Below, piece by piece: positions 1-64,000 of a DNA stretch of 64,000 bases. The stretch is from Planomonospora sp. ID67723 (GTDB taxonomy: Bacteria; Actinomycetota; Actinomycetes; Streptosporangiales; Streptosporangiaceae). The notes below the pieces were generated by a model that was given only the letters and a program-made list of their open reading frames with translations, had not been told where the DNA came from and made no database searches. The position numbers and the translations under genes were made by a program. Every line of letters starts with the position of its first letter. Position 1 is the first letter of the stretch. The stretch spans positions 620,001 through 684,000 of the forward strand of contig NZ_JABTEZ010000002.1 of NCBI RefSeq assembly GCF_015711605.1, given 5' to 3'.

Positions 1-1
1 G

Positions 2-1126
2 GTCCAGGCCGGCCTGCCGGTCATCGACTTCGCCTCGATGGAGGACGTCGCCGGCCAGGTCGAGTGGGAGCGCCGGTCGGGCAACTCCGTGCTGGTCCGG
101 CAGCCGGTCGGCGTGGTCGGTGCGATCACGCCGTGGAACTACCCCCTGCACCAGATCGCGGCGAAGGTGGCCCCGGCCCTGGTCGCCGGGTGCACCGTCG
201 TCCTCAAGCCGTCCGAGCTGGTGCCCGGCGTCGCCTACCTGCTCGCCGAGATCATCGACGCGGCCGGCCTGCCGCCCGGCGTGTTCAACCTGGTCACCGG
301 GACCGGACCGGTGGTCGGCGAGGCGATCGTCGCGCACCCGGCGGTCGACATGGTCTCGTTCACCGGCTCCACCCGCGCCGGGCGGCGGGTCGCCGAGCTG
401 GCCGCCGCCGCGCCCAAGCGCACCTCGCTGGAGCTCGGCGGCAAGTCGGCCGGCGTGCTGCTCGACGACCTGTCGGCCGACGGGTTCGGCAACGCGGTGG
501 CGGGTTCGCTGACCGGCTGCCTCATCAACAGCGGGCAGACGTGCAGCGCCACCACCCGGCTGCTGGTGCCCCGCGCCCGGCTGGCCGAGGCCGAGGAACT
601 GCTCACCCTCTTCGCCCAGTTCGCGCCGGTCGGCGACCCGCTGGACCCGGCCACCCAGCAGGGCCCGCTGGTCAGCAAGGTGCAGCAGGAGCGGGTCCGC
701 TCCTACATCCGCCAGGCTCTCGACGACGGCGCCCGGCTCGTCGCGGGCGGCCCGGAGCAGCCCGAGAACACCCCGACCGGCTTCTTCGTCAAACCGACCG
801 TGCTCGTCGCCGAAGCCGGTTCCCGGATCGAGCAGGAGGAGGTCTTCGGGCCGGTCCTCACCGTCGTCCCGTACGACGGCGGCGACGACGGGGCGCTGGC
901 CGTCGCCAACGGCACGCCGTACGGCCTGTCCGGCGCGGTGTGGGCGGGCGACCTCGACCGCGCCACGGCCTTCGCCCGGCGGATGCGCACCGGCCAGGTC
1001 GCGGTCAACGGAGGGGTCTTCAACCCGACGGCGCCCTTCGGCGGCTTCGGGCAGAGCGGCTACGGCCGCGAGCTCGGCCCGCTGGGCATCGAGGAGTTCA
1101 CCGCCGTCACGTCGCTGCAGTTCTGA
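2..1126 (+). CDS. NAD(P)-dependent aldehyde dehydrogenase, 5' end outside window
   Basis: Oxidises an aldehyde to the acid with NAD(P)+; the substrate cannot be told. The frame is open from base 2, so the true start lies upstream; 374 residues of a usual 480-500 are visible. Seen are PWNYPL and KPSE of the cofactor fold, GSTRAG, the catalytic Glu in LELGGK near base 431, the nucleophilic Cys in NSGQTC (codon 542-544) and the C-terminal PFGGFGQSG. It is similar in kind to betaine-aldehyde and other broad ALDHs. It converges on the IclR gene, with a hairpin between them. Its nearness to pobA/pca genes hints at aromatic or side-chain aldehydes, but nothing proves this. Confidence 0.9.
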
Positions 1127-1153
1127 CCGGCCGCCTGGGCGTGCCCGGCGAGC

Positions 1154-1182
1154 CGTCCCCGGCGGGCGCCCCACCGGGGACG
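1154..1182. terminator. Bidirectional hairpin terminator
   Basis: Perfect 9-bp arms CGTCCCCGG (1154-1162) and CCGGGGACG (1174-1182) with an 11-nt loop, lying between the convergent aldehyde dehydrogenase and IclR genes. There is no U tract, as is usual in actinomycetes. Confidence 0.7.
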
Positions 1183-1183
1183 C

Positions 1184-1945
1184 TTACATCGTGTGCGCCC
1201 GGGCGTAGTCGTGCGCGATCCGATCCGCGGTGGCCAGCAACGGCTCCACCAGGCGCTTGAGCTCACGAGCCCGCCGGGACGACACCACGAGGCCGACGGC
1301 GGCGACCGCCCGGCCCTCGACGAGGATCGGCGCGGCCGCCGAGCACGTGCCCAGGGTCATCTCCTCGGAGGTGAGCGCGTAGCCCTGGGCGCGTACGGAG
1401 GCCAGTTCGCGGGCGAGCCTGCCCGGCTCGACGACGGTGTGCGGGGTCGGCCGCTCCAGCTGGCGTGCCAGGTAGGACGTCACGAACCACTCCGGCTCGT
1501 GGGCCAGCAGCGCCTTGCCGACGCCCGTGGGGTGCATGGGCAGGCGCCCGCCCGTCCGGGAGACGATGGGCACCGCACGCCTGCCGTGCACCTTGTCGAC
1601 GTACAGCACCTCGAGGCCGTCCCGGACGGCGAGGTGCACGTTCTCACCGGTGGTGACGAACAGCTCCTGCAGCCACGGGTGGGCGAGATCCTGGAGTGTG
1701 GTCGGCGCCAGCTGGCCGAGCTCCCACAGCCTCAGTCCGACGCGGAAGCGGCCGTCGGGGGTACGGCTCAGCGCCTGCCACTGCTCCAGCTCGCCGACCA
1801 GCCGGTGGGCGGTGGCCAGGGCGACCCCGCTGCGGCGGGCGATGTCCGACAGGCTGAGCCGGGAATGCGCGGCGTCGAAGGCCCCCAGGATGGCCAGGAC
1901 CTTGGACGTGACCGAGCGTCCCGGCTCCCGTGCCCCGCCCGCCAT
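1184..1945 (-). CDS. IclR-family transcriptional regulator, PobR-like
   Basis: 253-residue IclR protein. The N-terminal winged helix reads [20 protein letters not shown] then [22 protein letters not shown]. The C-terminal effector domain has the family's [17 protein letters not shown] and [12 protein letters not shown] motifs. The ATG at 1945 is chosen because AAAGAGGGGA stands 6 nt upstream; an ATG 93 nt earlier is also open but gives a basic tail not usual for the family. It is divergent from pobA, and TTCCAC/GTGGAA half-sites lie between them. Streptomyces coelicolor uses an IclR protein (PobR) to control pobA, so control of 4-hydroxybenzoate use is a reasonable inference. The effector is unproven. 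Confidence 0.88.
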
Positions 1946-2032
1946 CGTCCGTCCCCTCTTTCCGCGGCGCCCGACCGTGCCCACCGTACGCCTCTGCCGG
2001 TTCGTCCGTTCAGTGAGAATCCTGCCTGGTTT

Positions 2033-2066
2033 TTCCACTGAGTGGAAGACGATCCTCGTCTTCCAC
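2033..2066. promoter_or_regulatory. Probable IclR operator with three half-sites
   Basis: A perfect inverted repeat has arms GTGGAAGACGA (2042-2052) and TCGTCTTCCAC (2056-2066) around a 3-nt centre. A third half-site, TTCCAC, lies at 2033-2038 and forms a second palindrome with the left arm. The TGGAA/TTCCA core matches the IclR type site. The element sits in the divergent IclR-pobA promoter, 25 bp before the pobA start. Confidence 0.7.
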
Positions 2067-2091
2067 GGCCCGCGGCTGGATGCTCTCCCTC

Positions 2092-3252
2092 ATGCGAACA
2101 CAGGTCGGGATCATCGGAGCCGGCCCCGCCGGGCTCCTGCTCTCCCATCTGCTCCACCTGCGCGGCATCTCCTCGGTGGTGCTGGAGCGCCGCAGCCGCG
2201 AGTACGTGGAGCAGCGGGTGCGGGCCGGAGTGCTGGAACAGGGCACAGTGGACACCCTCGTCGAGGCGGGGGTCGGGCGGCGGCTGCTCCGCGAGGGGCT
2301 GCCCCACTCCGGGATCGAGCTGCGGTACGGCGGCGCCGGCCACCGGATCCCCTTCGAGAAGCTGGTCCCCGGGCGGGCCATCACGGTCTACGGTCAGCAG
2401 GAGGTGGTCAAGGACCTGATCGCCGCCCGGCTCGCCGACGGCGGCGACGTCCGCTTCGAGGTGGACGACGTGGCCGTGCACTCGCTGGAGGAGGCGCCGT
2501 ACATCACCTTCGGCGGCGAGCGCCTGGACTGCGACGTCATCGCCGGCTGCGACGGCTTCCACGGCGTCTCCCGGCCGTCGGTCCCCGAGGGCGTGCTCAC
2601 CGCCTACGAGCGGGAGTACCCCTTCGCCTGGCTGGGCGTCCTGGCCCGGGTGGCGCCCTCGGCCGAGGAGCTGATCTACGCCCAGACCGAGCGCGGCTTC
2701 GCCCTGCACAGCATGCGCTCGCCTGAGGTCAGCCGCTTCTACCTGCAGGTTCCCGCAGGGGAGGAGCTGGAAGCCTGGCCGGACGAGCGGATCTGGGCGG
2801 AGCTGAAGACCCGCCTGGAGACCGTGCCCGGCTTCACCCTGGCCACCGGGGAGATCTTCGAGAAGGGGATCACGCCGCTGCGCAGCTTCGTCACCGAGCC
2901 CATGCAGTACGGCCGGCTCTTCCTGGCCGGGGACGCCGCGCACATCGTGCCGCCGACCGGGGCCAAGGGCCTGAACCTGGCCGTGGCCGACGTGCGGGTG
3001 CTCACCGAGGCGCTGGACCGCTTCTACGCCGACGGCTCCACCGCGCTGCTCGACGGCTACTCGGCCGCCTGCCTGAAGCGGGTTTGGCGGGCGCAGCACT
3101 TCTCCTGGTGGATGACCACGCTGCTGCACACCTTCGACTCCGACGACGCCTACGCGCGCCGCCTGCAGGCCTCCCACCTGGACTACGTGACCTCCTCGGA
3201 GGCCGCGGCGACCACGCTGGCGGAGAACTACGTCGGCCTGCCGTACGAGTGA
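2092..3252 (+). CDS. pobA: 4-hydroxybenzoate 3-monooxygenase
   Basis: FAD-dependent hydroxylase that turns 4-hydroxybenzoate into protocatechuate with NAD(P)H and O2; cytosolic. The 386 residues match the usual ~390. The dinucleotide-binding GIIGAGPAGLLLSHLLHLRG is at the N-terminus, and the second FAD motif GDAAHIVPPTGAKGLNLA is at about residue 280. RRSREYVEQRVRAGVLEQGT is typical of PobA. The start MRTQVGIIGAG is chosen over an ATG 12 nt upstream; neither has a clear Shine-Dalgarno. It heads the pca run and lies opposite the IclR gene, so its product would feed PcaHG directly. Confidence 0.92.
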   Translation: MRTQVGIIGAGPAGLLLSHLLHLRGISSVVLERRSREYVEQRVRAGVLEQGTVDTLVEAGVGRRLLREGLPHSGIELRYGGAGHRIPFEKLVPGRAITVYGQQEVVKDLIAARLADGGDVRFEVDDVAVHSLEEAPYITFGGERLDCDVIAGCDGFHGVSRPSVPEGVLTAYEREYPFAWLGVLARVAPSAEELIYAQTERGFALHSMRSPEVSRFYLQVPAGEELEAWPDERIWAELKTRLETVPGFTLATGEIFEKGITPLRSFVTEPMQYGRLFLAGDAAHIVPPTGAKGLNLAVADVRVLTEALDRFYADGSTALLDGYSAACLKRVWRAQHFSWWMTTLLHTFDSDDAYARRLQASHLDYVTSSEAAATTLAENYVGLPYE

Positions 3253-3340
3253 GCGCGCCGTCCGCAGGGCGGCCCGCCGGCCCGGCGACGCCGCCTCCCG
3301 TGCTCCCGGGACACCCCGTCCCCTTCTCCGGAGGAACCCC

Positions 3341-4006
3341 ATGACCCACCCGCCGAACCTCAGCCCGGCCTACCGCAGCACGATCCTGCGGGCGCCCTCC
3401 CGCCCGGCCGTCGCCTTCAAGACCGACCCGGACGCGATCGAGCTGACCAGCCCGGTCTTCGGCCACCAGGAGGTCGGCGCGCTCGACGCCGACCTGACCC
3501 GGCAGCACGCGGGTGAGCCGATCGGTGAGCGCATCATCGTCACCGGGCGGATCCTCGACTCCTCGGGCCGCCCGATCCGGAACACGCTGGTGGAGGCCTG
3601 GCAGGCCAACGCGGCCGGCCGCTACGCCCACGAGGGCGACCGGCACCCGGCCCCGCTGGACCCCAACTTCACCGGGGCCGGGCGGTGCCTCACCGACGAC
3701 GAGGGCCGCTACCGGTTCGTCACGATCAAGCCGGGTGCCTACCCGTGGCGGAACCACCACAACGCCTGGCGGCCGGCGCACATCCACTTCTCCGTCTTCG
3801 GCACCGCCTTCACCCAGCGCCTGGTCACCCAGATGTACTTCCCCGGCGACCCGCTGTTCCCCTTCGACCCGATCCTGCAGTCCGTCCCCGACGCCGCCGC
3901 CCGCGAGCGGCTCGTCGCCGCCTTCGACCTGGACGTCACCGAGCCGGAGTGGGCGCTGGGCTACCGGTTCGACGTCGTACTCGGCCGTACCCCGACGGAG
4001 GACTGA
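3341..4006 (+). CDS. pcaH: Protocatechuate 3,4-dioxygenase beta subunit
   Basis: Beta subunit of the non-haem Fe(III) ring-cleaving enzyme that makes 3-carboxy-cis,cis-muconate. Its 221 residues fit the family. Iron-ligand motifs are visible: Tyr in AAGRYAHEGD, Tyr in GAYPWRNHHNAWRP and the two His of AHIHFSVFG. GGAGGAACCCC stands just before the ATG. An 88-bp gap follows pobA, and the TGA overlaps the pcaG start (ATGA), so the two subunits are translationally coupled. Confidence 0.95.
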   Translation: MTHPPNLSPAYRSTILRAPSRPAVAFKTDPDAIELTSPVFGHQEVGALDADLTRQHAGEPIGERIIVTGRILDSSGRPIRNTLVEAWQANAAGRYAHEGDRHPAPLDPNFTGAGRCLTDDEGRYRFVTIKPGAYPWRNHHNAWRPAHIHFSVFGTAFTQRLVTQMYFPGDPLFPFDPILQSVPDAAARERLVAAFDLDVTEPEWALGYRFDVVLGRTPTED

Positions 4007-4494
4007 TGATCACTCCCTCGCAGACCGTGGGGCCGTTCTTCGGCCACGCCCTGCCGTACGAGACCGGCCCCGACCTGGTGCCGGACGGGTATCCGGGGGC
4101 GATCACCGTCACCGGCCGGGTGCTCGACGGGGCGGGCGAGCCCGTCCCGGACGCGCTGCTGGAGCTCTGGCTGGGAGAGACCGGCACCCGCGGCGTGCTG
4201 CGGCGCGACGGGGAGGGCGCCTCCGGGTTCGGGCGCTGCGCCACCGCGCCCGACGGGACCTACCGCTTCCGCACCGCCCGCCCGGCGGGGCCGTACCTGG
4301 CCCTGCTGGTGTTCGCTCGGGGACTGCTGCGCGCGGTGGCGACCCGGGTCTACCTCCAGGACGGTCCCGACCCGCTGCTCGACAGCCTGGAGCCCGAGCG
4401 GCGGGCGACGCTGGTCGCGCGGGAGGACGGGGACGTCTACCGCTTCGACGTCCGGCTCCAGGGCGAAGGGGAGACGGTCTTCCTTGAGTTCTGA
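4006..4494 (+). CDS. pcaG: Protocatechuate 3,4-dioxygenase alpha subunit
   Basis: Alpha subunit of PcaHG, with the SQTVGPFFGHAL opening typical of the family and the same immunoglobulin-like fold as PcaH without the iron ligands. At 162 residues it is shorter than the common ~190-200; the middle of the usual alpha subunit looks reduced. It starts in a 4-bp overlap with pcaH and ends 11 bp inside the next gene. In many actinomycetes pcaB comes next, but not here. Confidence 0.92.
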   Translation: MITPSQTVGPFFGHALPYETGPDLVPDGYPGAITVTGRVLDGAGEPVPDALLELWLGETGTRGVLRRDGEGASGFGRCATAPDGTYRFRTARPAGPYLALLVFARGLLRAVATRVYLQDGPDPLLDSLEPERRATLVAREDGDVYRFDVRLQGEGETVFLEF

Positions 4495-5653
4495 CCTGCC
4501 CGGGGAGCCCGGGCCGACCACGGCCTCCGGCCGGCCGCGCCTCCACCACCGCCTCGACGGACCCGCCGGTGCGCCGCTGCTGGTCCTCGGTCCCTCGCTG
4601 GGCACCAGCCTGGAGATCTGGGAGCCGCAGATGGAGGCGCTGACCGCCTCCTGGCGGGTGCTCCGCTACGACCTGCCCGGCCACGGCGGCTCCCCGCCCG
4701 CCGCGGATCTGACCTTCGACGCGCTGGCCGGTGCCGTACTGGACCTGGTGGACGAGGAGAGGTTCGCGATCGGCGGGATCTCCCTCGGCGGCGCGATCGC
4801 CGCCACGATCGCCGCGGAGGCTCCCCACCGGGTCACCCATCTGGTGATGTGCTGCAGCTCCGCCCGGTTCGGGGAGCCCGGCCCCTGGCTGCAACGGGCC
4901 GCGGCCGTACGGCGCGACGGCATGCGGCCCCTCATGCAGACGCTGCTCGGCCGCTGGTTCACCGCCGGCACCGCGGAGATCGACCCCGCCCGGTTGCACT
5001 GGGTCCTGCGGATGCTGCACGGCGTGGACCCGGAGTCCTACGCGGCCTGCTGCGAGGCGATCGCCGGCTACGACCTCACCGCCCGGCTCGGCGCGATCAC
5101 GGCGCCCGCCCTGGTCGTCGCCGGGGCCGATGACCCGGCCACACCCGTCGAGCACGCCCTCACGCTCGCACGCGGCATCCCCGGCGCCCTGCTGAGCGTG
5201 GTGCCCGAGGCCGCCCACCTGGCGAGCGTGGAGCGCGCAGAGACGGTCACCTCCGCGATCGTCCGGCATCTGGGCGGGGACGGCGAGCGCCGGGCGGCGG
5301 GTACCCGCACCCGCCGCGAGGTGCTCGGCGACGCGCACGTCGACCGCGCCGTGGCGGACACCACCGCCTTCACGGCGGACTTCCAGGAGTTCATCACCCG
5401 CTACGCCTGGGACGGGATCTGGAACCGTCCCGGCCTGGACCGGCGCGCCCGCAGCTGCGTCACGCTGACCGCGCTCGTCGCCGGGGGGCACCTGGAGGAG
5501 CTGGCCATGCACGTCCGCGCGGCCCTGCGCAACGGCCTGACCCCCGACGAGATCAAGGAGGTCCTCCTGCAGACGGCCGTCTACTGCGGGGTACCCGCGG
5601 CCAACGCCGCCTTCGCCGTGGCCCAGCGCACGCTCGCCGAGCACACCGGCTGA
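4484..5653 (+). CDS. pcaL: Fused 3-oxoadipate enol-lactonase / 4-carboxymuconolactone decarboxylase
   Basis: Two-domain protein of 389 residues. Residues 1 to about 260 are an alpha/beta hydrolase (PcaD-like) with nucleophile elbow GGISLGGA and late His in EAAHLASVERA. Residues about 280-389 are a carboxymuconolactone decarboxylase (PcaC-like), with FITRYAWDGIWNRPGLDRR and HVRAALRNGLTPDEIKE. The fusion is the known actinobacterial PcaL. It catalyses the last two steps to 3-oxoadipate. The start is TTG at 4484, overlapping pcaG by 11 bp, with GGGGAG upstream; the next ATG would remove the N-terminal strand. A strong hairpin follows. Confidence 0.93.
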   Translation: MSSDLPGEPGPTTASGRPRLHHRLDGPAGAPLLVLGPSLGTSLEIWEPQMEALTASWRVLRYDLPGHGGSPPAADLTFDALAGAVLDLVDEERFAIGGISLGGAIAATIAAEAPHRVTHLVMCCSSARFGEPGPWLQRAAAVRRDGMRPLMQTLLGRWFTAGTAEIDPARLHWVLRMLHGVDPESYAACCEAIAGYDLTARLGAITAPALVVAGADDPATPVEHALTLARGIPGALLSVVPEAAHLASVERAETVTSAIVRHLGGDGERRAAGTRTRREVLGDAHVDRAVADTTAFTADFQEFITRYAWDGIWNRPGLDRRARSCVTLTALVAGGHLEELAMHVRAALRNGLTPDEIKEVLLQTAVYCGVPAANAAFAVAQRTLAEHTG

Positions 5654-5690
5654 GGCGCGGGCCCGCCGCTCGCGTTCCGCCAGCGGGCGG

Positions 5691-5725
5691 CCCTTCCCGG
5701 AGACTCCTCCGTGCTCCGGGGAGGG
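5691..5725 (+). terminator. Terminator of the pob/pca operon
   Basis: A 12-bp stem pairs CCCTTCCCGGAG (5691-5702) with CTCCGGGGAGGG (5714-5725), with one G-U pair and an 11-nt loop, 38 bp after the pcaL stop. It lacks a U run. Confidence 0.65.
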
Positions 5726-5842
5726 CCACGTTTCCCCGCCCTCGATCAAGGGCACTGCATGATCGGCCGTCCGGCGGAAGGCCGGGGCCCGGGTGCGCGA
5801 GGCGGCGGGCGGAAGACGGGCCGCACGAGTAGGGAGGCGTGG

Positions 5843-7273
5843 GTGCCGATGAGGAAGCTCTGGCTCTTCGCGGACGGCGAGTGGCGGGCGAGCGCGAGCG
5901 CGGAGACGATCGCGGTGGACGACCCGGCGACCGGGGAACGGGTGGGCGAGTGCCCGCGCGGCTGCGCCGGCGACGTCGAGGCCGCCGTGGCCTCGGCGCG
6001 CTCGGCCGCCGCCGGGTGGGCGCGGACGGCCCCGGCCGATCGCGGGGCGCTGCTGCGCCGGGCCGCCGCCCGGGTCAGGGAGCACGCCGACGAGCTGGCC
6101 CGGCTGGTGACGCGGGAGATGGGCAAGCCGCTGGCGGACGCGCGGGGCGGCGTGGAGGCCGGAGCCGGGACCCTGGAGCAGTACGCCGAGCTGGGCCCGC
6201 TGCGCTGCGGCCGCACCCTCCAGGGCGGCTGGGGCGCGACCGACCTGATGGTCCGCGAGCCGCGGGGCGTCGTCGCCGCCATCACCCCGTGGAACGACCC
6301 GGTGGCGATCGCGTGCGGGCTGATCGGCGCCGCGCTGGTCACCGGGAACACGGTGGTGCACAAGCCCTCGGAGCGCACTCCGCACACCGGGGCCCGCCTG
6401 GTCGAGCTGCTGGCCGAGGACCTGCCCCCGGGGGTGCTGACCATGGTCGCCGGGGACCGGAGCGCGGGCGCGCCGCTGGCCGCCCACCCGGATCTCGACC
6501 TGGTGGCGCACGTCGGCTCCACCCGGGCCGGGCGCGAGGTCGCCGCCACCGCCCGCTGCCGGGTGCTGCGCGAGAACGGCGGCAAGGACCCGCTGATCGT
6601 GGACGAGGGCGTCGACCCGAAGTGGGCGGCCGGGCAGGCCGCGCTCGGGTCCTTCGCCAACGCCGGGCAGATCTGCGTCTCCGTCGAGCGGATCTACGTG
6701 CACCGGTCCGTGGCCGAGCCGTTCACCGCCGCCCTGGTGGCCGAGGCGGAGGCGCTGCGCATGGGGCCCGGCCTGGAGGAGGCGACCACGCTCGGCCCGC
6801 TGGTCGACCGCCGCCAGCGCGAGGTCGTCGACGAGCACGTCCGCTCCGCGGTGGCCGCGGGCGCCCGCCTGCTGACCGGGGGGAGGGTTCCGGACGGGCC
6901 CGGCGCGTTCTACCCGGCGACTGTGCTGGCCGACTGCGCCGACGACATGCCCGTGATGCGGGAGGAGACGTTCGGGCCGGTGGCGGCGGTCCGCGTCGTC
7001 GAGAACTTCGACGAGGCGCTCGCGCTGGCCAACACCGGCGAGTACGGCCTGGCCGCGACCGTGCTCACCCCCTCCCTCACCCACGTCCAGCGGGCCTGGC
7101 GCGAGCTGCGCGCCGGCACGGTGAAGGTCAACGCCGTCTTCGGCGGGGCCCCGGGCGGCGCGGCGCAGCCCCTCGGCGCGAGCGGGGAGGGGTTCGGCTA
7201 CGGCCCGGAGCTGCTGGACGAGATGACCCACACCAAGGTGGTGCACATCGCCGTCCCCGAGGAGCGCCACTGA
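5843..7273 (+). CDS. Aldehyde dehydrogenase family protein
   Basis: 476-residue NAD(P)+-dependent aldehyde dehydrogenase of full length. Visible are PWNDPVAIACGLIG, KPSERTP, GSTRAGRE, the general-base Glu in LRENGGKDP and the catalytic Cys in NAGQICVSVERIYV, then EETFGPVAAV near the C-terminus. The usual LELGGK is ENGGK here; the Glu itself is kept. The GTG at 5843 is chosen because AGGGAGG ends 5 nt before it; the ATG at 5849 would also serve. It follows the pca terminator, so it may be a separate unit. Substrate unknown; succinate-semialdehyde or aromatic aldehydes are possible. Confidence 0.88.
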   Translation: MPMRKLWLFADGEWRASASAETIAVDDPATGERVGECPRGCAGDVEAAVASARSAAAGWARTAPADRGALLRRAAARVREHADELARLVTREMGKPLADARGGVEAGAGTLEQYAELGPLRCGRTLQGGWGATDLMVREPRGVVAAITPWNDPVAIACGLIGAALVTGNTVVHKPSERTPHTGARLVELLAEDLPPGVLTMVAGDRSAGAPLAAHPDLDLVAHVGSTRAGREVAATARCRVLRENGGKDPLIVDEGVDPKWAAGQAALGSFANAGQICVSVERIYVHRSVAEPFTAALVAEAEALRMGPGLEEATTLGPLVDRRQREVVDEHVRSAVAAGARLLTGGRVPDGPGAFYPATVLADCADDMPVMREETFGPVAAVRVVENFDEALALANTGEYGLAATVLTPSLTHVQRAWRELRAGTVKVNAVFGGAPGGAAQPLGASGEGFGYGPELLDEMTHTKVVHIAVPEERH

Positions 7274-7320
7274 GGTGGATATGACGCGTTATTTCGGTCG
7301 AAGGTTGTCCTGGTAGGCCA

Positions 7321-7337
7321 CGGGGTGAATCACCCCG
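7321..7337. terminator. Hairpin between convergent genes
   Basis: CGGGGTG (7321-7327) and CACCCCG (7331-7337) form a 7-bp stem with a 3-nt loop, 47 bp after the aldehyde dehydrogenase stop and 84 bp after the stop of the facing gene. Confidence 0.5.
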
Positions 7338-7421
7338 CTCCGACCTCCGAGTTTCGATGATCACGTGCCACGATTCCCGCGAGGCGGGACCGTCCTGCGG
7401 CGGGGCCCGCCGGGCGTGCCG

Positions 7422-8378
7422 TCAGCTCGCCGTCGCGGGCAGGCCGAGGTCGGCGAAGATCGGCCGGTGGTCGGTGCCGGGGATCTGGTGCACGCTGAAG
7501 GCGTGCACCGCCATCCGGGAGTCGGCGAGCACGTGGTCGATGGTCACACCCGGGACGTCCCACCACCGCTGGGGCCAGGTCGGCTCCAGGCCCTGCCCGG
7601 TCACGTCGGCCGCGTCGCGGTAGCCGCTGTCCAGCAGGTCGCGGACCGGTCGGTGGTCGAGGGTGGCGTTGAAGTCGCCGGCCAGCACCTTCAGGTGCCC
7701 GCCCGCCTCCGGCAGCGCCTCCAGCCCCTCGCCCCAGCACGGCACCTCGAAGTTCTCGCTCGGCGCGCACGGGTGCACCGAGACGATCTCGATCTCGTGC
7801 CCGGACGGATGGCTGATCACGCCCCGGGCCTGCCGGAACCCGCCCCGCTCGATGACGGGCCGCTCGCTGACGGGGTGTCTCGAGTAGATGCCCGAGCCGC
7901 CGTAGCCGTTCTCGGCCCGGTCGACCACGTGCGGCATGACCGAGCGCAGCCCGGCCGTGTCCAGGCGGTCTCGGGCGGCGGGGGTGAGCTCCTGCAGGGT
8001 GAGCACGTCGGGACCGAGGTCGCGCACCAGCTTCACCAGGGATGCGGCGTCACCCGAGCCCACCGCCAGGTTCGCCGCGAGGACCCGCAGCCGCTGGCCG
8101 CCGGCGGGAGACGCGCTGCCGTCGGCCAGCTGCCGCGGGAGCACGACCGCCGCCAGAGCCAGGCTCGTGGCCAGGGCCACGGCCGCGGCGGCCCACCGCC
8201 GCAGCCCCAGCGCCATGAGCAGCGGGACCGCCGAGGCCGCCGCCACATACGGTGTGAACGCCACCAGCGCGACCCACTGCCACACCGGGGTCCAGCCGCC
8301 GACCCGGAGGATCGCCCATCCCGCGAACGGCGCCAGTGCCAGCCAGACCAGCGCACTCACCCATCTCGATCTGATCAT
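7422..8378 (-). CDS. Endonuclease/exonuclease/phosphatase family membrane protein
   Basis: 318 residues. The N-terminus carries three hydrophobic segments (WVSALVWLALAPFAGWAIL; WQWVALVAFTPYVAAASAVPLL; AAAAVALATSLALAAVVL), then an EEP hydrolase domain facing outward. The metal-dependent fold is shown by LAANL, the Glu of LTLQELTP, AGDFNATLDHRP, DHVLADS and the final GTDHRPI. Family members act on nucleic acids, phosphoinositides or sphingomyelin; the substrate here is unknown. The ATG at 8378 is chosen because the hydrophobic N-terminus starts there; no Shine-Dalgarno is seen, so a leaderless transcript is possible. Confidence 0.82.
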   Translation of the reverse strand: MIRSRWVSALVWLALAPFAGWAILRVGGWTPVWQWVALVAFTPYVAAASAVPLLMALGLRRWAAAAVALATSLALAAVVLPRQLADGSASPAGGQRLRVLAANLAVGSGDAASLVKLVRDLGPDVLTLQELTPAARDRLDTAGLRSVMPHVVDRAENGYGGSGIYSRHPVSERPVIERGGFRQARGVISHPSGHEIEIVSVHPCAPSENFEVPCWGEGLEALPEAGGHLKVLAGDFNATLDHRPVRDLLDSGYRDAADVTGQGLEPTWPQRWWDVPGVTIDHVLADSRMAVHAFSVHQIPGTDHRPIFADLGLPATAS

Positions 8379-8502
8379 GAGAGGGGAGCGTAACCGGCTT
8401 CCGTGCAGATTCCGTGGAGATCCATGCGGTTCCCGGGAGGGACGTGCGGATCGTTCCACCGGTTCACCACCCGCCTGCCGGCGGACCGCGCCCGATGGCC
8501 CG

Positions 8503-9555
8503 TCACGGCAGCAGGCCGCGCCCGGTGATCAGGGGCAGGTCCAGGGCGGTGAGCAGCCCCGGGGGCGCCGCGACCACCGTCGGCACCGCGTTGACCAGCC
8601 GCATGGCGGTCGCTTTCAGCCCCGCGGTGTTGTGGTCGCCGTCGCTCCCCAGCAGTTGCAGGTCCAGGGTGTAGTCCGGCTCGCCGGTGACCACGACGCG
8701 GTAGCACCCCTTGCCCGCGGGCTGCGGCCAGTCCGGGCCGAGGTCGTCGCGCAGGCGCGTCACATGCTCCAGCACGACCACGGGGCGTCCGTGCCGCATG
8801 CCCCGGACCTCGAAGCGCAGGGCGGCGGCCGTGTCCTTCTCGATCGTCCCGGATGCGACCTCGAACGTCTCCGGCGCGGGAAGGCGGGTGTACCACTCCT
8901 CGACGCCGTCGAGCTCGACGTCCAGCCCGGCCGCGAGCTGCCGGACCACGCTGCCCCACGCCATGGTCAGCACCCCCGGCTGCAGCAGCAGGGGGACGTC
9001 CTCCATCGGCCGCCCGAAGCCCATGATGTCGAACAACACCGTGCCCTGGTCGTAGGTGGCGTAGTTGAGCACCTCCATGCAGCGCACCTGGTCGATGCGC
9101 TCGCTGATGCCGGTCAGCGAGAGCGGCAGCCAGTCGTTGGCGTAGCCGGGATCGATGCCGTTCACCCAGATCGACGCCGAGCCCTCCCGGGCGGCCTCGC
9201 GGACGGGGCCGTCCAGAGAGCCGTCGGGGAACTGCAGGAAGACCGGGCTGCTGGAGACGACGTTCGCCCCCGAGCGCAGGATCCGCGTCAGATCGTCCAG
9301 GGCCTCGAAGATCCGGTTGTCGGCCATCGCGGTGTAGACGACGCAGTCGGGCCGCAGCGCCAGCGCCGCCTCGGCGTCGCCGGTGGCGGTGACGCCGAGC
9401 GGGCCCAATCCGGCCAGCTCGCCGGCGTCGCGGCCGGCCTTGGCCGGATTCGACACGTAGACGCCGACGAGCTCCAGATCGGGGCGGGCGTGGATGCCCG
9501 CCAGCGTGTGCCGCCCGACGTTCCCGGTGCTCCACTGCACCACCCGGTACACCAT
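8503..9555 (-). CDS. DapB-fold NAD(P)-dependent dehydrogenase (amine/diaminopentanoate dehydrogenase-like)
   Basis: 350 residues. The N-terminal Rossmann fold VYRVVQWSTGNVGRHTLAGI and VSNPAKAGRDAGELAGL resemble the dihydrodipicolinate-reductase-like family that includes 2,4-diaminopentanoate dehydrogenase. Middle motifs SSPVFLQFPDG and NGIDPGYANDWLPL are family hallmarks. Actinobacterial genomes hold many such paralogues of unknown substrate. It follows the SDR gene by 57 bp on the same strand, probably in one operon. A KstR-like site before the SDR suggests lipid or steroid catabolism rather than amino-acid metabolism. Confidence 0.75.
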   Translation of the reverse strand: MVYRVVQWSTGNVGRHTLAGIHARPDLELVGVYVSNPAKAGRDAGELAGLGPLGVTATGDAEAALALRPDCVVYTAMADNRIFEALDDLTRILRSGANVVSSSPVFLQFPDGSLDGPVREAAREGSASIWVNGIDPGYANDWLPLSLTGISERIDQVRCMEVLNYATYDQGTVLFDIMGFGRPMEDVPLLLQPGVLTMAWGSVVRQLAAGLDVELDGVEEWYTRLPAPETFEVASGTIEKDTAAALRFEVRGMRHGRPVVVLEHVTRLRDDLGPDWPQPAGKGCYRVVVTGEPDYTLDLQLLGSDGDHNTAGLKATAMRLVNAVPTVVAAPPGLLTALDLPLITGRGLLP

Positions 9556-9612
9556 GGTTCCTCCGTGGGGATCGCGCCCGTGCCCGCAGCGGGGCCGGCA
9601 AAGGTCAGGCCG

Positions 9613-10401
9613 TCACAGGTCGGGCAGGCCGAGGTCGAGGTTGGGCTGGTCGAGGCCGCCGTCCACCTCCAGCACCTTGCCGGTCAGGTAGCCGCCCGCG
9701 GGCGAGGCGAGGAACAGCACGGCCGTCGCCACCTCCTCCGGCTCCCCGATCCGCCGGAGCGGGGTGCCCTGCTCCATCTGCGTCCGCAGGCCGTCGTCGG
9801 TCATGACGATGTCCAGGGCCGAGGTGGCGACCGAGCCGACCGCGATCGCGTTGACGCGGATCCGTGGGGCCAGGTCCCGCGCCGCCAGCCGCGTGTAGTG
9901 CGAGAGAGCCGCCTTGGCCGTGCCGTAGGCGAGATATCCGCGTCCCGACACGCGCCCCATCACCGAGGAGACGTTGACCACGGCGCCGCCGCCCGCCTCG
10001 AGCAGGTACGGCACGGCGGCCCGTGTCAGGTCGTGCGCGATCCCGACGTTGAACTGGAACGCGTTCTCCAGATGTCTGCGCTCGGTGTCGAGGAAGGCCC
10101 GGGGGAGCGCGCCGCCCACGTTGTTGACGATCACGTCCAGGCGGCCGAACCCGGCCACGGCCCGTTGTGCGAGCGCCTCGGCCGCCCCGGGTTCGCTCAG
10201 GTCGGCGGGGAGCACGAGTGCCCGCCTGCCGGCGGCCTCCACCTCGGCGGCAACTTCGCGGAGCTGCTTCTCGGTCCGGGCGGAGATCGCCACATCCGCC
10301 CCGGCCTGCGCCAGCGCCACCGCGGTCGCGGCCCCGATGCCGCGGCCCGCGCCGGTGACCACCGCGACGCGGCCGGGGATGCGGAAACGGTCCAGGATCA
10401 T
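9613..10401 (-). CDS. Short-chain dehydrogenase/reductase (FabG-like)
   Basis: 262-residue classical SDR. It has the cofactor motif TGAGRGIG at residues ~16-23, VNNVGG, the catalytic Ser in NVSSVMG, and [11 protein letters not shown] giving Yxxx[15 protein letters not shown] replaces the usual NAIAPG after the active site. The C-terminus [13 protein letters not shown] is typical. It oxidises or reduces a hydroxy/keto group with NAD(P)(H); substrate not known. It is first in an operon with the DapB-like dehydrogenase and has a palindromic TetR-type site 35 bp upstream. Confidence 0.88.
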
Positions 10402-10435
10402 CTGATCGACCTCCCTTCCGCAGCCTAGAGCCGAC

Positions 10436-10449
10436 TAGAACCTGTTTCA
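10436..10449. promoter_or_regulatory. KstR-like operator
   Basis: TAGAACCTGTTTCA fits the pattern TNNAACNNGTTNNA recognised by KstR-type TetR repressors of steroid degradation. It lies 35 bp upstream of the SDR start, in the 234-bp divergent region before the PucR gene. The motif is short, and no kstR gene is in the window. Confidence 0.5.
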
Positions 10450-10635
10450 ATATCCTGGCCGCGCCGGTTCGCCGCGCCCGCCGGGCCCACCGTCCTGTTG
10501 GAGATCATCCATCCGGCCGACCGCTTCTTCTGCGGGCACGGCGTCGCCGACGGCCCTCTGCGCCTCTCGCAGACACCGCCTGACCGCCTCCGGGGCGGGG
10601 AATTGTCATCGGTGTGAGCGAGACCGCGGTGCCGA

Positions 10636-11901
10636 ATGTGCGCCGCGGACAGAAGAAGCTTCGCCCGCGCCGGGGTAGCGTCCGGTGCGGGAGGACCCGT
10701 GTGCGCTGTCCATGACGTCGAACGCTCGCCGGCCGGCATCCCCCGGGAGGTCGCCGAGGTGCTCCGTCCCTATCTGGACGATCTCGCCGAGGAGATGATC
10801 GGTGAGATCCGGGCGAGCCTGCCCGAGTACTCCAGGCCGAGCGGAGCCTACGCGCGGGTCGTACGGCGGGCCGTGGAGGAGGCGCTCGCCGGGTTCGTCA
10901 ACCGGGTGGGCGACCGGGGCGCGGGCCACGCCCGGCTGCTGGAGGTCTACCGGGGGATCGGGGCGGGGGAGGCGAGCGAGGGCCGCCCGCTGGACTCGCT
11001 CCAGTCCGCGCTGCGCATCTGCGCCCGGGTGGCCTGGCGCCGGCTGGCGGTGGAGTCCGAGCGGCTGGACCTGACCCGATGGCGCATGTGGGAGATCGGC
11101 GAGGCGGTCCTGGTCTACCTGGACGAGATCGCCGCGGCCGCGGCGGAGGGATACGCGGAGGCGCAGGCCAGGGCGGCGGGAGAGCTCGAACTGCGCCGCC
11201 GCAGGCTGGTCGGCCTGCTCGTCGCCGATCCGCCGCCCGACGTCCGGGCGGTGGAGGACCTGGCCAGGTCGGCGCGGTGGACCCCGCCGCGCACGCTGGC
11301 CTGCGTCGCGCTGGCCCCGCGCGGAGCGGAGCAGCCGCCCAGACCCGGCCTGCCGCCCGACGTGCTCGCCGACTTCGACCGGGCCGATCCCTGCCTGGTC
11401 GTGCCCGACCCGGACGGGCCGGGGCGGCAGGGACTCCTCGACTCGCTGCTCTCCGACTGGATCGTGGCGGCCGGGCCCGGGGTCGGGCTGGGGGAGGGGG
11501 CGCTCTCCCTGCGGCTGGCCGTACGGGCCCTGGCCCTGGCGCGCCGGGGCGTGCTCGACCCCGGAGCGATGGTCAGGGCGGCCGAGCACATGTCGACCCT
11601 CATGATCTTCCAGGACGAGCCGCTGATCCAGATCATGGAACGGGTACGGCTCGCGCCCCTGCGCGGGCTCCGCCCCGGCCAGCGCGACCGGCTGGCCGAG
11701 ACGCTGCTGGCCTGGCTGCAGAGCGGCTACAACGCCACCGAGGTCGCGGCCCGGCTGCACATCCACCCGCAGACCGTGCGTTACCGGCTCCGCCAGGCCA
11801 CCGAGCTCTTCGCCGACCAGTTGAAGGACCCCGAGGGCAGGTTCGAGCTGGAGACCGTGCTCCGGGCGTGGGCCCTGCGCGTGGGGAAACCCGCGCGCTG
11901 A
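10636..11901 (+). CDS. PucR-type helix-turn-helix transcriptional regulator
   Basis: Up to 421 residues. The N-terminal RsbR-like helical region PREVAEVLRPYLDDLAEEMIGEIRASLPEY is followed by a degenerate GGDEF-like middle. The C-terminal PucR helix-turn-helix includes YNATEVAARLHIHPQTVRYRLRQATELF. Such proteins activate purine, amino-acid or aromatic catabolic genes. The ATG at 10636 has no clear ribosome site. GTG at 10699 follows GGGAGGA by 3 nt and may be the true start, giving 400 residues. It is divergent from the SDR operon, which it may control. Confidence 0.82.
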   Translation: MCAADRRSFARAGVASGAGGPVCAVHDVERSPAGIPREVAEVLRPYLDDLAEEMIGEIRASLPEYSRPSGAYARVVRRAVEEALAGFVNRVGDRGAGHARLLEVYRGIGAGEASEGRPLDSLQSALRICARVAWRRLAVESERLDLTRWRMWEIGEAVLVYLDEIAAAAAEGYAEAQARAAGELELRRRRLVGLLVADPPPDVRAVEDLARSARWTPPRTLACVALAPRGAEQPPRPGLPPDVLADFDRADPCLVVPDPDGPGRQGLLDSLLSDWIVAAGPGVGLGEGALSLRLAVRALALARRGVLDPGAMVRAAEHMSTLMIFQDEPLIQIMERVRLAPLRGLRPGQRDRLAETLLAWLQSGYNATEVAARLHIHPQTVRYRLRQATELFADQLKDPEGRFELETVLRAWALRVGKPAR

Positions 11902-11953
11902 GCCGGGCGCGGCGCACCGCGGGTCCGTCCGCCGCTTCCCGGATCCGTACGGT

Positions 11954-13114
11954 CTACCGGTCGCCCGGCCGCCCCGCCCCGTCGTGGCGGGGAGGGGCCG
12001 GGTCCCCGGGCGGGTGGGCGTCTCCGGGCTCCTCGGGCGGGTCTCCGGAGTCCCGGCCCTCCTCGGGCGGGCGCCCGCGCAGGAGCTCCCGGCCGCCGTA
12101 GTAGGCGATGGCGGTCAGCGGCACCGAGACGAGGGCCCCGGCCACGCCGCCCAGGATGGTGCCGGAGGACAGGGCCAGGCCGATGACCAGGGGGTGCACG
12201 CGGACATAGCCGCCCATCACCCACGGTTCCAGGACGTGCTCCTCGAGCTGGTTCTCCACCAGCAGCACGATGAGCAGGACGAGCCCGATCGCCGGTCCCC
12301 GGGCGCCGAGGGCGACGACGACCGCCAGCGACCCGGCGACGAGGGAGCCGATGAAGGGGATGAAACTGCCGAAGAAGATGATCACCGCGAGTGGCAGCGC
12401 CAGCGGCACGCCCAGCAGCACCATCGCCAGGCCCAGCACGACCGCGTGGATGGAGGCGATGACCAGCGTGCCCTGGATGTAGTGGCGCAGCACCGACCAG
12501 CTCGCGCCCCCCGCCCGGTCGACCCGCTCCCTCAGGCGCTCGGGCAGCCGGTCGACGAGCCAGCGCCAGAGCCGGTCACCGTCCTTGATCAGGAAGAACG
12601 CGATGAAGATCGCGAGGACCGTGCCGGCGAGGAACTCGACGATCCGGCCGGCGACGGCGGTGACGCCGCCCGCCTTGCCCAGTTGCCTGCGCAGGGCCTC
12701 CAGCGCCTGGTCGTCGGCCCTGGCGAGCTGCTCGGCCGGGACGCCGAGCCGGGCGAGCAGGTCGCGGAGCTGCCGCACGCTCTCCACCAGCCGGTCGGCC
12801 AGGGCGGGGAACTCGGCGGCGGCGCCCCGGCCGATCAGCCACCCCACGACGCCGATCACGAGCAGTGCGGCGAACAGGACCAGCCAGGTCGCGGCGAGCC
12901 GCGGCATCCGGCGCATGAGCCATACGGCCGGCGGCCGCAGCACGGTGGCGAGCAGCAGGGCGACCACGCACGCCAGGACCACCAGGCGCAGCCGTACGAC
13001 CATCTGGAGCAGCACGTACCCGGCCGCCGCGACGACCACCAGCCATACCGCCCACCCGCCGGACACGACGAGCGAACGCGGCCACAGCGCCGTGCCGCCA
13101 CCCGGTCGCCTCAT
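11954..13114 (-). CDS. AI-2E family transporter (UPF0118 permease)
   Basis: 386-residue integral membrane protein. Paired hydrophobic stretches open the protein (AVWLVVVAAAGYVLLQMVV; LVVLACVVALLLATVL; LAATWLVLFAALLVIGVVG). After a soluble central part come IFIAFFLIKDGDRLWRW and the family's QGTLVIASIHAVVLGLAMVLLGVPLALPLAVI, FFGSFIPFIGS and ENQLEEHVLEPWVMG. The family includes AI-2 exporters and Na+(Li+)/H+ antiporters; the cargo here is unknown. The last ~45 residues are a Pro/Gly/Asp-rich tail. The gene stands alone, converging on PucR. Confidence 0.88.
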   Translation of the reverse strand: MRRPGGGTALWPRSLVVSGGWAVWLVVVAAAGYVLLQMVVRLRLVVLACVVALLLATVLRPPAVWLMRRMPRLAATWLVLFAALLVIGVVGWLIGRGAAAEFPALADRLVESVRQLRDLLARLGVPAEQLARADDQALEALRRQLGKAGGVTAVAGRIVEFLAGTVLAIFIAFFLIKDGDRLWRWLVDRLPERLRERVDRAGGASWSVLRHYIQGTLVIASIHAVVLGLAMVLLGVPLALPLAVIIFFGSFIPFIGSLVAGSLAVVVALGARGPAIGLVLLIVLLVENQLEEHVLEPWVMGGYVRVHPLVIGLALSSGTILGGVAGALVSVPLTAIAYYGGRELLRGRPPEEGRDSGDPPEEPGDAHPPGDPAPPRHDGAGRPGDR

Positions 13115-13290
13115 AGCTCACCTCGGATCATCACGTCTCTGGATGCCCGGCGTCCGGGACTCCTAACCGGGAGGCGGTACGGCCCGCGTACCTGACATAC
13201 ACCCCCCCTTCGCGGGCACACCTCCCGGATCGACCCGGACAGACGGGGCCCACCGGCGCCGCACCGGCGCCGTACCGATGAGGAGGACAC

Positions 13291-13473
13291 ATGTCGCAGC
13301 CTGACGACAGGCCGCTCGCCGACCGCCGGGACAGCGAGGAGGACCACGGGGAGCCGGACATCGCCGGCGAGTTCACCCCGTCCCCGACGGACCCGGCCGG
13401 ACAGCCCGAGGAGGATCCGGACGACCGGGTCTACGGGCAGGACGAGGGGTACGAGGGGCCGACCGGGGTGTGA
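13291..13473 (+). CDS. Small acidic hypothetical protein
   Basis: 60 residues, rich in Asp, Glu, Pro and Gly and probably disordered (DRRDSEEDHGEPDI, EEDPDDRVYGQDEGYEG). GAGGAGGACAC stands directly before the ATG and a 7-bp hairpin follows the stop, so it is a real transcription unit. No function can be assigned. Divergent from the AI-2E gene. Confidence 0.65.
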   Translation: MSQPDDRPLADRRDSEEDHGEPDIAGEFTPSPTDPAGQPEEDPDDRVYGQDEGYEGPTGV

Positions 13474-13481
13474 GCCGGTGA

Positions 13482-13503
13482 CCTGAGGACGTAGGGCCTC
13501 AGG
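13482..13503 (+). terminator. Hairpin terminator
   Basis: CCTGAGG (13482-13488) and CCTCAGG (13497-13503) pair over an 8-nt loop, 9 bp after the small acidic gene. The rest of the gap up to the hemerythrin gene shows no further gene. Confidence 0.6.
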
Positions 13504-13710
13504 CGGTGACGAATCCCCGCTTACGGGGCGAAGGTCATCGTATGGACATCCTGCGGAAAAAGCTTGTGCCGGGTGGTCGTGTCCACCGGCGCGCGCCGGC
13601 CCGTCCGAGGTCTCGTAGAAGACGGTTCCGCGTCGGCCCCACCGTGGCCCGCGCGGGCCGCCACCGAGCCGACCCTCGGCGCGGTCCGCCCCTGAGAGAG
13701 GAGAGCGCTG

Positions 13711-14280
13711 ATGAGCATGACCCAGAAGATGGACGTCATCGGTGTGCTGATGCACGACCACCGCGAGGTCGAGCAGATGTTCGCCGAGCTGGAAGGGCTG
13801 GGCGTGAGCGACACCGACCGGCGCCGGCAGCTGACCGAGCAGGTCATCACCGAGCTGGTGCGCCACTCGGTCGCGGAGGAGGCCTATGTCTACCCGGCCG
13901 TGCGCCGGCTCCTCCCCGGAGGCGACGCGCTGGCCGACCGGGAGCTGAGCGAGCACGCCGAGGCCGAGGAGACGATGAAGGAGCTGGAGCGGACCGACGT
14001 CTCCGAGGCTCGGCACGGCGTCCTGCTCAACCGGCTGATGGCCGAGATCCGGGCCCACGTGCAGGAGGAGGAGAACGAACTCTTCCCCAAGCTGCGCGCC
14101 GCCGCCGACGAGGGCCAGCTGGCCGAGCTGGGTCACAAGGTCCAGGCGATCAAGAAGATCGCTCCCACCCGGCCGCACCCGTCGGCCCCGGACACGCCCC
14201 CGGGCAACATGATGATGGGTCCGCTCGCCGGCCTGGTCGACCGGGTGCGCGACGCGATCACCGGGCGCGGCAAGGACTGA
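13711..14280 (+). CDS. Hemerythrin domain-containing protein
   Basis: 189 residues with a four-helix hemerythrin fold that binds a di-iron centre for O2, NO or iron sensing. Metal-ligand motifs in order: VLMHDHREVEQMFAEL, ELVRHSVAEEAYVYPAV, LSEHAEAEETMKEL and AHVQEEENELFPKL. The C-terminal ~40 residues are a Pro-rich linker and a short basic end. GAGAGGAGAG precedes the ATG. It lies in a group of stress-type genes (NhaD-type transporter, CBS, PRC-barrel), but on its own promoter. Confidence 0.9.
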   Translation: MSMTQKMDVIGVLMHDHREVEQMFAELEGLGVSDTDRRRQLTEQVITELVRHSVAEEAYVYPAVRRLLPGGDALADRELSEHAEAEETMKELERTDVSEARHGVLLNRLMAEIRAHVQEEENELFPKLRAAADEGQLAELGHKVQAIKKIAPTRPHPSAPDTPPGNMMMGPLAGLVDRVRDAITGRGKD

Positions 14281-14379
14281 ACACGGCGCCCTTCACCGGA
14301 AGCCGCCGCTTCCCGCAGGGCGGCGGTTTCCCCGGGACCGGTGTGTCCCGGGGCGGGGCGCTCTTGATAGCTTCTTCGC

Positions 14380-14404
14380 AGGTGCGCCGGGAAGTCTGGT
14401 CGGC
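14380..14404 (+). promoter_or_regulatory. Leader element copy 1 (upstream of NhaD-type transporter)
   Basis: A 25-nt block beginning AGGTGCGCCGGGAAG and ending CTGGTCGGC recurs at 15756-15780 with one base changed (T here, C there). It ends 41 nt before the start codon. GCCG and CGGC inside it can pair over an 11-nt loop. In this copy GGTCGGC (14398-14404) can also pair with GCCGACC (14425-14431) just before the GGAGG ribosome site. This suggests an RNA-level switch, but a DNA site is not excluded. Confidence 0.55.
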
Positions 14405-14445
14405 AGTTCTGAAGGCATTCATGACGCCGACCCTGGAGGCTCCCG

Positions 14446-15726
14446 GTGACCGCGACCGCGGCCGTAGTGATCTTTGTCGTCGCCTACGTTCTCATCGCGA
14501 CCGAACGCGTTCACCGGACCGCGGCGGCGCTCGGCGGCGCGGGGCTGCTGCTGCTGATCCACGCCACCGACGGCCGGTCCGCCTTCTTCTCCGAGCACTC
14601 CGGCGTCGACTGGAACGTCGTCTTCCTGCTGCTGGGCATGATGGTGATCGTCGGCGTGCTCCGGCAGACCGGCGTCTTCGAGTACGTGGCGATCTGGGCG
14701 GCCAAACGCGCGATGGGCAGGCCGTTCCGGCTGATGGTGATGCTCGTCGTCATCACCGCCTGCGCCTCGGCGCTGCTGGACAACGTCACCACGGTGCTGC
14801 TGATCGCGCCGGTGACCTTCCTGGTCTGCGACCGGCTCGCCCTGCCGGCCGCGCCGTACCTCATCGCCGAGGTGATGGCCTCCAACATCGGCGGCACCGC
14901 GACCCTGGTCGGCGACCCGCCCAACATCATCATCGCGAGCCGGGCGGGCTTCACCTTCAACGACTTCCTCGTCCACCTGGCCCCGCTGGTCGTGGTGCTG
15001 ATGGTGGTGTTCGTCGGGCTCTGCCGGTGGCTGTTCCGCAGGTCGTTCGTGTACGACCCGGTCAGGGCCGCCGAGATCATGCAGCTCAACGAGAAAGAGG
15101 CGATCAAGGACCACCGGCTGCTCTGGCAGAGCCTGGCCGTGCTCGCCGTCGTGATGGCGGGTTTCGTGCTCCATCCGGTGCTGCACTACGAGCCCGCGGT
15201 GGTCGCGCTGCTCGGCGCGGGCCTGCTGGTGGCCGCGACCAGGGTCACGGTCGAGGAGTCGCTGCGCGACGTGGAGTGGGCGACCCTGGTGTTCTTCATG
15301 GGCCTGTTCATCATGGTCGGAGCGCTGGTCGAGACCGGCGTGATCGAGAACCTCTCGGAGGCGGCGGCCTCGGCCACCGAGGGGAGGCTGGGCCTGACCA
15401 CGATGGTGCTGCTGGGAGCCTCCGCGGTCCTGTCGGCGATCGTGGACAACATCCCCTACGTGGCGACCATGAGCCCGATCGTGTCGGACCTGGTCCAGGC
15501 CGGCGGGGCGGACCACCAGGTGCTGTGGTGGGCGCTGGCGCTCGGCGCGGACCTCGGCGGCAACGCCACCGCGGTGGGAGCCTCGGCCAACGTCGTCGTC
15601 CTGGGCATCGCCGAGCGCAACGGCGCCCGGATCAGCTTCTGGCAGTTCACCAAGTACGGACTGGTCGTCACGGTCGTCACCGTCGCGCTCTGCGTGCCGT
15701 ACCTGTGGCTGCGGTACCTCACGTGA
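14446..15726 (+). CDS. ArsB/NhaD-type ion transporter (SLC13-like permease)
   Basis: 426-residue polytopic membrane protein with ~11 hydrophobic segments. It belongs to the ion-transporter superfamily: two inverted halves each carry a conserved loop, MASNIGGTATLVGDPPNIII and DLGGNATAVGASANVVVLG. SALLDNVTTVLLIAPV and SAIVDNIPYVATMSPIV are the matching pair of DN motifs. It is related to NhaD Na+/H+ antiporters and ArsB arsenite pumps; the ion is not settled. It starts at GTG 14446 after CTGGAGGC. The CBS gene follows with its own copy of the leader element. Confidence 0.88.
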   Translation: MTATAAVVIFVVAYVLIATERVHRTAAALGGAGLLLLIHATDGRSAFFSEHSGVDWNVVFLLLGMMVIVGVLRQTGVFEYVAIWAAKRAMGRPFRLMVMLVVITACASALLDNVTTVLLIAPVTFLVCDRLALPAAPYLIAEVMASNIGGTATLVGDPPNIIIASRAGFTFNDFLVHLAPLVVVLMVVFVGLCRWLFRRSFVYDPVRAAEIMQLNEKEAIKDHRLLWQSLAVLAVVMAGFVLHPVLHYEPAVVALLGAGLLVAATRVTVEESLRDVEWATLVFFMGLFIMVGALVETGVIENLSEAAASATEGRLGLTTMVLLGASAVLSAIVDNIPYVATMSPIVSDLVQAGGADHQVLWWALALGADLGGNATAVGASANVVVLGIAERNGARISFWQFTKYGLVVTVVTVALCVPYLWLRYLT

Positions 15727-15755
15727 GCGCGGGCCGTTCCGTTGGCCTAGGCTTC

Positions 15756-15780
15756 AGGTGCGCCGGGAAGCCTGGTCGGC
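15756..15780 (+). promoter_or_regulatory. Leader element copy 2 (upstream of CBS-domain gene)
   Basis: Same 25-nt block as at 14380-14404, with C for T in the middle. It ends 36 nt before the CBS start, nearly the same distance as copy 1 from its gene. It lies 29 bp after the transporter stop. GCCG/CGGC pairing is kept. Confidence 0.55.
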
Positions 15781-15816
15781 GTCCTGCTCGTCGTCCCGCG
15801 AGTGAAGGAGTCACCC

Positions 15817-16260
15817 GTGCGCGCTCGTGATCTTCTCGCCCCGTTCCCCACGGTCACGCTCGGCACCTCCGCCCTGGCCGCGGCGCGGCTCCTCGCCGAG
15901 CAGGACCTGCCCGGCCTCATCGTCGTCGACGACGAGGGCCACCCGCTGACCATCCTGCCGGGCACCCAGGTGCTGAGACTCGTGGTCCCCCGCTACTGCC
16001 AGGAGGACCCGGCGCTGGCCCGGGTGATCGACGAGGCCCACGCCGACAGGTTCGCCGGCGAACTGGGCGAGCGGAGTGTGCGTGAGTGCCTGCCCGAGCA
16101 GCCGCGTGAGCTGCCGATCACCGACACGAACGCGACCGTCCTGGAGATGGCCGCGCTGATGGCCCGGACCCGCAGCCCGCTGATCGCGGTGGTCGACGAC
16201 CGGAAGCTGGTGGGCGCGGTCACCCTGCAGACGCTTCTCGGCCGGGCGCTGGAGGCCTGA
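15817..16260 (+). CDS. CBS-domain protein
   Basis: 147 residues made of a pair of CBS motifs: DLLAPFPTVTLGTSALAAARLLAEQDLPGLIVVDDEGHP, then ELPITDTNATVLEMAALMARTRSPLIAVVDDRKLVGAVTL. CBS pairs bind adenine nucleotides and gate transporters and enzymes. The gene follows the NhaD-type transporter and shares its leader element, so it is probably its regulatory partner. The GTG at 15817 is preferred because GAAGGAG ends 6 nt before it; an upstream GTG at 15802 lies within that ribosome site. Confidence 0.85.
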   Translation: MRARDLLAPFPTVTLGTSALAAARLLAEQDLPGLIVVDDEGHPLTILPGTQVLRLVVPRYCQEDPALARVIDEAHADRFAGELGERSVRECLPEQPRELPITDTNATVLEMAALMARTRSPLIAVVDDRKLVGAVTLQTLLGRALEA

Positions 16261-16305
16261 ACCCGGCCGGGATCGGAGACTCCGAGGCCGCCGGACGTGA
16301 GGAGC

Positions 16306-16330
16306 CGCCCCGGTGGGAGGAACCGGGGCG
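16306..16330. terminator. Bidirectional hairpin terminator
   Basis: CGCCCCGGT (16306-16314) and ACCGGGGCG (16322-16330), a 9-bp stem with a 7-nt loop, between the convergent CBS and PRC-barrel genes. Confidence 0.7.
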
Positions 16331-16347
16331 ACGGGTCTGAGGGGGCG

Positions 16348-16923
16348 TCAGCGGTCGCCGCGACGCCGGCCGCGGCCGGGATCGGTCTCGCCGGCGTCGC
16401 TCTCGACGTCGATCCGTTCTTTGCGGATCTTCTCCGCGATGGTCTCTCCCTCGCCGGCCTGCCCCCCGGCCAGGCGGACCCGTTCGGCCGGGACGGTCTC
16501 CTTGGTGATGACGAGACGCTCCTCGGTGATGATGTACTTGCGCAGGCCGCCGCCGTGTGAGCGGCCGGTCCCGCCCGGCTGGCCGGCCTGCTGCCAGGAC
16601 GGCTCCCCGCCGATGTCGTAGTAGCGGTAGAGCTCCTGCTCCTCCTCGGCGGAGAGGTGTCCCCGGGCGTCCAGATCGACGTGCGGAGCGTCCTTGATTG
16701 TTTCCTTGTCGTAGGGGACCTCCACGCGGTCCTGGACCAGGTTGGCGTCGCGAATCGGTACGAAAGTCTCGTCGAGGCCGAAGAGTCCCGTCTTCACGCA
16801 CAGCCATTCGGGCCGGCCGGTGGTGTCGTCGAGGAAGACGTGCTTGACCTCACCCACTCTGTCGCCGTCGGCGGCGTAGAGCGTGTGATTGATCACCAGT
16901 GGTATCTGCTCCTGTGTGATCAT
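16348..16923 (-). CDS. PRC-barrel and DUF2382-like stress protein
   Basis: 191 residues. The N-terminal PRC-barrel, about residues 5-75, reads GDRVGEVKHVFLDD then PEWLCVKTGLFGLDETFVPI. A linker with SAEEEQELYRYYDIGG follows. A C-terminal part resembles DUF2382 (LRKYIITEERLVITKETVPAERVRL). The family includes YsnF/AvaK-like stress proteins of unknown biochemistry. The promoter side (16960-17030) is clearly AT-richer than the surroundings. Confidence 0.8.
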   Translation of the reverse strand: MITQEQIPLVINHTLYAADGDRVGEVKHVFLDDTTGRPEWLCVKTGLFGLDETFVPIRDANLVQDRVEVPYDKETIKDAPHVDLDARGHLSAEEEQELYRYYDIGGEPSWQQAGQPGGTGRSHGGGLRKYIITEERLVITKETVPAERVRLAGGQAGEGETIAEKIRKERIDVESDAGETDPGRGRRRGDR

Positions 16924-17015
16924 GTCTCCCCTGCTTTCTCTGCTCGTCCGTCCGCTTGGCTATACCGCGGCCCCCTTCAGGAAAACCTCTCGTTAATACA
17001 GATAAGGGATATCTA

Positions 17016-17531
17016 TCAATAAATCTCTGCTGTCGGAGTGGAGCACCAGACCACCTCGCCTTCGATCCGCTCGCCGGTCGGCACGAGCCCGAGGCGGCGG
17101 GCGACGGCGGAGGAGGCGTGGTGATCCGGATGGATGGTGGCGGCGACCGTGGTCACGCCCTGCCGGGCGAGCCGGGCGACCATGGCGAGCGCGGCCTCGG
17201 TCGCCACGCCCCTGCCCTGCCAGGGGGTGCCGACCACCCAGGCGACCATGGCCCGTTCCGGGGCGACGGTGGCCTGGACGTAGCCGACCAGGGCGCCGTC
17301 CAGACGGATCACCCAGTTGAGCCAGGTCTCCGCGCTGCCGGGCGGCGGTCCGGCGACCATCCGGGCGTAGCGGTCGCGCAACTGCTCGAGGGTGGCGGGG
17401 GAACCGCCGATGAAGGTGTGCAGGGCGGGATCGGACAGTGCCCGGGCCATCTCCTCGGCGTGCCCCACCGACAGCGGTTCGAGGACGAGCCGATCCGTCG
17501 TGATCTTCTCGGCGTTCGCGGAGGTGCTCAT
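17016..17531 (-). CDS. GNAT acetyltransferase (RimJ/RimL type)
   Basis: 171 residues. It opens with ITTDRLVLEPLSVGHAEEM, typical of RimJ/RimL N-acetyltransferases, then WVIRLDGALVGYVQATV and AWVVGTPWQGRGVATEAAL, the acetyl-CoA-binding Q/RxxGxG/A loop. HPDHHASSAVARRLGLVPTGE is the usual final strand/helix. It transfers acetyl from acetyl-CoA to an amine, protein or small molecule; substrate unknown. The ATG at 17531 is chosen over one 18 nt upstream by family alignment. Confidence 0.85.
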   Translation of the reverse strand: MSTSANAEKITTDRLVLEPLSVGHAEEMARALSDPALHTFIGGSPATLEQLRDRYARMVAGPPPGSAETWLNWVIRLDGALVGYVQATVAPERAMVAWVVGTPWQGRGVATEAALAMVARLARQGVTTVAATIHPDHHASSAVARRLGLVPTGERIEGEVVWCSTPTAEIY

Positions 17532-17661
17532 GGACGCGGAGTCTGGCACAGCAGAAGATCGTCTTCCGCTCGGTTTCCGGTGGACGGGCCGGAGCCGTGA
17601 CGTCCGGGCGGCGGAGCGGGACGGCGGGCGCAGGGCGGTGCGGGCCCGGGCGAGCGGCCTC

Positions 17662-18849
17662 CTACACCCGGGGCATCGACTGGTCGACGGTGTCGGGGGA
17701 CAGGACGTGGTCGATGACCATCACGGCGGCTCCGATCACGCCCGCGCGGTCGCCCAGCTCGCTGGAGGTGATGGTCAGGTGCTGGGTGGCCAGGGGGAGT
17801 GAGCGGCTGTAGATGACCTCGCGCAGGCCGGCGAGGACCTGCTCTCCGGCCTCCGCGATGTCGCCGCCGATCACGATCACCGAGGGGTTGAAGAAGTTCA
17901 CGATCGAGGCGAGGACGTCGCCGAGCTCGCGCCCGGTCTGGCGGATGAGCTGGACGGCCTGGGTGTTGCCGGCGCGCACCAGGCGGACCACGTCGCGGCT
18001 GCCCTCGGCCTCCACGCCGGCGGCGCGCAGCCGGGCGGCCATGGCGGCACCGCCGGCGACGGCCTCCAGGCATCCGACGTTGCCGCAGCGGCAGACGATG
18101 TCGAGGGCGGAGGCGACCCGGATGTGCCCGATGTCCCCGGCCGCACCCTGGGCGCCGCGGTGCAGGCGGCGGTCGCTGATGATGCCGCAGCCGATGCCGG
18201 TGCCGACCTTGACGAAGATCAGGTGATCGGCCTCGGGCCGGGCGGCCCAGTGCTCGCCCAGGGCCATGATGTTCACGTCGTTGTCGGCGAGGACGGGCAC
18301 CCCCAGCCGCTCGCCGAGCCACTCGGGGACGGGGAAGCCGTCCCAGCCCGGCATTATCGGAGGGTTGACCGGTCGTCCGGAACTGTGCTCGACCGGGCCG
18401 GGCAGCCCGACCCCGATGCCGCAGACCTCGTCGAGGGAGTGGCCGGTCTCGGTGAGCATCTCCTCGAAGGTGCGCTGGAGCCAGGTGAGCGTCGCCTCGG
18501 GGCCCCGGTCGATCGGGACCTCGGCCGCGCGCTCGGCCAGGACCTCGGTGGCCAGGTCGGTGACGGCCACCCGGGCGTGGGTCGCGCCCAGGTCGGCGGC
18601 CAGGACGACGCGGGCGGAGCGGTTGAAGGTGAAGGCGACGGCGGGACGGCCGCCCGAGGAGACGGCCTCCTCGGTGGGGACGATCCACTGCTGGCTGATG
18701 AGCGCGTCCAGGCGCTGGGCCAGGGTGGAGCGGGCCAGCCCGGTCAACTGCACCAGCTCGGCCCGGGTCCGGGCGCGGCCGTCGCGCAGGATGGTCAGGA
18801 GCGCCCCCGCGCCGGCGATGGAACCGCTCGCTTCCCTCAACATGCGCAC
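17662..18849 (-). CDS. ROK-family transcriptional regulator
   Basis: 395 residues. The N-terminal winged helix (RTRAELVQLTGLARSTLAQRLDALISQQWIV) is joined to a sugar-kinase-like ROK domain: ADLGATHARVAVTDL, GIGVGLPGPVEHSSGR, the zinc motif CRCGNVGCLEA and NPSVIVIGGDIAEAG. Such proteins are NagC/XylR-type repressors responding to sugars or sugar phosphates. GTG at 18849 is chosen because GAGGGG stands 8 nt before it; ATG 18843 and TTG 18879 are also open. It is divergent from the amidohydrolase gene, a likely target. Confidence 0.87.
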   Translation of the reverse strand: MRMLREASGSIAGAGALLTILRDGRARTRAELVQLTGLARSTLAQRLDALISQQWIVPTEEAVSSGGRPAVAFTFNRSARVVLAADLGATHARVAVTDLATEVLAERAAEVPIDRGPEATLTWLQRTFEEMLTETGHSLDEVCGIGVGLPGPVEHSSGRPVNPPIMPGWDGFPVPEWLGERLGVPVLADNDVNIMALGEHWAARPEADHLIFVKVGTGIGCGIISDRRLHRGAQGAAGDIGHIRVASALDIVCRCGNVGCLEAVAGGAAMAARLRAAGVEAEGSRDVVRLVRAGNTQAVQLIRQTGRELGDVLASIVNFFNPSVIVIGGDIAEAGEQVLAGLREVIYSRSLPLATQHLTITSSELGDRAGVIGAAVMVIDHVLSPDTVDQSMPRV

Positions 18850-19270
18850 AGTCAACACCCCTCGTTTTCGCCGCGTCAAAACGACTTATTCTGACTCCGC
18901 CCGTTCATTATGCCTGACAAGGCTTCACTTTTGTTTGTCTGAAGACATAAGTGACTTCTGGCATCCTGAAACCCGGAGAGAATCGGTCGGCTGTCGGCGG
19001 ATCGTACCCCTCGGAGTCGATGGTGGCAGGCGTGCCGGTTCCGGGTCACACCGCCGACGCGGCAGCCCGCGCAGGTGTGCCGGCTCCCGGGGTTCGCTGC
19101 CGCGTCGTCGTCGCCCGGCCGTCGGCCGCTCGCGACCGCCGCCCGGTCAGCCGATGATCGAGACCAGATGCGAGCCTTGAGATCCGATCAATCTTGCCGG
19201 TATTGCGGAGATTCTTGTCCAGTGCCACGAATGACGGTTGAATGGTCCGATCAATCGCTCCGGGAGAGTC
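18850..19270. promoter_or_regulatory. Divergent ROK-amidohydrolase promoter region
   Basis: A gap of ~420 bp with no convincing gene. An AT-richer patch near 18875-18960 contains TGTCT/AGACA arms (18936-18947), a possible operator. An 11-bp direct repeat, TCCGATCAATC, occurs at 19183-19193 and 19246-19256; the second copy lies 14 bp before the amidohydrolase ATG. The repeats may bind the ROK or another regulator. Confidence 0.45.
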
Positions 19271-20104
19271 ATGATCGACGCGCATCACCATGTGTGGGAC
19301 CTGTCCGTGCGGGACCAGGACTGGATCACCGGCCCGGCGCTGGACCCGCTGCGGAGGAACTTCGGGATCGAGGACCTTCCGGCCGCGGCGAACGGCGTCA
19401 CGGCCACGGTTCTCGTGCAGACGGTCACCGTACGGGAGGAGACGCCGGAGTTCCTGGCCCTGGCCGAGGCGCACGATCTCGTCGCGGCGGTGGTCGGCTG
19501 GACGGACCTGACCGCGCCCTCGGTCGCCGAGGACCTCGCCGCCCTCAGGGCCGCGCCCGGCGGCGGCCACCTGCGGGGCATCCGGCACCAGGTGCAGGGG
19601 GAGGCGGACCCGCGCTGGCTCTGCCGGGAGGACGTGCGCGCGGGGCTGCGGGAGGTGGGCGCGCAGGGGCTGGTCTACGAGCTGCTCACCCTGCCGCACC
19701 AGCTCCCCGCCGCGATCGAGACCGTGACCACCCTGCCGAAGACGGCGTTCGTGCTCGACCACTGCTCCAAGCCGCCGGTCGCCTCGGGCGAGCTGGAGCC
19801 CTGGGCCGGGCTGGTCCGGAAGCTGGCCTCCCGGCCCAACGTCACCTGCAAGCTCTCCGGGCTGGTCACCGAGGCCGACTGGGCGCAGTGGACGGTCGAG
19901 GACCTGCGGCCGTACGCCGAGGTGGTCCTGGAGGCCTTCGGGCCGGAGCGGGTCATGTTCGGCTCCGACTGGCCCGTCTGCCTGCTCGCCGCGCCGTACG
20001 AGGCCGTGCTGGGCGCGGCGGAGGCGCTCATCGGAGGGCTGTCCGCCGCCGAGCGGGAGGACGTGTTCGGCGGCGTCGCGGCCCGGGTGTACGGGATCGG
20101 CTGA
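19271..20104 (+). CDS. Amidohydrolase family 2 (L-fuconolactonase/rhamnonolactonase-like)
   Basis: 277-residue TIM-barrel hydrolase of the COG3618 group. MIDAHHHVWDLS gives the first metal-site HxH. LRGIRHQVQGE, FVLDHCSKPPV, NVTCKLSGLVTEADW and the metal-binding Asp in MFGSDWPVCLL follow the usual order. Relatives open sugar lactones (fuconate, rhamnonate, galactarate). GGGAGAG precedes the ATG at 19271. The divergent ROK regulator supports a role in sugar or sugar-acid use. The exact lactone is not known. Confidence 0.85.
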   Translation: MIDAHHHVWDLSVRDQDWITGPALDPLRRNFGIEDLPAAANGVTATVLVQTVTVREETPEFLALAEAHDLVAAVVGWTDLTAPSVAEDLAALRAAPGGGHLRGIRHQVQGEADPRWLCREDVRAGLREVGAQGLVYELLTLPHQLPAAIETVTTLPKTAFVLDHCSKPPVASGELEPWAGLVRKLASRPNVTCKLSGLVTEADWAQWTVEDLRPYAEVVLEAFGPERVMFGSDWPVCLLAAPYEAVLGAAEALIGGLSAAEREDVFGGVAARVYGIG

Positions 20105-20211
20105 GCCCGCCGCCGGCTCTCGCCGGGGGAGCCCCGCCTTTCCCTCCCGGGTGGAGCCGCCGGGCCCCGCCGGAGGCCATCCGGGCTCTCCCGGCGGGAC
20201 GTCCCGGCCTG

Positions 20212-22083
20212 CTAGGGGAGCGCTGGGGCCTCCTCCGCCAGGATCGTGGCCGGGATCAGGGCGATCGCACTGATCCCGCCGTAGGGGGAGGGCCGCAGGG
20301 TGACCCGGACACCCTGGCGGGAGGCGAGCATCGCGACCACGAACAACCCGAGCCGTTCGCTGTCGGCCAGGTCGAACTCGGGGCTCTCGGCCAGGCGGCG
20401 GTTGAGCTCGGCCAGCTCCGGCTCCGGGATGCCCAGCCCGCGGTCCTCCACCTCGACCGCAAGCCCGGCGGCGGCGAGCTCGGCGCGGATGATCACCCGG
20501 GTCTGCGGCGGGGAGAACACCGTCGCGTTCTCCACCAGCTCCGCGATCAGGTGGATGAGGTCGGCCACGGCGCTCCCGGTCACCGCGGCGGAGGGCGCGG
20601 GCAGCACCTGCACGCGGGCGTACTCCTCGACCTCCGCCACCGCCGCGCGCAGCACGTCCACCACCGGGACCGGCTTGCGCCAGCCCCGCCCGGGTGTCGC
20701 GCCGGACAGGATGATCAGATTCTCCGCGTGGCGGCGCATCCTGGTGGTGAGGTGGTCCAGGCTGTAGAGGTCGGCGAGCGTCTCCGGCTGCTCCTCCTTG
20801 CGCTGCATCGCGTCGAGCTGGGTGAGCTGGCGGTGGAGCAGCGACTGGTTGCGCCGGGCCAGGCTGACGAAGACCTGGCTGACCCCCCGGCGCAGTTTCG
20901 CCTGGTCCGCGGCGGCCTCGTAGGCGGTGTGCCGGACCGAGTCGAGCGCGTGCCCGATGTCGCGGATCTCCGGAGCCCCCTCGATCTCGGGCAGCGACTC
21001 CTCGGGCGCGTCCTGTCCCTGCCGCAACCGGCTCACCAGGTGCGGGAGCCGTACCTCCGCCAGTTCCCTGGCCGCGTCCCGCAGCACACCCAGCTCGGCG
21101 GCGAGCCGCCCGGCGAACCGCAGGGAGAGCAGCACCGAGAGGATCAGCATGATCAGGCCGAGTCCGCCGGCGACGGCGATCTGGACCAGGATGCCGACCG
21201 CCGCCGGGGTGACGCGGGCGACCAGCAGATCGACGACCTCCGCCTGGCTGCGCTCCACCTCGGTCCAGAGCCGTTCCGCCGGCGCGAGGTCGGACGGCAC
21301 CTGGCGGGAGGCCGTCGTGCGGCTCTCCAGCAGCACGAAGTCGCGGTAGAGCAGCGCGAAACCGCGCCGGTCGTACGGCGCGCGCAGTCCGGCGTCGAGG
21401 GTGGCCATGGCCTGCCGCCGGACCAGGCGGTGGGTGGAGACCATCTCGGTGAACGCGGCGTGCTCGGCGTCGGTCAGCCTCCCGCCCGCGCCCACGGCCG
21501 ACAGCAGCGCCCGCTGCCGGGCCAGGAACTCCTTGGCCTCGCCGAGCGCGGTGACCGACCGGGCCTGCTGGTAGATCGTGATGTCCGGGACCAGGATCAT
21601 CTGGTCGTACATCCGGAACATAGCGTCGATGATCTTGTTATAGGAGTCGATCACCCGGGTGGGGTCCGCGGACCGGGAGTCGACCAGGGCGCGGGTGGCG
21701 GGAAGCTGGTCGAGCTCGGCGAAGAGCGTGGTGAGCCGGATCCGCAGGTCCTCGTCGACCGTCTCCTGGGTGTCGTCGGCGAACGCGGTCCTGCGGAACG
21801 CCGCCAGGGCCTGGTCGGAGGCGAGCCGCTGCTGGGCGAGCGCCTCCTGCCCCGACCGGGCGCGCAGGTGGCGGGCCGAGTGCAACCGCTCGCGCTGGAG
21901 CTCGATGACCGCCTTCTCCGACGGGGTGGCCACGCCGTTGACCAGAGTGTTGATCTCCAGGAGCCGCATCCCGTCGCCCAGCGTCAGGCCGGCGGCGAAT
22001 CCCCAGAGCAGGACCAGGGAGATGATCGGCACCAGCAGCAGAGCGGTGATCTTGAAGCGGATCGGCCGGCCAGAGTTGTCCAT
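20212..22083 (-). CDS. Conservon-type sensor histidine kinase with nitrate/nitrite-sensing domain
   Basis: 623 residues. TM1 is ITALLLVPIISLVLLWGFAAGLTL, then an extracellular helical NIT-like domain (~40-310). TM2 is IQIAVAGGLGLIMLILSVLLSL. A HAMP-like region follows, a His-containing helix in LARRNQSLLHRQLTQLDAMQ, then the ATP-binding domain with the N box LIAELVENATVFSPP, G1 box VEDRGLGIPE and SERLGLFVVAMLASRQGV. This is the CvnA kind of kinase. Streptomyces conservons pair it with roadblock, DUF742 and GTPase genes; none of these follows here. Its promoter holds two perfect palindromes. Confidence 0.87.
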   Translation of the reverse strand: MDNSGRPIRFKITALLLVPIISLVLLWGFAAGLTLGDGMRLLEINTLVNGVATPSEKAVIELQRERLHSARHLRARSGQEALAQQRLASDQALAAFRRTAFADDTQETVDEDLRIRLTTLFAELDQLPATRALVDSRSADPTRVIDSYNKIIDAMFRMYDQMILVPDITIYQQARSVTALGEAKEFLARQRALLSAVGAGGRLTDAEHAAFTEMVSTHRLVRRQAMATLDAGLRAPYDRRGFALLYRDFVLLESRTTASRQVPSDLAPAERLWTEVERSQAEVVDLLVARVTPAAVGILVQIAVAGGLGLIMLILSVLLSLRFAGRLAAELGVLRDAARELAEVRLPHLVSRLRQGQDAPEESLPEIEGAPEIRDIGHALDSVRHTAYEAAADQAKLRRGVSQVFVSLARRNQSLLHRQLTQLDAMQRKEEQPETLADLYSLDHLTTRMRRHAENLIILSGATPGRGWRKPVPVVDVLRAAVAEVEEYARVQVLPAPSAAVTGSAVADLIHLIAELVENATVFSPPQTRVIIRAELAAAGLAVEVEDRGLGIPEPELAELNRRLAESPEFDLADSERLGLFVVAMLASRQGVRVTLRPSPYGGISAIALIPATILAEEAPALP

Positions 22084-22101
22084 GCGTCGCCTTGAGAGGA
22101 A

Positions 22102-22133
22102 ATTTCATGATGAAATGCGCGATCAGAGATCGC
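22102..22133. promoter_or_regulatory. Two palindromes upstream of the sensor kinase
   Basis: ATTTCAT-G-ATGAAAT (22102-22116) and GCGATC-AGA-GATCGC (22119-22133) lie back to back, 19 bp before the kinase start on the minus strand and ~55 bp before the divergent membrane-protein gene. They are probable repressor sites; the protein is not known. Confidence 0.45.
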
Positions 22134-22189
22134 CTGAGATTACACCTCACGCGACAGTCGGGTCAGTACCACTCTCCTGGAGGCACCCC

Positions 22190-22609
22190 GTGCGGCTCCC
22201 GCGCACCCCGTCCGGCTGGACCATCGCGGTCTTCGGCCTGCTCGCGTTCCTGCTCGGCGTCCTGGGGCTGGTCTCGCCCGGCACGATGCTGGACATGCTC
22301 GGCTTCGAGGTCCTCGGGACCCGCGCGCCCGGCGACTACACCCTGGTCTACATGGCCGCCTCGTCCATGGCCGCGGTGAACATGGGGATCTACTACATGC
22401 TCGCGGCGGCCGTGGACTTCCGGCCCTTCTTCCTCTGGACGGTCCCGTTCCGCCTGGTCACCTTCACCGTCTTCACCATGCTGGTGGTCACCGGCGCGGC
22501 GCCCGCGAAGTTCCTCGGCGTGGGACTGTGGGAGGGCGCGGGCGCGCTGATCACCGGGGCGGCGCTGTGGTGGGAGTCCCGCCGGACGCCGGCCCCGCAG
22601 GCCGCCTGA
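22190..22609 (+). CDS. Small four-helix membrane protein, unknown function
   Basis: 139 residues with four hydrophobic stretches (WTIAVFGLLAFLLGVLGLV; YMAASSMAAVNMGIYYMLAAAV; FFLWTVPFRLVTFTVFTMLVV; GVGLWEGAGALITGAALWW). The GTG at 22190 follows CTGGAGG. No family is recognised with certainty. The last 59 bp overlap the 3' end of the convergent gene on the other strand. Confidence 0.7.
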   Translation: MRLPRTPSGWTIAVFGLLAFLLGVLGLVSPGTMLDMLGFEVLGTRAPGDYTLVYMAASSMAAVNMGIYYMLAAAVDFRPFFLWTVPFRLVTFTVFTMLVVTGAAPAKFLGVGLWEGAGALITGAALWWESRRTPAPQAA

Positions 22610-23408
22610 AGAAGGCCGCGACCGCGCGGGGGTCGACGGAGCCGGTGAGCAGGTCGAGCATCTCCTCCCTGCGCGCGGGGTCGACCTTGAACGGGTGGCC
22701 GAACACGCGCGGGCCGGTCCCGTCGTGCAGCACCCGGGTCAGCATCAGGTCGCCGGGAAGGGCCTGACCGGACAGGAGCTCGTCGGTCACGGTCACCTTG
22801 TCCTCGCCGTCGCTCAGGGCGACTTCGTCCCCGGACACGCCCAGGACCTCCCACAGCCGGGTCGGGGTCGCCCGCCACGACTCCAGCAGCCGCACCTCGT
22901 CCTCACGCAGCCACTCGCCCCGCGCGTCCAGGAACTCCCCGATCACGTCGTGCTCGAACAGGGCCAGGTCGGCCAGCGCGAGCTCCGCCACCCGCACGCT
23001 CCGGGCCACCAGCTCGTCGACCAGATGGCGGCGGGCCGGGCGGTAGAGATAGGCGGTCAGCCGCCGGAACAGGTGCGCGGCCCGGTCCGGGAGCTCCTGG
23101 CGGGGGTCGGTACGGCAGGCGGCGTAGTCGGCCGCGTCCAGTTTCGCCGGAGCCAGGTCCGGGTCGAGGGCGAGCGCCTCGGTGATGAGGCCGGCCGCCT
23201 CGAACGACCGGCCCTCGCCCTCGGCGGAGCGGGCGGCCAGCAGCAGCGCGGCGGGCTCGGTGCGGGGAAGCGCCGCGACCAGGCCCGACGGGAGCGGCTC
23301 CCGCTCCACCTCGTCGGCGACCCGCGCGAGCGTCTCCGCCGAGCGCGACAGGTTGGCGATCACCGCGGACAGGTCCGCGCCCTCGTCCCGGGGCATGAGT
23401 TCGCTCAT
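22551..23408 (-). CDS. Hypothetical helical protein
   Basis: 285 residues, soluble and mostly helical. LLAARSAEGEGRSFEAAGLITEALALDP looks like a TPR-type helix pair. ALADLALFEHDVIGEFLDARGEWLREDEVRLLESWRATPTRLWEV recalls the helical core of some SEC-C-motif proteins, but no SEC-C cysteine cluster is seen. MSELMPRDEGAD is taken as start (23408); an ATG 39 nt upstream is open too. The 3' end overlaps the convergent membrane gene by 59 bp. Function unknown. Confidence 0.6.
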   Translation of the reverse strand: MSELMPRDEGADLSAVIANLSRSAETLARVADEVEREPLPSGLVAALPRTEPAALLLAARSAEGEGRSFEAAGLITEALALDPDLAPAKLDAADYAACRTDPRQELPDRAAHLFRRLTAYLYRPARRHLVDELVARSVRVAELALADLALFEHDVIGEFLDARGEWLREDEVRLLESWRATPTRLWEVLGVSGDEVALSDGEDKVTVTDELLSGQALPGDLMLTRVLHDGTGPRVFGHPFKVDPARREEMLDLLTGSVDPRAVAAFFRRPAGPASGGTPTTAPPR

Positions 23409-23558
23409 CCGTCCATCATGGTCCAGCCGGGGGCACCGGCGGCGCACCGGGCGGGTTCGCGGTGAGAGGAACGGTGTCCCGGCACGTGGCGGCGCCGCCG
23501 TCCCGGGCGGGGGACGGCGGCGCCGCGGTCGTGGTGCCGTGTCCTGACTACGGTCCGG

Positions 23559-25061
23559 CTACGGCCTGGTCAGACCGAGGGTGTAGGAACCGGAGCCGCT
23601 GTAGGCGTGGACCCGGACCCGGTAGGTGCCCGCGGTGCCGTTGTAGGTGAAGGACTCGTCGGGGTTGGGCGAGGTCCCCTGGGCCACCGTGGTCCAGGTG
23701 GAGCCGCTCAGCTTCTGCAGGTAGGCGTCGTAGTCGGTGCCGTTGGGGCCGTCCAGGCAGACGCGGTGGGTGCCCGCTCCGGCGCTGTACCCGCCGGTGC
23801 CGGGCTGGTAGGCGTTCTGGTTGGAGGTCAGCGAGCCGTTGTAGGTGTTCTGGTAACCGGAGCAGCCGGTCGGCGGGGTGCCGCCGCCGGCCAGGGTGAG
23901 GCCGTAGGCCGAGAGGATCTCGTTGACCGGCTGGTGGTAGGTGGTGCCGCCGGAGGAGCAGTTGCCCGAGCCTCCGGAGGTGACGCCCTGGGCCTGGTCG
24001 CCGGAGATGTAGGAGCCGCCGGAGTCGCCGGGCTCGGCGCACACGGTGGTGCGGGTCACGCCGGTGATGGTGCCCTCAGGGTAGGTCACGCTGGTGTTGT
24101 GCTGGCTGATGGTTCCGCAGTGGTAGCCCGTCGTGGAGCCGGAGCGGCAGATGGAGGAGCCCACCGCCCGCTGGGTCGAGCCGCGGACCGGAAGGATGCC
24201 GGAGTTGTAGGCGTTGACGACGCCGGTCGGCGTCCACTGGCTGTTGACCTCGACCCAGGCGTAGTCGTTGCCGGGGAAGGACGAGCCGCGGAAGGTGCCC
24301 TGGGCGACCCGGTTGTGTCCCTGGGTGGCGGTGCCGACCCGGCCGCAGTGGCCGGCGGTGACGAAGCCGCCCTGGCTGCCGGCCTTGGTGACCGAGAAGC
24401 CGACCGAGCAGCGCCCGCCCATGTAGTAGGCGTCGCCGCCGCGCACGTCGTAGAACGGCTGGGGCTCCTCGCTGGAGGCCTCGACCCGGACGAGCGAGGC
24501 GTCGAGGCCGCTGCCGTTGACGAAGGCCTGAGCCTCGGCGGTGTCGCGGGCGAGCACGGTGACGCTGTTGTTCTGCACGTCGACGTACCAGGACGGGATG
24601 GACTTGGGCGCGCTGCCGGCCAGTTCGTCGAGCCGGGCCTTGGCCGCGTCCAGCGTGGCCAGGGAGTGCGTGACGAGCTTGGCCTGCGCGCCGGTCTTGA
24701 GGATGGCGGAGACCTTCGTGGAGTCGCTGGTGGCGACCACGAACTCGGCGGTGGGGCCGCTCACCCAGGCGCCGGCGAAGTGCTCGCCGAGTTGCCGGGC
24801 GAGCGTCGGCTCGACCTTGGCCGCGGCGGCCTCGTTGATCAGGCGGGCCGCGGCCTGATCGCCGGTGAGGCCGAGGTCGCGCGTGAGCGCCTCGATCAGT
24901 CCGGGCTCGGGCCGGGCGGCGGCCGCCGCCTGCGCCTTGGCCTGGGCGTACAGGGACTCGGGGGCGGGTGAGCCGCCGGGACCCGCGTGGGCGATGGCAG
25001 GGGTGGCCACCAGCGTGAGGGCGAGCGCGAAACCCGCCGTCACGGCACTGCTGCGGAGCAT
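23559..25061 (-). CDS. Secreted S1 serine protease (streptogrisin/alpha-lytic type), PPC-like C-terminus
   Basis: 500 residues: signal peptide to about AIAHA (25), alpha-lytic-type propeptide, then a chymotrypsin-fold protease. The triad is visible: His238 in TAGHC, Asp266 in GNDYAWV, Ser347 in GDSGGS; cysteine pairs as in streptogrisins. After a Gly/Pro linker the C-terminus (~395-500) holds a beta-sandwich like bacterial pre-peptidase C-terminal domains (DYDAYLQKLSGSTWTTVAQG, YRVRVHAYSGSGSYTL). GAGGAG precedes the ATG. It is the downstream member of a tandem pair; long stretches are identical at DNA level with the other copy. Confidence 0.92.
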   Translation of the reverse strand: MLRSSAVTAGFALALTLVATPAIAHAGPGGSPAPESLYAQAKAQAAAAARPEPGLIEALTRDLGLTGDQAAARLINEAAAAKVEPTLARQLGEHFAGAWVSGPTAEFVVATSDSTKVSAILKTGAQAKLVTHSLATLDAAKARLDELAGSAPKSIPSWYVDVQNNSVTVLARDTAEAQAFVNGSGLDASLVRVEASSEEPQPFYDVRGGDAYYMGGRCSVGFSVTKAGSQGGFVTAGHCGRVGTATQGHNRVAQGTFRGSSFPGNDYAWVEVNSQWTPTGVVNAYNSGILPVRGSTQRAVGSSICRSGSTTGYHCGTISQHNTSVTYPEGTITGVTRTTVCAEPGDSGGSYISGDQAQGVTSGGSGNCSSGGTTYHQPVNEILSAYGLTLAGGGTPPTGCSGYQNTYNGSLTSNQNAYQPGTGGYSAGAGTHRVCLDGPNGTDYDAYLQKLSGSTWTTVAQGTSPNPDESFTYNGTAGTYRVRVHAYSGSGSYTLGLTRP

Positions 25062-26030
25062 GTGATCTCCTCATGTTGGGGGGTGCGCCGTCAAAGTAAC
25101 GGCGGAAATGGGGAAAGCGGATCTACCAGTTCGCCCCTATCGCCGCGTTATGGTCCCTTCGTAGTGAGCTCCGGGGGACCGGGAGGAACGGGTCCGGGCC
25201 GGGAAGCCGCAGCTCCCCGGCCCGGGTGAGGCCTGTGCCATGGGTCCGCGCGTCAGCCGGACGGCGGCTCGGCGGCGGCCCTCACAGGCGCTGCCACAGC
25301 GCGGGGACGTTCGGCGGTTCCCAGCCGGACTGGGAGGTGTGCCCCTGCAGGCACCGGTAGGTCGCGCCGCCGTAGGTCACCTGCGAGCCCGCGGCGTAGG
25401 CGGTGTTCGGAGCCCAGGTGCCGCCCGGCTGCGTGACGGTGGGCGTCGGCGTGGGCTCGCCCGGTCCGCCCCCGGCCACGGCCAGGGTGAGGCCGTAGGC
25501 CGAGAGGATCTCGTTGACCGGCTGGTGGTAGGTGGTGCCGCCGGAGGAGCAGTTGCCCGAGCCTCCGGAGGTGACGCCCTGGGCCTGGTCGCCGGAGATG
25601 TAGGAGCCGCCGGAGTCGCCGGGCTCGGCGCACACGGTGGTGCGGGTCACGCCGGTGACGGTGCCCTGCGAGTACGTGACGCTGGTGTTGTGCTGGCTGA
25701 TGGTTCCGCAGTGGTACTGGGTGGTGGAGCCGGAGCGGCAGATGGAGGAGCCCACCGCCCGCTGGGTCGAGCCGCGGACCGGAAGGATGCCGGAGTTGTA
25801 GGCGTTGACGACGCCGGTCGGCGTCCACTGGCTGTTGACCTCGACCCAGGCGTAGTCGTTGCCGGGGAAGGACGAGCCGCGGAAGGTGCCCTGGGCGACC
25901 TGGTTGGAGCCCCTGGTGGCGGTGCCGACGGTGCCGCAGTGGCCGGCGGTGACGAAGCCGCCCTGGCTGCCGGCCTTGGTGACCGAGAAGCCGACCGAGC
26001 AGCGCCCGCCGGAGCCCATGTAGTAGGCGT
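23891..26030. repeat. Near-identical DNA blocks shared by the two S1 protease genes
   Basis: The block from 23891 to about 24067 recurs base for base from 25482 to about 25658. A second block around 24136-24310 recurs around 25727-25901 at the same offset of ~1591 bp. Between and beyond the blocks the genes differ in short patches. Synonymous positions match too, so this is recent duplication or gene conversion, not just protein conservation. Confidence 0.8.
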
Positions 26031-26679
26031 CGCCGCCGCGCACGTCGTAGAGGGCCCTGGGCCGCTCGTCCGACTGCTGCACACGGATCGGGGAGGCGGC
26101 GAGGTCCGCGAGGCCCGCGAGGCCACTGCCGGCCACGGCCTCCCGGGCCCTGGCCGGGTCGTGGGCGAGCACGACGACGCTGTTGGCCTGCACGTCGACG
26201 TACCAGAGCGAAGCCGCCTCGGAGACCTCCCCCGCGCGCCGGTCGAGCCCGGCCTTGGCCGCCTCCAGCGTGGCCAGGGAGTGCGTGACGAGCTTGGCCT
26301 GCGCGCCGGTCTTGAGGATGGCGGAGACCTTCGTGGAGTCGCTGGTGGCGACCACGAGTTCGGCGGTGGGACCGGTCAGCCAGAGTCCGGCGAAGTCGTC
26401 GCCGAGCCGCGCGCGCAGGACGGGCTCGACCTTGGCCGCGGCGGCCTCGTTGATCAGGCGGGCCGCGGCCTGATCGCCGGTGAGGCCGAGGTCGCGCGTG
26501 AGCGCCTCGATCAGTCCGGGCTCGGGCCGGGCGGCGGCCGCCGCCTGCGCCTTGGCCTGGGCGTACAGGGACTCGGGGGCGGGTGAGCCGCCGGTGGCTA
26601 CGGCGTGGGCGATGGCGGGAGCGGCCACCAGTGTGAGGGCGAGCGCGAGGCCCGCCGTCACGGCTCTGCTGCGGAGCAT
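25282..26679 (-). CDS. Secreted S1 serine protease (streptogrisin type) with C-terminal chitin-binding module
   Basis: 465 residues: signal peptide ending near AIAHAV, propeptide, protease domain with His247 (TAGHC), Asp275 (GNDYAWV) and Ser356 (GDSGGS). The end differs from its neighbour: after a PTPTPTVTQPG linker comes a ~45-residue CBM5/12-type module (WAPNTAYAAGSQVTYGGATY, then RCLQGHTSQSGWEPPNVPALW) that binds chitin or similar polymers. GAGGAGAGATCCC precedes ATG 26679; an upstream ATG gives 12 residues without signal character. It resembles streptogrisin C in layout. Confidence 0.92.
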   Translation of the reverse strand: MLRSRAVTAGLALALTLVAAPAIAHAVATGGSPAPESLYAQAKAQAAAAARPEPGLIEALTRDLGLTGDQAAARLINEAAAAKVEPVLRARLGDDFAGLWLTGPTAELVVATSDSTKVSAILKTGAQAKLVTHSLATLEAAKAGLDRRAGEVSEAASLWYVDVQANSVVVLAHDPARAREAVAGSGLAGLADLAASPIRVQQSDERPRALYDVRGGDAYYMGSGGRCSVGFSVTKAGSQGGFVTAGHCGTVGTATRGSNQVAQGTFRGSSFPGNDYAWVEVNSQWTPTGVVNAYNSGILPVRGSTQRAVGSSICRSGSTTQYHCGTISQHNTSVTYSQGTVTGVTRTTVCAEPGDSGGSYISGDQAQGVTSGGSGNCSSGGTTYHQPVNEILSAYGLTLAVAGGGPGEPTPTPTVTQPGGTWAPNTAYAAGSQVTYGGATYRCLQGHTSQSGWEPPNVPALWQRL

Positions 26680-26850
26680 GGGATCTCTCCTCGTGTTCGG
26701 GGGGTGCGCGGCCAAGGTAGCGGCGCGAGCACGAGGAATGCCCCTCCCAATTAATCCCTATCGGCGTGTTATAGACACTTATTCGCTGATCGTGATCCTT
26801 GTATGCGTTAGGTGGATAATGTGAAGTTATGGGTATTCCGGTACCCGGTG

Positions 26851-27810
26851 TTATGGCGAGGTGCCGAAGCTCGGGTTGTCGGCCAGCCACGCGGCATAGC
26901 GGCTGCTGCGCCGTACGGCTTCGGCGTGCGCGGCCTTGGCGTGCTCGGTGACGAGCGGGGCGGCCAGCGCGGTGGGCGCGTCCGGGTGCCAGCCGAGCAG
27001 CTGACGCCAGCGCAGCGGCGCTCCGGTGATCGGGACCAGCCTGAGGCCGGCGGCGGGCTGGAAGGTCGCCTGGCACAGGACGGCGGCGCGGCCGACCTTG
27101 GCCAGATGCATGCACGTGGCCACGTCGGTCTCGTACATGGTCCTGGGCGTGAACCCCGCGCGGGAGCAGGCCGCGACGAAGCAGTCGCCGAAGCAGCCGT
27201 CGCCCGGGGCGGCCGCCCACTGCTGTTCGGCCAGCTCGGCCAGGGACACCTCCTTCCGGTCGATCAGGGGATGGTCCTCGCCGAGCATGACGAAGACCGG
27301 GTCCGTCCCCACGGTGCGCCACACCACCGGCCCGTCCGCGGGCGGAGGGCTCTCGCCGCAGGTGCCGATGACCGCGAAGTCGATCCGGCCCGTCATGAGC
27401 ATGGTGGTGAGCTCTCTGGCCGACCAGGAGGAGTAGGTGGTCACCGGCGTGGACGGCCAGGCCGTCGCGAGCCTGTCCACCAGCCCTCCCAGGATCGGCC
27501 CGTTGGTGGCGCCCAGCCGGTACTGGGGGACCTCCCCGCCGGTGTTGGCGAACCGCACGGCCTCCTCCTGGAGCTCCCGGGCGGCGGGCAGCAGCACCCG
27601 TGCCCTGGACAGCACCAGCTCCCCGAGAGGCGTGGGCCTCGCGCCGTTGTGGTCGCGGTCGAACAGCGCCCCCCCGAGCACCCGCTCTATCCGCTTGAGC
27701 TGCGCGGTCAGCGCAGGCTGGGCCAGCCCGAGATGAGTGGCCGCCTTGGTGACGCTCCCGGCCTCGGCGACCGCGCGCACGATCTTGAGGTGTCGGAGCT
27801 CGAGATCCAT
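26851..27810 (-). CDS. LysR-family transcriptional regulator
   Basis: 319 residues. The N-terminal helix-turn-helix LRHLKIVRAVAEAGSVTKAATHLGLAQPALTAQLKRIERVLG is classic LysR. The substrate-binding domain runs from about residue 90, with GATNGPILGGLVDRL and DFAVIGTCGE. It is divergent from the small DUF6158-type gene. Downstream are the S1 proteases, with a 170-bp gap holding an AT-rich protease promoter. Effector unknown. A near-palindrome CATGAAAT/ATTTCGTG (27857-27880) in its promoter may be its own site. Confidence 0.88.
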   Translation of the reverse strand: MDLELRHLKIVRAVAEAGSVTKAATHLGLAQPALTAQLKRIERVLGGALFDRDHNGARPTPLGELVLSRARVLLPAARELQEEAVRFANTGGEVPQYRLGATNGPILGGLVDRLATAWPSTPVTTYSSWSARELTTMLMTGRIDFAVIGTCGESPPPADGPVVWRTVGTDPVFVMLGEDHPLIDRKEVSLAELAEQQWAAAPGDGCFGDCFVAACSRAGFTPRTMYETDVATCMHLAKVGRAAVLCQATFQPAAGLRLVPITGAPLRWRQLLGWHPDAPTALAAPLVTEHAKAAHAEAVRRSSRYAAWLADNPSFGTSP

Positions 27811-27856
27811 ATCGCGAAGGTAAGGCTCGGACGATATGCCTGCAATGCAAACAAGT

Positions 27857-27880
27857 CATGAAATCTGACTCAATTTCGTG
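27857..27880. promoter_or_regulatory. Imperfect palindrome in LysR promoter
   Basis: CATGAAAT (27857-27864) and ATTTCGTG (27873-27880) with an 8-nt spacer and one mismatch, between LysR and the divergent small gene. LysR proteins often bind such sites with a T-N11-A core. Confidence 0.35.
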
Positions 27881-27946
27881 GAATCGTTCCAAAGGCAAGA
27901 GCCGTGCCGGAGGTGAGTCCGAGTCCTGACGGGGTAGGCGGATCCC

Positions 27947-28168
27947 ATGACGATGGGAATCGATCCGAAGGACCTGGCGGAGGACGACCTGCTGCGCGAA
28001 CTGCGGCAGTTGCACCTGACCCGCACCGACACGTTCCTGCACGGCTCCGGCGACGCGCTCGCCAACCACACCACGCGGACCGAGGAGCTCGAGGAGGAGT
28101 ACCTGCGCCGGCACCCCGAGCGCCAGGTCGACCCCGAACGGCTGCGCGAGGGAGCCCGGCAGCGCTGA
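27947..28168 (+). CDS. Small DUF6158-type protein
   Basis: 73 residues, highly charged: LAEDDLLRELRQLHLTRTDTFLHGS then ALANHTTRTEELEEEYLRRHPERQVDP. It matches my memory of the actinobacterial DUF6158 family, of unknown function. Start ATG 27947; ATG 27953 is an alternative. It comes just before another small gene on the same strand, 46 bp away. Confidence 0.7.
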   Translation: MTMGIDPKDLAEDDLLRELRQLHLTRTDTFLHGSGDALANHTTRTEELEEEYLRRHPERQVDPERLREGARQR

Positions 28169-28214
28169 CCGGCGCAGGCGCAGATCGCCAGGCCCGACCC
28201 GAGGAGGTACGGCC

Positions 28215-28451
28215 ATGCACGCCCAGCACGACGTCCAGACCATGTCCACCGACGACACCACCGTCTACGAGGCGGTGGCCGCGCTCGCCACGGACCGCCA
28301 CGTCGCCCACACCGCCGACGTGGTCCACATGACGGGCCTGCCGGAGGAGACCGTACGGCGCAGCCTCGCCTTCCTGACGGAGAACGGCTGGCTCAAGTCC
28401 CGCGGCGGCGTCTACGCCCTCGGCCCGCACGACTGGGAAGTGGAGTACTGA
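28215..28451 (+). CDS. Small winged-helix-like protein
   Basis: 78 residues. VYEAVAALATDRHVAHTADVVHMTGLPEETVRRSLAFLTENGWLKSRGGVYAL reads as one helix-turn-helix with a beta wing, so DNA or partner binding is likely. GAGGAGGTACGGCC precedes ATG 28215. It is probably co-transcribed with the DUF6158-type gene. No named family is certain. Confidence 0.65.
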   Translation: MHAQHDVQTMSTDDTTVYEAVAALATDRHVAHTADVVHMTGLPEETVRRSLAFLTENGWLKSRGGVYALGPHDWEVEY

Positions 28452-28473
28452 CACCTGCCCCGCCACGCGGCGA

Positions 28474-29103
28474 TCACCGGTGCCGGAGAGGACCGCCTCC
28501 ACGTCCCCCGGCCCCGCCGCCCGGCGCCGCGGATCCGTTCCCCGCTCCCGCGATCCGCTCCACCTGCTCGCCGACGGAGGGCGCGCCGGGACGGTTGTCG
28601 ATCTCGACGTGCGGGACCACCGGCGGCTCGTCCACCCGGATCGCCCGCAGGTACTCCTCGAACCCGGCGAGCTTGCCGGCGTCGCGGGCCAGGCCGCGCC
28701 GTTCCAGGCGGGCCCGCAGGGTCGGCCCGTCCGACCGCACCCACACCAGGCCGACCGGAGGCCCGCCCAGCTCGGCGACCCAGCGCTCCCACAGCGCCGC
28801 GTCGTGGACCTGGCTCGTGAAGGGACCGTCGAGCAGCACCGGGCAGCCGTGGGAGCGGATCTGCCGGGCCAGCGCGGTCAGCCCGGCGTACTCATGGCGC
28901 TTGACGTGCTCGTCGTACCACGGCCCCTCGCGCTCGCCCGGGTCGCGGCCGTGGGCCTCCAGGGTGGCGGCGACGAAGCCGCCGTAGACCGTGTCCTTGT
29001 CCAGCAGCGCGGGCACGGGGGCGAGCCGGGCCAGCAGCGCCGCCGCGACGGTCGACTTGCCGGCGCCCGGCGGGCCGCTGACGACCCATGCGGGGGCGGT
29101 CAC
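28474..29103 (-). CDS. P-loop kinase-like ATPase
   Basis: 209 residues. Walker [19 protein letters not shown] is at the N-terminus. [33 protein letters not shown] (Walker B-like) and [14 protein letters not shown] (lid-like arginines) indicate a small-molecule or nucleotide kinase fold. The Gly/Arg-rich tail is probably disordered. It overlaps the patatin gene by 4 bp (ATGA), so the pair is translationally coupled. Substrate not known. Confidence 0.78.
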
Positions 29104-29921
29104 GACCAGGCTTTGCCCACGAGGTCCTCGACGGCGGGCGCCTGGGCGAGCCCGGCGTCGAAGGCCGGGCGCCAGAGCGCCGGATCGAGGACGTTGGCGC
29201 CGAAGACCGCGATGGACGCCTCGTCGGGGGCGACGTGGGCGAGCACGGCATCGCCGAGCTCGGCGACCTCGGACCTGAAGCGCGACCGCGGGGAGAGGTT
29301 AGCCATCGGCTCCACGATCACCACGGCCGAGCAGCCCTTCGCCAGGTCGGCGTTGGTCGCCGAGCGGACTCCGCCGTCCATGTAGCGGCGGCCGTCGATC
29401 TCCACCGGGGGGAAGACGCAGGGCACGGCGCAGCTCGAGGCGACCGCCGACACCAGCGGCGCGGCGGAGTCGCGGTCCCAGACGACGAACTCGCCGGTCC
29501 CGGCGTCGACCGCGGTGACCAGCAACCGGCGCTCGGGCCATTGTTTCACCGGCAGCCGGTCGCCGATCGTCTCGATCTTGGCCCCGGTGTCCTTGACCGC
29601 CAGCGCCATCGCGCCCACCCGCCTGCGGGCTTCCTGCGGGTCCAGCGACGGGTCGTACAGGATGCCGAAGGCGGCCATCACCGCTTCCATGTCGACGGCG
29701 GGGACCGTGGCCTCCGTCTCGGACGCGGCCTGGGCCGCGACCGCGCTCTCCAGATCCGCTCCGGTGGCGACGAGCGCGCCCACCACCGACCCCGCCGAGG
29801 TGCCCACCACGAGGTCCGCCGTTCCCAGGTCCACTCCGGCGCGCCGCAGACCGGTGATGATCCCGGCCTCCCACGCGATCCCCGCGACGCCTCCGCCGCC
29901 CAGCACCAGTGCTCTCGTCAT
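29100..29921 (-). CDS. Patatin-like phospholipase
   Basis: 273 residues. [17 protein letters not shown] forms the oxyanion loop, [16 protein letters not shown] holds the GxSxG serine and [12 protein letters not shown] the catalytic Asp-Gly. This Ser-Asp dyad hydrolyses acyl esters of lipids; the protein has no signal peptide and is cytosolic. MTRALVLGG (29921) is chosen as start; the upstream open stretch is Arg/Ser-rich noise. It lies between a PPOX flavoprotein gene (61 bp upstream) and the kinase gene in one apparent operon. Confidence 0.88.
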
Positions 29922-29982
29922 GCGCACATCCTTCCCGATCAACCCCGTTGTGTCCCGGGCGGTCCTGGGTGGTCCGGGGAGG

Positions 29983-30393
29983 TCAGACGTCGCGTCCCCG
30001 CATTCCCTCCTGCTCCGGATCGACACCCCACGAGATGATCCGCTCCGGACGGATGCGGATGACCTCCCTGCTGAGGTACGGCGCTGGCGGGTCCTGGTCC
30101 TCCAGGGCCTCGGCCGTACCCCGGACCTCCACTCCTCTGACCCGCCAGGGATCGGTCGAGGCCAGGTCGTCCACCACGAACGCCACCCGGCCGTTCGTCC
30201 GGATGTTGCGGAACTTCTTCGTCGCGCCGAGCGCGCGGCCGTAGATGTCGATCGTGCCGGTCCCGGGGTTGTAGCGGAAACCGGTCGGACTGTTCTGGAG
30301 GGCGCCGCCGGGGGATGCCGTGGCCAGGCGGCCGAGACGTTGCCCGGCGAGGTAGTCGAGCTCCGCCTGGGTGAACGCGTGGGTGGTCGTCAT
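29983..30393 (-). CDS. PPOX-class (F420-dependent) flavin/deazaflavin oxidoreductase
   Basis: 136 residues with the split-barrel fold of pyridoxamine-phosphate-oxidase-like proteins: LAGQRLGRLATASPGGALQNSPTGFRYN, KKFRNIRTNGRVAFVVDDL and VRGVEVRGTAEAL. The group of this length in actinobacteria commonly uses F420. Divergent from soxR, sharing the SoxR box, so it is a likely SoxR target: a redox-responsive reductase. Substrate unknown. Confidence 0.85.
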   Translation of the reverse strand: MTTTHAFTQAELDYLAGQRLGRLATASPGGALQNSPTGFRYNPGTGTIDIYGRALGATKKFRNIRTNGRVAFVVDDLASTDPWRVRGVEVRGTAEALEDQDPPAPYLSREVIRIRPERIISWGVDPEQEGMRGRDV

Positions 30394-30408
30394 GCCGGAA
30401 GCCTGCTA

Positions 30409-30426
30409 CCTCAAGCTTGGTTGAGG
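30409..30426. promoter_or_regulatory. SoxR box
   Basis: CCTCAAGCTTGGTTGAGG, an 18-bp palindrome that matches the SoxR site CCTCAAG...TTGAGG. It is in the 49-bp gap between the PPOX gene and soxR and so could act on both promoters. Confidence 0.9.
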
Positions 30427-30442
30427 TCAAGTAGGATGAAGC

Positions 30443-30955
30443 ATGTCCCAGAACTCGGAGCTCACCGTCGGGCAGGTCTCCGCGCGCAGCGGGGTCGCCG
30501 TCTCGGCCCTGCACTTCTACGAGGCCAAGGGCTTGATCCGCAGTCGCCGTACGGCGGGCAACCAGCGTCGCTACAGCCGTGACACGCTGCGCAGGATCGC
30601 CTTCATCCGGGTCTCCCAGCGGGTCGGCATCCCGCTGAAGACGATCCAGCGCGCCCTGTCCGCGCTCCCGGACGAGCGCACCCCCAACCGGGAGGACTGG
30701 GCCCGGCTCTCGGCGCTGTGGCGGTCGGAGCTGGACGACCGGATCCGGCAGCTTCAGCGCCTGCGGGACGGCCTGACCGACTGCATCGGCTGCGGCTGCC
30801 TGTCCCTGGACCGCTGCGCGCTGGCCAACCCCGGTGACGTGCTGGCCTCGCAGGGGCCGGGCTCGCGGCTGATGGTCGCCCCGCGCCGGGACTGCGTCCA
30901 GCCGTGCGGAGACGGTGACGAGGACGGCAGGGAGGCCGAGGCCGTCGGGGCGTAG
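30443..30955 (+). CDS. soxR: Redox-sensitive MerR-family activator SoxR
   Basis: 170 residues. The N-terminal MerR helix-turn-helix (LTVGQVSARSGVAVSALHFYEAKGLI) is followed by a dimer helix and the [2Fe-2S] loop CIGCGCLSLDRC (Cys114, 117, 119, 125), spaced as in known SoxR. Actinobacterial SoxR senses redox-cycling compounds such as quinone antibiotics. The C-terminal tail after residue ~130 is acidic and longer than in enterobacteria. Divergent from PPOX across a perfect SoxR box. Confidence 0.95.
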   Translation: MSQNSELTVGQVSARSGVAVSALHFYEAKGLIRSRRTAGNQRRYSRDTLRRIAFIRVSQRVGIPLKTIQRALSALPDERTPNREDWARLSALWRSELDDRIRQLQRLRDGLTDCIGCGCLSLDRCALANPGDVLASQGPGSRLMVAPRRDCVQPCGDGDEDGREAEAVGA

Positions 30956-31016
30956 GCCGGGCCCGGATCCGGCCGGGCGTCACGGACGCGGTGGCCGGGC
31001 CGGAGGCGGTGCGGCC

Positions 31017-31892
31017 TCAGATCCCGTGGCCGCGCAGCCAGGCGCGGTTGGCGCTCTGGTCGGCGAGGGCGCGCCCGGGGTCCCGGGAGATCGGGGCGTC
31101 CTGCTCCACGACCAGCCAGCCCTCGTATCCGCCCAGTTCGGCGAGGACGCCGGGCAGGTCGACCTCTCCGTCGCCGAGGGCGGTGAACGCGCCGGCCGCG
31201 ACCGCCGCCGCCAGGTCGCCACCCGCGCTCCTGGCCCGGCCGAGGATCTCCCGGCAGGCGTCCTTGAGGTGGACCTGCCGGATCCGGTCGCGCCACCGCC
31301 GCGCCGCCGCCACCGGATCTCCGCCGGCCAGCCAGAGGTGGCCGGTGTCCAGGCAGAGCGAGACGTCGGTGAGGTCGAGCACCCGCTCGACCTCCTCCGG
31401 GGTCTCCACCAGAGTGCCCAGGTGGTGGTGGAAGACGGGTTCGAGGCCGAGCTCCCGGCAGCGGTCGGCCGCCCGCTGGATCCGGCCGGCGAAGGCGGTC
31501 CACTCCCCGCAGGGCAGCCCCGGCGCGCCCCCGGCGGAGAACCGGGCGGCATGGTCGGGGCAGGCCAGGGTCGGCCGGGGCGCGAACCGCGGGTCGTCCA
31601 CCGGTGCGGCGGCGAACACCGCCAGCGCCGCCTCCAGGCCGGCCAGCCCGGCGGCGAATCCCCCGGCGTCGTCGTAGCGCAGGTCGATCCAGCCGCCCGC
31701 CAGGCCCATCCCGGTCCTGGCCAACCGCTCCCCGAGCGTCGAGCGGGTGCCGAGATAGCCGATCGGCCCGGAGTCGACGCCGTCGTATCCGGCCTCGGCC
31801 AGCGCGTACAGCAGCGCGTCGGGACTCAGCGGAGCCCCGTCCGTCCGGTAGATCCCGAAGTTGACGGGGGCGTTCGCGACCTTGATCGCCAT
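31017..31892 (-). CDS. Xylose-isomerase-like TIM-barrel protein (sugar isomerase/epimerase or inosose dehydratase type)
   Basis: 291 residues: VANAPVNFGIYRTDG, LAEAGYDGVDSGPIGYLG, LEPVFHHHLGTLVETPEEVERVL, VSLCLDTGHLWLAGGDP and IRQVHLKDA follow the AP-endonuclease-2/IolE order with its metal-binding His, Glu and Asp. The start ATG lies 2 bp after the stop of the phosphotriesterase-like gene, so the two are coupled. Substrate is probably a sugar or cyclitol; inosose dehydratase is the nearest named relative. Confidence 0.78.
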   Translation of the reverse strand: MAIKVANAPVNFGIYRTDGAPLSPDALLYALAEAGYDGVDSGPIGYLGTRSTLGERLARTGMGLAGGWIDLRYDDAGGFAAGLAGLEAALAVFAAAPVDDPRFAPRPTLACPDHAARFSAGGAPGLPCGEWTAFAGRIQRAADRCRELGLEPVFHHHLGTLVETPEEVERVLDLTDVSLCLDTGHLWLAGGDPVAAARRWRDRIRQVHLKDACREILGRARSAGGDLAAAVAAGAFTALGDGEVDLPGVLAELGGYEGWLVVEQDAPISRDPGRALADQSANRAWLRGHGI

Positions 31893-31894
31893 GG

Positions 31895-32800
31895 CTACTC
31901 CATGCCGGCCAGCCAGCGCAGGGGGTTGTCGTGGGTGATGAGGCGGATGGTCTCCTCGGTGACCCCGGCCTCGCGCATCCGGGGCAGGAAGGTGCGGAAC
32001 AGGTGGCTGTAACCGGGTCCACCGTACCGCTGGATCTCGGAGACCCGGCAGACCCCGCTGCTGAGCAGCAGCCGGTGGGCGTGGCCGGCCTCGACGAGGT
32101 CGAGCGCGTCCCTGAGCCGGTCGGCGCCCAGGGAGGTGAGCCGGACGTAGCCGCCCGCCTCGGCGACCTTCCGGGTGACCGCGGGGTCGTTCCCGGCGTC
32201 GCCGACGGCGATCCGCCGGGCGGGCAGCCCCTCGGCGAGCAGGATCTCCAGCAGGGCCAGACCGCCCCGGTGGTGGACGGCGACGGGCAGTTCCGAGGTG
32301 AGGGACGCCCTGGCGGCGGCGGCCGCGCAGCGCTCCTCGGCCGCGGTCGGCTCCCCGGTCCAGGCGCCGATCTCGCCGATCACCCCGGGCCGGGCGCTGG
32401 TGCCGTCGAGGCCCTCGTCGATTTCGAGCATCAGGTGCCGGGTGAGCTCCTCCACGTCGGCGTCCAGCGCCCAGGAGGGGTTGAACGGGCCGGCGAAGAA
32501 CCCCGTGCCGGCGACCAGGGCGACCCGGCTGCCCGCGGTCATCCTGGCCAGCGCCGCGGTGTCGCGGCCGGTGCCGATGGCGCTGAGTTCGACGACCAGG
32601 CCGAGGCCGTCGGACTGGCGCAGCTCGCGCAGCTCCGCGGTGACCGCCTGCTCCTCGTCGAGCCACCGGTGCGGGTCGGAGTCGGCGCCGGAGGCCCATC
32701 GCATGTCGTTGCGGAGGCGTTCGCCGGGGAGGACTGATCCGTCGATCGCGGATGAGGCGACGGGACCGGTGAGGGTTCTGATCACAGGGGCATCGGGCAT
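31895..32800 (-). CDS. Phosphotriesterase-family protein lacking most metal ligands
   Basis: 301 residues. The fold is clear: LVVELSAIGTGRD, VALVAGTGFFAG, VIGEIGAWTGEPTAAEERC, IQRYGGPGYSHLFRTFLPRM and ITHDNPLRWLAG. Yet the N-terminal HEH is PGER (Gly26, Arg28), the GH before strand 6 is GD (AVGDAGND) and the late Asp of LS.D is Gly (LLSSGVCRV). Only the bridging Glu and one His (VAVHHRGG) remain. It is probably inactive as a binuclear hydrolase, or repurposed. The ATG has no ribosome site and AT-rich sequence before it, so the message may be leaderless. Confidence 0.75.
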   Translation of the reverse strand: MPDAPVIRTLTGPVASSAIDGSVLPGERLRNDMRWASGADSDPHRWLDEEQAVTAELRELRQSDGLGLVVELSAIGTGRDTAALARMTAGSRVALVAGTGFFAGPFNPSWALDADVEELTRHLMLEIDEGLDGTSARPGVIGEIGAWTGEPTAAEERCAAAAARASLTSELPVAVHHRGGLALLEILLAEGLPARRIAVGDAGNDPAVTRKVAEAGGYVRLTSLGADRLRDALDLVEAGHAHRLLLSSGVCRVSEIQRYGGPGYSHLFRTFLPRMREAGVTEETIRLITHDNPLRWLAGME

Positions 32801-33128
32801 GAACGGACATTAACTCATATTTAGGGTAAAAATCCCCAAAGATTCCAGGGTTTTACCTTTGATGTTCAGTGGGTTTTCCCGGTGCGCCCGCCCGTCGTCC
32901 GCGCGTTTCCGAAGGCGGCCGTTCCCGCGTCGTGATGAAAGTTACATGGCCGCACACGCTCTGGCTCGGCCTTTGTTAGTTGTACGTTCAAACTATTGAC
33001 GGCCCGTCGAGGGCCGTGTGACCCTCTGGGCGCTCATGCACGCGCATCATGGACGGTCGAAGGTCAGGTCCCCGGTCCCTGACCGTGCATGGCGGTTCGT
33101 CCATTGCTCTGCGGAGGGAAAGCCGTAC
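32801..33128. promoter_or_regulatory. Divergent phosphotriesterase-like / GH74 promoter region
   Basis: A 328-bp gap without a gene. GGTAAAA (32826-32832) and TTTTACC (32852-32858) form a widely spaced palindrome near the phosphotriesterase-like start, in an AT-rich patch. Near the GH74 gene, GGTCAGG (33062-33068) and CCTGACC (33078-33084) make a 7-bp hairpin with a 9-nt loop, ~45 bp before the start. Both are candidate operators. No CebR-type box was seen. Confidence 0.5.
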
Positions 33129-36086
33129 ATGCGAAGAAGACTGGTCAGCGTGCTCGCCGCCGCGGCGGTGACGTGCGCGGCGGCCGGCACCGCCGTCACG
33201 AGTCAGGCCGCGTCGGCGGCCGTCACCCCGGCGGCCGCCCCGGTTGCCGCCGCCGAGACCAACGAGTGGAAGAACGTCCGCATCGACGGCGGCGGGTTCG
33301 TCCCGGGGATCGTCTTCAACCAGAAGGAGAAGAACCTCATCTACGCCCGCACCGACATCGGCGGGGCGTACCGGTGGGACCAGTCCGCCAAGAGCTGGAT
33401 CCCGCTGCTCGACTGGGTCGGCTGGGACACATGGGGATACAACGGCGTGGTCAGCCTCGCCACCGACCCGGTGGACCCCGACCGCGTCTACGTCGCCGCC
33501 GGGATGTACACCAACGACTGGGACCCCAACAACGGCGCGATCCTGCGCTCCGCCGACCGGGGCAGGACCTGGCAGGCCACCGCACTGCCGTTCAAGCTCG
33601 GCGGAAACATGCCCGGCAGGGGGATGGGAGAGCGGCTGGCCGTCGATCCCAACAACAACAACGTGATCTACCTCGGCGCGCCCGACGGCAACGGCCTGTG
33701 GCGCAGCACCGACAAGGGCGTCACCTGGGCCAAGGTCACCAGCTTCACCAACCCCGGAGACTACGCCGCGGACCCGAACGACCCCAACGGCTACATGAGC
33801 CACCGGCCGGGCGTGGTCTGGGTGACCTTCGACCCGACCTCGGCGACGGCCGGGAAGACCACGCAGAAGATCTACGTCGGCGTGGCCGACAAGGAGAACA
33901 CGGTCTACAGCTCCGCCGACGGCGGCGCCACCTGGTCCCGCGTCCCCGGCCAGCCGACCGGTTACATCGCCCACAAGGGCGTGCTGGACCATGAGAGCGG
34001 CACCCTCTACATCGCCACCAGCGACACGGGCGGGCCGTACGACGGCGCCAAGGGCGACGTGTGGAAGCTGAACACCGCCACCGGCGCGTGGACGCGGATC
34101 AGCCCGATCCCGTCCAGCTCGGCCGACGACTACTTCGGCTACAGCGGTCTCACGATCGACCGGCAGGACCCTGACACGATCATGGTCGCCACGCAGGTCT
34201 CCTGGTGGCCCGACGCGATCTTCTTCCGCTCCACCGACGCCGGTGCGACCTGGACCCGGATCTGGGACTGGAGCTCCTACCCCAACCGGACCAAGCGCTA
34301 CACGATGGACGTCTCCTCCGCGCCGTGGCTGACCTTCGGGTCGAACCCGCAGCCTCCCGAGGAGACGCCCAAACTCGGCTGGATGAACGAGTCGGTGGAG
34401 ATCGACCCGTTCGACTCCAACCGGATGATGTACGGCACCGGCGCGACGATCTACGGCACCGAGGAGCTGAAGAAGTGGGACACCGGTGAGACGTTCACCA
34501 TCAAGCCGATGGTCAAGGGCCTGGAGGAGACCGCGGTCCTCGACCTGATCAGCCCGCCCTCCGGCGCACCGCTGGTCAGCGCCCTCGGCGACATCGGCGG
34601 CTTCCGGCACACCGACCTCGACAAGGTCCCGCCGATGATGTTCACCGCCCCCAACTTCACCTCGACCACCAGCCTCGACTACGCCGAGACTGCGCCGGGC
34701 GTGATGGTCCGCGCGGGCAACTTCACCGACGCCGACCGGCCCAACGACAGCCACGTCGCCTTCTCCACCGACGGCGGCGCCAACTGGTTCCAGGGCACCG
34801 AGCCCAGCGGGATCAACGAGGGCGGCACCGTCGCCGCGGCGGCCGACGGCTCCCGGTTCGTCTGGGCGCCCAAGGGCGTGGCCGTGCACCACTCCGTCGG
34901 CTACGGCAACGGCTGGACCGCCTCCACCGGCATCCCGACGGGCGCCGTGGTCGAGTCGGACCGGGTGAACGCCAAGAGGTTCTACGGCTTCAGCGGCGGG
35001 AAGTTCTACGTCAGCACCGACGGCGGCGCCACGTTCGCGGCCACCGCCGCGACCGGCCTGCCCGCCGAGGGCAACGTCAAGTTCAAGGCCGTCCCCGGCC
35101 GTGAGGGCCACATCTGGCTCGCCGGCGGCGACGCCGCCGAGGGCGCGTCCGGAATCTGGCGCTCCACCGACGGCGGCGCGTCCTTCACCAAGCTCTCCGG
35201 AATCACCGGCGCGGTGAACATCGGCTTCGGCAAGGCCGCAGAGGGCCGGAACTACCAGGCGCTGTACGCGGTGGCCACGATCGGCGGCGTGACGGGCGTC
35301 TTCCGCTCCGACGACACCGGCGCCACCTGGGTGCGGGTCAACGACGACCAGCACCAGTACGGCAACATGGGCGAGGCCCTGACCGGCGACCCCCGGATCT
35401 ACGGCCGCGTCTACCTCGGCACCAACGGCCGCGGCATCGTCTACGCCGACACCGGCGGCGGCACCACGCCCCCGGACGACGACACCGCCGCGCCGTCCAG
35501 GCCCGGCAAGCCCGCCGCCTCGGCGATCACCTCGACCGGCGCCACGCTGACCTGGACCGCCTCGACCGACAACGTCGGGGTCGAGGGATACGACGTCTAC
35601 CGCGAGGCCGGGGCGACGGACGTCAAGGTGGGCTCGCCCTCCCCGGCGTCGTTCGCCCTGACCGGGCTGACGGCCGACACCTCCTACACCTACTACGTGG
35701 TGGCCCGCGACGCCGCGGGCAACACCTCGGCCGCCTCCGACCCGGTGACCTTCAAGACCACCACCGGAGGACCCGCCGAAGGCGGCTGCACCGCGGCCTA
35801 CAGGGTCGCCAACTCCTGGCCCGGCGGCTTCCAGGGCGAGGTGACGGTCAAGAACACCGGCACCTCGGCCATCACCGGCTGGACCGTGAAGTGGACCTTC
35901 CCCGACGGCCAGAAGATCACCCAGCTCTGGAGCGGCGTGCACACCCAGACCGGAGCGGACGTCACCGTCAAGAACGCGGGCTGGAACGGCAACCTGAACG
36001 CGGGCGCCTCCACCTCGTTCGGCTTCGGCGGCAGCTGGACCGGCGCCAACGGCGTCCCCGCCACCGTCACCTGCGCCGCGAGCTGA
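33129..36086 (+). CDS. Secreted GH74 xyloglucanase with FN3 and CBM2
   Basis: 985 residues. A signal peptide (MRRRLVSVLAAAAVTCAAAG to about residue 30-42) leads into two beta-propellers with many Asp-box repeats (STDKGVTW, SADGGATW, STDGGASF). GH74 acid residues fall in ARTDIGGAYRWD (Asp76) and LGDIGGFRHTD (Asp488), matching the pair known from Clostridium Xgh74A. Then a linker, an FN3 domain (~785-875, PGKPAASAITSTGATLTWTA) and a C-terminal CBM2 with surface Trp (NSWPGGFQGEV, NAGWNGNLNAG). It cuts xyloglucan backbone in plant debris. GGAGGGAAAG precedes the ATG. Confidence 0.93.
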   Translation: MRRRLVSVLAAAAVTCAAAGTAVTSQAASAAVTPAAAPVAAAETNEWKNVRIDGGGFVPGIVFNQKEKNLIYARTDIGGAYRWDQSAKSWIPLLDWVGWDTWGYNGVVSLATDPVDPDRVYVAAGMYTNDWDPNNGAILRSADRGRTWQATALPFKLGGNMPGRGMGERLAVDPNNNNVIYLGAPDGNGLWRSTDKGVTWAKVTSFTNPGDYAADPNDPNGYMSHRPGVVWVTFDPTSATAGKTTQKIYVGVADKENTVYSSADGGATWSRVPGQPTGYIAHKGVLDHESGTLYIATSDTGGPYDGAKGDVWKLNTATGAWTRISPIPSSSADDYFGYSGLTIDRQDPDTIMVATQVSWWPDAIFFRSTDAGATWTRIWDWSSYPNRTKRYTMDVSSAPWLTFGSNPQPPEETPKLGWMNESVEIDPFDSNRMMYGTGATIYGTEELKKWDTGETFTIKPMVKGLEETAVLDLISPPSGAPLVSALGDIGGFRHTDLDKVPPMMFTAPNFTSTTSLDYAETAPGVMVRAGNFTDADRPNDSHVAFSTDGGANWFQGTEPSGINEGGTVAAAADGSRFVWAPKGVAVHHSVGYGNGWTASTGIPTGAVVESDRVNAKRFYGFSGGKFYVSTDGGATFAATAATGLPAEGNVKFKAVPGREGHIWLAGGDAAEGASGIWRSTDGGASFTKLSGITGAVNIGFGKAAEGRNYQALYAVATIGGVTGVFRSDDTGATWVRVNDDQHQYGNMGEALTGDPRIYGRVYLGTNGRGIVYADTGGGTTPPDDDTAAPSRPGKPAASAITSTGATLTWTASTDNVGVEGYDVYREAGATDVKVGSPSPASFALTGLTADTSYTYYVVARDAAGNTSAASDPVTFKTTTGGPAEGGCTAAYRVANSWPGGFQGEVTVKNTGTSAITGWTVKWTFPDGQKITQLWSGVHTQTGADVTVKNAGWNGNLNAGASTSFGFGGSWTGANGVPATVTCAAS

Positions 36087-36094
36087 CGGGCACC

Positions 36095-36164
36095 GCCGCC
36101 GTCCTCCGCGCCGGAGGGCGGCGGCTCGACCGGCCGTACGGCGGGCACCCGCCGTACGGCCGGT
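36095..36164 (+). terminator. Double hairpin terminator after GH74
   Basis: The first stem, 36095-36125, has 14 pairs including one G-U and a 3-nt loop. The second is a perfect 17-bp inverted repeat, 36129-36145 with 36148-36164 (ACCGGCCGTACGGCGGG and its complement), followed by TTCC. This is one of the strongest hairpins in the window. Confidence 0.8.
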
Positions 36165-36244
36165 TCCGTGTTCCTCCCCCAGGAGGAGCAGCATCTCCTC
36201 CGGCCCGCCTATCCTGGAACGAAACCGACTGCTCAGGAGAGCGC

Positions 36245-36736
36245 GTGGCGATCTCAGACAAGATGCGAGAGACCGAGGACGGCATGGAGCGGCCGACCGC
36301 GGTCGGCGACGCCGAGGCGATGAAGGCCGAGGCCGCCGAGCGCTCTCCCATGCGCTCCGGCCTGCACGGGAGGCTGGACGCGATCCGGGCCACCCGCACC
36401 GGCCGTCTCACCCTGAAGATCGTCATCGGTGCCATCGGCGGCGTGCTGGTCGTCGCCGGGCTCATCATGGTGCCCTTCCCCGGTCCCGGCTGGGCGGTCG
36501 TCTTCGCCGGCCTGGCGGTGCTGGCCCTGGAGTTCCACTGGGCCCACCGGCTGCTGGAGTTCGGCAAGCGGACCCTCTCGGCATGGATGGCCTGGCTCGG
36601 CCGGCAGAACTGGTTCGTCAAGGCCACGGTCATCCTCGTCGCCGCCGCCACCGCCACCGCCATCGTCTATTTCGGGGTCAAGCTCAGCTTCGGCATCGAT
36701 CTCGTCACCGAGGCGCAGAAGCTCCTCATCCGCTAG
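36245..36736 (+). CDS. TIGR02611-type membrane protein
   Basis: 163 residues. After a charged N-terminus of ~60 residues come IVIGAIGGVLVVAGLIMVPFPGPGW, AVVFAGLAVLALEFHWAHRL and a third segment KATVILVAAATATAIVYFGV. The PFPGPGW loop is the hallmark of the TIGR02611 actinobacterial family, of unknown role. GTG 36245 follows AGGAGAG; ATG 36263 is an alternative. Confidence 0.8.
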   Translation: MAISDKMRETEDGMERPTAVGDAEAMKAEAAERSPMRSGLHGRLDAIRATRTGRLTLKIVIGAIGGVLVVAGLIMVPFPGPGWAVVFAGLAVLALEFHWAHRLLEFGKRTLSAWMAWLGRQNWFVKATVILVAAATATAIVYFGVKLSFGIDLVTEAQKLLIR

Positions 36737-36900
36737 CGGTCCCCGCGGCTGCCGGAGCCGCGCTCCCGGTCCGGGGCTCCAGGAGGCGGCAGCCGTTGAC
36801 CGGTGTGCGACCGGGTGCGGGCCGTGCGCGGACCGGCCTTGAAGAGGCAACCGGTTCGGTATAGATCAGATGTCAGGGGATCTTTCCGGCCTACGCTGCG

Positions 36901-37881
36901 ATGGTGCCTGTGAGACGTGGGATGTGCCGCCTGCTCCGCCGTACAACCGTCGTGGCCGCGGCGACGGTCACAGCGACGGCCACAGCGATGGCTGCAGCGG
37001 CCGTCACGGTGCCCGCGCACGCCGCGCCGGAGGACGTCAGGTTGCCCGGTACCTCGACGACCGTGCGCGAGGACTCCGCCGACCGGGTCCGGGTCACCTC
37101 CTACACGGTGGGCAAGGCGGTCTACCTGCGCCGGGGGACCGGGTTCGTGCGACGGAGCTCGGACACCGAGATCACGGTCGCGCCGAAGGGGACCACGGCG
37201 CTGGCCGTGCCGTCCTCCTACACCGGGGGATACGACTCGGTGACCCTCCTCGACGTCGCGACGGGCAGGGGCACCCGGATCAGGACCGTGAGGAAGCCGC
37301 TGCTCGCGGGCTTCGCACGCTGGTCCAGAGACGGCGGGAAGGCGGTCCTGACCGTACGGAAGAAGACGGCCACCGGCTGGGCGGCCACCGGCTTCGTGCT
37401 CGTCGACGCGGCGGCGAAGTCCGCCCGCGTGGTGGCCGTGCCGGGCGTGGACCCCGCCGCGCGCTTCCGGTGGAGCCCCGACGGGGCCGATCTCGTGGCC
37501 GGGCACCGGGGCGGGACCCGTTTCTACGGGCAGGACGGCAGAGTACGGCGCACGCTGGCCAGGACCGGCACGCCCGCCGGGGGAGACGACGCCTTCTCGC
37601 CCTCGGGCCGGAGGATGACGACCTGGTGCCCGGCCGCGTACGCCGAGCACGTCTGCGTCTGGGACCGGGCCACCGGCAGGCTCGCCGCCAGGGTGAACAT
37701 CCGGCCGGCGGGCCTGTGGGGCTGGTGGGACGACAAGCACCTGATCGCGGTCGTCGCCCGCGGCGGCTCCTACCGGGCCGTCGTGTCGGACCTGCGGGGC
37801 GGGATCGTCCGGGTGCTGGCCGGCATCCCCTCCGCCGACTGGCGCAACAAGCTCTACCTCGGCTACACGCGCACGTCCTGA
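36901..37881 (+). CDS. Secreted WD40/TolB-like propeller protein, unknown function
   Basis: 326 residues. A long signal sequence rich in Ala/Thr (VVAAATVTATATAMAAAAVTVPAHA) ends near residue 42. The rest shows propeller-type repeats: FARWSRDGGKAVLTV, RFRWSPDGADLVAG and DDAFSPSGRRMTTW. No catalytic motif is seen; ligand or partner binding outside the cell is likely. Its operon context is unclear: the next gene starts 72 bp on. Confidence 0.68.
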   Translation: MVPVRRGMCRLLRRTTVVAAATVTATATAMAAAAVTVPAHAAPEDVRLPGTSTTVREDSADRVRVTSYTVGKAVYLRRGTGFVRRSSDTEITVAPKGTTALAVPSSYTGGYDSVTLLDVATGRGTRIRTVRKPLLAGFARWSRDGGKAVLTVRKKTATGWAATGFVLVDAAAKSARVVAVPGVDPAARFRWSPDGADLVAGHRGGTRFYGQDGRVRRTLARTGTPAGGDDAFSPSGRRMTTWCPAAYAEHVCVWDRATGRLAARVNIRPAGLWGWWDDKHLIAVVARGGSYRAVVSDLRGGIVRVLAGIPSADWRNKLYLGYTRTS

Positions 37882-37952
37882 AGCCCTTCCGGCGGACCCT
37901 CGGGCAACCGGGCTGCAAGGGATCCGCAAACGGGCGGCTCTACGCTCCGGGC

Positions 37953-38477
37953 ATGCCCGACATGGAGTACGCCAAGACCTTCCGGCCGTTCCTGTTCATC
38001 CCCGGCGCGCACATCGCGTGGCTGCCGATCGGGCTCTTCTTCGTGATCGGCGAGCTCACCGGCAACGGGATCCCGATGAAGAGCGGATCCGCCCTGACGC
38101 TGGGGATCGTCTTCTGCGCGTTCGGCGTGGTCGCCGTCGTCGCCACCGTCGTGCTGGCCCTCTACTTCCGGATGCTCGACCGCCGCCGCCGGGCCCTGCT
38201 GGAGTACGGCCTGCGGGTGCGGGCCGTCGTCACCGGGGTCACCGCCGCGCCGAGCAGGATCAACGGCCGGCAGCTGATGAGGCTGCACGTCTCGGCACCC
38301 GGGGTCCCCGGCCTGGCGTTCCGGCAGACCACCTTCGATCCGGTGCCCGAGGGAACCGAGGTGACCGTGGCCTACGACCCGGAGGAGCCGGGCAGGGGCG
38401 TCATCGCCGACGACCTGCGCGCGCTCGCCCGGACCGGGGTGAAGGGCTGCGACCACCGGCATGGGGCCGCGGACTGA
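37953..38477 (+). CDS. DUF3592-like membrane protein
   Basis: 174 residues with two membrane segments (FLFIPGAHIAWLPIGLFFVIGEL; LTLGIVFCAFGVVAVVATVVLALYF), then a C-terminal beta-rich part, GLRVRAVVTGVTAAP and PEGTEVTVAYDPEEPGRGVI, typical of DUF3592. Start ATG 37953 or 37962; neither has a strong ribosome site. Function unknown. Confidence 0.65.
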   Translation: MPDMEYAKTFRPFLFIPGAHIAWLPIGLFFVIGELTGNGIPMKSGSALTLGIVFCAFGVVAVVATVVLALYFRMLDRRRRALLEYGLRVRAVVTGVTAAPSRINGRQLMRLHVSAPGVPGLAFRQTTFDPVPEGTEVTVAYDPEEPGRGVIADDLRALARTGVKGCDHRHGAAD

Positions 38478-38551
38478 GCCTGGGAGGCCGGGGGACGGGA
38501 CGCCGGGCCGTTCCGGGACGGGCGCGGGAGGCCGCGGGCCCCGGCCCGGGC

Positions 38552-38583
38552 GCGTCAGAGGTAGCCGGGTGCGTCAGAGGTAG
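38552..38583. repeat. 13-bp direct repeat spanning the GroES-like stop
   Basis: GCGTCAGAGGTAG occurs at 38552-38564 and 38571-38583, a period of 19 bp. The second copy contains the stop codon of the GroES-like gene (minus strand). It looks like a small slippage duplication. Confidence 0.6.
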
Positions 38584-38894
38584 AGGCCGGTGCCGTTGTC
38601 GGTCTGCGGGGTCGCGATGGCGTGCAGGTCGCGCTCGCGCATGACGAGGTAGATCTGGCCGTGGACCTCGACCTCGTACTGGTCCTCGGGGTTGAACAGG
38701 ACCTTGTCGCCCACCTTCACGGTGCGGGCGCTGGCGCCGACGCCGCAGACCTCGCCCCAGACGAGCCGGTTGGCCATCTTCACGGTCGCCGGGATCACGA
38801 TGCCCGCGGTGCTGCGCCGCTCTTCGGTGTCCTGCTCGACCTTGACCATGACGCGGTCGTGGAGCATCTGGATCTCGAACTTCGGGTCGGCCAC
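38574..38894 (-). CDS. GroES-like co-chaperonin family protein
   Basis: 106 residues with the Cpn10 pattern: IQMLHDRVMVKVEQDTEERRSTAGIVIP, GEVCGVGASARTVKVGDKVLFN and a late EVHGQIYLVMRERDLHAI. The mobile-loop region differs from housekeeping GroES, and there is no groEL beside it. This is the second GroES-like group seen in actinobacteria. It may help a chaperonin or have its own role. Divergent from the DUF885 gene. Confidence 0.8.
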   Translation of the reverse strand: MADPKFEIQMLHDRVMVKVEQDTEERRSTAGIVIPATVKMANRLVWGEVCGVGASARTVKVGDKVLFNPEDQYEVEVHGQIYLVMRERDLHAIATPQTDNGTGLYL

Positions 38895-39032
38895 GACAGA
38901 AGTTTAGGGGACGGGCGGCGGCCGTACCGGTCGGCCCGTTCCGGGCGGCGTGGAAACCCGCCGTGCGGGAGGCCGGTTCCAATGTTTTCGGGGAGTTCCG
39001 GATGTCGGAGGGGAGAAGTAGGCTCACCCGGC

Positions 39033-40643
39033 ATGACGGACCTCTCTCCCGGCCTGGTCGACGAATTCGTCGACTGGTACCTGAGCGCGAACCCCATCTC
39101 CGCCTCCCTGGCGGGTGCACCGGGCCATGACCGGACCCTCGGCGACTTCACCGAGGCGGGCATCCTCGCCCGCGACGGTGAGTCGAGGCGCTGGCTGGAA
39201 CGGCTCCAGGAGGTGAAGGGCGGCGGGTTCGAGGACGAGATCGACCGCGAGCTGATCATCTCCACGCTGCGGGGGGCGCTCGCCTTCGAGTCCTGGCCCT
39301 CCTGGCGGCGCGACCCGTCCGTCTACGTGGGGCCGGTCTTCGCGTCCTTCTTCAGCCCTTTCCTGAGCCGGCTGGCGGGTGAGGACGAGCTGGTGGACGC
39401 CGCCGTCGCGCGGCTGGCCGAGGTGCCGGACGTCCTGGCCGCCTGCCGTACGAACCTGGACCCCGAGCTGGCCGCCCCGCTGCTGGTGGAGCGGGGCCTC
39501 GGCCAGGCGCGGACCGGCCGGCGGTTCCTCACCGCGACCGTCCCCGGGCTGGTCGCCGACGAGCGGCTGCGCGCCCGGCTGGCCGAGGCGGCCGAGCCCG
39601 CGGCGGCGGCCTTCGACGAGCTGGTCGAGTTCCTCGGCGGATTCGAGGCGACCGGCACGTGGCGGATGGGGGAGAAGCTCTACTCGGCCCTGCTGCGCGA
39701 GCGGGAGATGCTCGGCTACGGCGCGGCCGGGCTGCGCGAGCGAGGTCAGGCCGCCTACGACGAGCTGGACGCCGAGATGCGCGAGGTGGCCCGGCGGCTG
39801 CCCGGCGGCTCCGACGACTGGCACGCCGCCATCGGCAAGCTCCAGGACGACCACGCGCCGACCCTGGAGGACATGCGCGCCGAGTACGAGGCGGAGACCG
39901 AGCGGGCCAGGGCGTTCGTCCGCGAGCGCGGCCTGGTGACCTTCGCCGAGGGCGAGGAGTGCAGGGTGGTGCCGTCGCCGGAGTTCCAGCGGCCGATCCT
40001 GTCCGTCGCCTCCTACCTCTCGCCGCCGCCGCTGTCGGCCTCCCGTGTCGGGCACTTCTTCGTGCCGTTCACCCCCGACTCCTTCACCGAGGAGCAGGTC
40101 CGCCAGCGGCTGCGCACCAACGCCCGCGCCCAGATGCCCTCGATCGCGGTGCACGAGGCCTACCCCGGCCACCACTGGCACCTGTCATGGGTGGCCGACA
40201 GCCCGCGCCGGGCCCGCAAGCTCTTCCGCACGCCGTACTTCACCGAGGGCTGGGCGCTGTACGTGGAGAAGGTCATGCGCGAGCAGGGCTACTTCGCCAC
40301 CCCCGCCCAGGAGCTCGCCCACCTGGAGTTCCGCATCTTCCGTGCGGCCCGCATCATCGTGGACACCTCGCTGCACTGCGGTGACATGAGCATCGAGGAG
40401 GCCGAGCACTTCATGACCACCAAGTCCTCCCTCACGCCGGGCACCGCCAAGGGCGAGGTCAACCGCTACTGCGCCTGGCCCACCCAGGCGCCGTCCTACC
40501 TGACCGGGGCGCTGGAGATCGACCGCATCCGCGCCGACTACACGGCGGCCGGCCGCGGTGACCTGCGCGCCTTCCACGACACCCTGGCGGGCTCGGGCGG
40601 GCTGCCGCTGGGCCTGGCCCGCCGGGTGGCGCTGGAGAGCTGA
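39033..40643 (+). CDS. DUF885 metalloprotease-like protein
   Basis: 536 residues, helical. The zinc-type motif HEAYPGHHW starts at His374, followed ~35 residues later by FTEGWALYVEKVM, the pair that defines DUF885. No signal peptide is seen, so it is cytosolic. The family is thought to be metallopeptidases, related in fold to M32/thermolysin-like helical proteases; substrate unknown. The ATG at 39033 is preceded by only a distant GGAGGGGAG. Confidence 0.85.
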   Translation: MTDLSPGLVDEFVDWYLSANPISASLAGAPGHDRTLGDFTEAGILARDGESRRWLERLQEVKGGGFEDEIDRELIISTLRGALAFESWPSWRRDPSVYVGPVFASFFSPFLSRLAGEDELVDAAVARLAEVPDVLAACRTNLDPELAAPLLVERGLGQARTGRRFLTATVPGLVADERLRARLAEAAEPAAAAFDELVEFLGGFEATGTWRMGEKLYSALLREREMLGYGAAGLRERGQAAYDELDAEMREVARRLPGGSDDWHAAIGKLQDDHAPTLEDMRAEYEAETERARAFVRERGLVTFAEGEECRVVPSPEFQRPILSVASYLSPPPLSASRVGHFFVPFTPDSFTEEQVRQRLRTNARAQMPSIAVHEAYPGHHWHLSWVADSPRRARKLFRTPYFTEGWALYVEKVMREQGYFATPAQELAHLEFRIFRAARIIVDTSLHCGDMSIEEAEHFMTTKSSLTPGTAKGEVNRYCAWPTQAPSYLTGALEIDRIRADYTAAGRGDLRAFHDTLAGSGGLPLGLARRVALES

Positions 40644-40663
40644 CGCCTGCGGAGACGGGGCGG

Positions 40664-41002
40664 TCAGCCGACGGCCGCTCCCGTCTCCACGGGCAGGCCC
40701 GCCTCGACCCAGTCCTGGATGCCCTCGCGGTACTTGCGCACGTCGGAGTAGCCGAGGGCGGTCAGGCGCCGCGCCACCGCCTCGCTGTTGCCGCAGGCCG
40801 GGTTGGAGCAGTAGGTGACGACGGTGGCGTCCCGGTCCGGCAGGAGCTCGGCCGCGCGGGCGGCGACCTCGCTCTCGACCAGGGCGATCGCGCCGGGCAG
40901 GTGCTGCCGGGCGTAGTAGTCGCCGCCGAGGGCGTCCACGACGACGGCGGTGCCCGCCTCGATCGCGGCCTTCAGCTCGTCGCGGCTGATCAGTGCGGTC
41001 AT
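40664..41002 (-). CDS. Rhodanese-like domain protein
   Basis: 112 residues, a single rhodanese domain: ISRDELKAAIEAGTAVVVDALGGDYYARQHLPGAI and the active-site loop TYCSNPACGNSEAVARRL, with Cys as sulfur acceptor. It may move sulfane sulfur or handle sulfide or arsenate-like chemistry. GAGGAGG precedes the ATG at 41002. It is divergent from a TetR gene, and its -10-like TATAGT lies inside the TetR palindrome, so it is a likely TetR target. Confidence 0.87.
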   Translation of the reverse strand: MTALISRDELKAAIEAGTAVVVDALGGDYYARQHLPGAIALVESEVAARAAELLPDRDATVVTYCSNPACGNSEAVARRLTALGYSDVRKYREGIQDWVEAGLPVETGAAVG

Positions 41003-41020
41003 GCTGGCCTCCTCGGGCCT

Positions 41021-41080
41021 AAATGGACTATAGTCCGTTTCTGTGAACGAGTCGGAAAGTAGCGGACTGCGGTCCGTTTC
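41021..41080. promoter_or_regulatory. TetR operators in the rhodanese-tetR promoter
   Basis: Two palindromes: GGACTATAGTCC (41025-41036) flanked by AAA/TTT, and GGACTGCGGTCC (41064-41075). TATAGT can be read as a -10 box on both strands in the first. The second lies inside the tetR coding start. Two similar sites at a divergent promoter fit autorepression. Confidence 0.75.
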
Positions 41081-41666
41081 GTCAAGCGAGCCGCTGCGGA
41101 CACTGCTGGGCGAGCCGCCCCGGGAGCGGGCCGACGCCGCGCGCAACCGGATGAAGGTGCTGGCCGCGGCGGACAGGCTGTTCCGCGAGAAGGGGGTGGA
41201 CGGCGTCTCGATGGACGCCGTCGCGGCCGAGGCGGGGGTGGGAAAGGGCACGTTGTTCCGCCGGTTCGGCGACAAGTCGGGCCTGGCCGCGGCGCTCCTC
41301 GACGAGCGTGAGCGCGAGTTGCAGGAGGCGATCCTGTCCGGCCCGCCCCCTCTCGGCCCGGGCGCCCCGGCCGTGGAGCGGCTGGCGGCCTTCGTGGACG
41401 CCTATGTCGACTACCTGCTCGGCCATCTCGACCTGGTCCGGATGTCGGAGACCGCCAGCCCCGGCGCCCGCTACCGGATCGGCGCCTACCGGTTCTGGCG
41501 CCTCCACGTGGCGGTCCTGCTGGGCGAGGCGCGCCCGGGCTGCGACGCCGACCCGCTCGCGCACGCGCTGCTCGCCCCGCTGGCCGCCGAGCACATGACG
41601 GTCCTGGTGGGGGAGTACGGCCGGGCGAGGGCGAGGGAGGCGGTCCGCCGTCTCGTGCTCGGCTGA
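41043..41666 (+). CDS. TetR/AcrR-family transcriptional regulator
   Basis: 207 residues. A ~30-residue leader precedes the helix-turn-helix RMKVLAAADRLFREKGVDGVSMDAVAAEAGVGKGTLFRRFGDKSGL. The ligand domain follows (LAAFVDAYVDYLLGHLDLVRMSETASPGARYRIGAYRFW). GTG 41043 lies 7 nt after the TATAGT -10 box, so the message may be leaderless; no ribosome site is seen. It probably represses itself and the rhodanese gene through the two palindromes. Confidence 0.88.
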   Translation: MNESESSGLRSVSSSEPLRTLLGEPPRERADAARNRMKVLAAADRLFREKGVDGVSMDAVAAEAGVGKGTLFRRFGDKSGLAAALLDERERELQEAILSGPPPLGPGAPAVERLAAFVDAYVDYLLGHLDLVRMSETASPGARYRIGAYRFWRLHVAVLLGEARPGCDADPLAHALLAPLAAEHMTVLVGEYGRARAREAVRRLVLG

Positions 41667-41783
41667 GGGGCTGCGGCCGGAGGCGGGTGACCGAGTCCGA
41701 AAAGCTACCAGCAGGTAACCAAAGTCACATGAGGTCGTCTCACAATCGATGATGCGTCACTTGTGCGATGAAAGGTCACCTCT

Positions 41784-44306
41784 GTGCGGATAGCTCCGTT
41801 TGCTCGTCTATCCCGGCCGATCCGGTGGATCGCCCGGACCGTCGTCGTTCTCCTCGTCCTGGCGGTCGTCCTCGCCGGGACCGTGACCTGGACGGTCCGC
41901 AGGTCGTTCCCGCAGCTCTCCGGCGAGACGCGGCTCCCCGGCCTGGCCGCGGCCGTGACCGTTCACCGCGACGCGCAGGGCATTCCGCAGATCTACGCCG
42001 ACAGCCCGGCCGACCTGCTCAAGGCCCAGGGCTACGTGCACGCCCAGGACCGCTTCTGGGAGATGGACTTCCGCCGCAAGACCACTGCGGGCCGGTTGTC
42101 GGAGCTGTTCGGCGCCTCGACCCTGGACATCGACAAGGTCGTGCGGACCCTCGGCTGGCGGCGCACCGCCGAGGCCGAGCTCCCGCTGCTGCGGCCCGAG
42201 ACCCGCCAGGCCCTGGAGGACTACGCGGCCGGAGTCAACGCCTGGATGGCCCGGCACGACGGGTTCGCCGAGAGAAGTCTCGAGTACGGCGTGCTCGCGC
42301 TGACCAACTCCGGCTACGAGCCCGAGCCGTGGACCCCCGCCGACTCCCTGGCCTGGCTCAAGGCCATGGCCTGGGACCTGCGCTCCAACATGGAGTCCGA
42401 GATCGACCGGGCCCTGGTGGCGGCCAGGCTCCCGGCCGAGCGGGCCGCGCAGCTCTACCCGGGCTACCCCTTCGACCGGCACCAGACGATCGTGACCGGG
42501 ACCGGCGACGAGGCCGCGCAGGAGCCCAAGGGCGGCCGGCCGGTCGGCGCGGCGGACGCGCTGGCAGAGGCCTCCGCGCTGGTGGACGCCGCTCCCGCCC
42601 TCCTCGGGACCGCCGGAGGCGACTTCGCCGGGATCGGCTCCAACTCCTGGGTGGTGGGCGGCGCGCACACCGCCACCGGCAAGCCGCTGCTCGCCAACGA
42701 CCCGCACCTCGGCCCCAAGATGCCCTCGATCTGGTACCAGGCCGGGCTGCACTGCCGCACCAAGAGCGCGGCCTGCCCCTACGACGTGACCGGCTACACC
42801 TTCGCAGGCCTGCCCGGCGTGGTGATCGGCCACAACGACAAGATCGCCTGGGGCTTCACCAACCTCGGTCCCGACGTCAGCGACCTGTACCTGGAGCGCG
42901 TCAAGGGCGACACCGTCGAGGTCGCGGGCGAATGGAAGCCGATCCAGACGCGCACCGAGCAGATCAAGGTGGCCGGGGGCGAGACGGTCGAGCTGGAGGT
43001 CCGCGCCACCGGCCACGGCCCGATCATCTCCGGCGTGCTCGGCGACGCCCGCGAGGCCGTGCCCGGGGCCGCCGCGCGCCTGGGCGAGAAGGCCGAAGGC
43101 CTGGAGGTGGCCCTGCGGTGGACCGCGCTCGACCCCGGCCGCACCGCCGACGCCATCCTGCTGATGAACCGCGCCGAGAACTTCGAGCAGTTCCGCGAGG
43201 GCGCGGCCTCCTTCGAGGCTCCCTCGCAGAACCTGATCTACGCCGACGTCGAGGGCAACATCGGATACCAGGCCCCCGGCAAGATCCCGGTCCGTTCCGA
43301 GGGCGACGGCACCATGCCCGTGCCCGGCTGGGACGGCGAACACGAGTGGACCGGCTTCGTCCCGTTCGAGAAGCTGCCGTCCGTCTACAACCCGTCGGAG
43401 GGCTACATCGTCACCGCCAACAACGCGGTCGCCCGTCCGAGCGAGGAGCTGTTCCTGACCTCCGACTGGTCCCACGGCTACCGCTCCCAGCGGATCGTGG
43501 AGCGGGTGAAGGACACGATCGCCGAGGGCAAGATGACCGTGCGGACCATGGGCGAGATCCAGATGGACGACCACAACGGCCTGGCCCCGCTCCTCGTCCC
43601 GCACCTGCTGCGGATCGGCGCCCCGAACGACGCCCTCAAGGGCTGGGACTCCGGCCAGGGGCGCGACTCCGCCGGGGCCGCCTACTTCAACGCCGTCTGG
43701 CGGAACCTGCTCGAGCGTGTCTTCGAGGACGAGTTGTCCGGCGCCGTCGCCCCCGGCGGCAACGACCGCTGGTACGAGGTGGTCCGCCATCTGCTGGACA
43801 AGCCCGAGGATCCCTTCTGGGACGACGTCCGCACCACCGGCACGGCCGAGCGACGCGACGACATGCTCAAGGCCGCGATGGCCGACGCCGACGCCGAGCT
43901 CCGCGAGCGGCTGGGCGACGACCCGGCCCGGTGGGCCTGGGGCGACCTGCACACCCTGGACCTCACCCACGAGACCTTCGGCACCAGCGGCATCGCCCCG
44001 ATCGAGTGGCTGTTCAACCGGGGCCCGCTGAGCACGGGCGGCGGCAAGGACACCGTGAACGCCACCGGCTGGGACGCCACCGAGGGCTACCAGGTCAACT
44101 GGGTGCCGTCGATGCGCATGGTCGTGGACCTGGCCGACCTGGACCGCTCGGAGTGGATCAACCTGACCGGCGCCTCCGGCCACGCCTTCCACCGCAACTA
44201 CGACGACCAGGCCGAGCTGTGGGCGGAGGGGAGGTTCACCCCGATGCTCTCCACCGAGCGGGCCGTACGGCAGGCCGCCGAGAACACCCTCACGCTCGTC
44301 CCGTGA
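41784..44306 (+). CDS. Penicillin-acylase-family Ntn hydrolase, membrane-anchored
   Basis: 840 residues. An N-terminal anchor (IARTVVVLLVLAVVLAGTVTW) precedes VTVHRDAQGIPQIYADSPADLLKAQGYVHAQDRFWEMD, the alpha-subunit hallmark. The autoprocessing site is before Ser286 in GIGSNSWVVGGAHTATGKPLLANDPHL, giving a beta chain with N-terminal Ser. LPGVVIGHNDKIAWGFTN and YIVTANNAV follow as in the family. It hydrolyses amides: beta-lactam side chains, acyl-homoserine lactones or acylated peptides are candidates. GTG start. It converges on the kinase operon with only 18 bp between stops. Confidence 0.92.
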   Translation: MRIAPFARLSRPIRWIARTVVVLLVLAVVLAGTVTWTVRRSFPQLSGETRLPGLAAAVTVHRDAQGIPQIYADSPADLLKAQGYVHAQDRFWEMDFRRKTTAGRLSELFGASTLDIDKVVRTLGWRRTAEAELPLLRPETRQALEDYAAGVNAWMARHDGFAERSLEYGVLALTNSGYEPEPWTPADSLAWLKAMAWDLRSNMESEIDRALVAARLPAERAAQLYPGYPFDRHQTIVTGTGDEAAQEPKGGRPVGAADALAEASALVDAAPALLGTAGGDFAGIGSNSWVVGGAHTATGKPLLANDPHLGPKMPSIWYQAGLHCRTKSAACPYDVTGYTFAGLPGVVIGHNDKIAWGFTNLGPDVSDLYLERVKGDTVEVAGEWKPIQTRTEQIKVAGGETVELEVRATGHGPIISGVLGDAREAVPGAAARLGEKAEGLEVALRWTALDPGRTADAILLMNRAENFEQFREGAASFEAPSQNLIYADVEGNIGYQAPGKIPVRSEGDGTMPVPGWDGEHEWTGFVPFEKLPSVYNPSEGYIVTANNAVARPSEELFLTSDWSHGYRSQRIVERVKDTIAEGKMTVRTMGEIQMDDHNGLAPLLVPHLLRIGAPNDALKGWDSGQGRDSAGAAYFNAVWRNLLERVFEDELSGAVAPGGNDRWYEVVRHLLDKPEDPFWDDVRTTGTAERRDDMLKAAMADADAELRERLGDDPARWAWGDLHTLDLTHETFGTSGIAPIEWLFNRGPLSTGGGKDTVNATGWDATEGYQVNWVPSMRMVVDLADLDRSEWINLTGASGHAFHRNYDDQAELWAEGRFTPMLSTERAVRQAAENTLTLVP

Positions 44307-44324
44307 GCCCCTGCCCGGCGGTCC

Positions 44325-46532
44325 TCACCCGGCGGGAGGACGCATCGCGGTGACCTCTCCGTCCCCCGCCAGGTAGAGCATGTCACCGACGGCCGTGACG
44401 AAGCGGGTGAGCGGAGCGGGCTCCTCCCGGAGGATGCGGCCGGAGGCGACCTGGACCGTGATCACGGTGTTGACGCCGCGGACGTGCAGGGAGCCCGAGG
44501 TGAGCGCCGGCGGCCGGCCCAGCGGGTCCTCCGCGCTCACCCGCCAGAAGACCCTGCCCGTCCCCTGGTCGAGGGCGAGCAGGCTGCCGCCGTGGTCGTG
44601 CACGACGACCAGGCCCGCCACGGTGAGGGGGAGCAGGCCGTACAGGCCGAGACCGTCGCGTGCCTCCCCGGTGGTGGAGACCGCCTGCTTCCACGCCCGC
44701 TTCCCCGTGCGGGCGTCGAAGCAGTGCAGGAACCCCTCGCGGTCCTCCAGGTAGAGGCTCTGCCCGGCCACGGTGGGCAGAGCCTTGAGCCGCGGCGTGC
44801 CGCCGACCGCCGTGCTCCAGCGCACCTCTCCGCCGGCCGCGGCGAGGGCGTGGATCCTGCCGTCGCCCACGGTGTAGACGGCGCCGTCACCGGCCGTGAC
44901 ACCGCCGGCCCTGCTGTACCCGCCCAGGGTCCGCCTCCACCGGGTACGGCCGTCGCGCACGTCCAGGGCCTGGACCTGGCGTCCGCCGGTTGCGGGGACC
45001 ACGACGCAGAGCAGGTTCCCGGAGAGCGCGGCGGCATCCTCCGGCCGCCTGACCGGCGTGGCCCAGCGGCGCTCTCCGGTGTCCGGGTCGAAGGCGACGG
45101 CCTCCGCCTCCGAGACGGCCACGACCAGCCTCCCCGCGGCCATCACGGCCTGGTGCTGTCCCGACCCGGCGGGGAAGGGGTGTGTCCAGCGCACCTCGCC
45201 CGTCTCGAGGCCGACTGCGGAGACGGTCCGTCCGTCGCGGAGGTAGGCGGTCCCACCGGAGACCAGGGGGAGGAAGGGACGGATCCCACTGGACTCGGGC
45301 TGGAGCGGGACCTGCCACCGGCGGGCCCCGGTCGCGGCGTCCAGCGCGTGGACCCCGTTCGATCCGCCCGACACGAGGACGACCCCCTCGGCGATCGCGA
45401 GCCCGCCGATGTCGGTGACGGGCACCTCCCGCCGCCACTGGACGGCCGCGGACTCGGTGGCGGACGCGTTCGCGGTGCTCCCGGTCGCGGAGGACGGACT
45501 CCGCTCCGGGAGGTCGCCGCCGCCCAGCCGCTTGGCCAGGGTGATGCCCAGGGCGGTGACGGCGATGCCGGCCAGCCCCGACGCGCCGACGGTCAGGACC
45601 GCACGCCGGGAGGGTGTGAAGGACGTCCCGGCGGTCACCGGAGGCGGCGGTGCGGGCGTGCGGTCGATGTCGGCGGAGAACGCGTCCGGCAGCCACGTCG
45701 TCCCCAGGAGCGCCTCCGGGGCCGGGGCCCGGGGGGCGAGCTCGGAGAGGATCCGGTCCGGCGTCGGCCGCCGCCCGGGTTCCCTGTCCAGGCACCGGGC
45801 GATGAGTCCGCGCAACTCGGCGTCCTCGACCGCGCCGAGGTCCGGTTCGGCCCGCAGCACCCGGTAGAGCAGCACGTCCGCAGGACCCCGGCCGAAGGGG
45901 TTGGCGCCGGTGGCGGCGTACCCGAGCACCGCGCCCAGAGCGAAGACGTCGGCCGCCGTGTCGGCCTCCGCCGTACCGCTCACCTGCTCGGGAGCCATGT
46001 AGCCGGGGGAGCCCACGGCGGACCCGGTGGCGGTGAGCGCCGCCCCGTCGGCGGCGCGGGCGATGCCGAAGTCGATGACGCGCGGGCCCTCGGAAGTGAG
46101 CAGCACATTGGACGGTTTCAGGTCGCGGTGCACGACGCCGGCCGTGTGGATGGCGACGAGCGCCTCGGCGAGACCGGCGGCCAGCGCGATCACACCGGGC
46201 AGGGGCAGCGGCCCGTGCAGGGCCACGGCCCGGTGCAGGGACATGCCCCGCAGGTAGTCGGTGGCCAGCCAGGGGACGGGCGCGTCCGGATCCGCGCCGA
46301 TCACGGAGGCGGTGAAGGCCCCGCTCACGGCGCGGGCGGCGGTCACCTCCCGGCGGAAGCGCGCGCGGAACTCCGGGTCGTCCGCCAGGGCGGCGTGGAC
46401 GAGTTTGAGCGCCACCTCCCGGCCCGCCCGCGACCTGGCCAGGAACACCTGCCCCATCCCGCCCGCGCCGAGCCGGGCCAGGATCCGGTAGCCGCCGACA
46501 TGCCGGGGGTCTCCGGGCCGGAGCGCTTCCAC
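44325..46532 (-). CDS. Membrane Ser/Thr protein kinase with PQQ-type beta-propeller
   Basis: 735 residues. Residues ~14-270 are a Hanks-type kinase: LGAGGMGQV, Lys43, HRDLKPSN (Asp137), DFG at 154-156 and GSPGYMAPEQ. One membrane segment (VLTVGASGLAGIAVTALGITLA) follows at ~315. The outer ~380 residues are a propeller with PQQ-like repeats (GVHALDAATGARRWQVPL, AVAFDPDTGERRWATPV, FLHCFDARTGKRAWKQAV). The propeller probably senses an outside ligand. GTG start 4 bp after the stop of the membrane-protein gene, so coupled to it. Confidence 0.93.
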   Translation of the reverse strand: MEALRPGDPRHVGGYRILARLGAGGMGQVFLARSRAGREVALKLVHAALADDPEFRARFRREVTAARAVSGAFTASVIGADPDAPVPWLATDYLRGMSLHRAVALHGPLPLPGVIALAAGLAEALVAIHTAGVVHRDLKPSNVLLTSEGPRVIDFGIARAADGAALTATGSAVGSPGYMAPEQVSGTAEADTAADVFALGAVLGYAATGANPFGRGPADVLLYRVLRAEPDLGAVEDAELRGLIARCLDREPGRRPTPDRILSELAPRAPAPEALLGTTWLPDAFSADIDRTPAPPPPVTAGTSFTPSRRAVLTVGASGLAGIAVTALGITLAKRLGGGDLPERSPSSATGSTANASATESAAVQWRREVPVTDIGGLAIAEGVVLVSGGSNGVHALDAATGARRWQVPLQPESSGIRPFLPLVSGGTAYLRDGRTVSAVGLETGEVRWTHPFPAGSGQHQAVMAAGRLVVAVSEAEAVAFDPDTGERRWATPVRRPEDAAALSGNLLCVVVPATGGRQVQALDVRDGRTRWRRTLGGYSRAGGVTAGDGAVYTVGDGRIHALAAAGGEVRWSTAVGGTPRLKALPTVAGQSLYLEDREGFLHCFDARTGKRAWKQAVSTTGEARDGLGLYGLLPLTVAGLVVVHDHGGSLLALDQGTGRVFWRVSAEDPLGRPPALTSGSLHVRGVNTVITVQVASGRILREEPAPLTRFVTAVGDMLYLAGDGEVTAMRPPAG

Positions 46533-46536
46533 CGCC

Positions 46537-47895
46537 TCACCTCGCCAGCGCGGCGGCGGCGTCGGAGGCGACGAGGGAGACGGCGGTGCGGGCGTCCTGC
46601 TCGGACAAGCCGTTCCCGCAGAGGGAGATCTCGGTCAGCGTGTTCCGCAGCCGGAAGAAGATCTCGGCGCACTGCCTGGTGCCGACGGGATCCGGAGCGG
46701 AGTACGCCTTGTAGGAGAAGACGAAGGCCTCGTCGCCGAGTCCGGTGAGCGTGCGGAAGCGCCCGGTGGGCTTGTCGACGACGTCGACCTGGTCGCCGTC
46801 CCTCGTGCCGTGGTAGCGGTCCAGATAGGCGTGGTGCGCGGCCAGGGAGGCGCCCTCGCGGACCGTGCCGGTCAGGACGCCCGTGTCGATCTCCAGCCGC
46901 GGGTCACCGTTCCACAGGCATGTGCCGCCCTTGGCCTCCGTCGAGACGAGGCTGGTATCGACCGGTTCCGGCGCGGAGCGCAGCGCCAGGCGCTCCAGCA
47001 CCGCGGGGGTGACGAGAGAGCAGGCGGGGCGCGGGGCGAGCGGGGAGCCCCGCTCGGGAGGGACACCCATCGCGACGTCGCCGACCTCGGCGCCGACGGA
47101 CGCCGCCACCTCCCGCGCGGCCCGGAGCGCGCCGTCGACGGCGGGCTTCTCGCCGATCTCCTTCCCCCTGTAGAGGGAGAACTGCCCCGCGTTCTCCTCC
47201 GTTATGTCGGGGGCCGTTCTCCCCGAGTAGCGCACGGTGATCAGGACGGCGCCGTGCCGGAACAGGACCTCACCGCCGCGGGCCAGATCGTCGTACTGGG
47301 CGACCGCCTCGTCGCCGAGCCCCGTCACCTCCTGCCAGGCGGCGTTCCCGTCCTCGCGCGAGACGGACATGATGGAGATCGCCTGGCTGACGGACGGCTT
47401 CTCGAACGCGTTCACATGCGACTGGAACGTCACAGTCAGCGAGCCGGTGGCCAGGTTCTGGTACACGATCTCGCTCAGGCTGACGTCGCTGCTGAACCCG
47501 CAGGTCATGACGAGGCCGTCGACGCTCTCCGGGCCCGGGTTCCTGTTCTTGGCCGCCTTCGGGACCAGGTCGGCGAGCGTGCCGGGCCGGAGCCCGCAGT
47601 CCTCCGGGACCTCCGTCAGCGTGTTCGCCGGCGGGTAGGGGTCGGGGATCTCCCGGTAGACCGGCTCGACCCCGGTCAGGTCGGGACCCGCGGGCCCGCC
47701 GTTCAGGAGAACGACGGCGGTGACCCCGATTCCGGTGAGGAAGGCGGTCGCGGCCGCGGTGACCAGGAGGCGGCGCCGGGCGGATGGCGCGGGCCCCGGG
47801 GCCGGAGCCGCCCCCAGGATCGGCGGGGCCGCGTCCGGAGGCTCGGGCCGGGGAGCCTGGACGGTGGGGTACGACTCGTCCTCGGGCTGGTGCAT
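46537..47895 (-). CDS. Membrane-anchored protein with two DUF3558-like repeats
   Basis: 452 residues. A Pro-rich cytosolic N-terminus (~40) is followed by one membrane segment (RRRLLVTAAATAFLTGIGVTAVVLL) and a large outer part made of two similar halves. Each half has a paired-Cys pattern (CGLRPGTLADLV...TCGF; CSLVTPAVLERL...TCLW) and a shared TGLGDEA stretch (VTGLGDEAVAQY, LTGLGDEAFVFS). This suggests an internal duplication. It lies upstream of and is coupled to the Ser/Thr kinase gene, so it may be its substrate or sensor partner. Confidence 0.72.
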   Translation of the reverse strand: MHQPEDESYPTVQAPRPEPPDAAPPILGAAPAPGPAPSARRRLLVTAAATAFLTGIGVTAVVLLNGGPAGPDLTGVEPVYREIPDPYPPANTLTEVPEDCGLRPGTLADLVPKAAKNRNPGPESVDGLVMTCGFSSDVSLSEIVYQNLATGSLTVTFQSHVNAFEKPSVSQAISIMSVSREDGNAAWQEVTGLGDEAVAQYDDLARGGEVLFRHGAVLITVRYSGRTAPDITEENAGQFSLYRGKEIGEKPAVDGALRAAREVAASVGAEVGDVAMGVPPERGSPLAPRPACSLVTPAVLERLALRSAPEPVDTSLVSTEAKGGTCLWNGDPRLEIDTGVLTGTVREGASLAAHHAYLDRYHGTRDGDQVDVVDKPTGRFRTLTGLGDEAFVFSYKAYSAPDPVGTRQCAEIFFRLRNTLTEISLCGNGLSEQDARTAVSLVASDAAAALAR

Positions 47896-48026
47896 CGTCC
47901 GTCCTCTTGTCCGCAGCGCCGATCCAGCTACGTGGGCATGATCGCTTAAGCGGATTTGTCATGCAATAGCAGACAGGTGGCGTCGAGAACGATCCTTCCG
48001 GGGCGCAGGGACGGCGGCCCGGAGGG

Positions 48027-48053
48027 CGGATGCGGAACCGCGGGCCGCATCCG
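48027..48053 (-). terminator. Terminator of the siderophore ABC operon
   Basis: CGGATGCGG (48027-48035) and CCGCATCCG (48045-48053), a 9-bp perfect stem with a 9-nt loop, 33 bp after the ATP-binding protein's stop. Confidence 0.7.
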
Positions 48054-48086
48054 GGAAACCGGTGCGGTCGCCGGGACGGAGGGGCC

Positions 48087-48881
48087 TCAGACCGGGGTTC
48101 GGGTGCGGCGGCGGGACTCGGGGACGACCAGCGGGGTCCCGCTCTGCGGGTCCTGGATGATCTCGCAGTTCAGGTCGAAGACCTCCCGGACCAGCTCCGC
48201 GGTGACGATCTCCACCGGGTCGCCCTCGGCCACGATCCGGCCCTCGCGCATCACGATGAGGTGGGTGGCGTAGCGGCAGGCCTGGTTGAGGTCGTGCAGC
48301 ACCGCCACCAGCGTCCGCCCCTGTTCGTGCAGGTCGGCGCAGAGGTCGAGGACCTCGATCTGGTGGGCGATGTCGAGGAAGGTCGTCGGCTCGTCCAGCA
48401 GCAGGATCGAGGTCTCCTGGGCCAGCGCCATGGCCAGCCAGACGCGCTGACGCTGCCCGCCGGAGAGCTCGTCCACGCAGCGCTCGGCCAGATCGGTGAC
48501 ACCGGTGGACGCCATGGCCGAGGCCACCGCGACCTCGTCCTGCTTCGACCACTGGCGCATCAGCCGCTGGTGAGGGTAGCGGCCCCGGCCGACCAGGTCG
48601 GCGACCGTGATGCCGTCGGGCACGATCGAGCTCTGCGGCAGCAGGCCGAGGCGGCGTGCGACCTCCTTGGAGGGCAGCGAGGTGATCAGGGCGCCGTCGA
48701 GATGGACCGCCCCGGCTCGGGGCTTGAGCATGCGGGCCAGCGCGCGCAGCATCGTGGACTTGCCGCAGGCGTTCGGCCCGATGATCACCGTGAACGAGCC
48801 GTCCGGGATCGCCACGTCCAGCCCGGTCGCGATCACCCGGCTGTCGTAGGAGAGCGTCAGTCCGGTGCCGTGCAGTCTCAA
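48087..48881 (-). CDS. Iron-siderophore ABC transporter, ATP-binding protein
   Basis: 264-residue FecE/FepC-type ATPase: Walker A IGPNACGKSTMLRAL, Q loop GLLPQSSIVPDGITV, signature LSGGQRQRVWLAMAL, Walker B ILLLDEPTTFLD, H loop VLHDLNQACRYA. NACGKS for the usual NGCGKS is common in the family. The start is TTG 48881, overlapping the permease stop, with GGAAGGA just upstream. Third gene of the uptake operon; it drives import of a ferric siderophore. Confidence 0.93.
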   Translation of the reverse strand: MRLHGTGLTLSYDSRVIATGLDVAIPDGSFTVIIGPNACGKSTMLRALARMLKPRAGAVHLDGALITSLPSKEVARRLGLLPQSSIVPDGITVADLVGRGRYPHQRLMRQWSKQDEVAVASAMASTGVTDLAERCVDELSGGQRQRVWLAMALAQETSILLLDEPTTFLDIAHQIEVLDLCADLHEQGRTLVAVLHDLNQACRYATHLIVMREGRIVAEGDPVEIVTAELVREVFDLNCEIIQDPQSGTPLVVPESRRRTRTPV

Positions 48882-49936
48882 CGTCGTTCCTTCCGGAGCA
48901 TGAACACCAGGTACGTGCCGCCGATCGCGGCGGTCATGATCCCCACGGGTAGCTGGGTCGGCGCCAGCAGGCGCTGCGCGGCCAGGTCGGCCGCCACCAG
49001 CAGGACCGCCCCCATCAGGGCGGAGGAGAGCAGGGGGACGCCGGGGGAGCGGGTGAGCCGCCGGGCGAGCTGCGGGGCCGCCATCGCGACGAAGACCACC
49101 GGCCCGGTGGTGGCGGTGGCGACCCCGCACAGCAGCACGCCCGCGGTGACGGCCGCCGCGCGCACCGGCTCGATCCGGATCCCGACGGCCCTGGCCGAGT
49201 CGTCACCCATCTCCATCATCCGCAGCGGCCGGGACAGCGCCGCGCAGACCGGCAGGAGCACCACCAGCGCGCAGGCGACGGGGAGCGCGTGCTCCCAGCC
49301 GCGCCCGCTCAGGCTGCCGGTGAGCCAGGCGCCCGCGGTGGCGGCGTCGTTGATGTTGGCCCGGGTGAGGAGGTACCAGTCGGCGGAGACGAGCAGCGCG
49401 CTGACGCCGATGCCGACGAGGATGAGCCGGTGGGCCTGCACGCCGTTGCGGAACGACAGCGCGTAGACCAGCAGCGCGCACGCCACGCAGCTGAGCAGTG
49501 ATCCGCCCGCGATCTGCCAGGCGGAGCCGCCCATGACGACCGCGGCGATGCCGCCGGTCGCGGCGCCCGCCGTGAACCCGATGAAGTCGGGGCTGCCGAG
49601 CGGGTTGCGGGTGAGGCTCTGGAAGATCGCTCCGCTCAGTCCGAACGCGGCGCCGACCAGCAGGCCGGTCACGACCCGGGGCGCGCGGAGCCTGCCGACG
49701 ATGAGCTCGGCGGTCGGGGTGCCCTGGCCGAAGACCGAGTCCACGATGTCGGGGATGGGGACGGTGAACTCGCCGGTCGACAGGGCGACCAGGCTGATGG
49801 CGACGCCGGCCACGACGAGCAGGGCGCCGGCGGTGAGGCCGCGGGGGGACAGGCGCAGCGACCAGGGGCCGACGCGCAGGGCGGTCGCTGCGCGGCCCCC
49901 CGAAGGAGCCTGCGGGGAAGGTGCGGTGGTCGTCAT
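48878..49936 (-). CDS. Iron-siderophore ABC transporter permease (FecCD family), second subunit
   Basis: 352 residues with about ten membrane helices. Family motifs are RAPRVVTGLLVGAAFGLSGAIFQSLTRNPLGSPDFIGF and, near the end, TGPVVFVAMAAPQLARRLT. The ATG at 49936 overlaps the stop of the other permease (ATGA). With its neighbour it forms the heterodimeric membrane channel; the mid-protein ATP-binding contact helix is in place. Confidence 0.92.
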   Translation of the reverse strand: MTTTAPSPQAPSGGRAATALRVGPWSLRLSPRGLTAGALLVVAGVAISLVALSTGEFTVPIPDIVDSVFGQGTPTAELIVGRLRAPRVVTGLLVGAAFGLSGAIFQSLTRNPLGSPDFIGFTAGAATGGIAAVVMGGSAWQIAGGSLLSCVACALLVYALSFRNGVQAHRLILVGIGVSALLVSADWYLLTRANINDAATAGAWLTGSLSGRGWEHALPVACALVVLLPVCAALSRPLRMMEMGDDSARAVGIRIEPVRAAAVTAGVLLCGVATATTGPVVFVAMAAPQLARRLTRSPGVPLLSSALMGAVLLVAADLAAQRLLAPTQLPVGIMTAAIGGTYLVFMLRKERR

Positions 49937-51024
49937 AGGGCGGCGAGCCTCCGGCGCCGGGCGAGAAGGATGAACACCGGCGCGCCGACGACGGCCCACA
50001 TGATGCCGACCTGCACCTCGCCGGGGCGCGCGACCACCCGGCCGAGGATGTCGGCGGCGAGCAGGACCACGGGGGTGAACACGACGGTGTACGGCAGCAG
50101 CCAGCGCTGGTCGGAGCCGGTGAGGGTGCGCACCGCGTGCGGCACGACCAGCCCGACGAACCACAGCGGCCCGGCGGCGGCGGTCGCCGACCCGCAGAGC
50201 AGGGTGACGGCGATCGCGGCCAGCGCCCGGGTGCGGCCGACGCCCGCGCCCAGCGCGCGCCCCGCCTCGTCGCCCAGCGCCAGCGCGTTGAGCGGCCCGG
50301 CCAGCGCCAGCCCGAGGATCAGGCCGGCGGCCAGGAACGGTGCGAGCCGTATCGCGACGTCGGGGGTCGGACCGGCCAGCGACCCGGTCAGCCAGAACCG
50401 CATGCGGTCGAAGGTGGCGCTGTCGGCGCGCAGGATCGCGGAGGAGGCGGCGCTGAGGACCATGCCCAGGGACACGCCGGCCAGCGCCAGCCGTACCGGG
50501 CTCGAACCGGACCGGCCCGCCGAGCCCAGCGCGTAGACCAGGACCGAGGCCGCGGCCGCCCCGGCGAAGGCGAACCAGACGTAGAGGGCGGGGTCGGAGA
50601 CCCCGAGCAGGCCGAGGGCGACGGCCACGCCGAGCGCGGCGCCGTTGTTGACGCCGAGCAGCCCCGGGTCGGCGAGCGGGTTGCGGGTCAGGCTCTGCAT
50701 GAGCGCCCCGGCCAGGCCGAGCGCCGCACCCGCACCGAGGCCGAGCAGCGTGCGCGGCACGCGCAGCTCCCGGATCACCGTGTGGTCGCCGGAGCCGTCG
50801 GGCGCCGTCAGCGCATCCACCACGATGGAGAGCGGAACCGAGCGGGAGCCCACCGCGATGCCGACCAACGTCAGCAGGACCAGCGCGCCCAGGCCGGCCA
50901 GCAGCCCCAACGCCAGCGCGGTCGTGCGCCCCGCCCGGCGTCGCGGCGGCGCCTGCCCGGCCCCCGGTTCCGGCGCTGCCTCGATCACCCCGGCCGGAGT
51001 CACCCGACCCCCTTCTAAGCTCAT
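49933..51024 (-). CDS. Iron-siderophore ABC transporter permease (FecCD family), first subunit
   Basis: 363 residues, about ten membrane helices. RVPRTLLGLGAGAALGLAGALMQSLTRNPLADPGLLGVNNGA and AGPLWFVGLVVPHAVRTLTG are diagnostic. First gene of the operon. An IdeR/DmdR-like box begins 2 bp before the ATG, and no ribosome site is seen, so the transcript may be leaderless and directly blocked by iron-loaded repressor. Confidence 0.92.
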   Translation of the reverse strand: MSLEGGRVTPAGVIEAAPEPGAGQAPPRRRAGRTTALALGLLAGLGALVLLTLVGIAVGSRSVPLSIVVDALTAPDGSGDHTVIRELRVPRTLLGLGAGAALGLAGALMQSLTRNPLADPGLLGVNNGAALGVAVALGLLGVSDPALYVWFAFAGAAAASVLVYALGSAGRSGSSPVRLALAGVSLGMVLSAASSAILRADSATFDRMRFWLTGSLAGPTPDVAIRLAPFLAAGLILGLALAGPLNALALGDEAGRALGAGVGRTRALAAIAVTLLCGSATAAAGPLWFVGLVVPHAVRTLTGSDQRWLLPYTVVFTPVVLLAADILGRVVARPGEVQVGIMWAVVGAPVFILLARRRRLAAL

Positions 51025-51026
51025 GG

Positions 51027-51075
51027 TTAGGTAAGGCTAATCTACTTTCTCAGCAATTAGGTAAGCCTATCCTTT
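51027..51075. promoter_or_regulatory. Two IdeR/DmdR1-type iron boxes
   Basis: TTAGGTAAGGCTAATCTAC (51027-51045) matches the consensus TTAGGTTAGGCTAACCTAA at 16 of 19 positions; TTAGGTAAGCCTATCCTTT (51057-51075) matches at 14. They lie in the 61-bp gap between the permease operon and the binding-protein gene, one close to each start, and should repress both when iron is plentiful. Confidence 0.85.
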
Positions 51076-51085
51076 GGAGAGGGAA

Positions 51086-52129
51086 ATGTCCCTGCCTGTC
51101 CTGTCCCGCCGAGGGTTCCTGGCCGCCGGCCTCGGCACCGCCCTGCTCACCCTCGCCGCGTGCGGAGAAGGGGCCCCGGGCGAAGGGGCGGGGCAGAGCC
51201 CGGCCGGCGCCGCGTCCCCCTCCGCCCCCGCCTCCGCGGCGGGCCCGTGGACCTTCACCGACGACCGGGGCAAGAAGATCGACCTGCCCAAGCGCCCGGA
51301 GCGGATCGTGGCGCAGGTCGGCGCCGCCGCCGCGCTCTGGGACTTCGGCGTCCGGCCGACCGCGGTGTTCGGCCCGCACAAGCTGAAGGACGGTTCGAAG
51401 GACCCGCAGGCGGGCTCCGTCGACATCACCAAGGTCGAGTCGATCGGCAACGTGTGGGACGAGTTCAACGTCGAGAAGTACATCTCGCTCCAGCCCGAGC
51501 TGCTCGTCAGCGGTATGTACACCGGTGACGCCCTCTGGTACGTCCCGGAGAAGTCCGCCGCCACCATCGAGCAGGTCGCCCCCACCCTCGGCATCCGGCT
51601 GGTCGGCAAATCACTGCCCCAGCTGATCGGGCGGTACGGCGAGCTGGCCGCGGCCCTCGGCGCCGACCTGAACGCCCCCGAGGTGACCGCGGCCAAGGCG
51701 AAGTTCGAGGCCGCGGCCAAGGCGCTGCCGACCCCGGAGAACAAGGCGCTGAAGATCATGGTCATGGCCGGCGGCCCGGAGGCCCTGTGGGTCGCCAACC
51801 CCGCCGACCACGTGGACGTGGGGTACTTCAAGGAGCTGGGCCTGGACGTCGTCGTCCCGGAGAAGATCGACAAGGCCGGCTTCTGGCAGACCTTGAGCTG
51901 GGAGAACGCCGACACCTACAAGGCCGATGTGATCCTCGTCGACGCCCGCACGCAGTCGATGAAGGTCGAGGAGATGATGAAGAAACCGACCTTCGCCCAG
52001 CTCCCCGCGGTCAAGGCCGGGCAGGTCTACCCCTGGCAGGCGGAGGAGCCCTACAGCTACCAGGGCTACGCCTCGGTGCTGGAGGAGCTCGCCGTCAACC
52101 TCGCCAAGGCCAGGAAGCTGGAGGGGTAG
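51086..52129 (+). CDS. Iron-siderophore ABC transporter substrate-binding lipoprotein
   Basis: 347 residues. A twin-Arg-like start SRRGFLAAGLGTALLTLAAC ends in the lipobox LAAC (Cys ~26), then a Gly/Ala/Pro linker. The FepB/FecB-type lobes show WTFTDDRGKKIDLPKRPERIVAQ, PELLVSGMY and ADVILVDARTQ. It delivers a ferric siderophore to the permease pair encoded divergently. ATG 51086 follows GGAGAGGGA. Siderophore type not known; no biosynthesis gene is near. Confidence 0.92.
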   Translation: MSLPVLSRRGFLAAGLGTALLTLAACGEGAPGEGAGQSPAGAASPSAPASAAGPWTFTDDRGKKIDLPKRPERIVAQVGAAAALWDFGVRPTAVFGPHKLKDGSKDPQAGSVDITKVESIGNVWDEFNVEKYISLQPELLVSGMYTGDALWYVPEKSAATIEQVAPTLGIRLVGKSLPQLIGRYGELAAALGADLNAPEVTAAKAKFEAAAKALPTPENKALKIMVMAGGPEALWVANPADHVDVGYFKELGLDVVVPEKIDKAGFWQTLSWENADTYKADVILVDARTQSMKVEEMMKKPTFAQLPAVKAGQVYPWQAEEPYSYQGYASVLEELAVNLAKARKLEG

Positions 52130-52152
52130 CCGGAGCGGACCGGGGCGGCGGA

Positions 52153-54549
52153 TCAGGCGTAGGCGCCGCGCACCTCGACGATGTCGGCCAGCGGGAACTC
52201 CAGGTAGTCACCGGCCTCCTCGCACCACGCGTCGAGCACGCCGCTGCGCAGCTCGCCGTGGCTGATGGTGGCGGTCAGGCCGTCGGCCAAGGTGATCCCC
52301 GCCCGCACGCCGCGGTCCACCACGAAACCGAGCAGGGACTGCTGGGCGGTGGGCAGCCGGGAGGCCATCCGGCCGATGACCGCCCAGGTGCGCCCGGTGG
52401 TCCGGGGGCTCCCGCCCTCGGCGGCGAACAGGCGCCGCGCGTGCTCGCGGGGGTCCGGCGGCGGTTCCACCAGCACGTGGGCGGGCGGCTCCAGCTCGGC
52501 CACCTGCCCGCCGGGCAGCAGGATCAGCCGCCCGCCCTGCGGCTCCTCGATCCGCGCGCGCCGGACGGTGATCTCGCCGGTGTCCTCGATCGGCACCGGG
52601 GCGTAGCCGTTCTCCCGCAGCGCGGCGAGGGTCCTGTCGGCGGGCATCGCGCTGGCCAGCACGGTGGGCGCGAGCAGCCGGAGGCCCAGCCTGCTCAGCC
52701 GCCGGTGGGCGGCGATCTCGGCCAGCAGCGCCGGGTCGGAGGCCTGCACGATGCAGGCGACCGTGGTGACGGTGACCTCGCCGTGCCGCCGGGCCACGTC
52801 GCGCACCAGGTATTCGAGGGGCTGGGGGACCGTGCCCACCTCGGCGAGCTCGCCGAGCAGGCTCTCGGCGGTGTGCCCGGTGTCCAGGGCTCCGCGCACG
52901 CTCGCCGGGCTGAACCGCCACACCGAGGCCGCACCGCGCGACTCCCGCTCGGCGGCCCGGTCCAGCAGCTCGGCGAGCTCGGCGGAGGGCGGCCCGGTGA
53001 CCACCGCGGTCAGGTCGGCGCCGAACAGGGCGCTCCGCCGCACGCTGGCCAGGGCCCGGGTGGAGCACTCCACCAGAGCCGGGTCGTGCTCCACGGCCGG
53101 GGAGGAGTCGTCGTTCTCGTCTCCGGCGTCGGCGTCCAGGACGGCCAGCGCGCGGCCCAGGTCGGTGATCGCGTCCTGGGCCACCAGGCCGAGCAGCCGG
53201 GCCTCCTCCAGCACGCCGGGCGCGCACTCGGCGAGCAGCGCCCGGTCGAGGAGCGGGGCGTGCCAGTGGGTGAGCCGGACCAGGCCGGCGCGGTCGGCGC
53301 AGGCCGTACTGGCCGGGAGCCGGGCCAGCACGCCGAGCAGCGCCCGGCGGGCCCGGGCCACCGCGGTCCCGGAGGGGTCGTCGCCGAGCACCGTGCCGTA
53401 CTTGCCGCCGATGCGGCGCAGGGACGAGCGCTCCATCCGCCACCACGCCGACAGCAGCACCCGGAGCCGCGCCGCCGCGTCGTCCAGCCGCCACCGGTCG
53501 AACCGGTCGGTGGGAACCAGCCCGCCGGCGGGCTCGTCCCACGCCAGCAGCCGGGCCACCGCGCAGATCTCCAGCAGCAGCCGGGTCTCGTCCTCGTCGC
53601 AGCCGGTCTCCTTGGCCACCCGCCGGACCTCGCGCACCCCCACCCCGCCCGCCTTGAGCAGCGGCAGGGGGGTCTTGGCGGTGTTCTCCAGCAGCGCGGC
53701 GCAGCGCTCGACCACGTGCGGGGCGGCCAGCGTCATCAGATGGTCCACGGTCTCGGGGTCCACCGGGTGCGTGGCGAGATCGGGCGGGACGGGGTTGAAG
53801 GGCGGGCGGTAGTCGGGACCGCGAAGCGCCAGCGCCACCTCCCGCGGCATCTCGGCGACGTTCCAGCTGGGCCGGAAGACCATGCCGTGATCGGCGGCCC
53901 ACTTCTCCGGGGTGCCGGGCACGACGAACCGGCCGCCGTCCACGTCGCGGACCGGGCCGTCCCAGGCGAAGTCCTCCAGCAGCCGGTCGGTGCCCGCCGG
54001 GGCCCGCTCCAGCAGGGCGGCCACCCGGGCGGGGTCGGACAGGGTCTCGGAGATCCTGGCGATCGTGCGCCGCTTGGGGCCGTGCTGCAGGCCGAGCGAG
54101 CGGGCGAGCCCGCGCAGGGCGTCGGTGCTCACCGTCCAGGAGTTCAGGTAGTGGGTCAGCGGCTCGCCCAGCCCGCACGGGGCCGTCCACCAGCGGGCGA
54201 GCGCGCCGACGACCCGGACCCGCCCCTCGCCGTCCGGCCAGGCCAGCGCGTGGTCGAACAACGTGTCGAGCCAGGGGGCGAGCTCGGACTCGGGCACGCC
54301 GAGAAGACCGGCCAGGGTCTGCGGGCCGGCCTGGTCGCCCAGGGCCAGCGAGGCCTCGGCCACCTCCAGGGCGGGCAGCGGCAGGACGCGCAGCACCTCC
54401 ATCACGGCGAAGCCGTTGCCCAGCCGCTGCGCCAGGGTGTCCAGGCGGCGCGGCCACGGTGGGGCGATGGCGTCCAGCCGGTTGGCCAGGACTCGGGCGA
54501 GCCGTTCTTCGTCGAGGGTTTTCAACCAGCCGAGCAGGTGATCGTCCAT
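52153..54549 (-). CDS. Helicase-associated (XPB/Ssl2 C-terminal-like) domain protein
   Basis: 798 residues. The C-terminal third matches the helicase-C-terminal-like domain: GHTAESLLGELAEVGTVPQPLEYLVRDVARRHGEV, TVTTVACIVQASDPALLAEI and RRLSRLGLRLLAPTVLAS. The N-terminal part is winged-helix-like repeats (LPLPALEVAEASLALGDQAG). No Walker motifs are present, so it is not a motor by itself. In actinobacteria this protein is found with the DNA-repair helicase XPB, probably as a partner; XPB is not in this window. Confidence 0.85.
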   Translation of the reverse strand: MDDHLLGWLKTLDEERLARVLANRLDAIAPPWPRRLDTLAQRLGNGFAVMEVLRVLPLPALEVAEASLALGDQAGPQTLAGLLGVPESELAPWLDTLFDHALAWPDGEGRVRVVGALARWWTAPCGLGEPLTHYLNSWTVSTDALRGLARSLGLQHGPKRRTIARISETLSDPARVAALLERAPAGTDRLLEDFAWDGPVRDVDGGRFVVPGTPEKWAADHGMVFRPSWNVAEMPREVALALRGPDYRPPFNPVPPDLATHPVDPETVDHLMTLAAPHVVERCAALLENTAKTPLPLLKAGGVGVREVRRVAKETGCDEDETRLLLEICAVARLLAWDEPAGGLVPTDRFDRWRLDDAAARLRVLLSAWWRMERSSLRRIGGKYGTVLGDDPSGTAVARARRALLGVLARLPASTACADRAGLVRLTHWHAPLLDRALLAECAPGVLEEARLLGLVAQDAITDLGRALAVLDADAGDENDDSSPAVEHDPALVECSTRALASVRRSALFGADLTAVVTGPPSAELAELLDRAAERESRGAASVWRFSPASVRGALDTGHTAESLLGELAEVGTVPQPLEYLVRDVARRHGEVTVTTVACIVQASDPALLAEIAAHRRLSRLGLRLLAPTVLASAMPADRTLAALRENGYAPVPIEDTGEITVRRARIEEPQGGRLILLPGGQVAELEPPAHVLVEPPPDPREHARRLFAAEGGSPRTTGRTWAVIGRMASRLPTAQQSLLGFVVDRGVRAGITLADGLTATISHGELRSGVLDAWCEEAGDYLEFPLADIVEVRGAYA

Positions 54550-54898
54550 CTCGCAGCTCTCTTAGGAATCTCGCTCGGGGGACTCTCCGTGAGCCATGGA
54601 CATCAACGGTAATGCAGAGGGCATGCCGTGGGGCATGCACCGCGCGGAATGCAACGCGTTCCATGGCGGGCGCCGTGCGGCCGGGCGGTTGTGACCGGCT
54701 CCGGGACCCGGTGGCGGGGGAGTCGCCGGTCCCGGAGCCGGCCGGCGCCGGGTGAGGGGAAGAGGCGGCGCCTTCTCCGGATGGTCTTCCGTGCCCCGGC
54801 CGGTCTTCCCGGGTGCTTCCGGTGCCCGCCGGAGGTGCAGGGTGTTCGCGGGGCGCCGTGGTCCGGCTTCCCGGAACGGCGCCCGGGGGCGGGAGGGC
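54550..54898. other. Gap with palindromes and a strong terminator
   Basis: No convincing gene in 349 bp. Near the helicase-protein start lie GCATGCC-gtgg-GGCATGC (54621-54638) and an imperfect palindrome GGAATGC/GCGTTCC (54646-54662), candidate operators. CCGGCTCCGGGACC (54695-54708) pairs with GGTCCCGGAGCCGG (54728-54741), a perfect 14-bp stem that should end transcription from the ATP-binding protein gene. Confidence 0.6.
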
Positions 54899-55498
54899 TC
54901 AGGCGTCCGCGGGGGCCCGGTTCTCCGCCGGGGGCTCGGGGGACTCGGGGGAGAGGACGGCCCAGACGATTTTGCCGTGGGGAGCGAGCGGCGCCCAGCC
55001 CCAGCGGGCGCTGAGCGACTCGACGATGTGCAGTCCGAGCCCGCCGATGTCGAGGGGGGAGGGGTCGCGGAGCGCGGGGCATCCGCTGCCCGGGTCGTTG
55101 AGCGCGCACACGACCAGCGTGCCCCGGCGGATCAGCGAGAGCCGGACGGGTTCCCTGGCGCGGGAGTCGGCCAGCCGGAGGCCGTGCTTGATCGCGTTGG
55201 TGGCCAGCTCGGAGACGACCAGCTCCATGTTCTCGCTCAGGTCGCCGAGCCGCCAGCCGGCGAGGGTCCCGAGGGTGAAGCTCCGCGCCGAGTGCACCGA
55301 CTCGGTGTGCGGCGGGAGCACGAAGGTGGCGCTGGCCGCCGGGAGCGCGGTCGTGGGCACCGCCGGGAGACCGGAGAGGAGATCGCGGGCCGCGTCGGGC
55401 CACCAGCCGACCGGGGGCCACCAGTCGAGCGCCGTCCACGCGGAACGTGGGGGAGCGGTTTGGGTGGACTGCACGAGATCATGATGAGGCAAACTCAT
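54899..55498 (-). CDS. Histidine-kinase-fold ATP-binding regulatory protein (anti-sigma-like)
   Basis: 199 residues. The HATPase core: LGDLSENMELVVSELATNAIKHG (N box), CALNDPGSGCPALRDPS (G1 region) and GGLGLHIVESLSARWGW. It has no dimerisation/phospho-acceptor domain, as in RsbW-like proteins that accompany XRE-DUF5753/DUF397 genes. The start is taken at MSLPHHDLVQ (55498); an upstream ATG at 55528 lies inside the TGCA repeat region. Divergent from the XRE gene. Confidence 0.82.
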   Translation of the reverse strand: MSLPHHDLVQSTQTAPPRSAWTALDWWPPVGWWPDAARDLLSGLPAVPTTALPAASATFVLPPHTESVHSARSFTLGTLAGWRLGDLSENMELVVSELATNAIKHGLRLADSRAREPVRLSLIRRGTLVVCALNDPGSGCPALRDPSPLDIGGLGLHIVESLSARWGWAPLAPHGKIVWAVLSPESPEPPAENRAPADA

Positions 55499-55499
55499 G

Positions 55500-55540
55500 T
55501 GCAGGTGCAAGAGCGAATGCACGTGCATAAGGTTCGTGCA
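55500..55540. promoter_or_regulatory. TGCA repeat cluster, probable XRE operator
   Basis: TGCA occurs five times at 55500, 55506, 55518, 55524 and 55537. Two pairs have the form TGCAnnTGCA, and one is the palindrome TGCACGTGCA (55518-55527). The cluster lies in the divergent region between the ATP-binding protein and XRE genes. Confidence 0.55.
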
Positions 55541-55658
55541 GGCGCTACGGTACCCCTGTTTCGGTAGCTTTGACGGAAAGGGGATCTTGTCCTTACCCGG
55601 GAAATTCCCGGTTGTGAAGTGACACACTGTCGATCAGGAAGCGAGCAAGGAGCACCAC

Positions 55659-56525
55659 GTGTCCATCGACCCTCCGGGTACCGGTTCCACCGTCCGGCGC
55701 ATCATGCTCGGCGCGAGTCTGCGCCGTCTGCGCGAGGGCAAAGGGCTCACCCGCGAGGCGGCGGGATTCCACATCCGCGCCTCCGAGTCCAAGATCAGCC
55801 GGATGGAACTGGGCCGGGTGGGATTCAAGACCCGGGACGTGGAAGACCTGCTCACCCTGTACGGCGTGCTCGACGACGCGGAACGGCGCGGCCTGCTGGA
55901 GATGGTCCGCGAGGCGAACACCCCGGGCTGGTGGCACAAGTACGGCGATCTGCTGCCGGGCTGGTTCGCCACCTACGTGGGGCTGGAAGAGGCGGCGAAC
56001 GTGATCCGCACCTACGAGGTGCAGTTCGTTCCCGGCCTCCTGCAGACGTCCGCCTACGCGCGCACCGTCTACCGGTTGGGCTACCCGGACGTGCCGGACG
56101 CGGAGATCGAGCGCCGCGTGCATATGCGCATGCAACGGCAGGACCGCCTGACGGCCAAGGGCGGACCCCGCCTGTGGGCCGTCATCGACGAGGCGGCGCT
56201 GAAACGGCCGATCGGAGGCAGGGAGATCATGCGTGAGCAGCTCCGGCACCTGCTGGAGGCGGCCACGCTTCCCAACATCACCATCCAGGTGATGCCCTTC
56301 AAGTTCGGTATGCATGCGGCCGAGGGTGGCGCGTTCAGCATCCTCAGATTTCCCGAGTCCGACCTGTCGGACGTCGTTTACGTCGAGCAGCTCTGGGGGG
56401 CCCTCTACCTGGACAAGCGTGAGGACGTGGATCCATACCTCACGGCCATGGAGCAGCTGTGCGTGGAGAGCACAACGCCCGGGGGCACCACCGAGCTACT
56501 CGGCGCCCTTCTCAGAGAGATCTAA
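55659..56525 (+). CDS. XRE-family regulator with DUF5753 (WhiJ-like)
   Basis: 288 residues. The N-terminal helix-turn-helix is LGASLRRLREGKGLTREAAGFHIRASESKISRMELGRVGF. DUF5753 follows: YVGLEEAANVIRTYEVQFVPGLLQTSAYARTVYR, then LPNITIQVMPFKFGMHAAEGGAFSILRF. Such proteins act with a DUF397 partner and an ATP-binding protein in control of development and secondary metabolism in streptomycetes (WhiJ, BldB/AbaA loci). GTG start after AAGGAGCACCAC. The stop is directly followed by the DUF397 ATG. Confidence 0.93.
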   Translation: MSIDPPGTGSTVRRIMLGASLRRLREGKGLTREAAGFHIRASESKISRMELGRVGFKTRDVEDLLTLYGVLDDAERRGLLEMVREANTPGWWHKYGDLLPGWFATYVGLEEAANVIRTYEVQFVPGLLQTSAYARTVYRLGYPDVPDAEIERRVHMRMQRQDRLTAKGGPRLWAVIDEAALKRPIGGREIMREQLRHLLEAATLPNITIQVMPFKFGMHAAEGGAFSILRFPESDLSDVVYVEQLWGALYLDKREDVDPYLTAMEQLCVESTTPGGTTELLGALLREI

Positions 56526-56762
56526 ATGGAGCAGACCTATAACGGCATGCCCGCCACGGACCTGGCCGGGGCCGACTGGCGAAAGAGCCGCTACAGCAAC
56601 TCGCAGGGTAACTGCGTCGAGCTCGCCGAGCTGCCGGACGGCAGCGTGGCGGTCAGGAACTCCCGGTTTCCGGACGGTCCGGCCCTGATCTACACCCGCG
56701 ACGAGATCCGTGCGCTGGTGCTCGGGGTGAAGGACGGGGAGTTCGACAGTCTGACGGTGTAA
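56526..56762 (+). CDS. DUF397 protein
   Basis: 78 residues with the diagnostic ADWRKSRYSNSQGNCVELAELPDGSVAVRNSRFPDGPALIYT pattern. It begins one base after the XRE stop and is surely co-transcribed. In known pairs the DUF397 protein binds the XRE-DUF5753 regulator and blocks or tunes it. The C-terminal tail (VLGVKDGEFDSLTV) is usual. Confidence 0.95.
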   Translation: MEQTYNGMPATDLAGADWRKSRYSNSQGNCVELAELPDGSVAVRNSRFPDGPALIYTRDEIRALVLGVKDGEFDSLTV

Positions 56763-56874
56763 CGCCGTTTTTACCTCCGGCGCACGCGGTTAACCCGGCT
56801 GCGCCGGTCGCGTAACAGGGGGGACGGGGCGGTCGGGCAGAGTTCGGGCCACAGCCAAGAAGGGGGACCGAACC

Positions 56875-57141
56875 GTGCTCGACAAGATGACCCTGTATCC
56901 CGTGGCCGACGACGTGCTGTTCGCGCCAGGCGGTCGCGTCGTGATCCGGACCTACGGTGTCGGATCTGCGGCCACCGCCGGCGGCGCGCTCCCGGTGTCC
57001 TACCGCACGTGGGTCACCGGGGTGCGCGACCAGCCGCGCTACTGGAGCTGGGGTCGCTTCGAGGACGCCTGCCACGGTCACCGGATGGTCATCGAGTGGC
57101 TGACCGGCCGCGGCCCGCAACCCGCGGTCGCGGCGGCCTGA
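56875..57141 (+). CDS. Small hypothetical protein
   Basis: 88 residues. VLFAPGGRVVIRTYGVG then PRYWSWGRFEDACHGHRMVIEWLTGRG; no family recognised. It is a small soluble protein with a Trp/Tyr-rich centre. GTG start preceded by GAAGGGGGACC. It follows DUF397 by 112 bp and may be the last gene of that unit. Confidence 0.6.
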   Translation: MLDKMTLYPVADDVLFAPGGRVVIRTYGVGSAATAGGALPVSYRTWVTGVRDQPRYWSWGRFEDACHGHRMVIEWLTGRGPQPAVAAA

Positions 57142-57207
57142 CGCCGGCCCGCGTCCCCTCCCGGTCCCCGGCCTGTACGGCCCCGGCCTCCTGGGCTAAT
57201 CTGCCAA

Positions 57208-57223
57208 CCAAGCATTCGCTTGG
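57208..57223. promoter_or_regulatory. TetR-type palindrome CCAAGC-N4-GCTTGG
   Basis: CCAAGCATTCGCTTGG lies 16 bp before the next gene's start and overlaps its expected promoter. The half-site CAAGC is the same as in the palindromes at 59765 and 59859, with a longer centre, so the same or a related TetR protein may bind. Confidence 0.55.
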
Positions 57224-57238
57224 CTTGGAGGCGCTTCC

Positions 57239-58015
57239 ATGCGGCGTGGGATCTACCTGATCGAAGAGGTCGACTTCCGGCCGATGAACTCGCGCAGGCC
57301 GCTGGAGTACCTCACCTGGCTCACCCGATACAAGAAGGAGGACGAGGACCTCGACACCCCCGCGCTGACCAGGGGACTGTCGATCAGATCGCGGGAGATC
57401 GACCTCGTCGGGGCTTTCTACGCCGTCGGCATCACCGGCCACCCGCAGTTCAGGGCCGTCACGCTCTGGGACTGCCACGGCGGCTGGGAGGGCGGCTGGC
57501 GTCAGATGATGGACATCTACGACGGCGTCGACGACAGGCTGTTCCTGTCCGACATCGACGGCCTGCGCTTCTCGGCCTTCTCCCGGCCGCTCGGCGCGGT
57601 GCGCGGCAGCCCCGCCCTGGCCGACGTCACGGCCGAGGGCTACGCCGCGCCGTTCTACCTCTTCGAGAGCGCGCGGGTGCGTCCCGGCGCGGCCCTGGAC
57701 TACCTCGACGCCGTCCGCGAGGAGCGCGCGCCCGTCCTGGCCGACCACGGCCACCGCCCGATCGGCCTGTACGAGGTGCTGTTCTGCGACACCGAGGTGG
57801 TCACGGTCTGGGGGATGTCCCTGGACGCGCACCTGGCCGTGCAGCGCGCCAGGGACGCCGCCCTCGGCCTGGACGACGAGGCCGAGCCGGACGAGCGCCT
57901 GCTCGCCTGGAGCAGACGGGCCAGGGACTTCCTCGACGGCCCCTGGCGCGAGACCCTCCTGGCGCCCTTCCCGGGATCCCGGCTCTCCCCGGTCCGCGAC
58001 CGGCCTGCGGGCTGA
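57239..58015 (+). CDS. Hypothetical protein, possibly dimeric alpha-beta barrel (NIPSNAP/EthD-like)
   Basis: 258 residues, soluble. The first half (GIYLIEEVDFRPMNSRRPLEYLTWLTRYKKEDEDLD, LVGAFYAVGITGHPQFRAVTLWDCHGGWEGGWRQMMDIY) and second half (YLFESARVRPGAALDYLDAV, LYEVLFCDTEVVTVWGM) both look like ferredoxin-like barrel repeats, with Tyr/Trp-rich strands as in NIPSNAP proteins. Family not proven. The ATG follows CTTGGAGG. A TetR-type palindrome suggests it belongs to the nearby catabolic regulon. Confidence 0.6.
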   Translation: MRRGIYLIEEVDFRPMNSRRPLEYLTWLTRYKKEDEDLDTPALTRGLSIRSREIDLVGAFYAVGITGHPQFRAVTLWDCHGGWEGGWRQMMDIYDGVDDRLFLSDIDGLRFSAFSRPLGAVRGSPALADVTAEGYAAPFYLFESARVRPGAALDYLDAVREERAPVLADHGHRPIGLYEVLFCDTEVVTVWGMSLDAHLAVQRARDAALGLDDEAEPDERLLAWSRRARDFLDGPWRETLLAPFPGSRLSPVRDRPAG

Positions 58016-58103
58016 GAGCCGGAGACCGGTCACGCGCGGGCCGCGAACCGGGCGACGGTCTCGTGCGGTCCGGCGGCGACCCGGGGCGGCCGGAGCCGGG
58101 CGT

Positions 58104-58136
58104 CCGGACCGGACGGACGTACCGTGCCCGGTCCGG
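58104..58136. terminator. Bidirectional hairpin terminator
   Basis: CCGGACCGG (58104-58112) and CCGGTCCGG (58128-58136), a 9-bp stem with a 15-nt loop, between two convergent genes. Confidence 0.65.
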
Positions 58137-58144
58137 TGGCCGGG

Positions 58145-58726
58145 TCAGACCGGGACGTTCCAGGAGAGGATGACCGGCTCGCCGTGCTCGAAGCCGAGGC
58201 GGGAGTAGGTGCCGGTGTTCAGGCGGTAGAAACGGCCCTCCTCGGGAGGCCGGCCGAGCCAGCGGGCCGCCAGGACCCGGAGGAAGTGGCCGTGGGCGAC
58301 CAGGGCGACGTCGCCCGCCGCGGCCCTCGCGCGGTCGAGGACCCGGTCGGCGCGGGCCCCGACCTGCGCGGCGCTCTCGCCGGGGTGGTCGGCGTCGCCG
58401 GGGATCACCCCGTCGCGCCACAGATACCAGCCGGGGCGGGTCTCGCGGATCGCCGCGGTGGTGATCCCCTCGTAGCCGCCGTAGTCCCATTCCCACATGT
58501 CCGGCTCGGTCGCGTAACCGTCCAGCCCGGCGAGCTCGGCCGTGCGGCGGGCCCGCAGTGCGGGGCTGACCAGGACGAGGTCGAAGTCCCTGTCCTTGAC
58601 GAGGGGGGCGAGCGCCCGTGCCTCGCCCTCTCCCCTGGGGGTGAGCGGCAGGTCGGTGAGTCCCGTGTGCCGCCTGTCCCGGCTCCACTCCGTCTCGCCG
58701 TGCCGCAGCAGAATCATCTCGTTCAT
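58145..58726 (-). CDS. Histidine phosphatase family protein (phosphoglycerate-mutase-like)
   Basis: 193 residues. ILLRHGETEWSRDRRHTGLTDLPL gives the RHG catalytic motif. LVLVSPALRARRTAEL, the acid Glu region WEWDYGGYEG and VALVAHGHFLRVLAARW follow in order. It removes phosphate from a small molecule through a phospho-His; substrate unknown. MNEMILLRHG (58726) is chosen as start. It is on the same strand as the LLM gene but 95 bp behind its stop, perhaps not in the same unit. Confidence 0.9.
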   Translation of the reverse strand: MNEMILLRHGETEWSRDRRHTGLTDLPLTPRGEGEARALAPLVKDRDFDLVLVSPALRARRTAELAGLDGYATEPDMWEWDYGGYEGITTAAIRETRPGWYLWRDGVIPGDADHPGESAAQVGARADRVLDRARAAAGDVALVAHGHFLRVLAARWLGRPPEEGRFYRLNTGTYSRLGFEHGEPVILSWNVPV

Positions 58727-58821
58727 GGTGAACCCATCATGCCGGTACGGCTCGCGCCGTCCCGCCGGTGCCCCCGCCCGCCGGTCGCGCCTCTCGTGTT
58801 CCCCGACCCGTTGCGCACCGG

Positions 58822-59736
58822 TCACCGTCCCGCGAGCTCCTCCACGACCGGGGTGAAGGCGTCCAGGTCACGCTCGTGGTGGAGCACGAAGTAGGACAGG
58901 TCGTGGGTGTCGCGCCAGTGCCGGAGCTTGTCCACGATGTCCTGGCGGGTGCCGAGCAGGACCTGGGGGGTCTCGTCCTGCCGGGAGGAGTCGGCGGCGC
59001 TCCACGACTCGCCCGGCCTGCGCGCGCCGAGCTGCTGGACGCTGGTGCCGAGCTCGATCGCGCCGTAGCGGCCGGCCGCGGCCCGCCGTACCAGGTCGAT
59101 CTTGGCGAGGAACGCGTCCAGGCCGCCGTCGGCGCCGTCGGGGCCGATGCCGTCGGCCCTGACCCGCATGCCGAGGTTGATCACGTCGGCTTCGCGGGCG
59201 GCGAGCCGGAGCATGCGCGGCCCGCCGCCGCCGAGCAGCAGCCGCGGGTGAGGCCGCCGGACCGGCTTGGGGCGCTGGTCCAGCCCGTCGATCCGGTAGT
59301 GCTCGCCCTGGAAGCTGAAGGGGCCGTCGCCCCAGAGTCCCTTGAGGACCGTGATCGCCTCGGCGAGCCGGTCCACGCGGGTCCCCGGCGGGTCGAGCGC
59401 CAGTCCCGCCGAGGCGTAGTCGGCGGCCATCCAGCCGGTGCCCAGGCCGAGCTCCAGGCGGCCCTCCGAGAGCAGGTCCACGGTGGCCGCCTCCTTGGCG
59501 AGCACCGCCGGGTGCCGGAAGTCGTTGGCGAACACCAGGGTGCCGACCCGCAGCCGGCCGGTCGCGCAGGCCGCCGCGGTCATCGCCGCGACCGGCGCCA
59601 GGCGGGGGCCCACCAGGTGGTCGGGGACGAGCAGCACGTCGAAGCCCGAATCCTCCAGGCGGCGGGCCTTGCTCGCCCACTCCCTGCCGGAGGCGGCCTC
59701 CCTGACCACCGCGGCGAACCGGAACGGCCGATCCAT
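58822..59736 (-). CDS. LLM-class F420-dependent oxidoreductase
   Basis: 304 residues with a bacterial-luciferase-like TIM barrel: FRFAAVVREAASGREW, FDVLLVPDHLVG, VGTLVFANDFRHPAVLAKEAATVDLLSEGRLELGLGTGWMAADY and FVLHHERDLDAFTPVVEEL. It matches the TIGR03621 F420 group. It probably reduces or oxidises an organic substrate with F420. ATG 59736 follows GGGAGGA. It is divergent from the PhyH gene; a perfect ACCAAGCGCTTGGT site lies 29 bp upstream. Confidence 0.88.
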   Translation of the reverse strand: MDRPFRFAAVVREAASGREWASKARRLEDSGFDVLLVPDHLVGPRLAPVAAMTAAACATGRLRVGTLVFANDFRHPAVLAKEAATVDLLSEGRLELGLGTGWMAADYASAGLALDPPGTRVDRLAEAITVLKGLWGDGPFSFQGEHYRIDGLDQRPKPVRRPHPRLLLGGGGPRMLRLAAREADVINLGMRVRADGIGPDGADGGLDAFLAKIDLVRRAAAGRYGAIELGTSVQQLGARRPGESWSAADSSRQDETPQVLLGTRQDIVDKLRHWRDTHDLSYFVLHHERDLDAFTPVVEELAGR

Positions 59737-59764
59737 CGGCGTCCTCCCTCTCCCGATCATCCTG

Positions 59765-59778
59765 ACCAAGCGCTTGGT
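59765..59778. promoter_or_regulatory. TetR-type palindrome, KstR2-like, site 1
   Basis: ACCAAGCGCTTGGT, a perfect 14-bp palindrome fitting AnCAAGnnCTTGnT, the pattern known for KstR2-type repressors. It is 29 bp before the LLM start. Confidence 0.65.
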
Positions 59779-59858
59779 AAGCCTACGGAGGGGAGGAGGG
59801 CCGCGGAAGGCCCGCCGTTCCGGGGCGAACCCGCCGGGCCTCCCCTGCGGTTCTCTAT

Positions 59859-59872
59859 ACCAAGCGCTTGCT
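59859..59872. promoter_or_regulatory. TetR-type palindrome, KstR2-like, site 2
   Basis: ACCAAGCGCTTGCT, identical to site 1 except near one end, 31 bp before the PhyH start. Together the sites cover both promoters of the divergent pair. Confidence 0.65.
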
Positions 59873-59903
59873 TTACGACGGTGCGCGGTCCGACACTGAG
59901 CCC

Positions 59904-60728
59904 ATGGCTGACAAGACCCCGGCGCCCACGGCCGACACCACCCCGGTCCGCGACGTGACCGACGACGAGGTCGCCCGCTTCAGGGAGAACGGCTGGGTAC
60001 GCCTGCCGCGCCTGGCCGACCCCGCTCACGTGGCCCTGCTCAGGGACCGGGCGCTGGAATACCTCGCCGGGCGCTCCCGCGCCGTCACCTCCACGGTGGA
60101 CCGGGCGTTCGGGCAGTCCAGGGACATCGCCGAGTCCGACGGGCACTTCCGGGCCCTGGCCTTCGACCCCCGGCTGGGCCGGGCGGCCGTCCGGCTGCTG
60201 CACGGAGTGGCCGGGGTGCGGGTGCAGGTGACGAACCTGCTGATCAAGGAGCCGGAGGACGGGGGGCACGGGGCCACCGAGTTCCACCAGGACTTCCCGT
60301 GGATGCCGATGGACCGCTCGGCCATGCTCACCGTCTGGCTCGCGCTGGCGGACGTGCCCGCCGACATGGGCTCCCTGCGGTTCTACAGCGGCTCCCACCG
60401 GTACGGCGTGCTCGGCCGGTCCTTCGCCCGCGACGGCGACGACCAGCTCAGCCAGCATCCCTGGCTCAAGGAGCTGGAGCTCTCCCCGCCGCTCGACCTC
60501 GCCGCGGGCGACGCGACCGTGCACCACGCGCTGACCGTGCACGGCGCCGCCGCCAACCGCCGTGACACCCCCCGCCTGTCGTTCACCGTCACCTACTTCG
60601 ACGCCGACGCCCTCTACACCGGCACGCCGTACCGGCAGACCGACGGGCTGGGACTGGCCGTCAACGAGCCGTTCGAGCACCCGAAGTTCCCGGTCGTGGC
60701 CCCCGCGCGGGCCGGCGGGGAGCGGTGA
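59904..60728 (+). CDS. Phytanoyl-CoA dioxygenase (PhyH) family Fe(II)/2-oxoglutarate oxygenase
   Basis: 274 residues. FRENGWVRLPRLADPAHVALLRD is the family opening. The iron triad is His128 and Asp130 in EFHQDFPW, and His213 in LTVHGAAANRR, with Arg in DTPRLSFTVTY for 2-oxoglutarate. MGSLRFYSGSHRYG is typical. It hydroxylates an aliphatic or terpenoid-like substrate. First gene of a five-gene run; the next gene starts 7 bp after its stop. ATG 59904 is chosen. Confidence 0.9.
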   Translation: MADKTPAPTADTTPVRDVTDDEVARFRENGWVRLPRLADPAHVALLRDRALEYLAGRSRAVTSTVDRAFGQSRDIAESDGHFRALAFDPRLGRAAVRLLHGVAGVRVQVTNLLIKEPEDGGHGATEFHQDFPWMPMDRSAMLTVWLALADVPADMGSLRFYSGSHRYGVLGRSFARDGDDQLSQHPWLKELELSPPLDLAAGDATVHHALTVHGAAANRRDTPRLSFTVTYFDADALYTGTPYRQTDGLGLAVNEPFEHPKFPVVAPARAGGER

Positions 60729-60735
60729 GCCGGTC

Positions 60736-61734
60736 GTGAGCGAGCAGAGGGAGGGCGCCCGGGCCGTCGAGACCGTCGCCGGGCCGGTGGAGGAGCCGGG
60801 CGCGACGCTCATGCACGAACACGTCTTCGGGCTCAGCCCGGAGATCCTGTGGAACTGGCCGGACATCCCCGAGGGCTGGGACCTCGAACGGCGGGCCCGC
60901 GAGGCCGCCGACAAGCTGACCGAGCTGAAGGGCCACGGGATCGACACGATCGTGGACCTCACCGTGATCGGACTGGGCCGGTACGTGCCCGCCGTCCAGC
61001 GGGTGGCCGAGCTGACCGAGGTCAACATCGTCGCCGCGACCGGCCTGTACACCTACGACGCACTCCCGCCCTACTTCGGCAACCGCGGCCCGGGATCGCT
61101 GTTCGGCGGCCCCGACCGGCTGGCCGAGTTCTTCGTCCGGGACATCACCGAGGGCATCGGCGACACCGGGGTCAGAGCGGGCATCCTCAAGTGCGCCTCC
61201 GACCACCTGGGCATGACCAAGGGCTGCGAGCGGGTCTTCCGCGCGGTCGCCGAGGCGCACCGGGCCACCGGCGTGCCGATCTCGACCCACTCCCACAGCG
61301 CCTCGGGCGGCGGCCTGGACCAGCAGAAACTCCTCGCCTCCGAGGGCGTGGACCTGGGGCGGGTGGTGATCGGCCACGCCGGGGACTCCACTGACCTGGC
61401 CTATCTGGAGGAGCTCGTCGCGGGTGGTTCCTACCTGGGCATGGACCGGTTCGGCATCGACACGATCAGCTCGTTCGAGGACCGGGTGGCGACGGTGGCG
61501 GCCATGTGCGAGCGCGGCCACGCCGGACGCATGGTCCTGTCCCACGACTCCTACTGCTTCAACGACCGCTTCGACCACGAGGTGGTACGGCGCCGCCACC
61601 CGGACTACCACCTGCTGCACATCTCCCGGGACGTCCTGCCCGAGCTGCGCAGGCGGGGCGTGACCGAGGAGCAGATCCACCAGATGCTCGTCACCAACCC
61701 CCGCGACGTCCTCACCCCGTGCCGGCCGTACTGA
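60736..61734 (+). CDS. Phosphotriesterase-family metal hydrolase (lactonase-like)
   Basis: 332 residues. All metal ligands are present: His27 and His29 in LMHEHVF, Lys152 in GILKCASD, His185 in ISTHSHS, His214 in VIGHAGDS and Asp271 in LSHDSYCF. Relatives hydrolyse lactones, phosphotriesters or esters. In a catabolic run with oxygenases a lactone made by ring or chain oxidation is a fair guess. GTG 60736 starts 7 bp after PhyH. It contrasts with the ligand-poor homologue at 31.9 kb. Confidence 0.9.
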   Translation: MSEQREGARAVETVAGPVEEPGATLMHEHVFGLSPEILWNWPDIPEGWDLERRAREAADKLTELKGHGIDTIVDLTVIGLGRYVPAVQRVAELTEVNIVAATGLYTYDALPPYFGNRGPGSLFGGPDRLAEFFVRDITEGIGDTGVRAGILKCASDHLGMTKGCERVFRAVAEAHRATGVPISTHSHSASGGGLDQQKLLASEGVDLGRVVIGHAGDSTDLAYLEELVAGGSYLGMDRFGIDTISSFEDRVATVAAMCERGHAGRMVLSHDSYCFNDRFDHEVVRRRHPDYHLLHISRDVLPELRRRGVTEEQIHQMLVTNPRDVLTPCRPY

Positions 61735-61817
61735 GCCGTCGCGGGCCCGTCCCAGCGGACCCCGCGGCGGACGACTCCGAGCCCGCCGTACCGACCCCCG
61801 AAAGCCGGGAGACCCTC

Positions 61818-63017
61818 ATGATCGACGCTGCTGACTTCGACGTCGGCGCGGCCTGGCACGTCGCCGCGCCGTACGACTTCCTGCGCAGGCTCCGCCATGA
61901 GCGGCCGGTCTTCCGCAGCGAGCACCTGGACGCCTACGTCCTGACCCGCTACGCCGACGTCCGCGCCGCCTACGGCGACCCTCGGCGGTTCTCCTCCGAG
62001 GGCTCGCTGACCATCTCCCGGAGCCTGTCGGCGGAGACCCGCCTCAAGCTGGGCGAGCACGGCTCGTTCCTGTCGAGCTTCGTGGCCAACGTGGACCCGC
62101 CCGTGCACACCCGGCTGCGCCGCTCGGTCTCGCGGGCCTTCACCCCGCGCGCCGTCGCCGCGCTGGAGCAGCGGTTCCGGGAGCTGAACGAGGAGCTGCT
62201 CGGCCGGGTGGTCCCGCGCGGCGGGGGCGACCTGGTGGCGGAGATCGCCCACGCGCCGTCGGCCAGGCTCACCGCGCGGTTCATCGGCGTTCCGCAGGAG
62301 GACGAGGAGTTCGTCAAGAACCACGTGAAGGACTGGTTCCAGCTCTTCCTGTCACCGCAGCCGCCCGACCGGCAGCTCGCGCTGGCCGAGAGCTTCCTGG
62401 TCTACCTCGACTACGTGGACGGGCTCGTCGCCTCCCGGGCCAAGGAGCCCCGTGACGACTTCACCTCTCTGATGACCTCCCTGATCGGCACCGAGCTGTC
62501 GCACCGCGAGGTGGTCGAGCTGATCTCCACGATCCTGCTCGGCGGCAACGACACCGTCCCCAACCAGCTCGGCAACAGCGTGCTGCGGTTGCTGCGCGAG
62601 GGACTGTGGCCGGTCCCGCCGGAGAAGGCCCGCAACGCCGTCGAGGAGTGCATGCGCATCGACGGCGCCAGCCTCGGCTCGTTCCGCTACGCCACCACCG
62701 ACGTCGAGCTGCACGGGACGACGATCCCGGCCGGCTCGCTCTGCCTGCTCTCCACCGACTCCGCGGCCCACGACGAGACCGTCTTCGACGACCCCGAACG
62801 GTTCCTGATCGAGCGTCCCAACGCCGACGCGCACATGACCTTCGGCTACGGCATCCACTTCTGCGTCGGCGCGGCGCTGGGCCGCCTCCAGCTCCGCACC
62901 GCCCTGGAGGTCCTCGGCGAGCGCCTGCCCGGGCTGCGCCTGGTCCCCGGCGAACCCCTCTCCTACCGCCCCTCGATCGTCGGCCGGGGCCTGACCGCGC
63001 TGCCCGTGGAGTGGTGA
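61818..63017 (+). CDS. Cytochrome P450
   Basis: 399 residues. Helix I has LLGGNDTVPNQ (residues 242-247 GGNDTV), where Val follows the Thr. Helix K ExxR is EECMR. The haem loop is FGYGIHFCVGAALG, with ligand Cys349. VDPPVHTRLRRSVSRAFTPRAV is the usual helix C region. It is a soluble class I enzyme needing ferredoxin and reductase from elsewhere. It lies in a run with PhyH and SDR, with its TGA overlapping the SDR ATG. ATG 61818 follows CGGGAGA. Confidence 0.93.
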   Translation: MIDAADFDVGAAWHVAAPYDFLRRLRHERPVFRSEHLDAYVLTRYADVRAAYGDPRRFSSEGSLTISRSLSAETRLKLGEHGSFLSSFVANVDPPVHTRLRRSVSRAFTPRAVAALEQRFRELNEELLGRVVPRGGGDLVAEIAHAPSARLTARFIGVPQEDEEFVKNHVKDWFQLFLSPQPPDRQLALAESFLVYLDYVDGLVASRAKEPRDDFTSLMTSLIGTELSHREVVELISTILLGGNDTVPNQLGNSVLRLLREGLWPVPPEKARNAVEECMRIDGASLGSFRYATTDVELHGTTIPAGSLCLLSTDSAAHDETVFDDPERFLIERPNADAHMTFGYGIHFCVGAALGRLQLRTALEVLGERLPGLRLVPGEPLSYRPSIVGRGLTALPVEW

Positions 63018-63823
63018 TGCGCTTCGGCGGCAAGGTCGCTCTGGTGACCGGGGCCGGTTCGGGGATCGGCGCGGCCACCGCGCACCGGCTCGCCGCCGAG
63101 GGGGCCCGGGTCGGGGTCGCCGACCTGCGCCCGGCGGGCGCGCGGGCGGTCGTCTCGGCGATCAGGTCCGCGGGCGGTACGGCGTGCGCCCTCCACTGCG
63201 ACGTGTCCGAGGAGGCGGAGGTGGCGGCGGCGGTGGCCGAACTGGTCGCCTCGTTCGGGCGGCTGGACGTGCTGCACTCCAACGCCGCCTGCCTGGACCG
63301 GGAGGTCTACGGCAGGGACCAGGACCTGCTCGACATGGACGTGGACGTCTGGGACCGGACGATGGCGGTCAACCTGCGCGGCGCGATGCTCGCGGTCAAG
63401 CACGCGGTCCCGGCGATGGACGACGGCGGCGCGATCGTGCTGACCTCCTCGGTCTCGGCACTGGTGGGAGACGCCGACCACGCCGCCTACGGCGCCTCCA
63501 AGGCGGCGCTGACGGGCCTGGTCCGCTATGTCGCCACCATGTACGGCTCCCGCGGCATCCGGTGCAACGCGGTGGCGCCCGGCCTGGTCATGACCGACCT
63601 GGCCCGGGCCGTGATGACCCCGGAGCGGCTGGCGGAGAAGGCCGCCGAACGCGTCCTGCCGTGGGCGGCCGAATCGGATGACGTGGCCGCGCTCGTCGCC
63701 TTCCTCGCCTCCGACGAGGCGCGCTGCGTGACCGGTCAGACGGTCGTCGTCGACGGCGGCACCACCGCGCACCGCCCCGAGCACGCGATCAGGACATGGT
63801 CCCGTGAGAAGCTGGACATGTGA
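63017..63823 (+). CDS. Short-chain dehydrogenase/reductase
   Basis: 268 residues. TGAGSGIG cofactor motif, CDVSEEAEV, HSNAA (for NNAG), catalytic Ser in VLTSSVSALVG, YGASKAALTG giving YxxxK, NAVAPGLVMTDL and TGQTVVVDGG. It would oxidise the alcohol made by the P450 or PhyH to a ketone. The start overlaps the P450 stop (ATGA), and its own stop overlaps the next start (GTGA). Confidence 0.92.
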   Translation: MRFGGKVALVTGAGSGIGAATAHRLAAEGARVGVADLRPAGARAVVSAIRSAGGTACALHCDVSEEAEVAAAVAELVASFGRLDVLHSNAACLDREVYGRDQDLLDMDVDVWDRTMAVNLRGAMLAVKHAVPAMDDGGAIVLTSSVSALVGDADHAAYGASKAALTGLVRYVATMYGSRGIRCNAVAPGLVMTDLARAVMTPERLAEKAAERVLPWAAESDDVAALVAFLASDEARCVTGQTVVVDGGTTAHRPEHAIRTWSREKLDM

Positions 63824-64000
63824 CGATTTCTGTTGGCCTGGTGGGCGCCGGGCCGTGGGCGGAGAAGGTGCACGCGCCGGCGCTGGCGGCCGGGCCGCAC
63901 ACCCGGCTGGCGGGGGTGTGGGCCCGCAGGCCCGAGGCGGCGGTCAGGCTGGGGGCCCCGGTCTTCGAGCGGATCGAGGCGTTGTTCGACGCCTGCGAGG
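63820..64000 (+). CDS. Gfo/Idh/MocA-type oxidoreductase, 3' end outside window
   Basis: 60 residues visible: SVGLVGAGPWAEKVHAPALAAGPHTRLAGVWARRPEAA, the Rossmann opening of the GFO/IDH/MocA family, which act on sugars, cyclitols or related alcohols with NAD(P). GTG 63820 overlaps the SDR stop by 4 bp, so it is coupled to the run. The gene continues past base 64000. Confidence 0.82.
   Translation, partial: MTISVGLVGAGPWAEKVHAPALAAGPHTRLAGVWARRPEAAVRLGAPVFERIEALFDACE

Follow-up and report, generated by a model that had tools for sequence, protein, structure and literature searches.

A conserved oxygenase and lactonase-like gene cluster with a KstR2-type operator in Streptosporangiales hints at an undescribed way into the ring C/D pathway

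Introduction

Genome surveys identify steroid-degrading bacteria by KshA and HsaC. In the genome of a Planomonospora strain, whose nearest named relative is Planomonospora venezuelensis of the same genus, a gene cluster raises the question of which compound is oxidised by a set of enzymes that belongs to no familiar route, and of what controls it. The cluster lies at the end of a 64,000-nucleotide stretch (the window; G000:C2:620001-684000 of the 8.34-Mb genome). An earlier note, made from the sequence alone, had regarded it as an uncharacterised catabolic island, suggestive of the stepwise oxidation and lactone opening of a terpenoid, steroid-like or cyclitol compound, and knew no described pathway with its gene set. 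Consistently, no described cluster with the LLM, PhyH, PTE, P450, SDR and Gfo/Idh set was found in the literature searched.

Results

Gene layout and conservation of the cluster

The divergent arm of the cluster is a gene for an F420-dependent LLM oxidoreductase (TIGR03621; 58822-59736, minus strand; NCBIfam 285 bits, cut-off 213). Facing it on the plus strand are genes for a PhyH-family Fe(II)/2-oxoglutarate oxygenase (59904-60728; PF05721, E=1e-24), a putative phosphotriesterase-like lactonase (PTE family, 60736-61734; PF02126, E=7e-94), a cytochrome P450 (61818-63017; PF00067), an SDR dehydrogenase (63017-63823, with an alternative GTG start at 63014; PF13561, E=5e-67) and the 5' part of a Gfo/Idh/MocA oxidoreductase (63820-64000; PF01408, E=2e-15 on L009:9820-10674). 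The six families named in the earlier note are thus borne out by Pfam and NCBIfam. The tight packing described there was found only in part: the PhyH and PTE genes are 7 bp apart, the P450 and SDR genes overlap by 1 bp with the ATG start or 4 bp with the GTG start, and the SDR and Gfo/Idh genes overlap by 4 bp, but 83 bp separate the PTE and P450 genes, so that the run is not uniformly packed.

Only 181 nt of the Gfo/Idh gene lie inside the window; its end is at window-equivalent position 64674, 674 bp past the window, and a convergent MarR gene follows directly (L009:10747-11193, minus strand). The run, which had been expected to continue beyond base 64000 together with a TetR gene, therefore goes on solely with the rest of the Gfo/Idh gene, and no TetR gene was found among the genes adjoining the cluster, including those beyond base 64000. 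On the other side, a histidine-phosphatase gene (58145-58732, minus strand) is the next one downstream of the LLM gene; many relatives have it in the same position, which is probably ordinary synteny.

As only two genomes represented the genus, 297 genomes of the order Streptosporangiales were sampled. PhyH relatives were found in 67 of them, two being weak paralogue-like matches (44 and 48% identity). Named contigs with PhyH relatives numbered 65 and came from 13 named genera, among them Dactylosporangium from outside the order. Among 74 distinct loci, PhyH, PTE and P450 genes stand in this order in 70, and in 61 the LLM gene points away from PhyH; the SDR and Gfo/Idh genes are optional, the latter being found in 49 loci and missing from many copies. 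A single stop-containing row was left out of one alignment. In PhyH, PTE, P450, SDR and Gfo/Idh alike, the catalytic residues show almost no variation across the loci. This conserved order, together with the near-invariant catalytic residues, indicates that the LLM gene and the divergent PhyH-PTE-P450 run are a real conserved module. That the genes co-occur elsewhere, on which the idea of a catabolic island had been made to depend, supports the view of an undescribed catabolic unit.

The operator pair and a candidate regulator

Two operators lie between the LLM and PhyH genes, at 59765-59778 (ACCAAGCGCTTGGT) and 59859-59872 (ACCAAGCGCTTGCT). The shared operator pair seen earlier is real, and both of its members are exact matches to the KstR2 motif AnCAAGnnCTTGnT (PMC3068626), of which the window contains 2 matches in all and 100 shuffles of it gave 0.00. 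The second operator, 31 bp before the PhyH start, has the very sequence at which binding of KstR2 to the kstR2 promoter of M. tuberculosis was proven by EMSA. A palindrome precedes PhyH in 69 of the 74 loci, and in 62 it is the same 14-mer as ACCAAGCGCTTGCT. The Dactylosporangium PhyH copies (L172 and L174; 57% identity) have no KstR2-type site, and their upstream stretch differs, with TACGTATCGTATCGTAAAC in L172.

Ten KstR2-type sites occur in the whole 8.34-Mb genome; since the same genome also contains 9 matches per strand to the reversed control pattern TNGTTCNNGAACNA, this count is weak when taken alone. The matches of the control pattern are perhaps the operator of another regulator. A central CG is found in nine of the ten KstR2-type sites, and the genes next to the sites form a coherent group, comprising a KstR2-family TetR gene, an HsaB-like gene divergent from thiolase-DUF35 genes, a P450 gene divergent from a FAH gene, FadD and a dehydrogenase, although several of these genes (FadD, DUF and thiolases of L022-L025) were assigned by eye. 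The HsaB-like//DUF35-thiolase, P450//FAH and FadD targets recur in other genera. The pair formed by this other P450 gene and a divergently oriented gene of the fumarylacetoacetate-hydrolase family, with such a site between them (L028:5848-8376), is conserved in three genera.

The KstR2-family TetR protein (TetR A) is encoded at C2:117986-118672, about 560 kb from the cluster. It matches the KstR2 structure 4w1u with E=2.5e-49, and its recognition helix, GILSGSLYHHF, is identical to that of KstR2, while the overall identity is 44%. Its gene carries its own KstR2-type site 72 bp upstream of the start, a site kept in three genera, and its family is present in all 67 PhyH-positive genomes versus 156 of the 230 others. 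A second KstR2-like protein (TetR B) is encoded within the ipd-like set of the same genome, which also contains EchA20-, IpdA-, IpdB-, IpdC-, FadE- and FadA6-like genes (C2:1909478-1918655). KstR2 orthologues have been reported at >50% identity to M. tuberculosis KstR2 (PMC3068626); by this measure TetR A falls short, and TetR B reaches 51% but has the altered helix GMLGGSLYYHF. Since no KstR2-type site was found in the 20-kb stretch containing these ipd genes (L215:9478-18655), TetR B may use another operator. As TetR B adjoins the ipd genes, which carry no matching site, a direct tie between TetR A and ipd genes has positional support only in Nonomuraea, where one genome (G049) has FadA6-, IpdC-, IpdB-, IpdA- and EchA20-like genes within 9 kb of the TetR A gene. 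The same 14-mer may also serve other TetR proteins. HIP-CoA is the known effector of KstR2 (PMC5380842). Taken together with the distribution of IpdA described below, these sequence comparisons give good support to a KstR2-type regulation of the cluster and its coupling to the ring C/D pathway.

Predicted functions of the enzymes

Among solved structures, the nearest relatives of the PhyH protein, a 2-oxoglutarate oxygenase, are SnoK and SnoN, both by sequence (27-30% identity) and by fold. They are also the closest matches to its predicted model, which is of moderate confidence (pLDDT 75); the fold and the HxD...H...R site are shared, and H128, D130, H213 and R224 are invariant in 74 orthologues.

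For the PTE protein, the best solved match is 4if2 (E=2e-121), with about 60% identity to M. tuberculosis PHP/PPH (Rv0230c), a phosphotriesterase-like lactonase and PLL member (PMC3468530), which makes lactone hydrolysis its likely reaction and the proposed lactone opening plausible. As had been noticed from the sequence, all metal ligands are present, namely the four His, the carboxylated Lys and the Asp of the PLL metal site: H27, H29, K152, H214 and D271 are invariant in 73 of 73 orthologues and H185 is found in 68, the other five being alignment gaps. The protein thus resembles PPH/PHP, AhlA and SsoPox in its full binuclear metal site; different from these enzymes, it is a predicted lactonase encoded in one operon with oxygenases, behind a KstR2-type operator. 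Assignment as an organophosphate hydrolase (OPH, NF041153) was rejected at 151 bits versus a cut-off of 500. The genome has a second PTE-family gene (L011:10396-11541), divergent from a phosphotransferase-like gene and beside acyl-CoA dehydrogenase and SDR genes.

The P450 retains its ExxR motif (E277/R280), D245-T246 and heme ligand C349 in 71 orthologues, and no close characterised relative of it was found. S145, Y158 and K162 of the SDR are conserved in 46 loci. Cyclitol chemistry was rejected: the Gfo/Idh protein scores 45 bits versus a cut-off of 355 for inositol 2-dehydrogenase, and its gene is absent from many copies of the cluster.

Co-occurrence with IpdA and near-exclusion with KshA and HsaC

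The IpdA- and IpdB-like proteins of the genome match the solved IpdAB with E=2e-95 and 7e-86, respectively. Among the 297 Streptosporangiales genomes, IpdA is present in 65 of 65 with the cluster and in 93 of 232 others. The association is also seen within Nonomuraea (29/29 with the cluster versus 5/14 without) and within Streptosporangium (5/5 versus 1/11).

KshA and HsaC, which serve as markers of the 9,10-seco pathway (PMC4810484), were scored at E <= 1e-80 and E <= 1e-90, respectively, weaker relatives not being counted. Among IpdA-positive genomes, KshA was found in 4 of 65 with the cluster versus 69 of 93 without it, so that strong KshA is missing from 61 of the 65 cluster genomes; for HsaC the exceptions are the same four. 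In a within-genus permutation, the cluster and KshA coincided in 3 genomes where 11.3 were expected, and none of 200,000 shuffles was as low, with effects of kinship and genome size not fully removed. No KshA- or HsaC-level match was found at family level in the Planomonospora genome. Classical 9,10-seco steroid or cholesterol catabolism was therefore rejected for this genome, both markers being absent here and strong in only 4 of 65 cluster genomes. Of the substrates first proposed, both the KstR2-type operator and the presence of IpdA in every genome with the cluster speak for a steroid-like compound, and a cyclitol was not retained. A further 24 IpdA-positive genomes have neither strong KshA nor the cluster, and may harbour further entry routes. 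The finding of the conserved set mostly in genomes without the usual first-ring enzymes hints at an undescribed way into the ring C/D pathway.

Discussion

Operon conservation, operator identity, the KstR2-family regulator, the co-occurrence with IpdA and the near-exclusion with KshA and HsaC are read directly from the genomes. We lean, with modest confidence, towards the reading that the cluster is a KstR2-type accessory catabolic module, which would feed an IpdAB-type ring C/D pathway by a route without KshA and HsaC. Against it stand the 44% identity of TetR A to KstR2, TetR B being closer overall, the 24 IpdA-positive genomes with neither KshA nor the cluster, and the Dactylosporangium copies without the operator.

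We hypothesize that a KstR2-family TetR repressor, whose gene lies elsewhere in the genome, keeps this accessory operon of Streptosporangiales switched off and is released probably by an acyl-CoA intermediate. Hydroxylation of a polycyclic substrate, probably steroid- or terpenoid-like, would fall to the P450 and the 2-oxoglutarate oxygenase, and the SDR, Gfo/Idh and F420 enzymes would adjust the oxidation level. A lactone formed after oxygenation would be opened by the PTE-like lactonase. FadD enzymes belonging to the same regulon would then activate the resulting acid with CoA for entry into the IpdAB-type ring C/D (hydrindane) pathway. Most carriers of the cluster lack the classical KshA/HsaC upper branch, whose place it would take. 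The repressor binding, substrate, reaction order and direction of flux in this scheme are what we infer. Its boldest form, in which the ring C/D (HIP-type) pathway has a second, KshA- and HsaC-independent aerobic entry, with the two oxygenases yielding a lactone, the PTE opening it and KstR2-type control tying the module to IpdAB, is put forward only tentatively.

An alternative that we regard as unlikely is a KstR2-type regulon module that works on side chains or substituents, or serves to detoxify inhibitory intermediates, and does not replace the KshA/HsaC entry. The regulon and the co-occurrence with IpdA fit it equally, four genomes hold the cluster together with KshA and HsaC, and the DUF35-thiolase aldolase-like regulon genes suggest side-chain cleavage; the near-exclusion of the cluster with KshA inside genera argues against it.

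Improbable, in our judgement, is an operon for the degradation of lactones or quorum signals like qsd of Rhodococcus erythropolis (QsdA lactonase, QsdC acyl-CoA ligase, QsdR TetR), which likewise has a PTE-family lactonase under TetR-type control (PMC6262395). Different from qsd, the cluster has neither an acyl-CoA ligase nor a TetR gene adjoining the PTE gene, its regulator being unlinked; homoserine lactones need no two oxygenases, and the operator is the KstR2 motif.

Shared ancestry or genome size might also account for the associations with IpdA and KshA, which would then have no functional meaning, as cluster genomes are concentrated in few genera and some Nonomuraea genomes are very large; we give this little credence, for the association is also seen within Nonomuraea, within Streptosporangium and, in the case of KshA, within Actinomadura. 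Least probable of all are tailoring genes of secondary metabolism, which the likeness of PhyH to the nogalamycin enzymes SnoK/SnoN and the frequency of such P450s in secondary-metabolite clusters might suggest, but no PKS, NRPS or terpene cyclase was recognised by eye in the flanking genes, nor any nogalamycin-type biosynthetic genes near PhyH, and the cluster is kept across 13 named genera with a KstR2-type operator in 69 of 74 loci.

The accessory catabolic module that we favour can be compared with the KstR2 regulon and HIP pathway of Mycobacterium and Rhodococcus, with which the Planomonospora genome shares the 14-bp operator, a KstR2-family TetR with an identical recognition helix, and IpdAB and EchA20-, IpdC- and FadA6-like genes. 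However, the described regulon of about 15 genes is without PhyH, PTE, P450 and LLM genes (PMC3068626, PMC5380842), whereas here the sites are dispersed over the chromosome and KshA and HsaC are missing. Anaerobic steroid degradation in Sterolibacterium and Steroidobacter denitrificans offers a precedent for HIP-CoA reached by other than the aerobic route (PMC5380842), although that pathway is anaerobic and the cluster encodes O2-dependent oxygenases.

Were many actinomycetes to arrive at the last-ring pathway differently, they would escape surveys based on KshA and HsaC. Should the proposed entry hold true, a new ring-opening chemistry under a known regulator would become directly testable, and KstR2-type regulators would be given a wider role than cholesterol catabolism.
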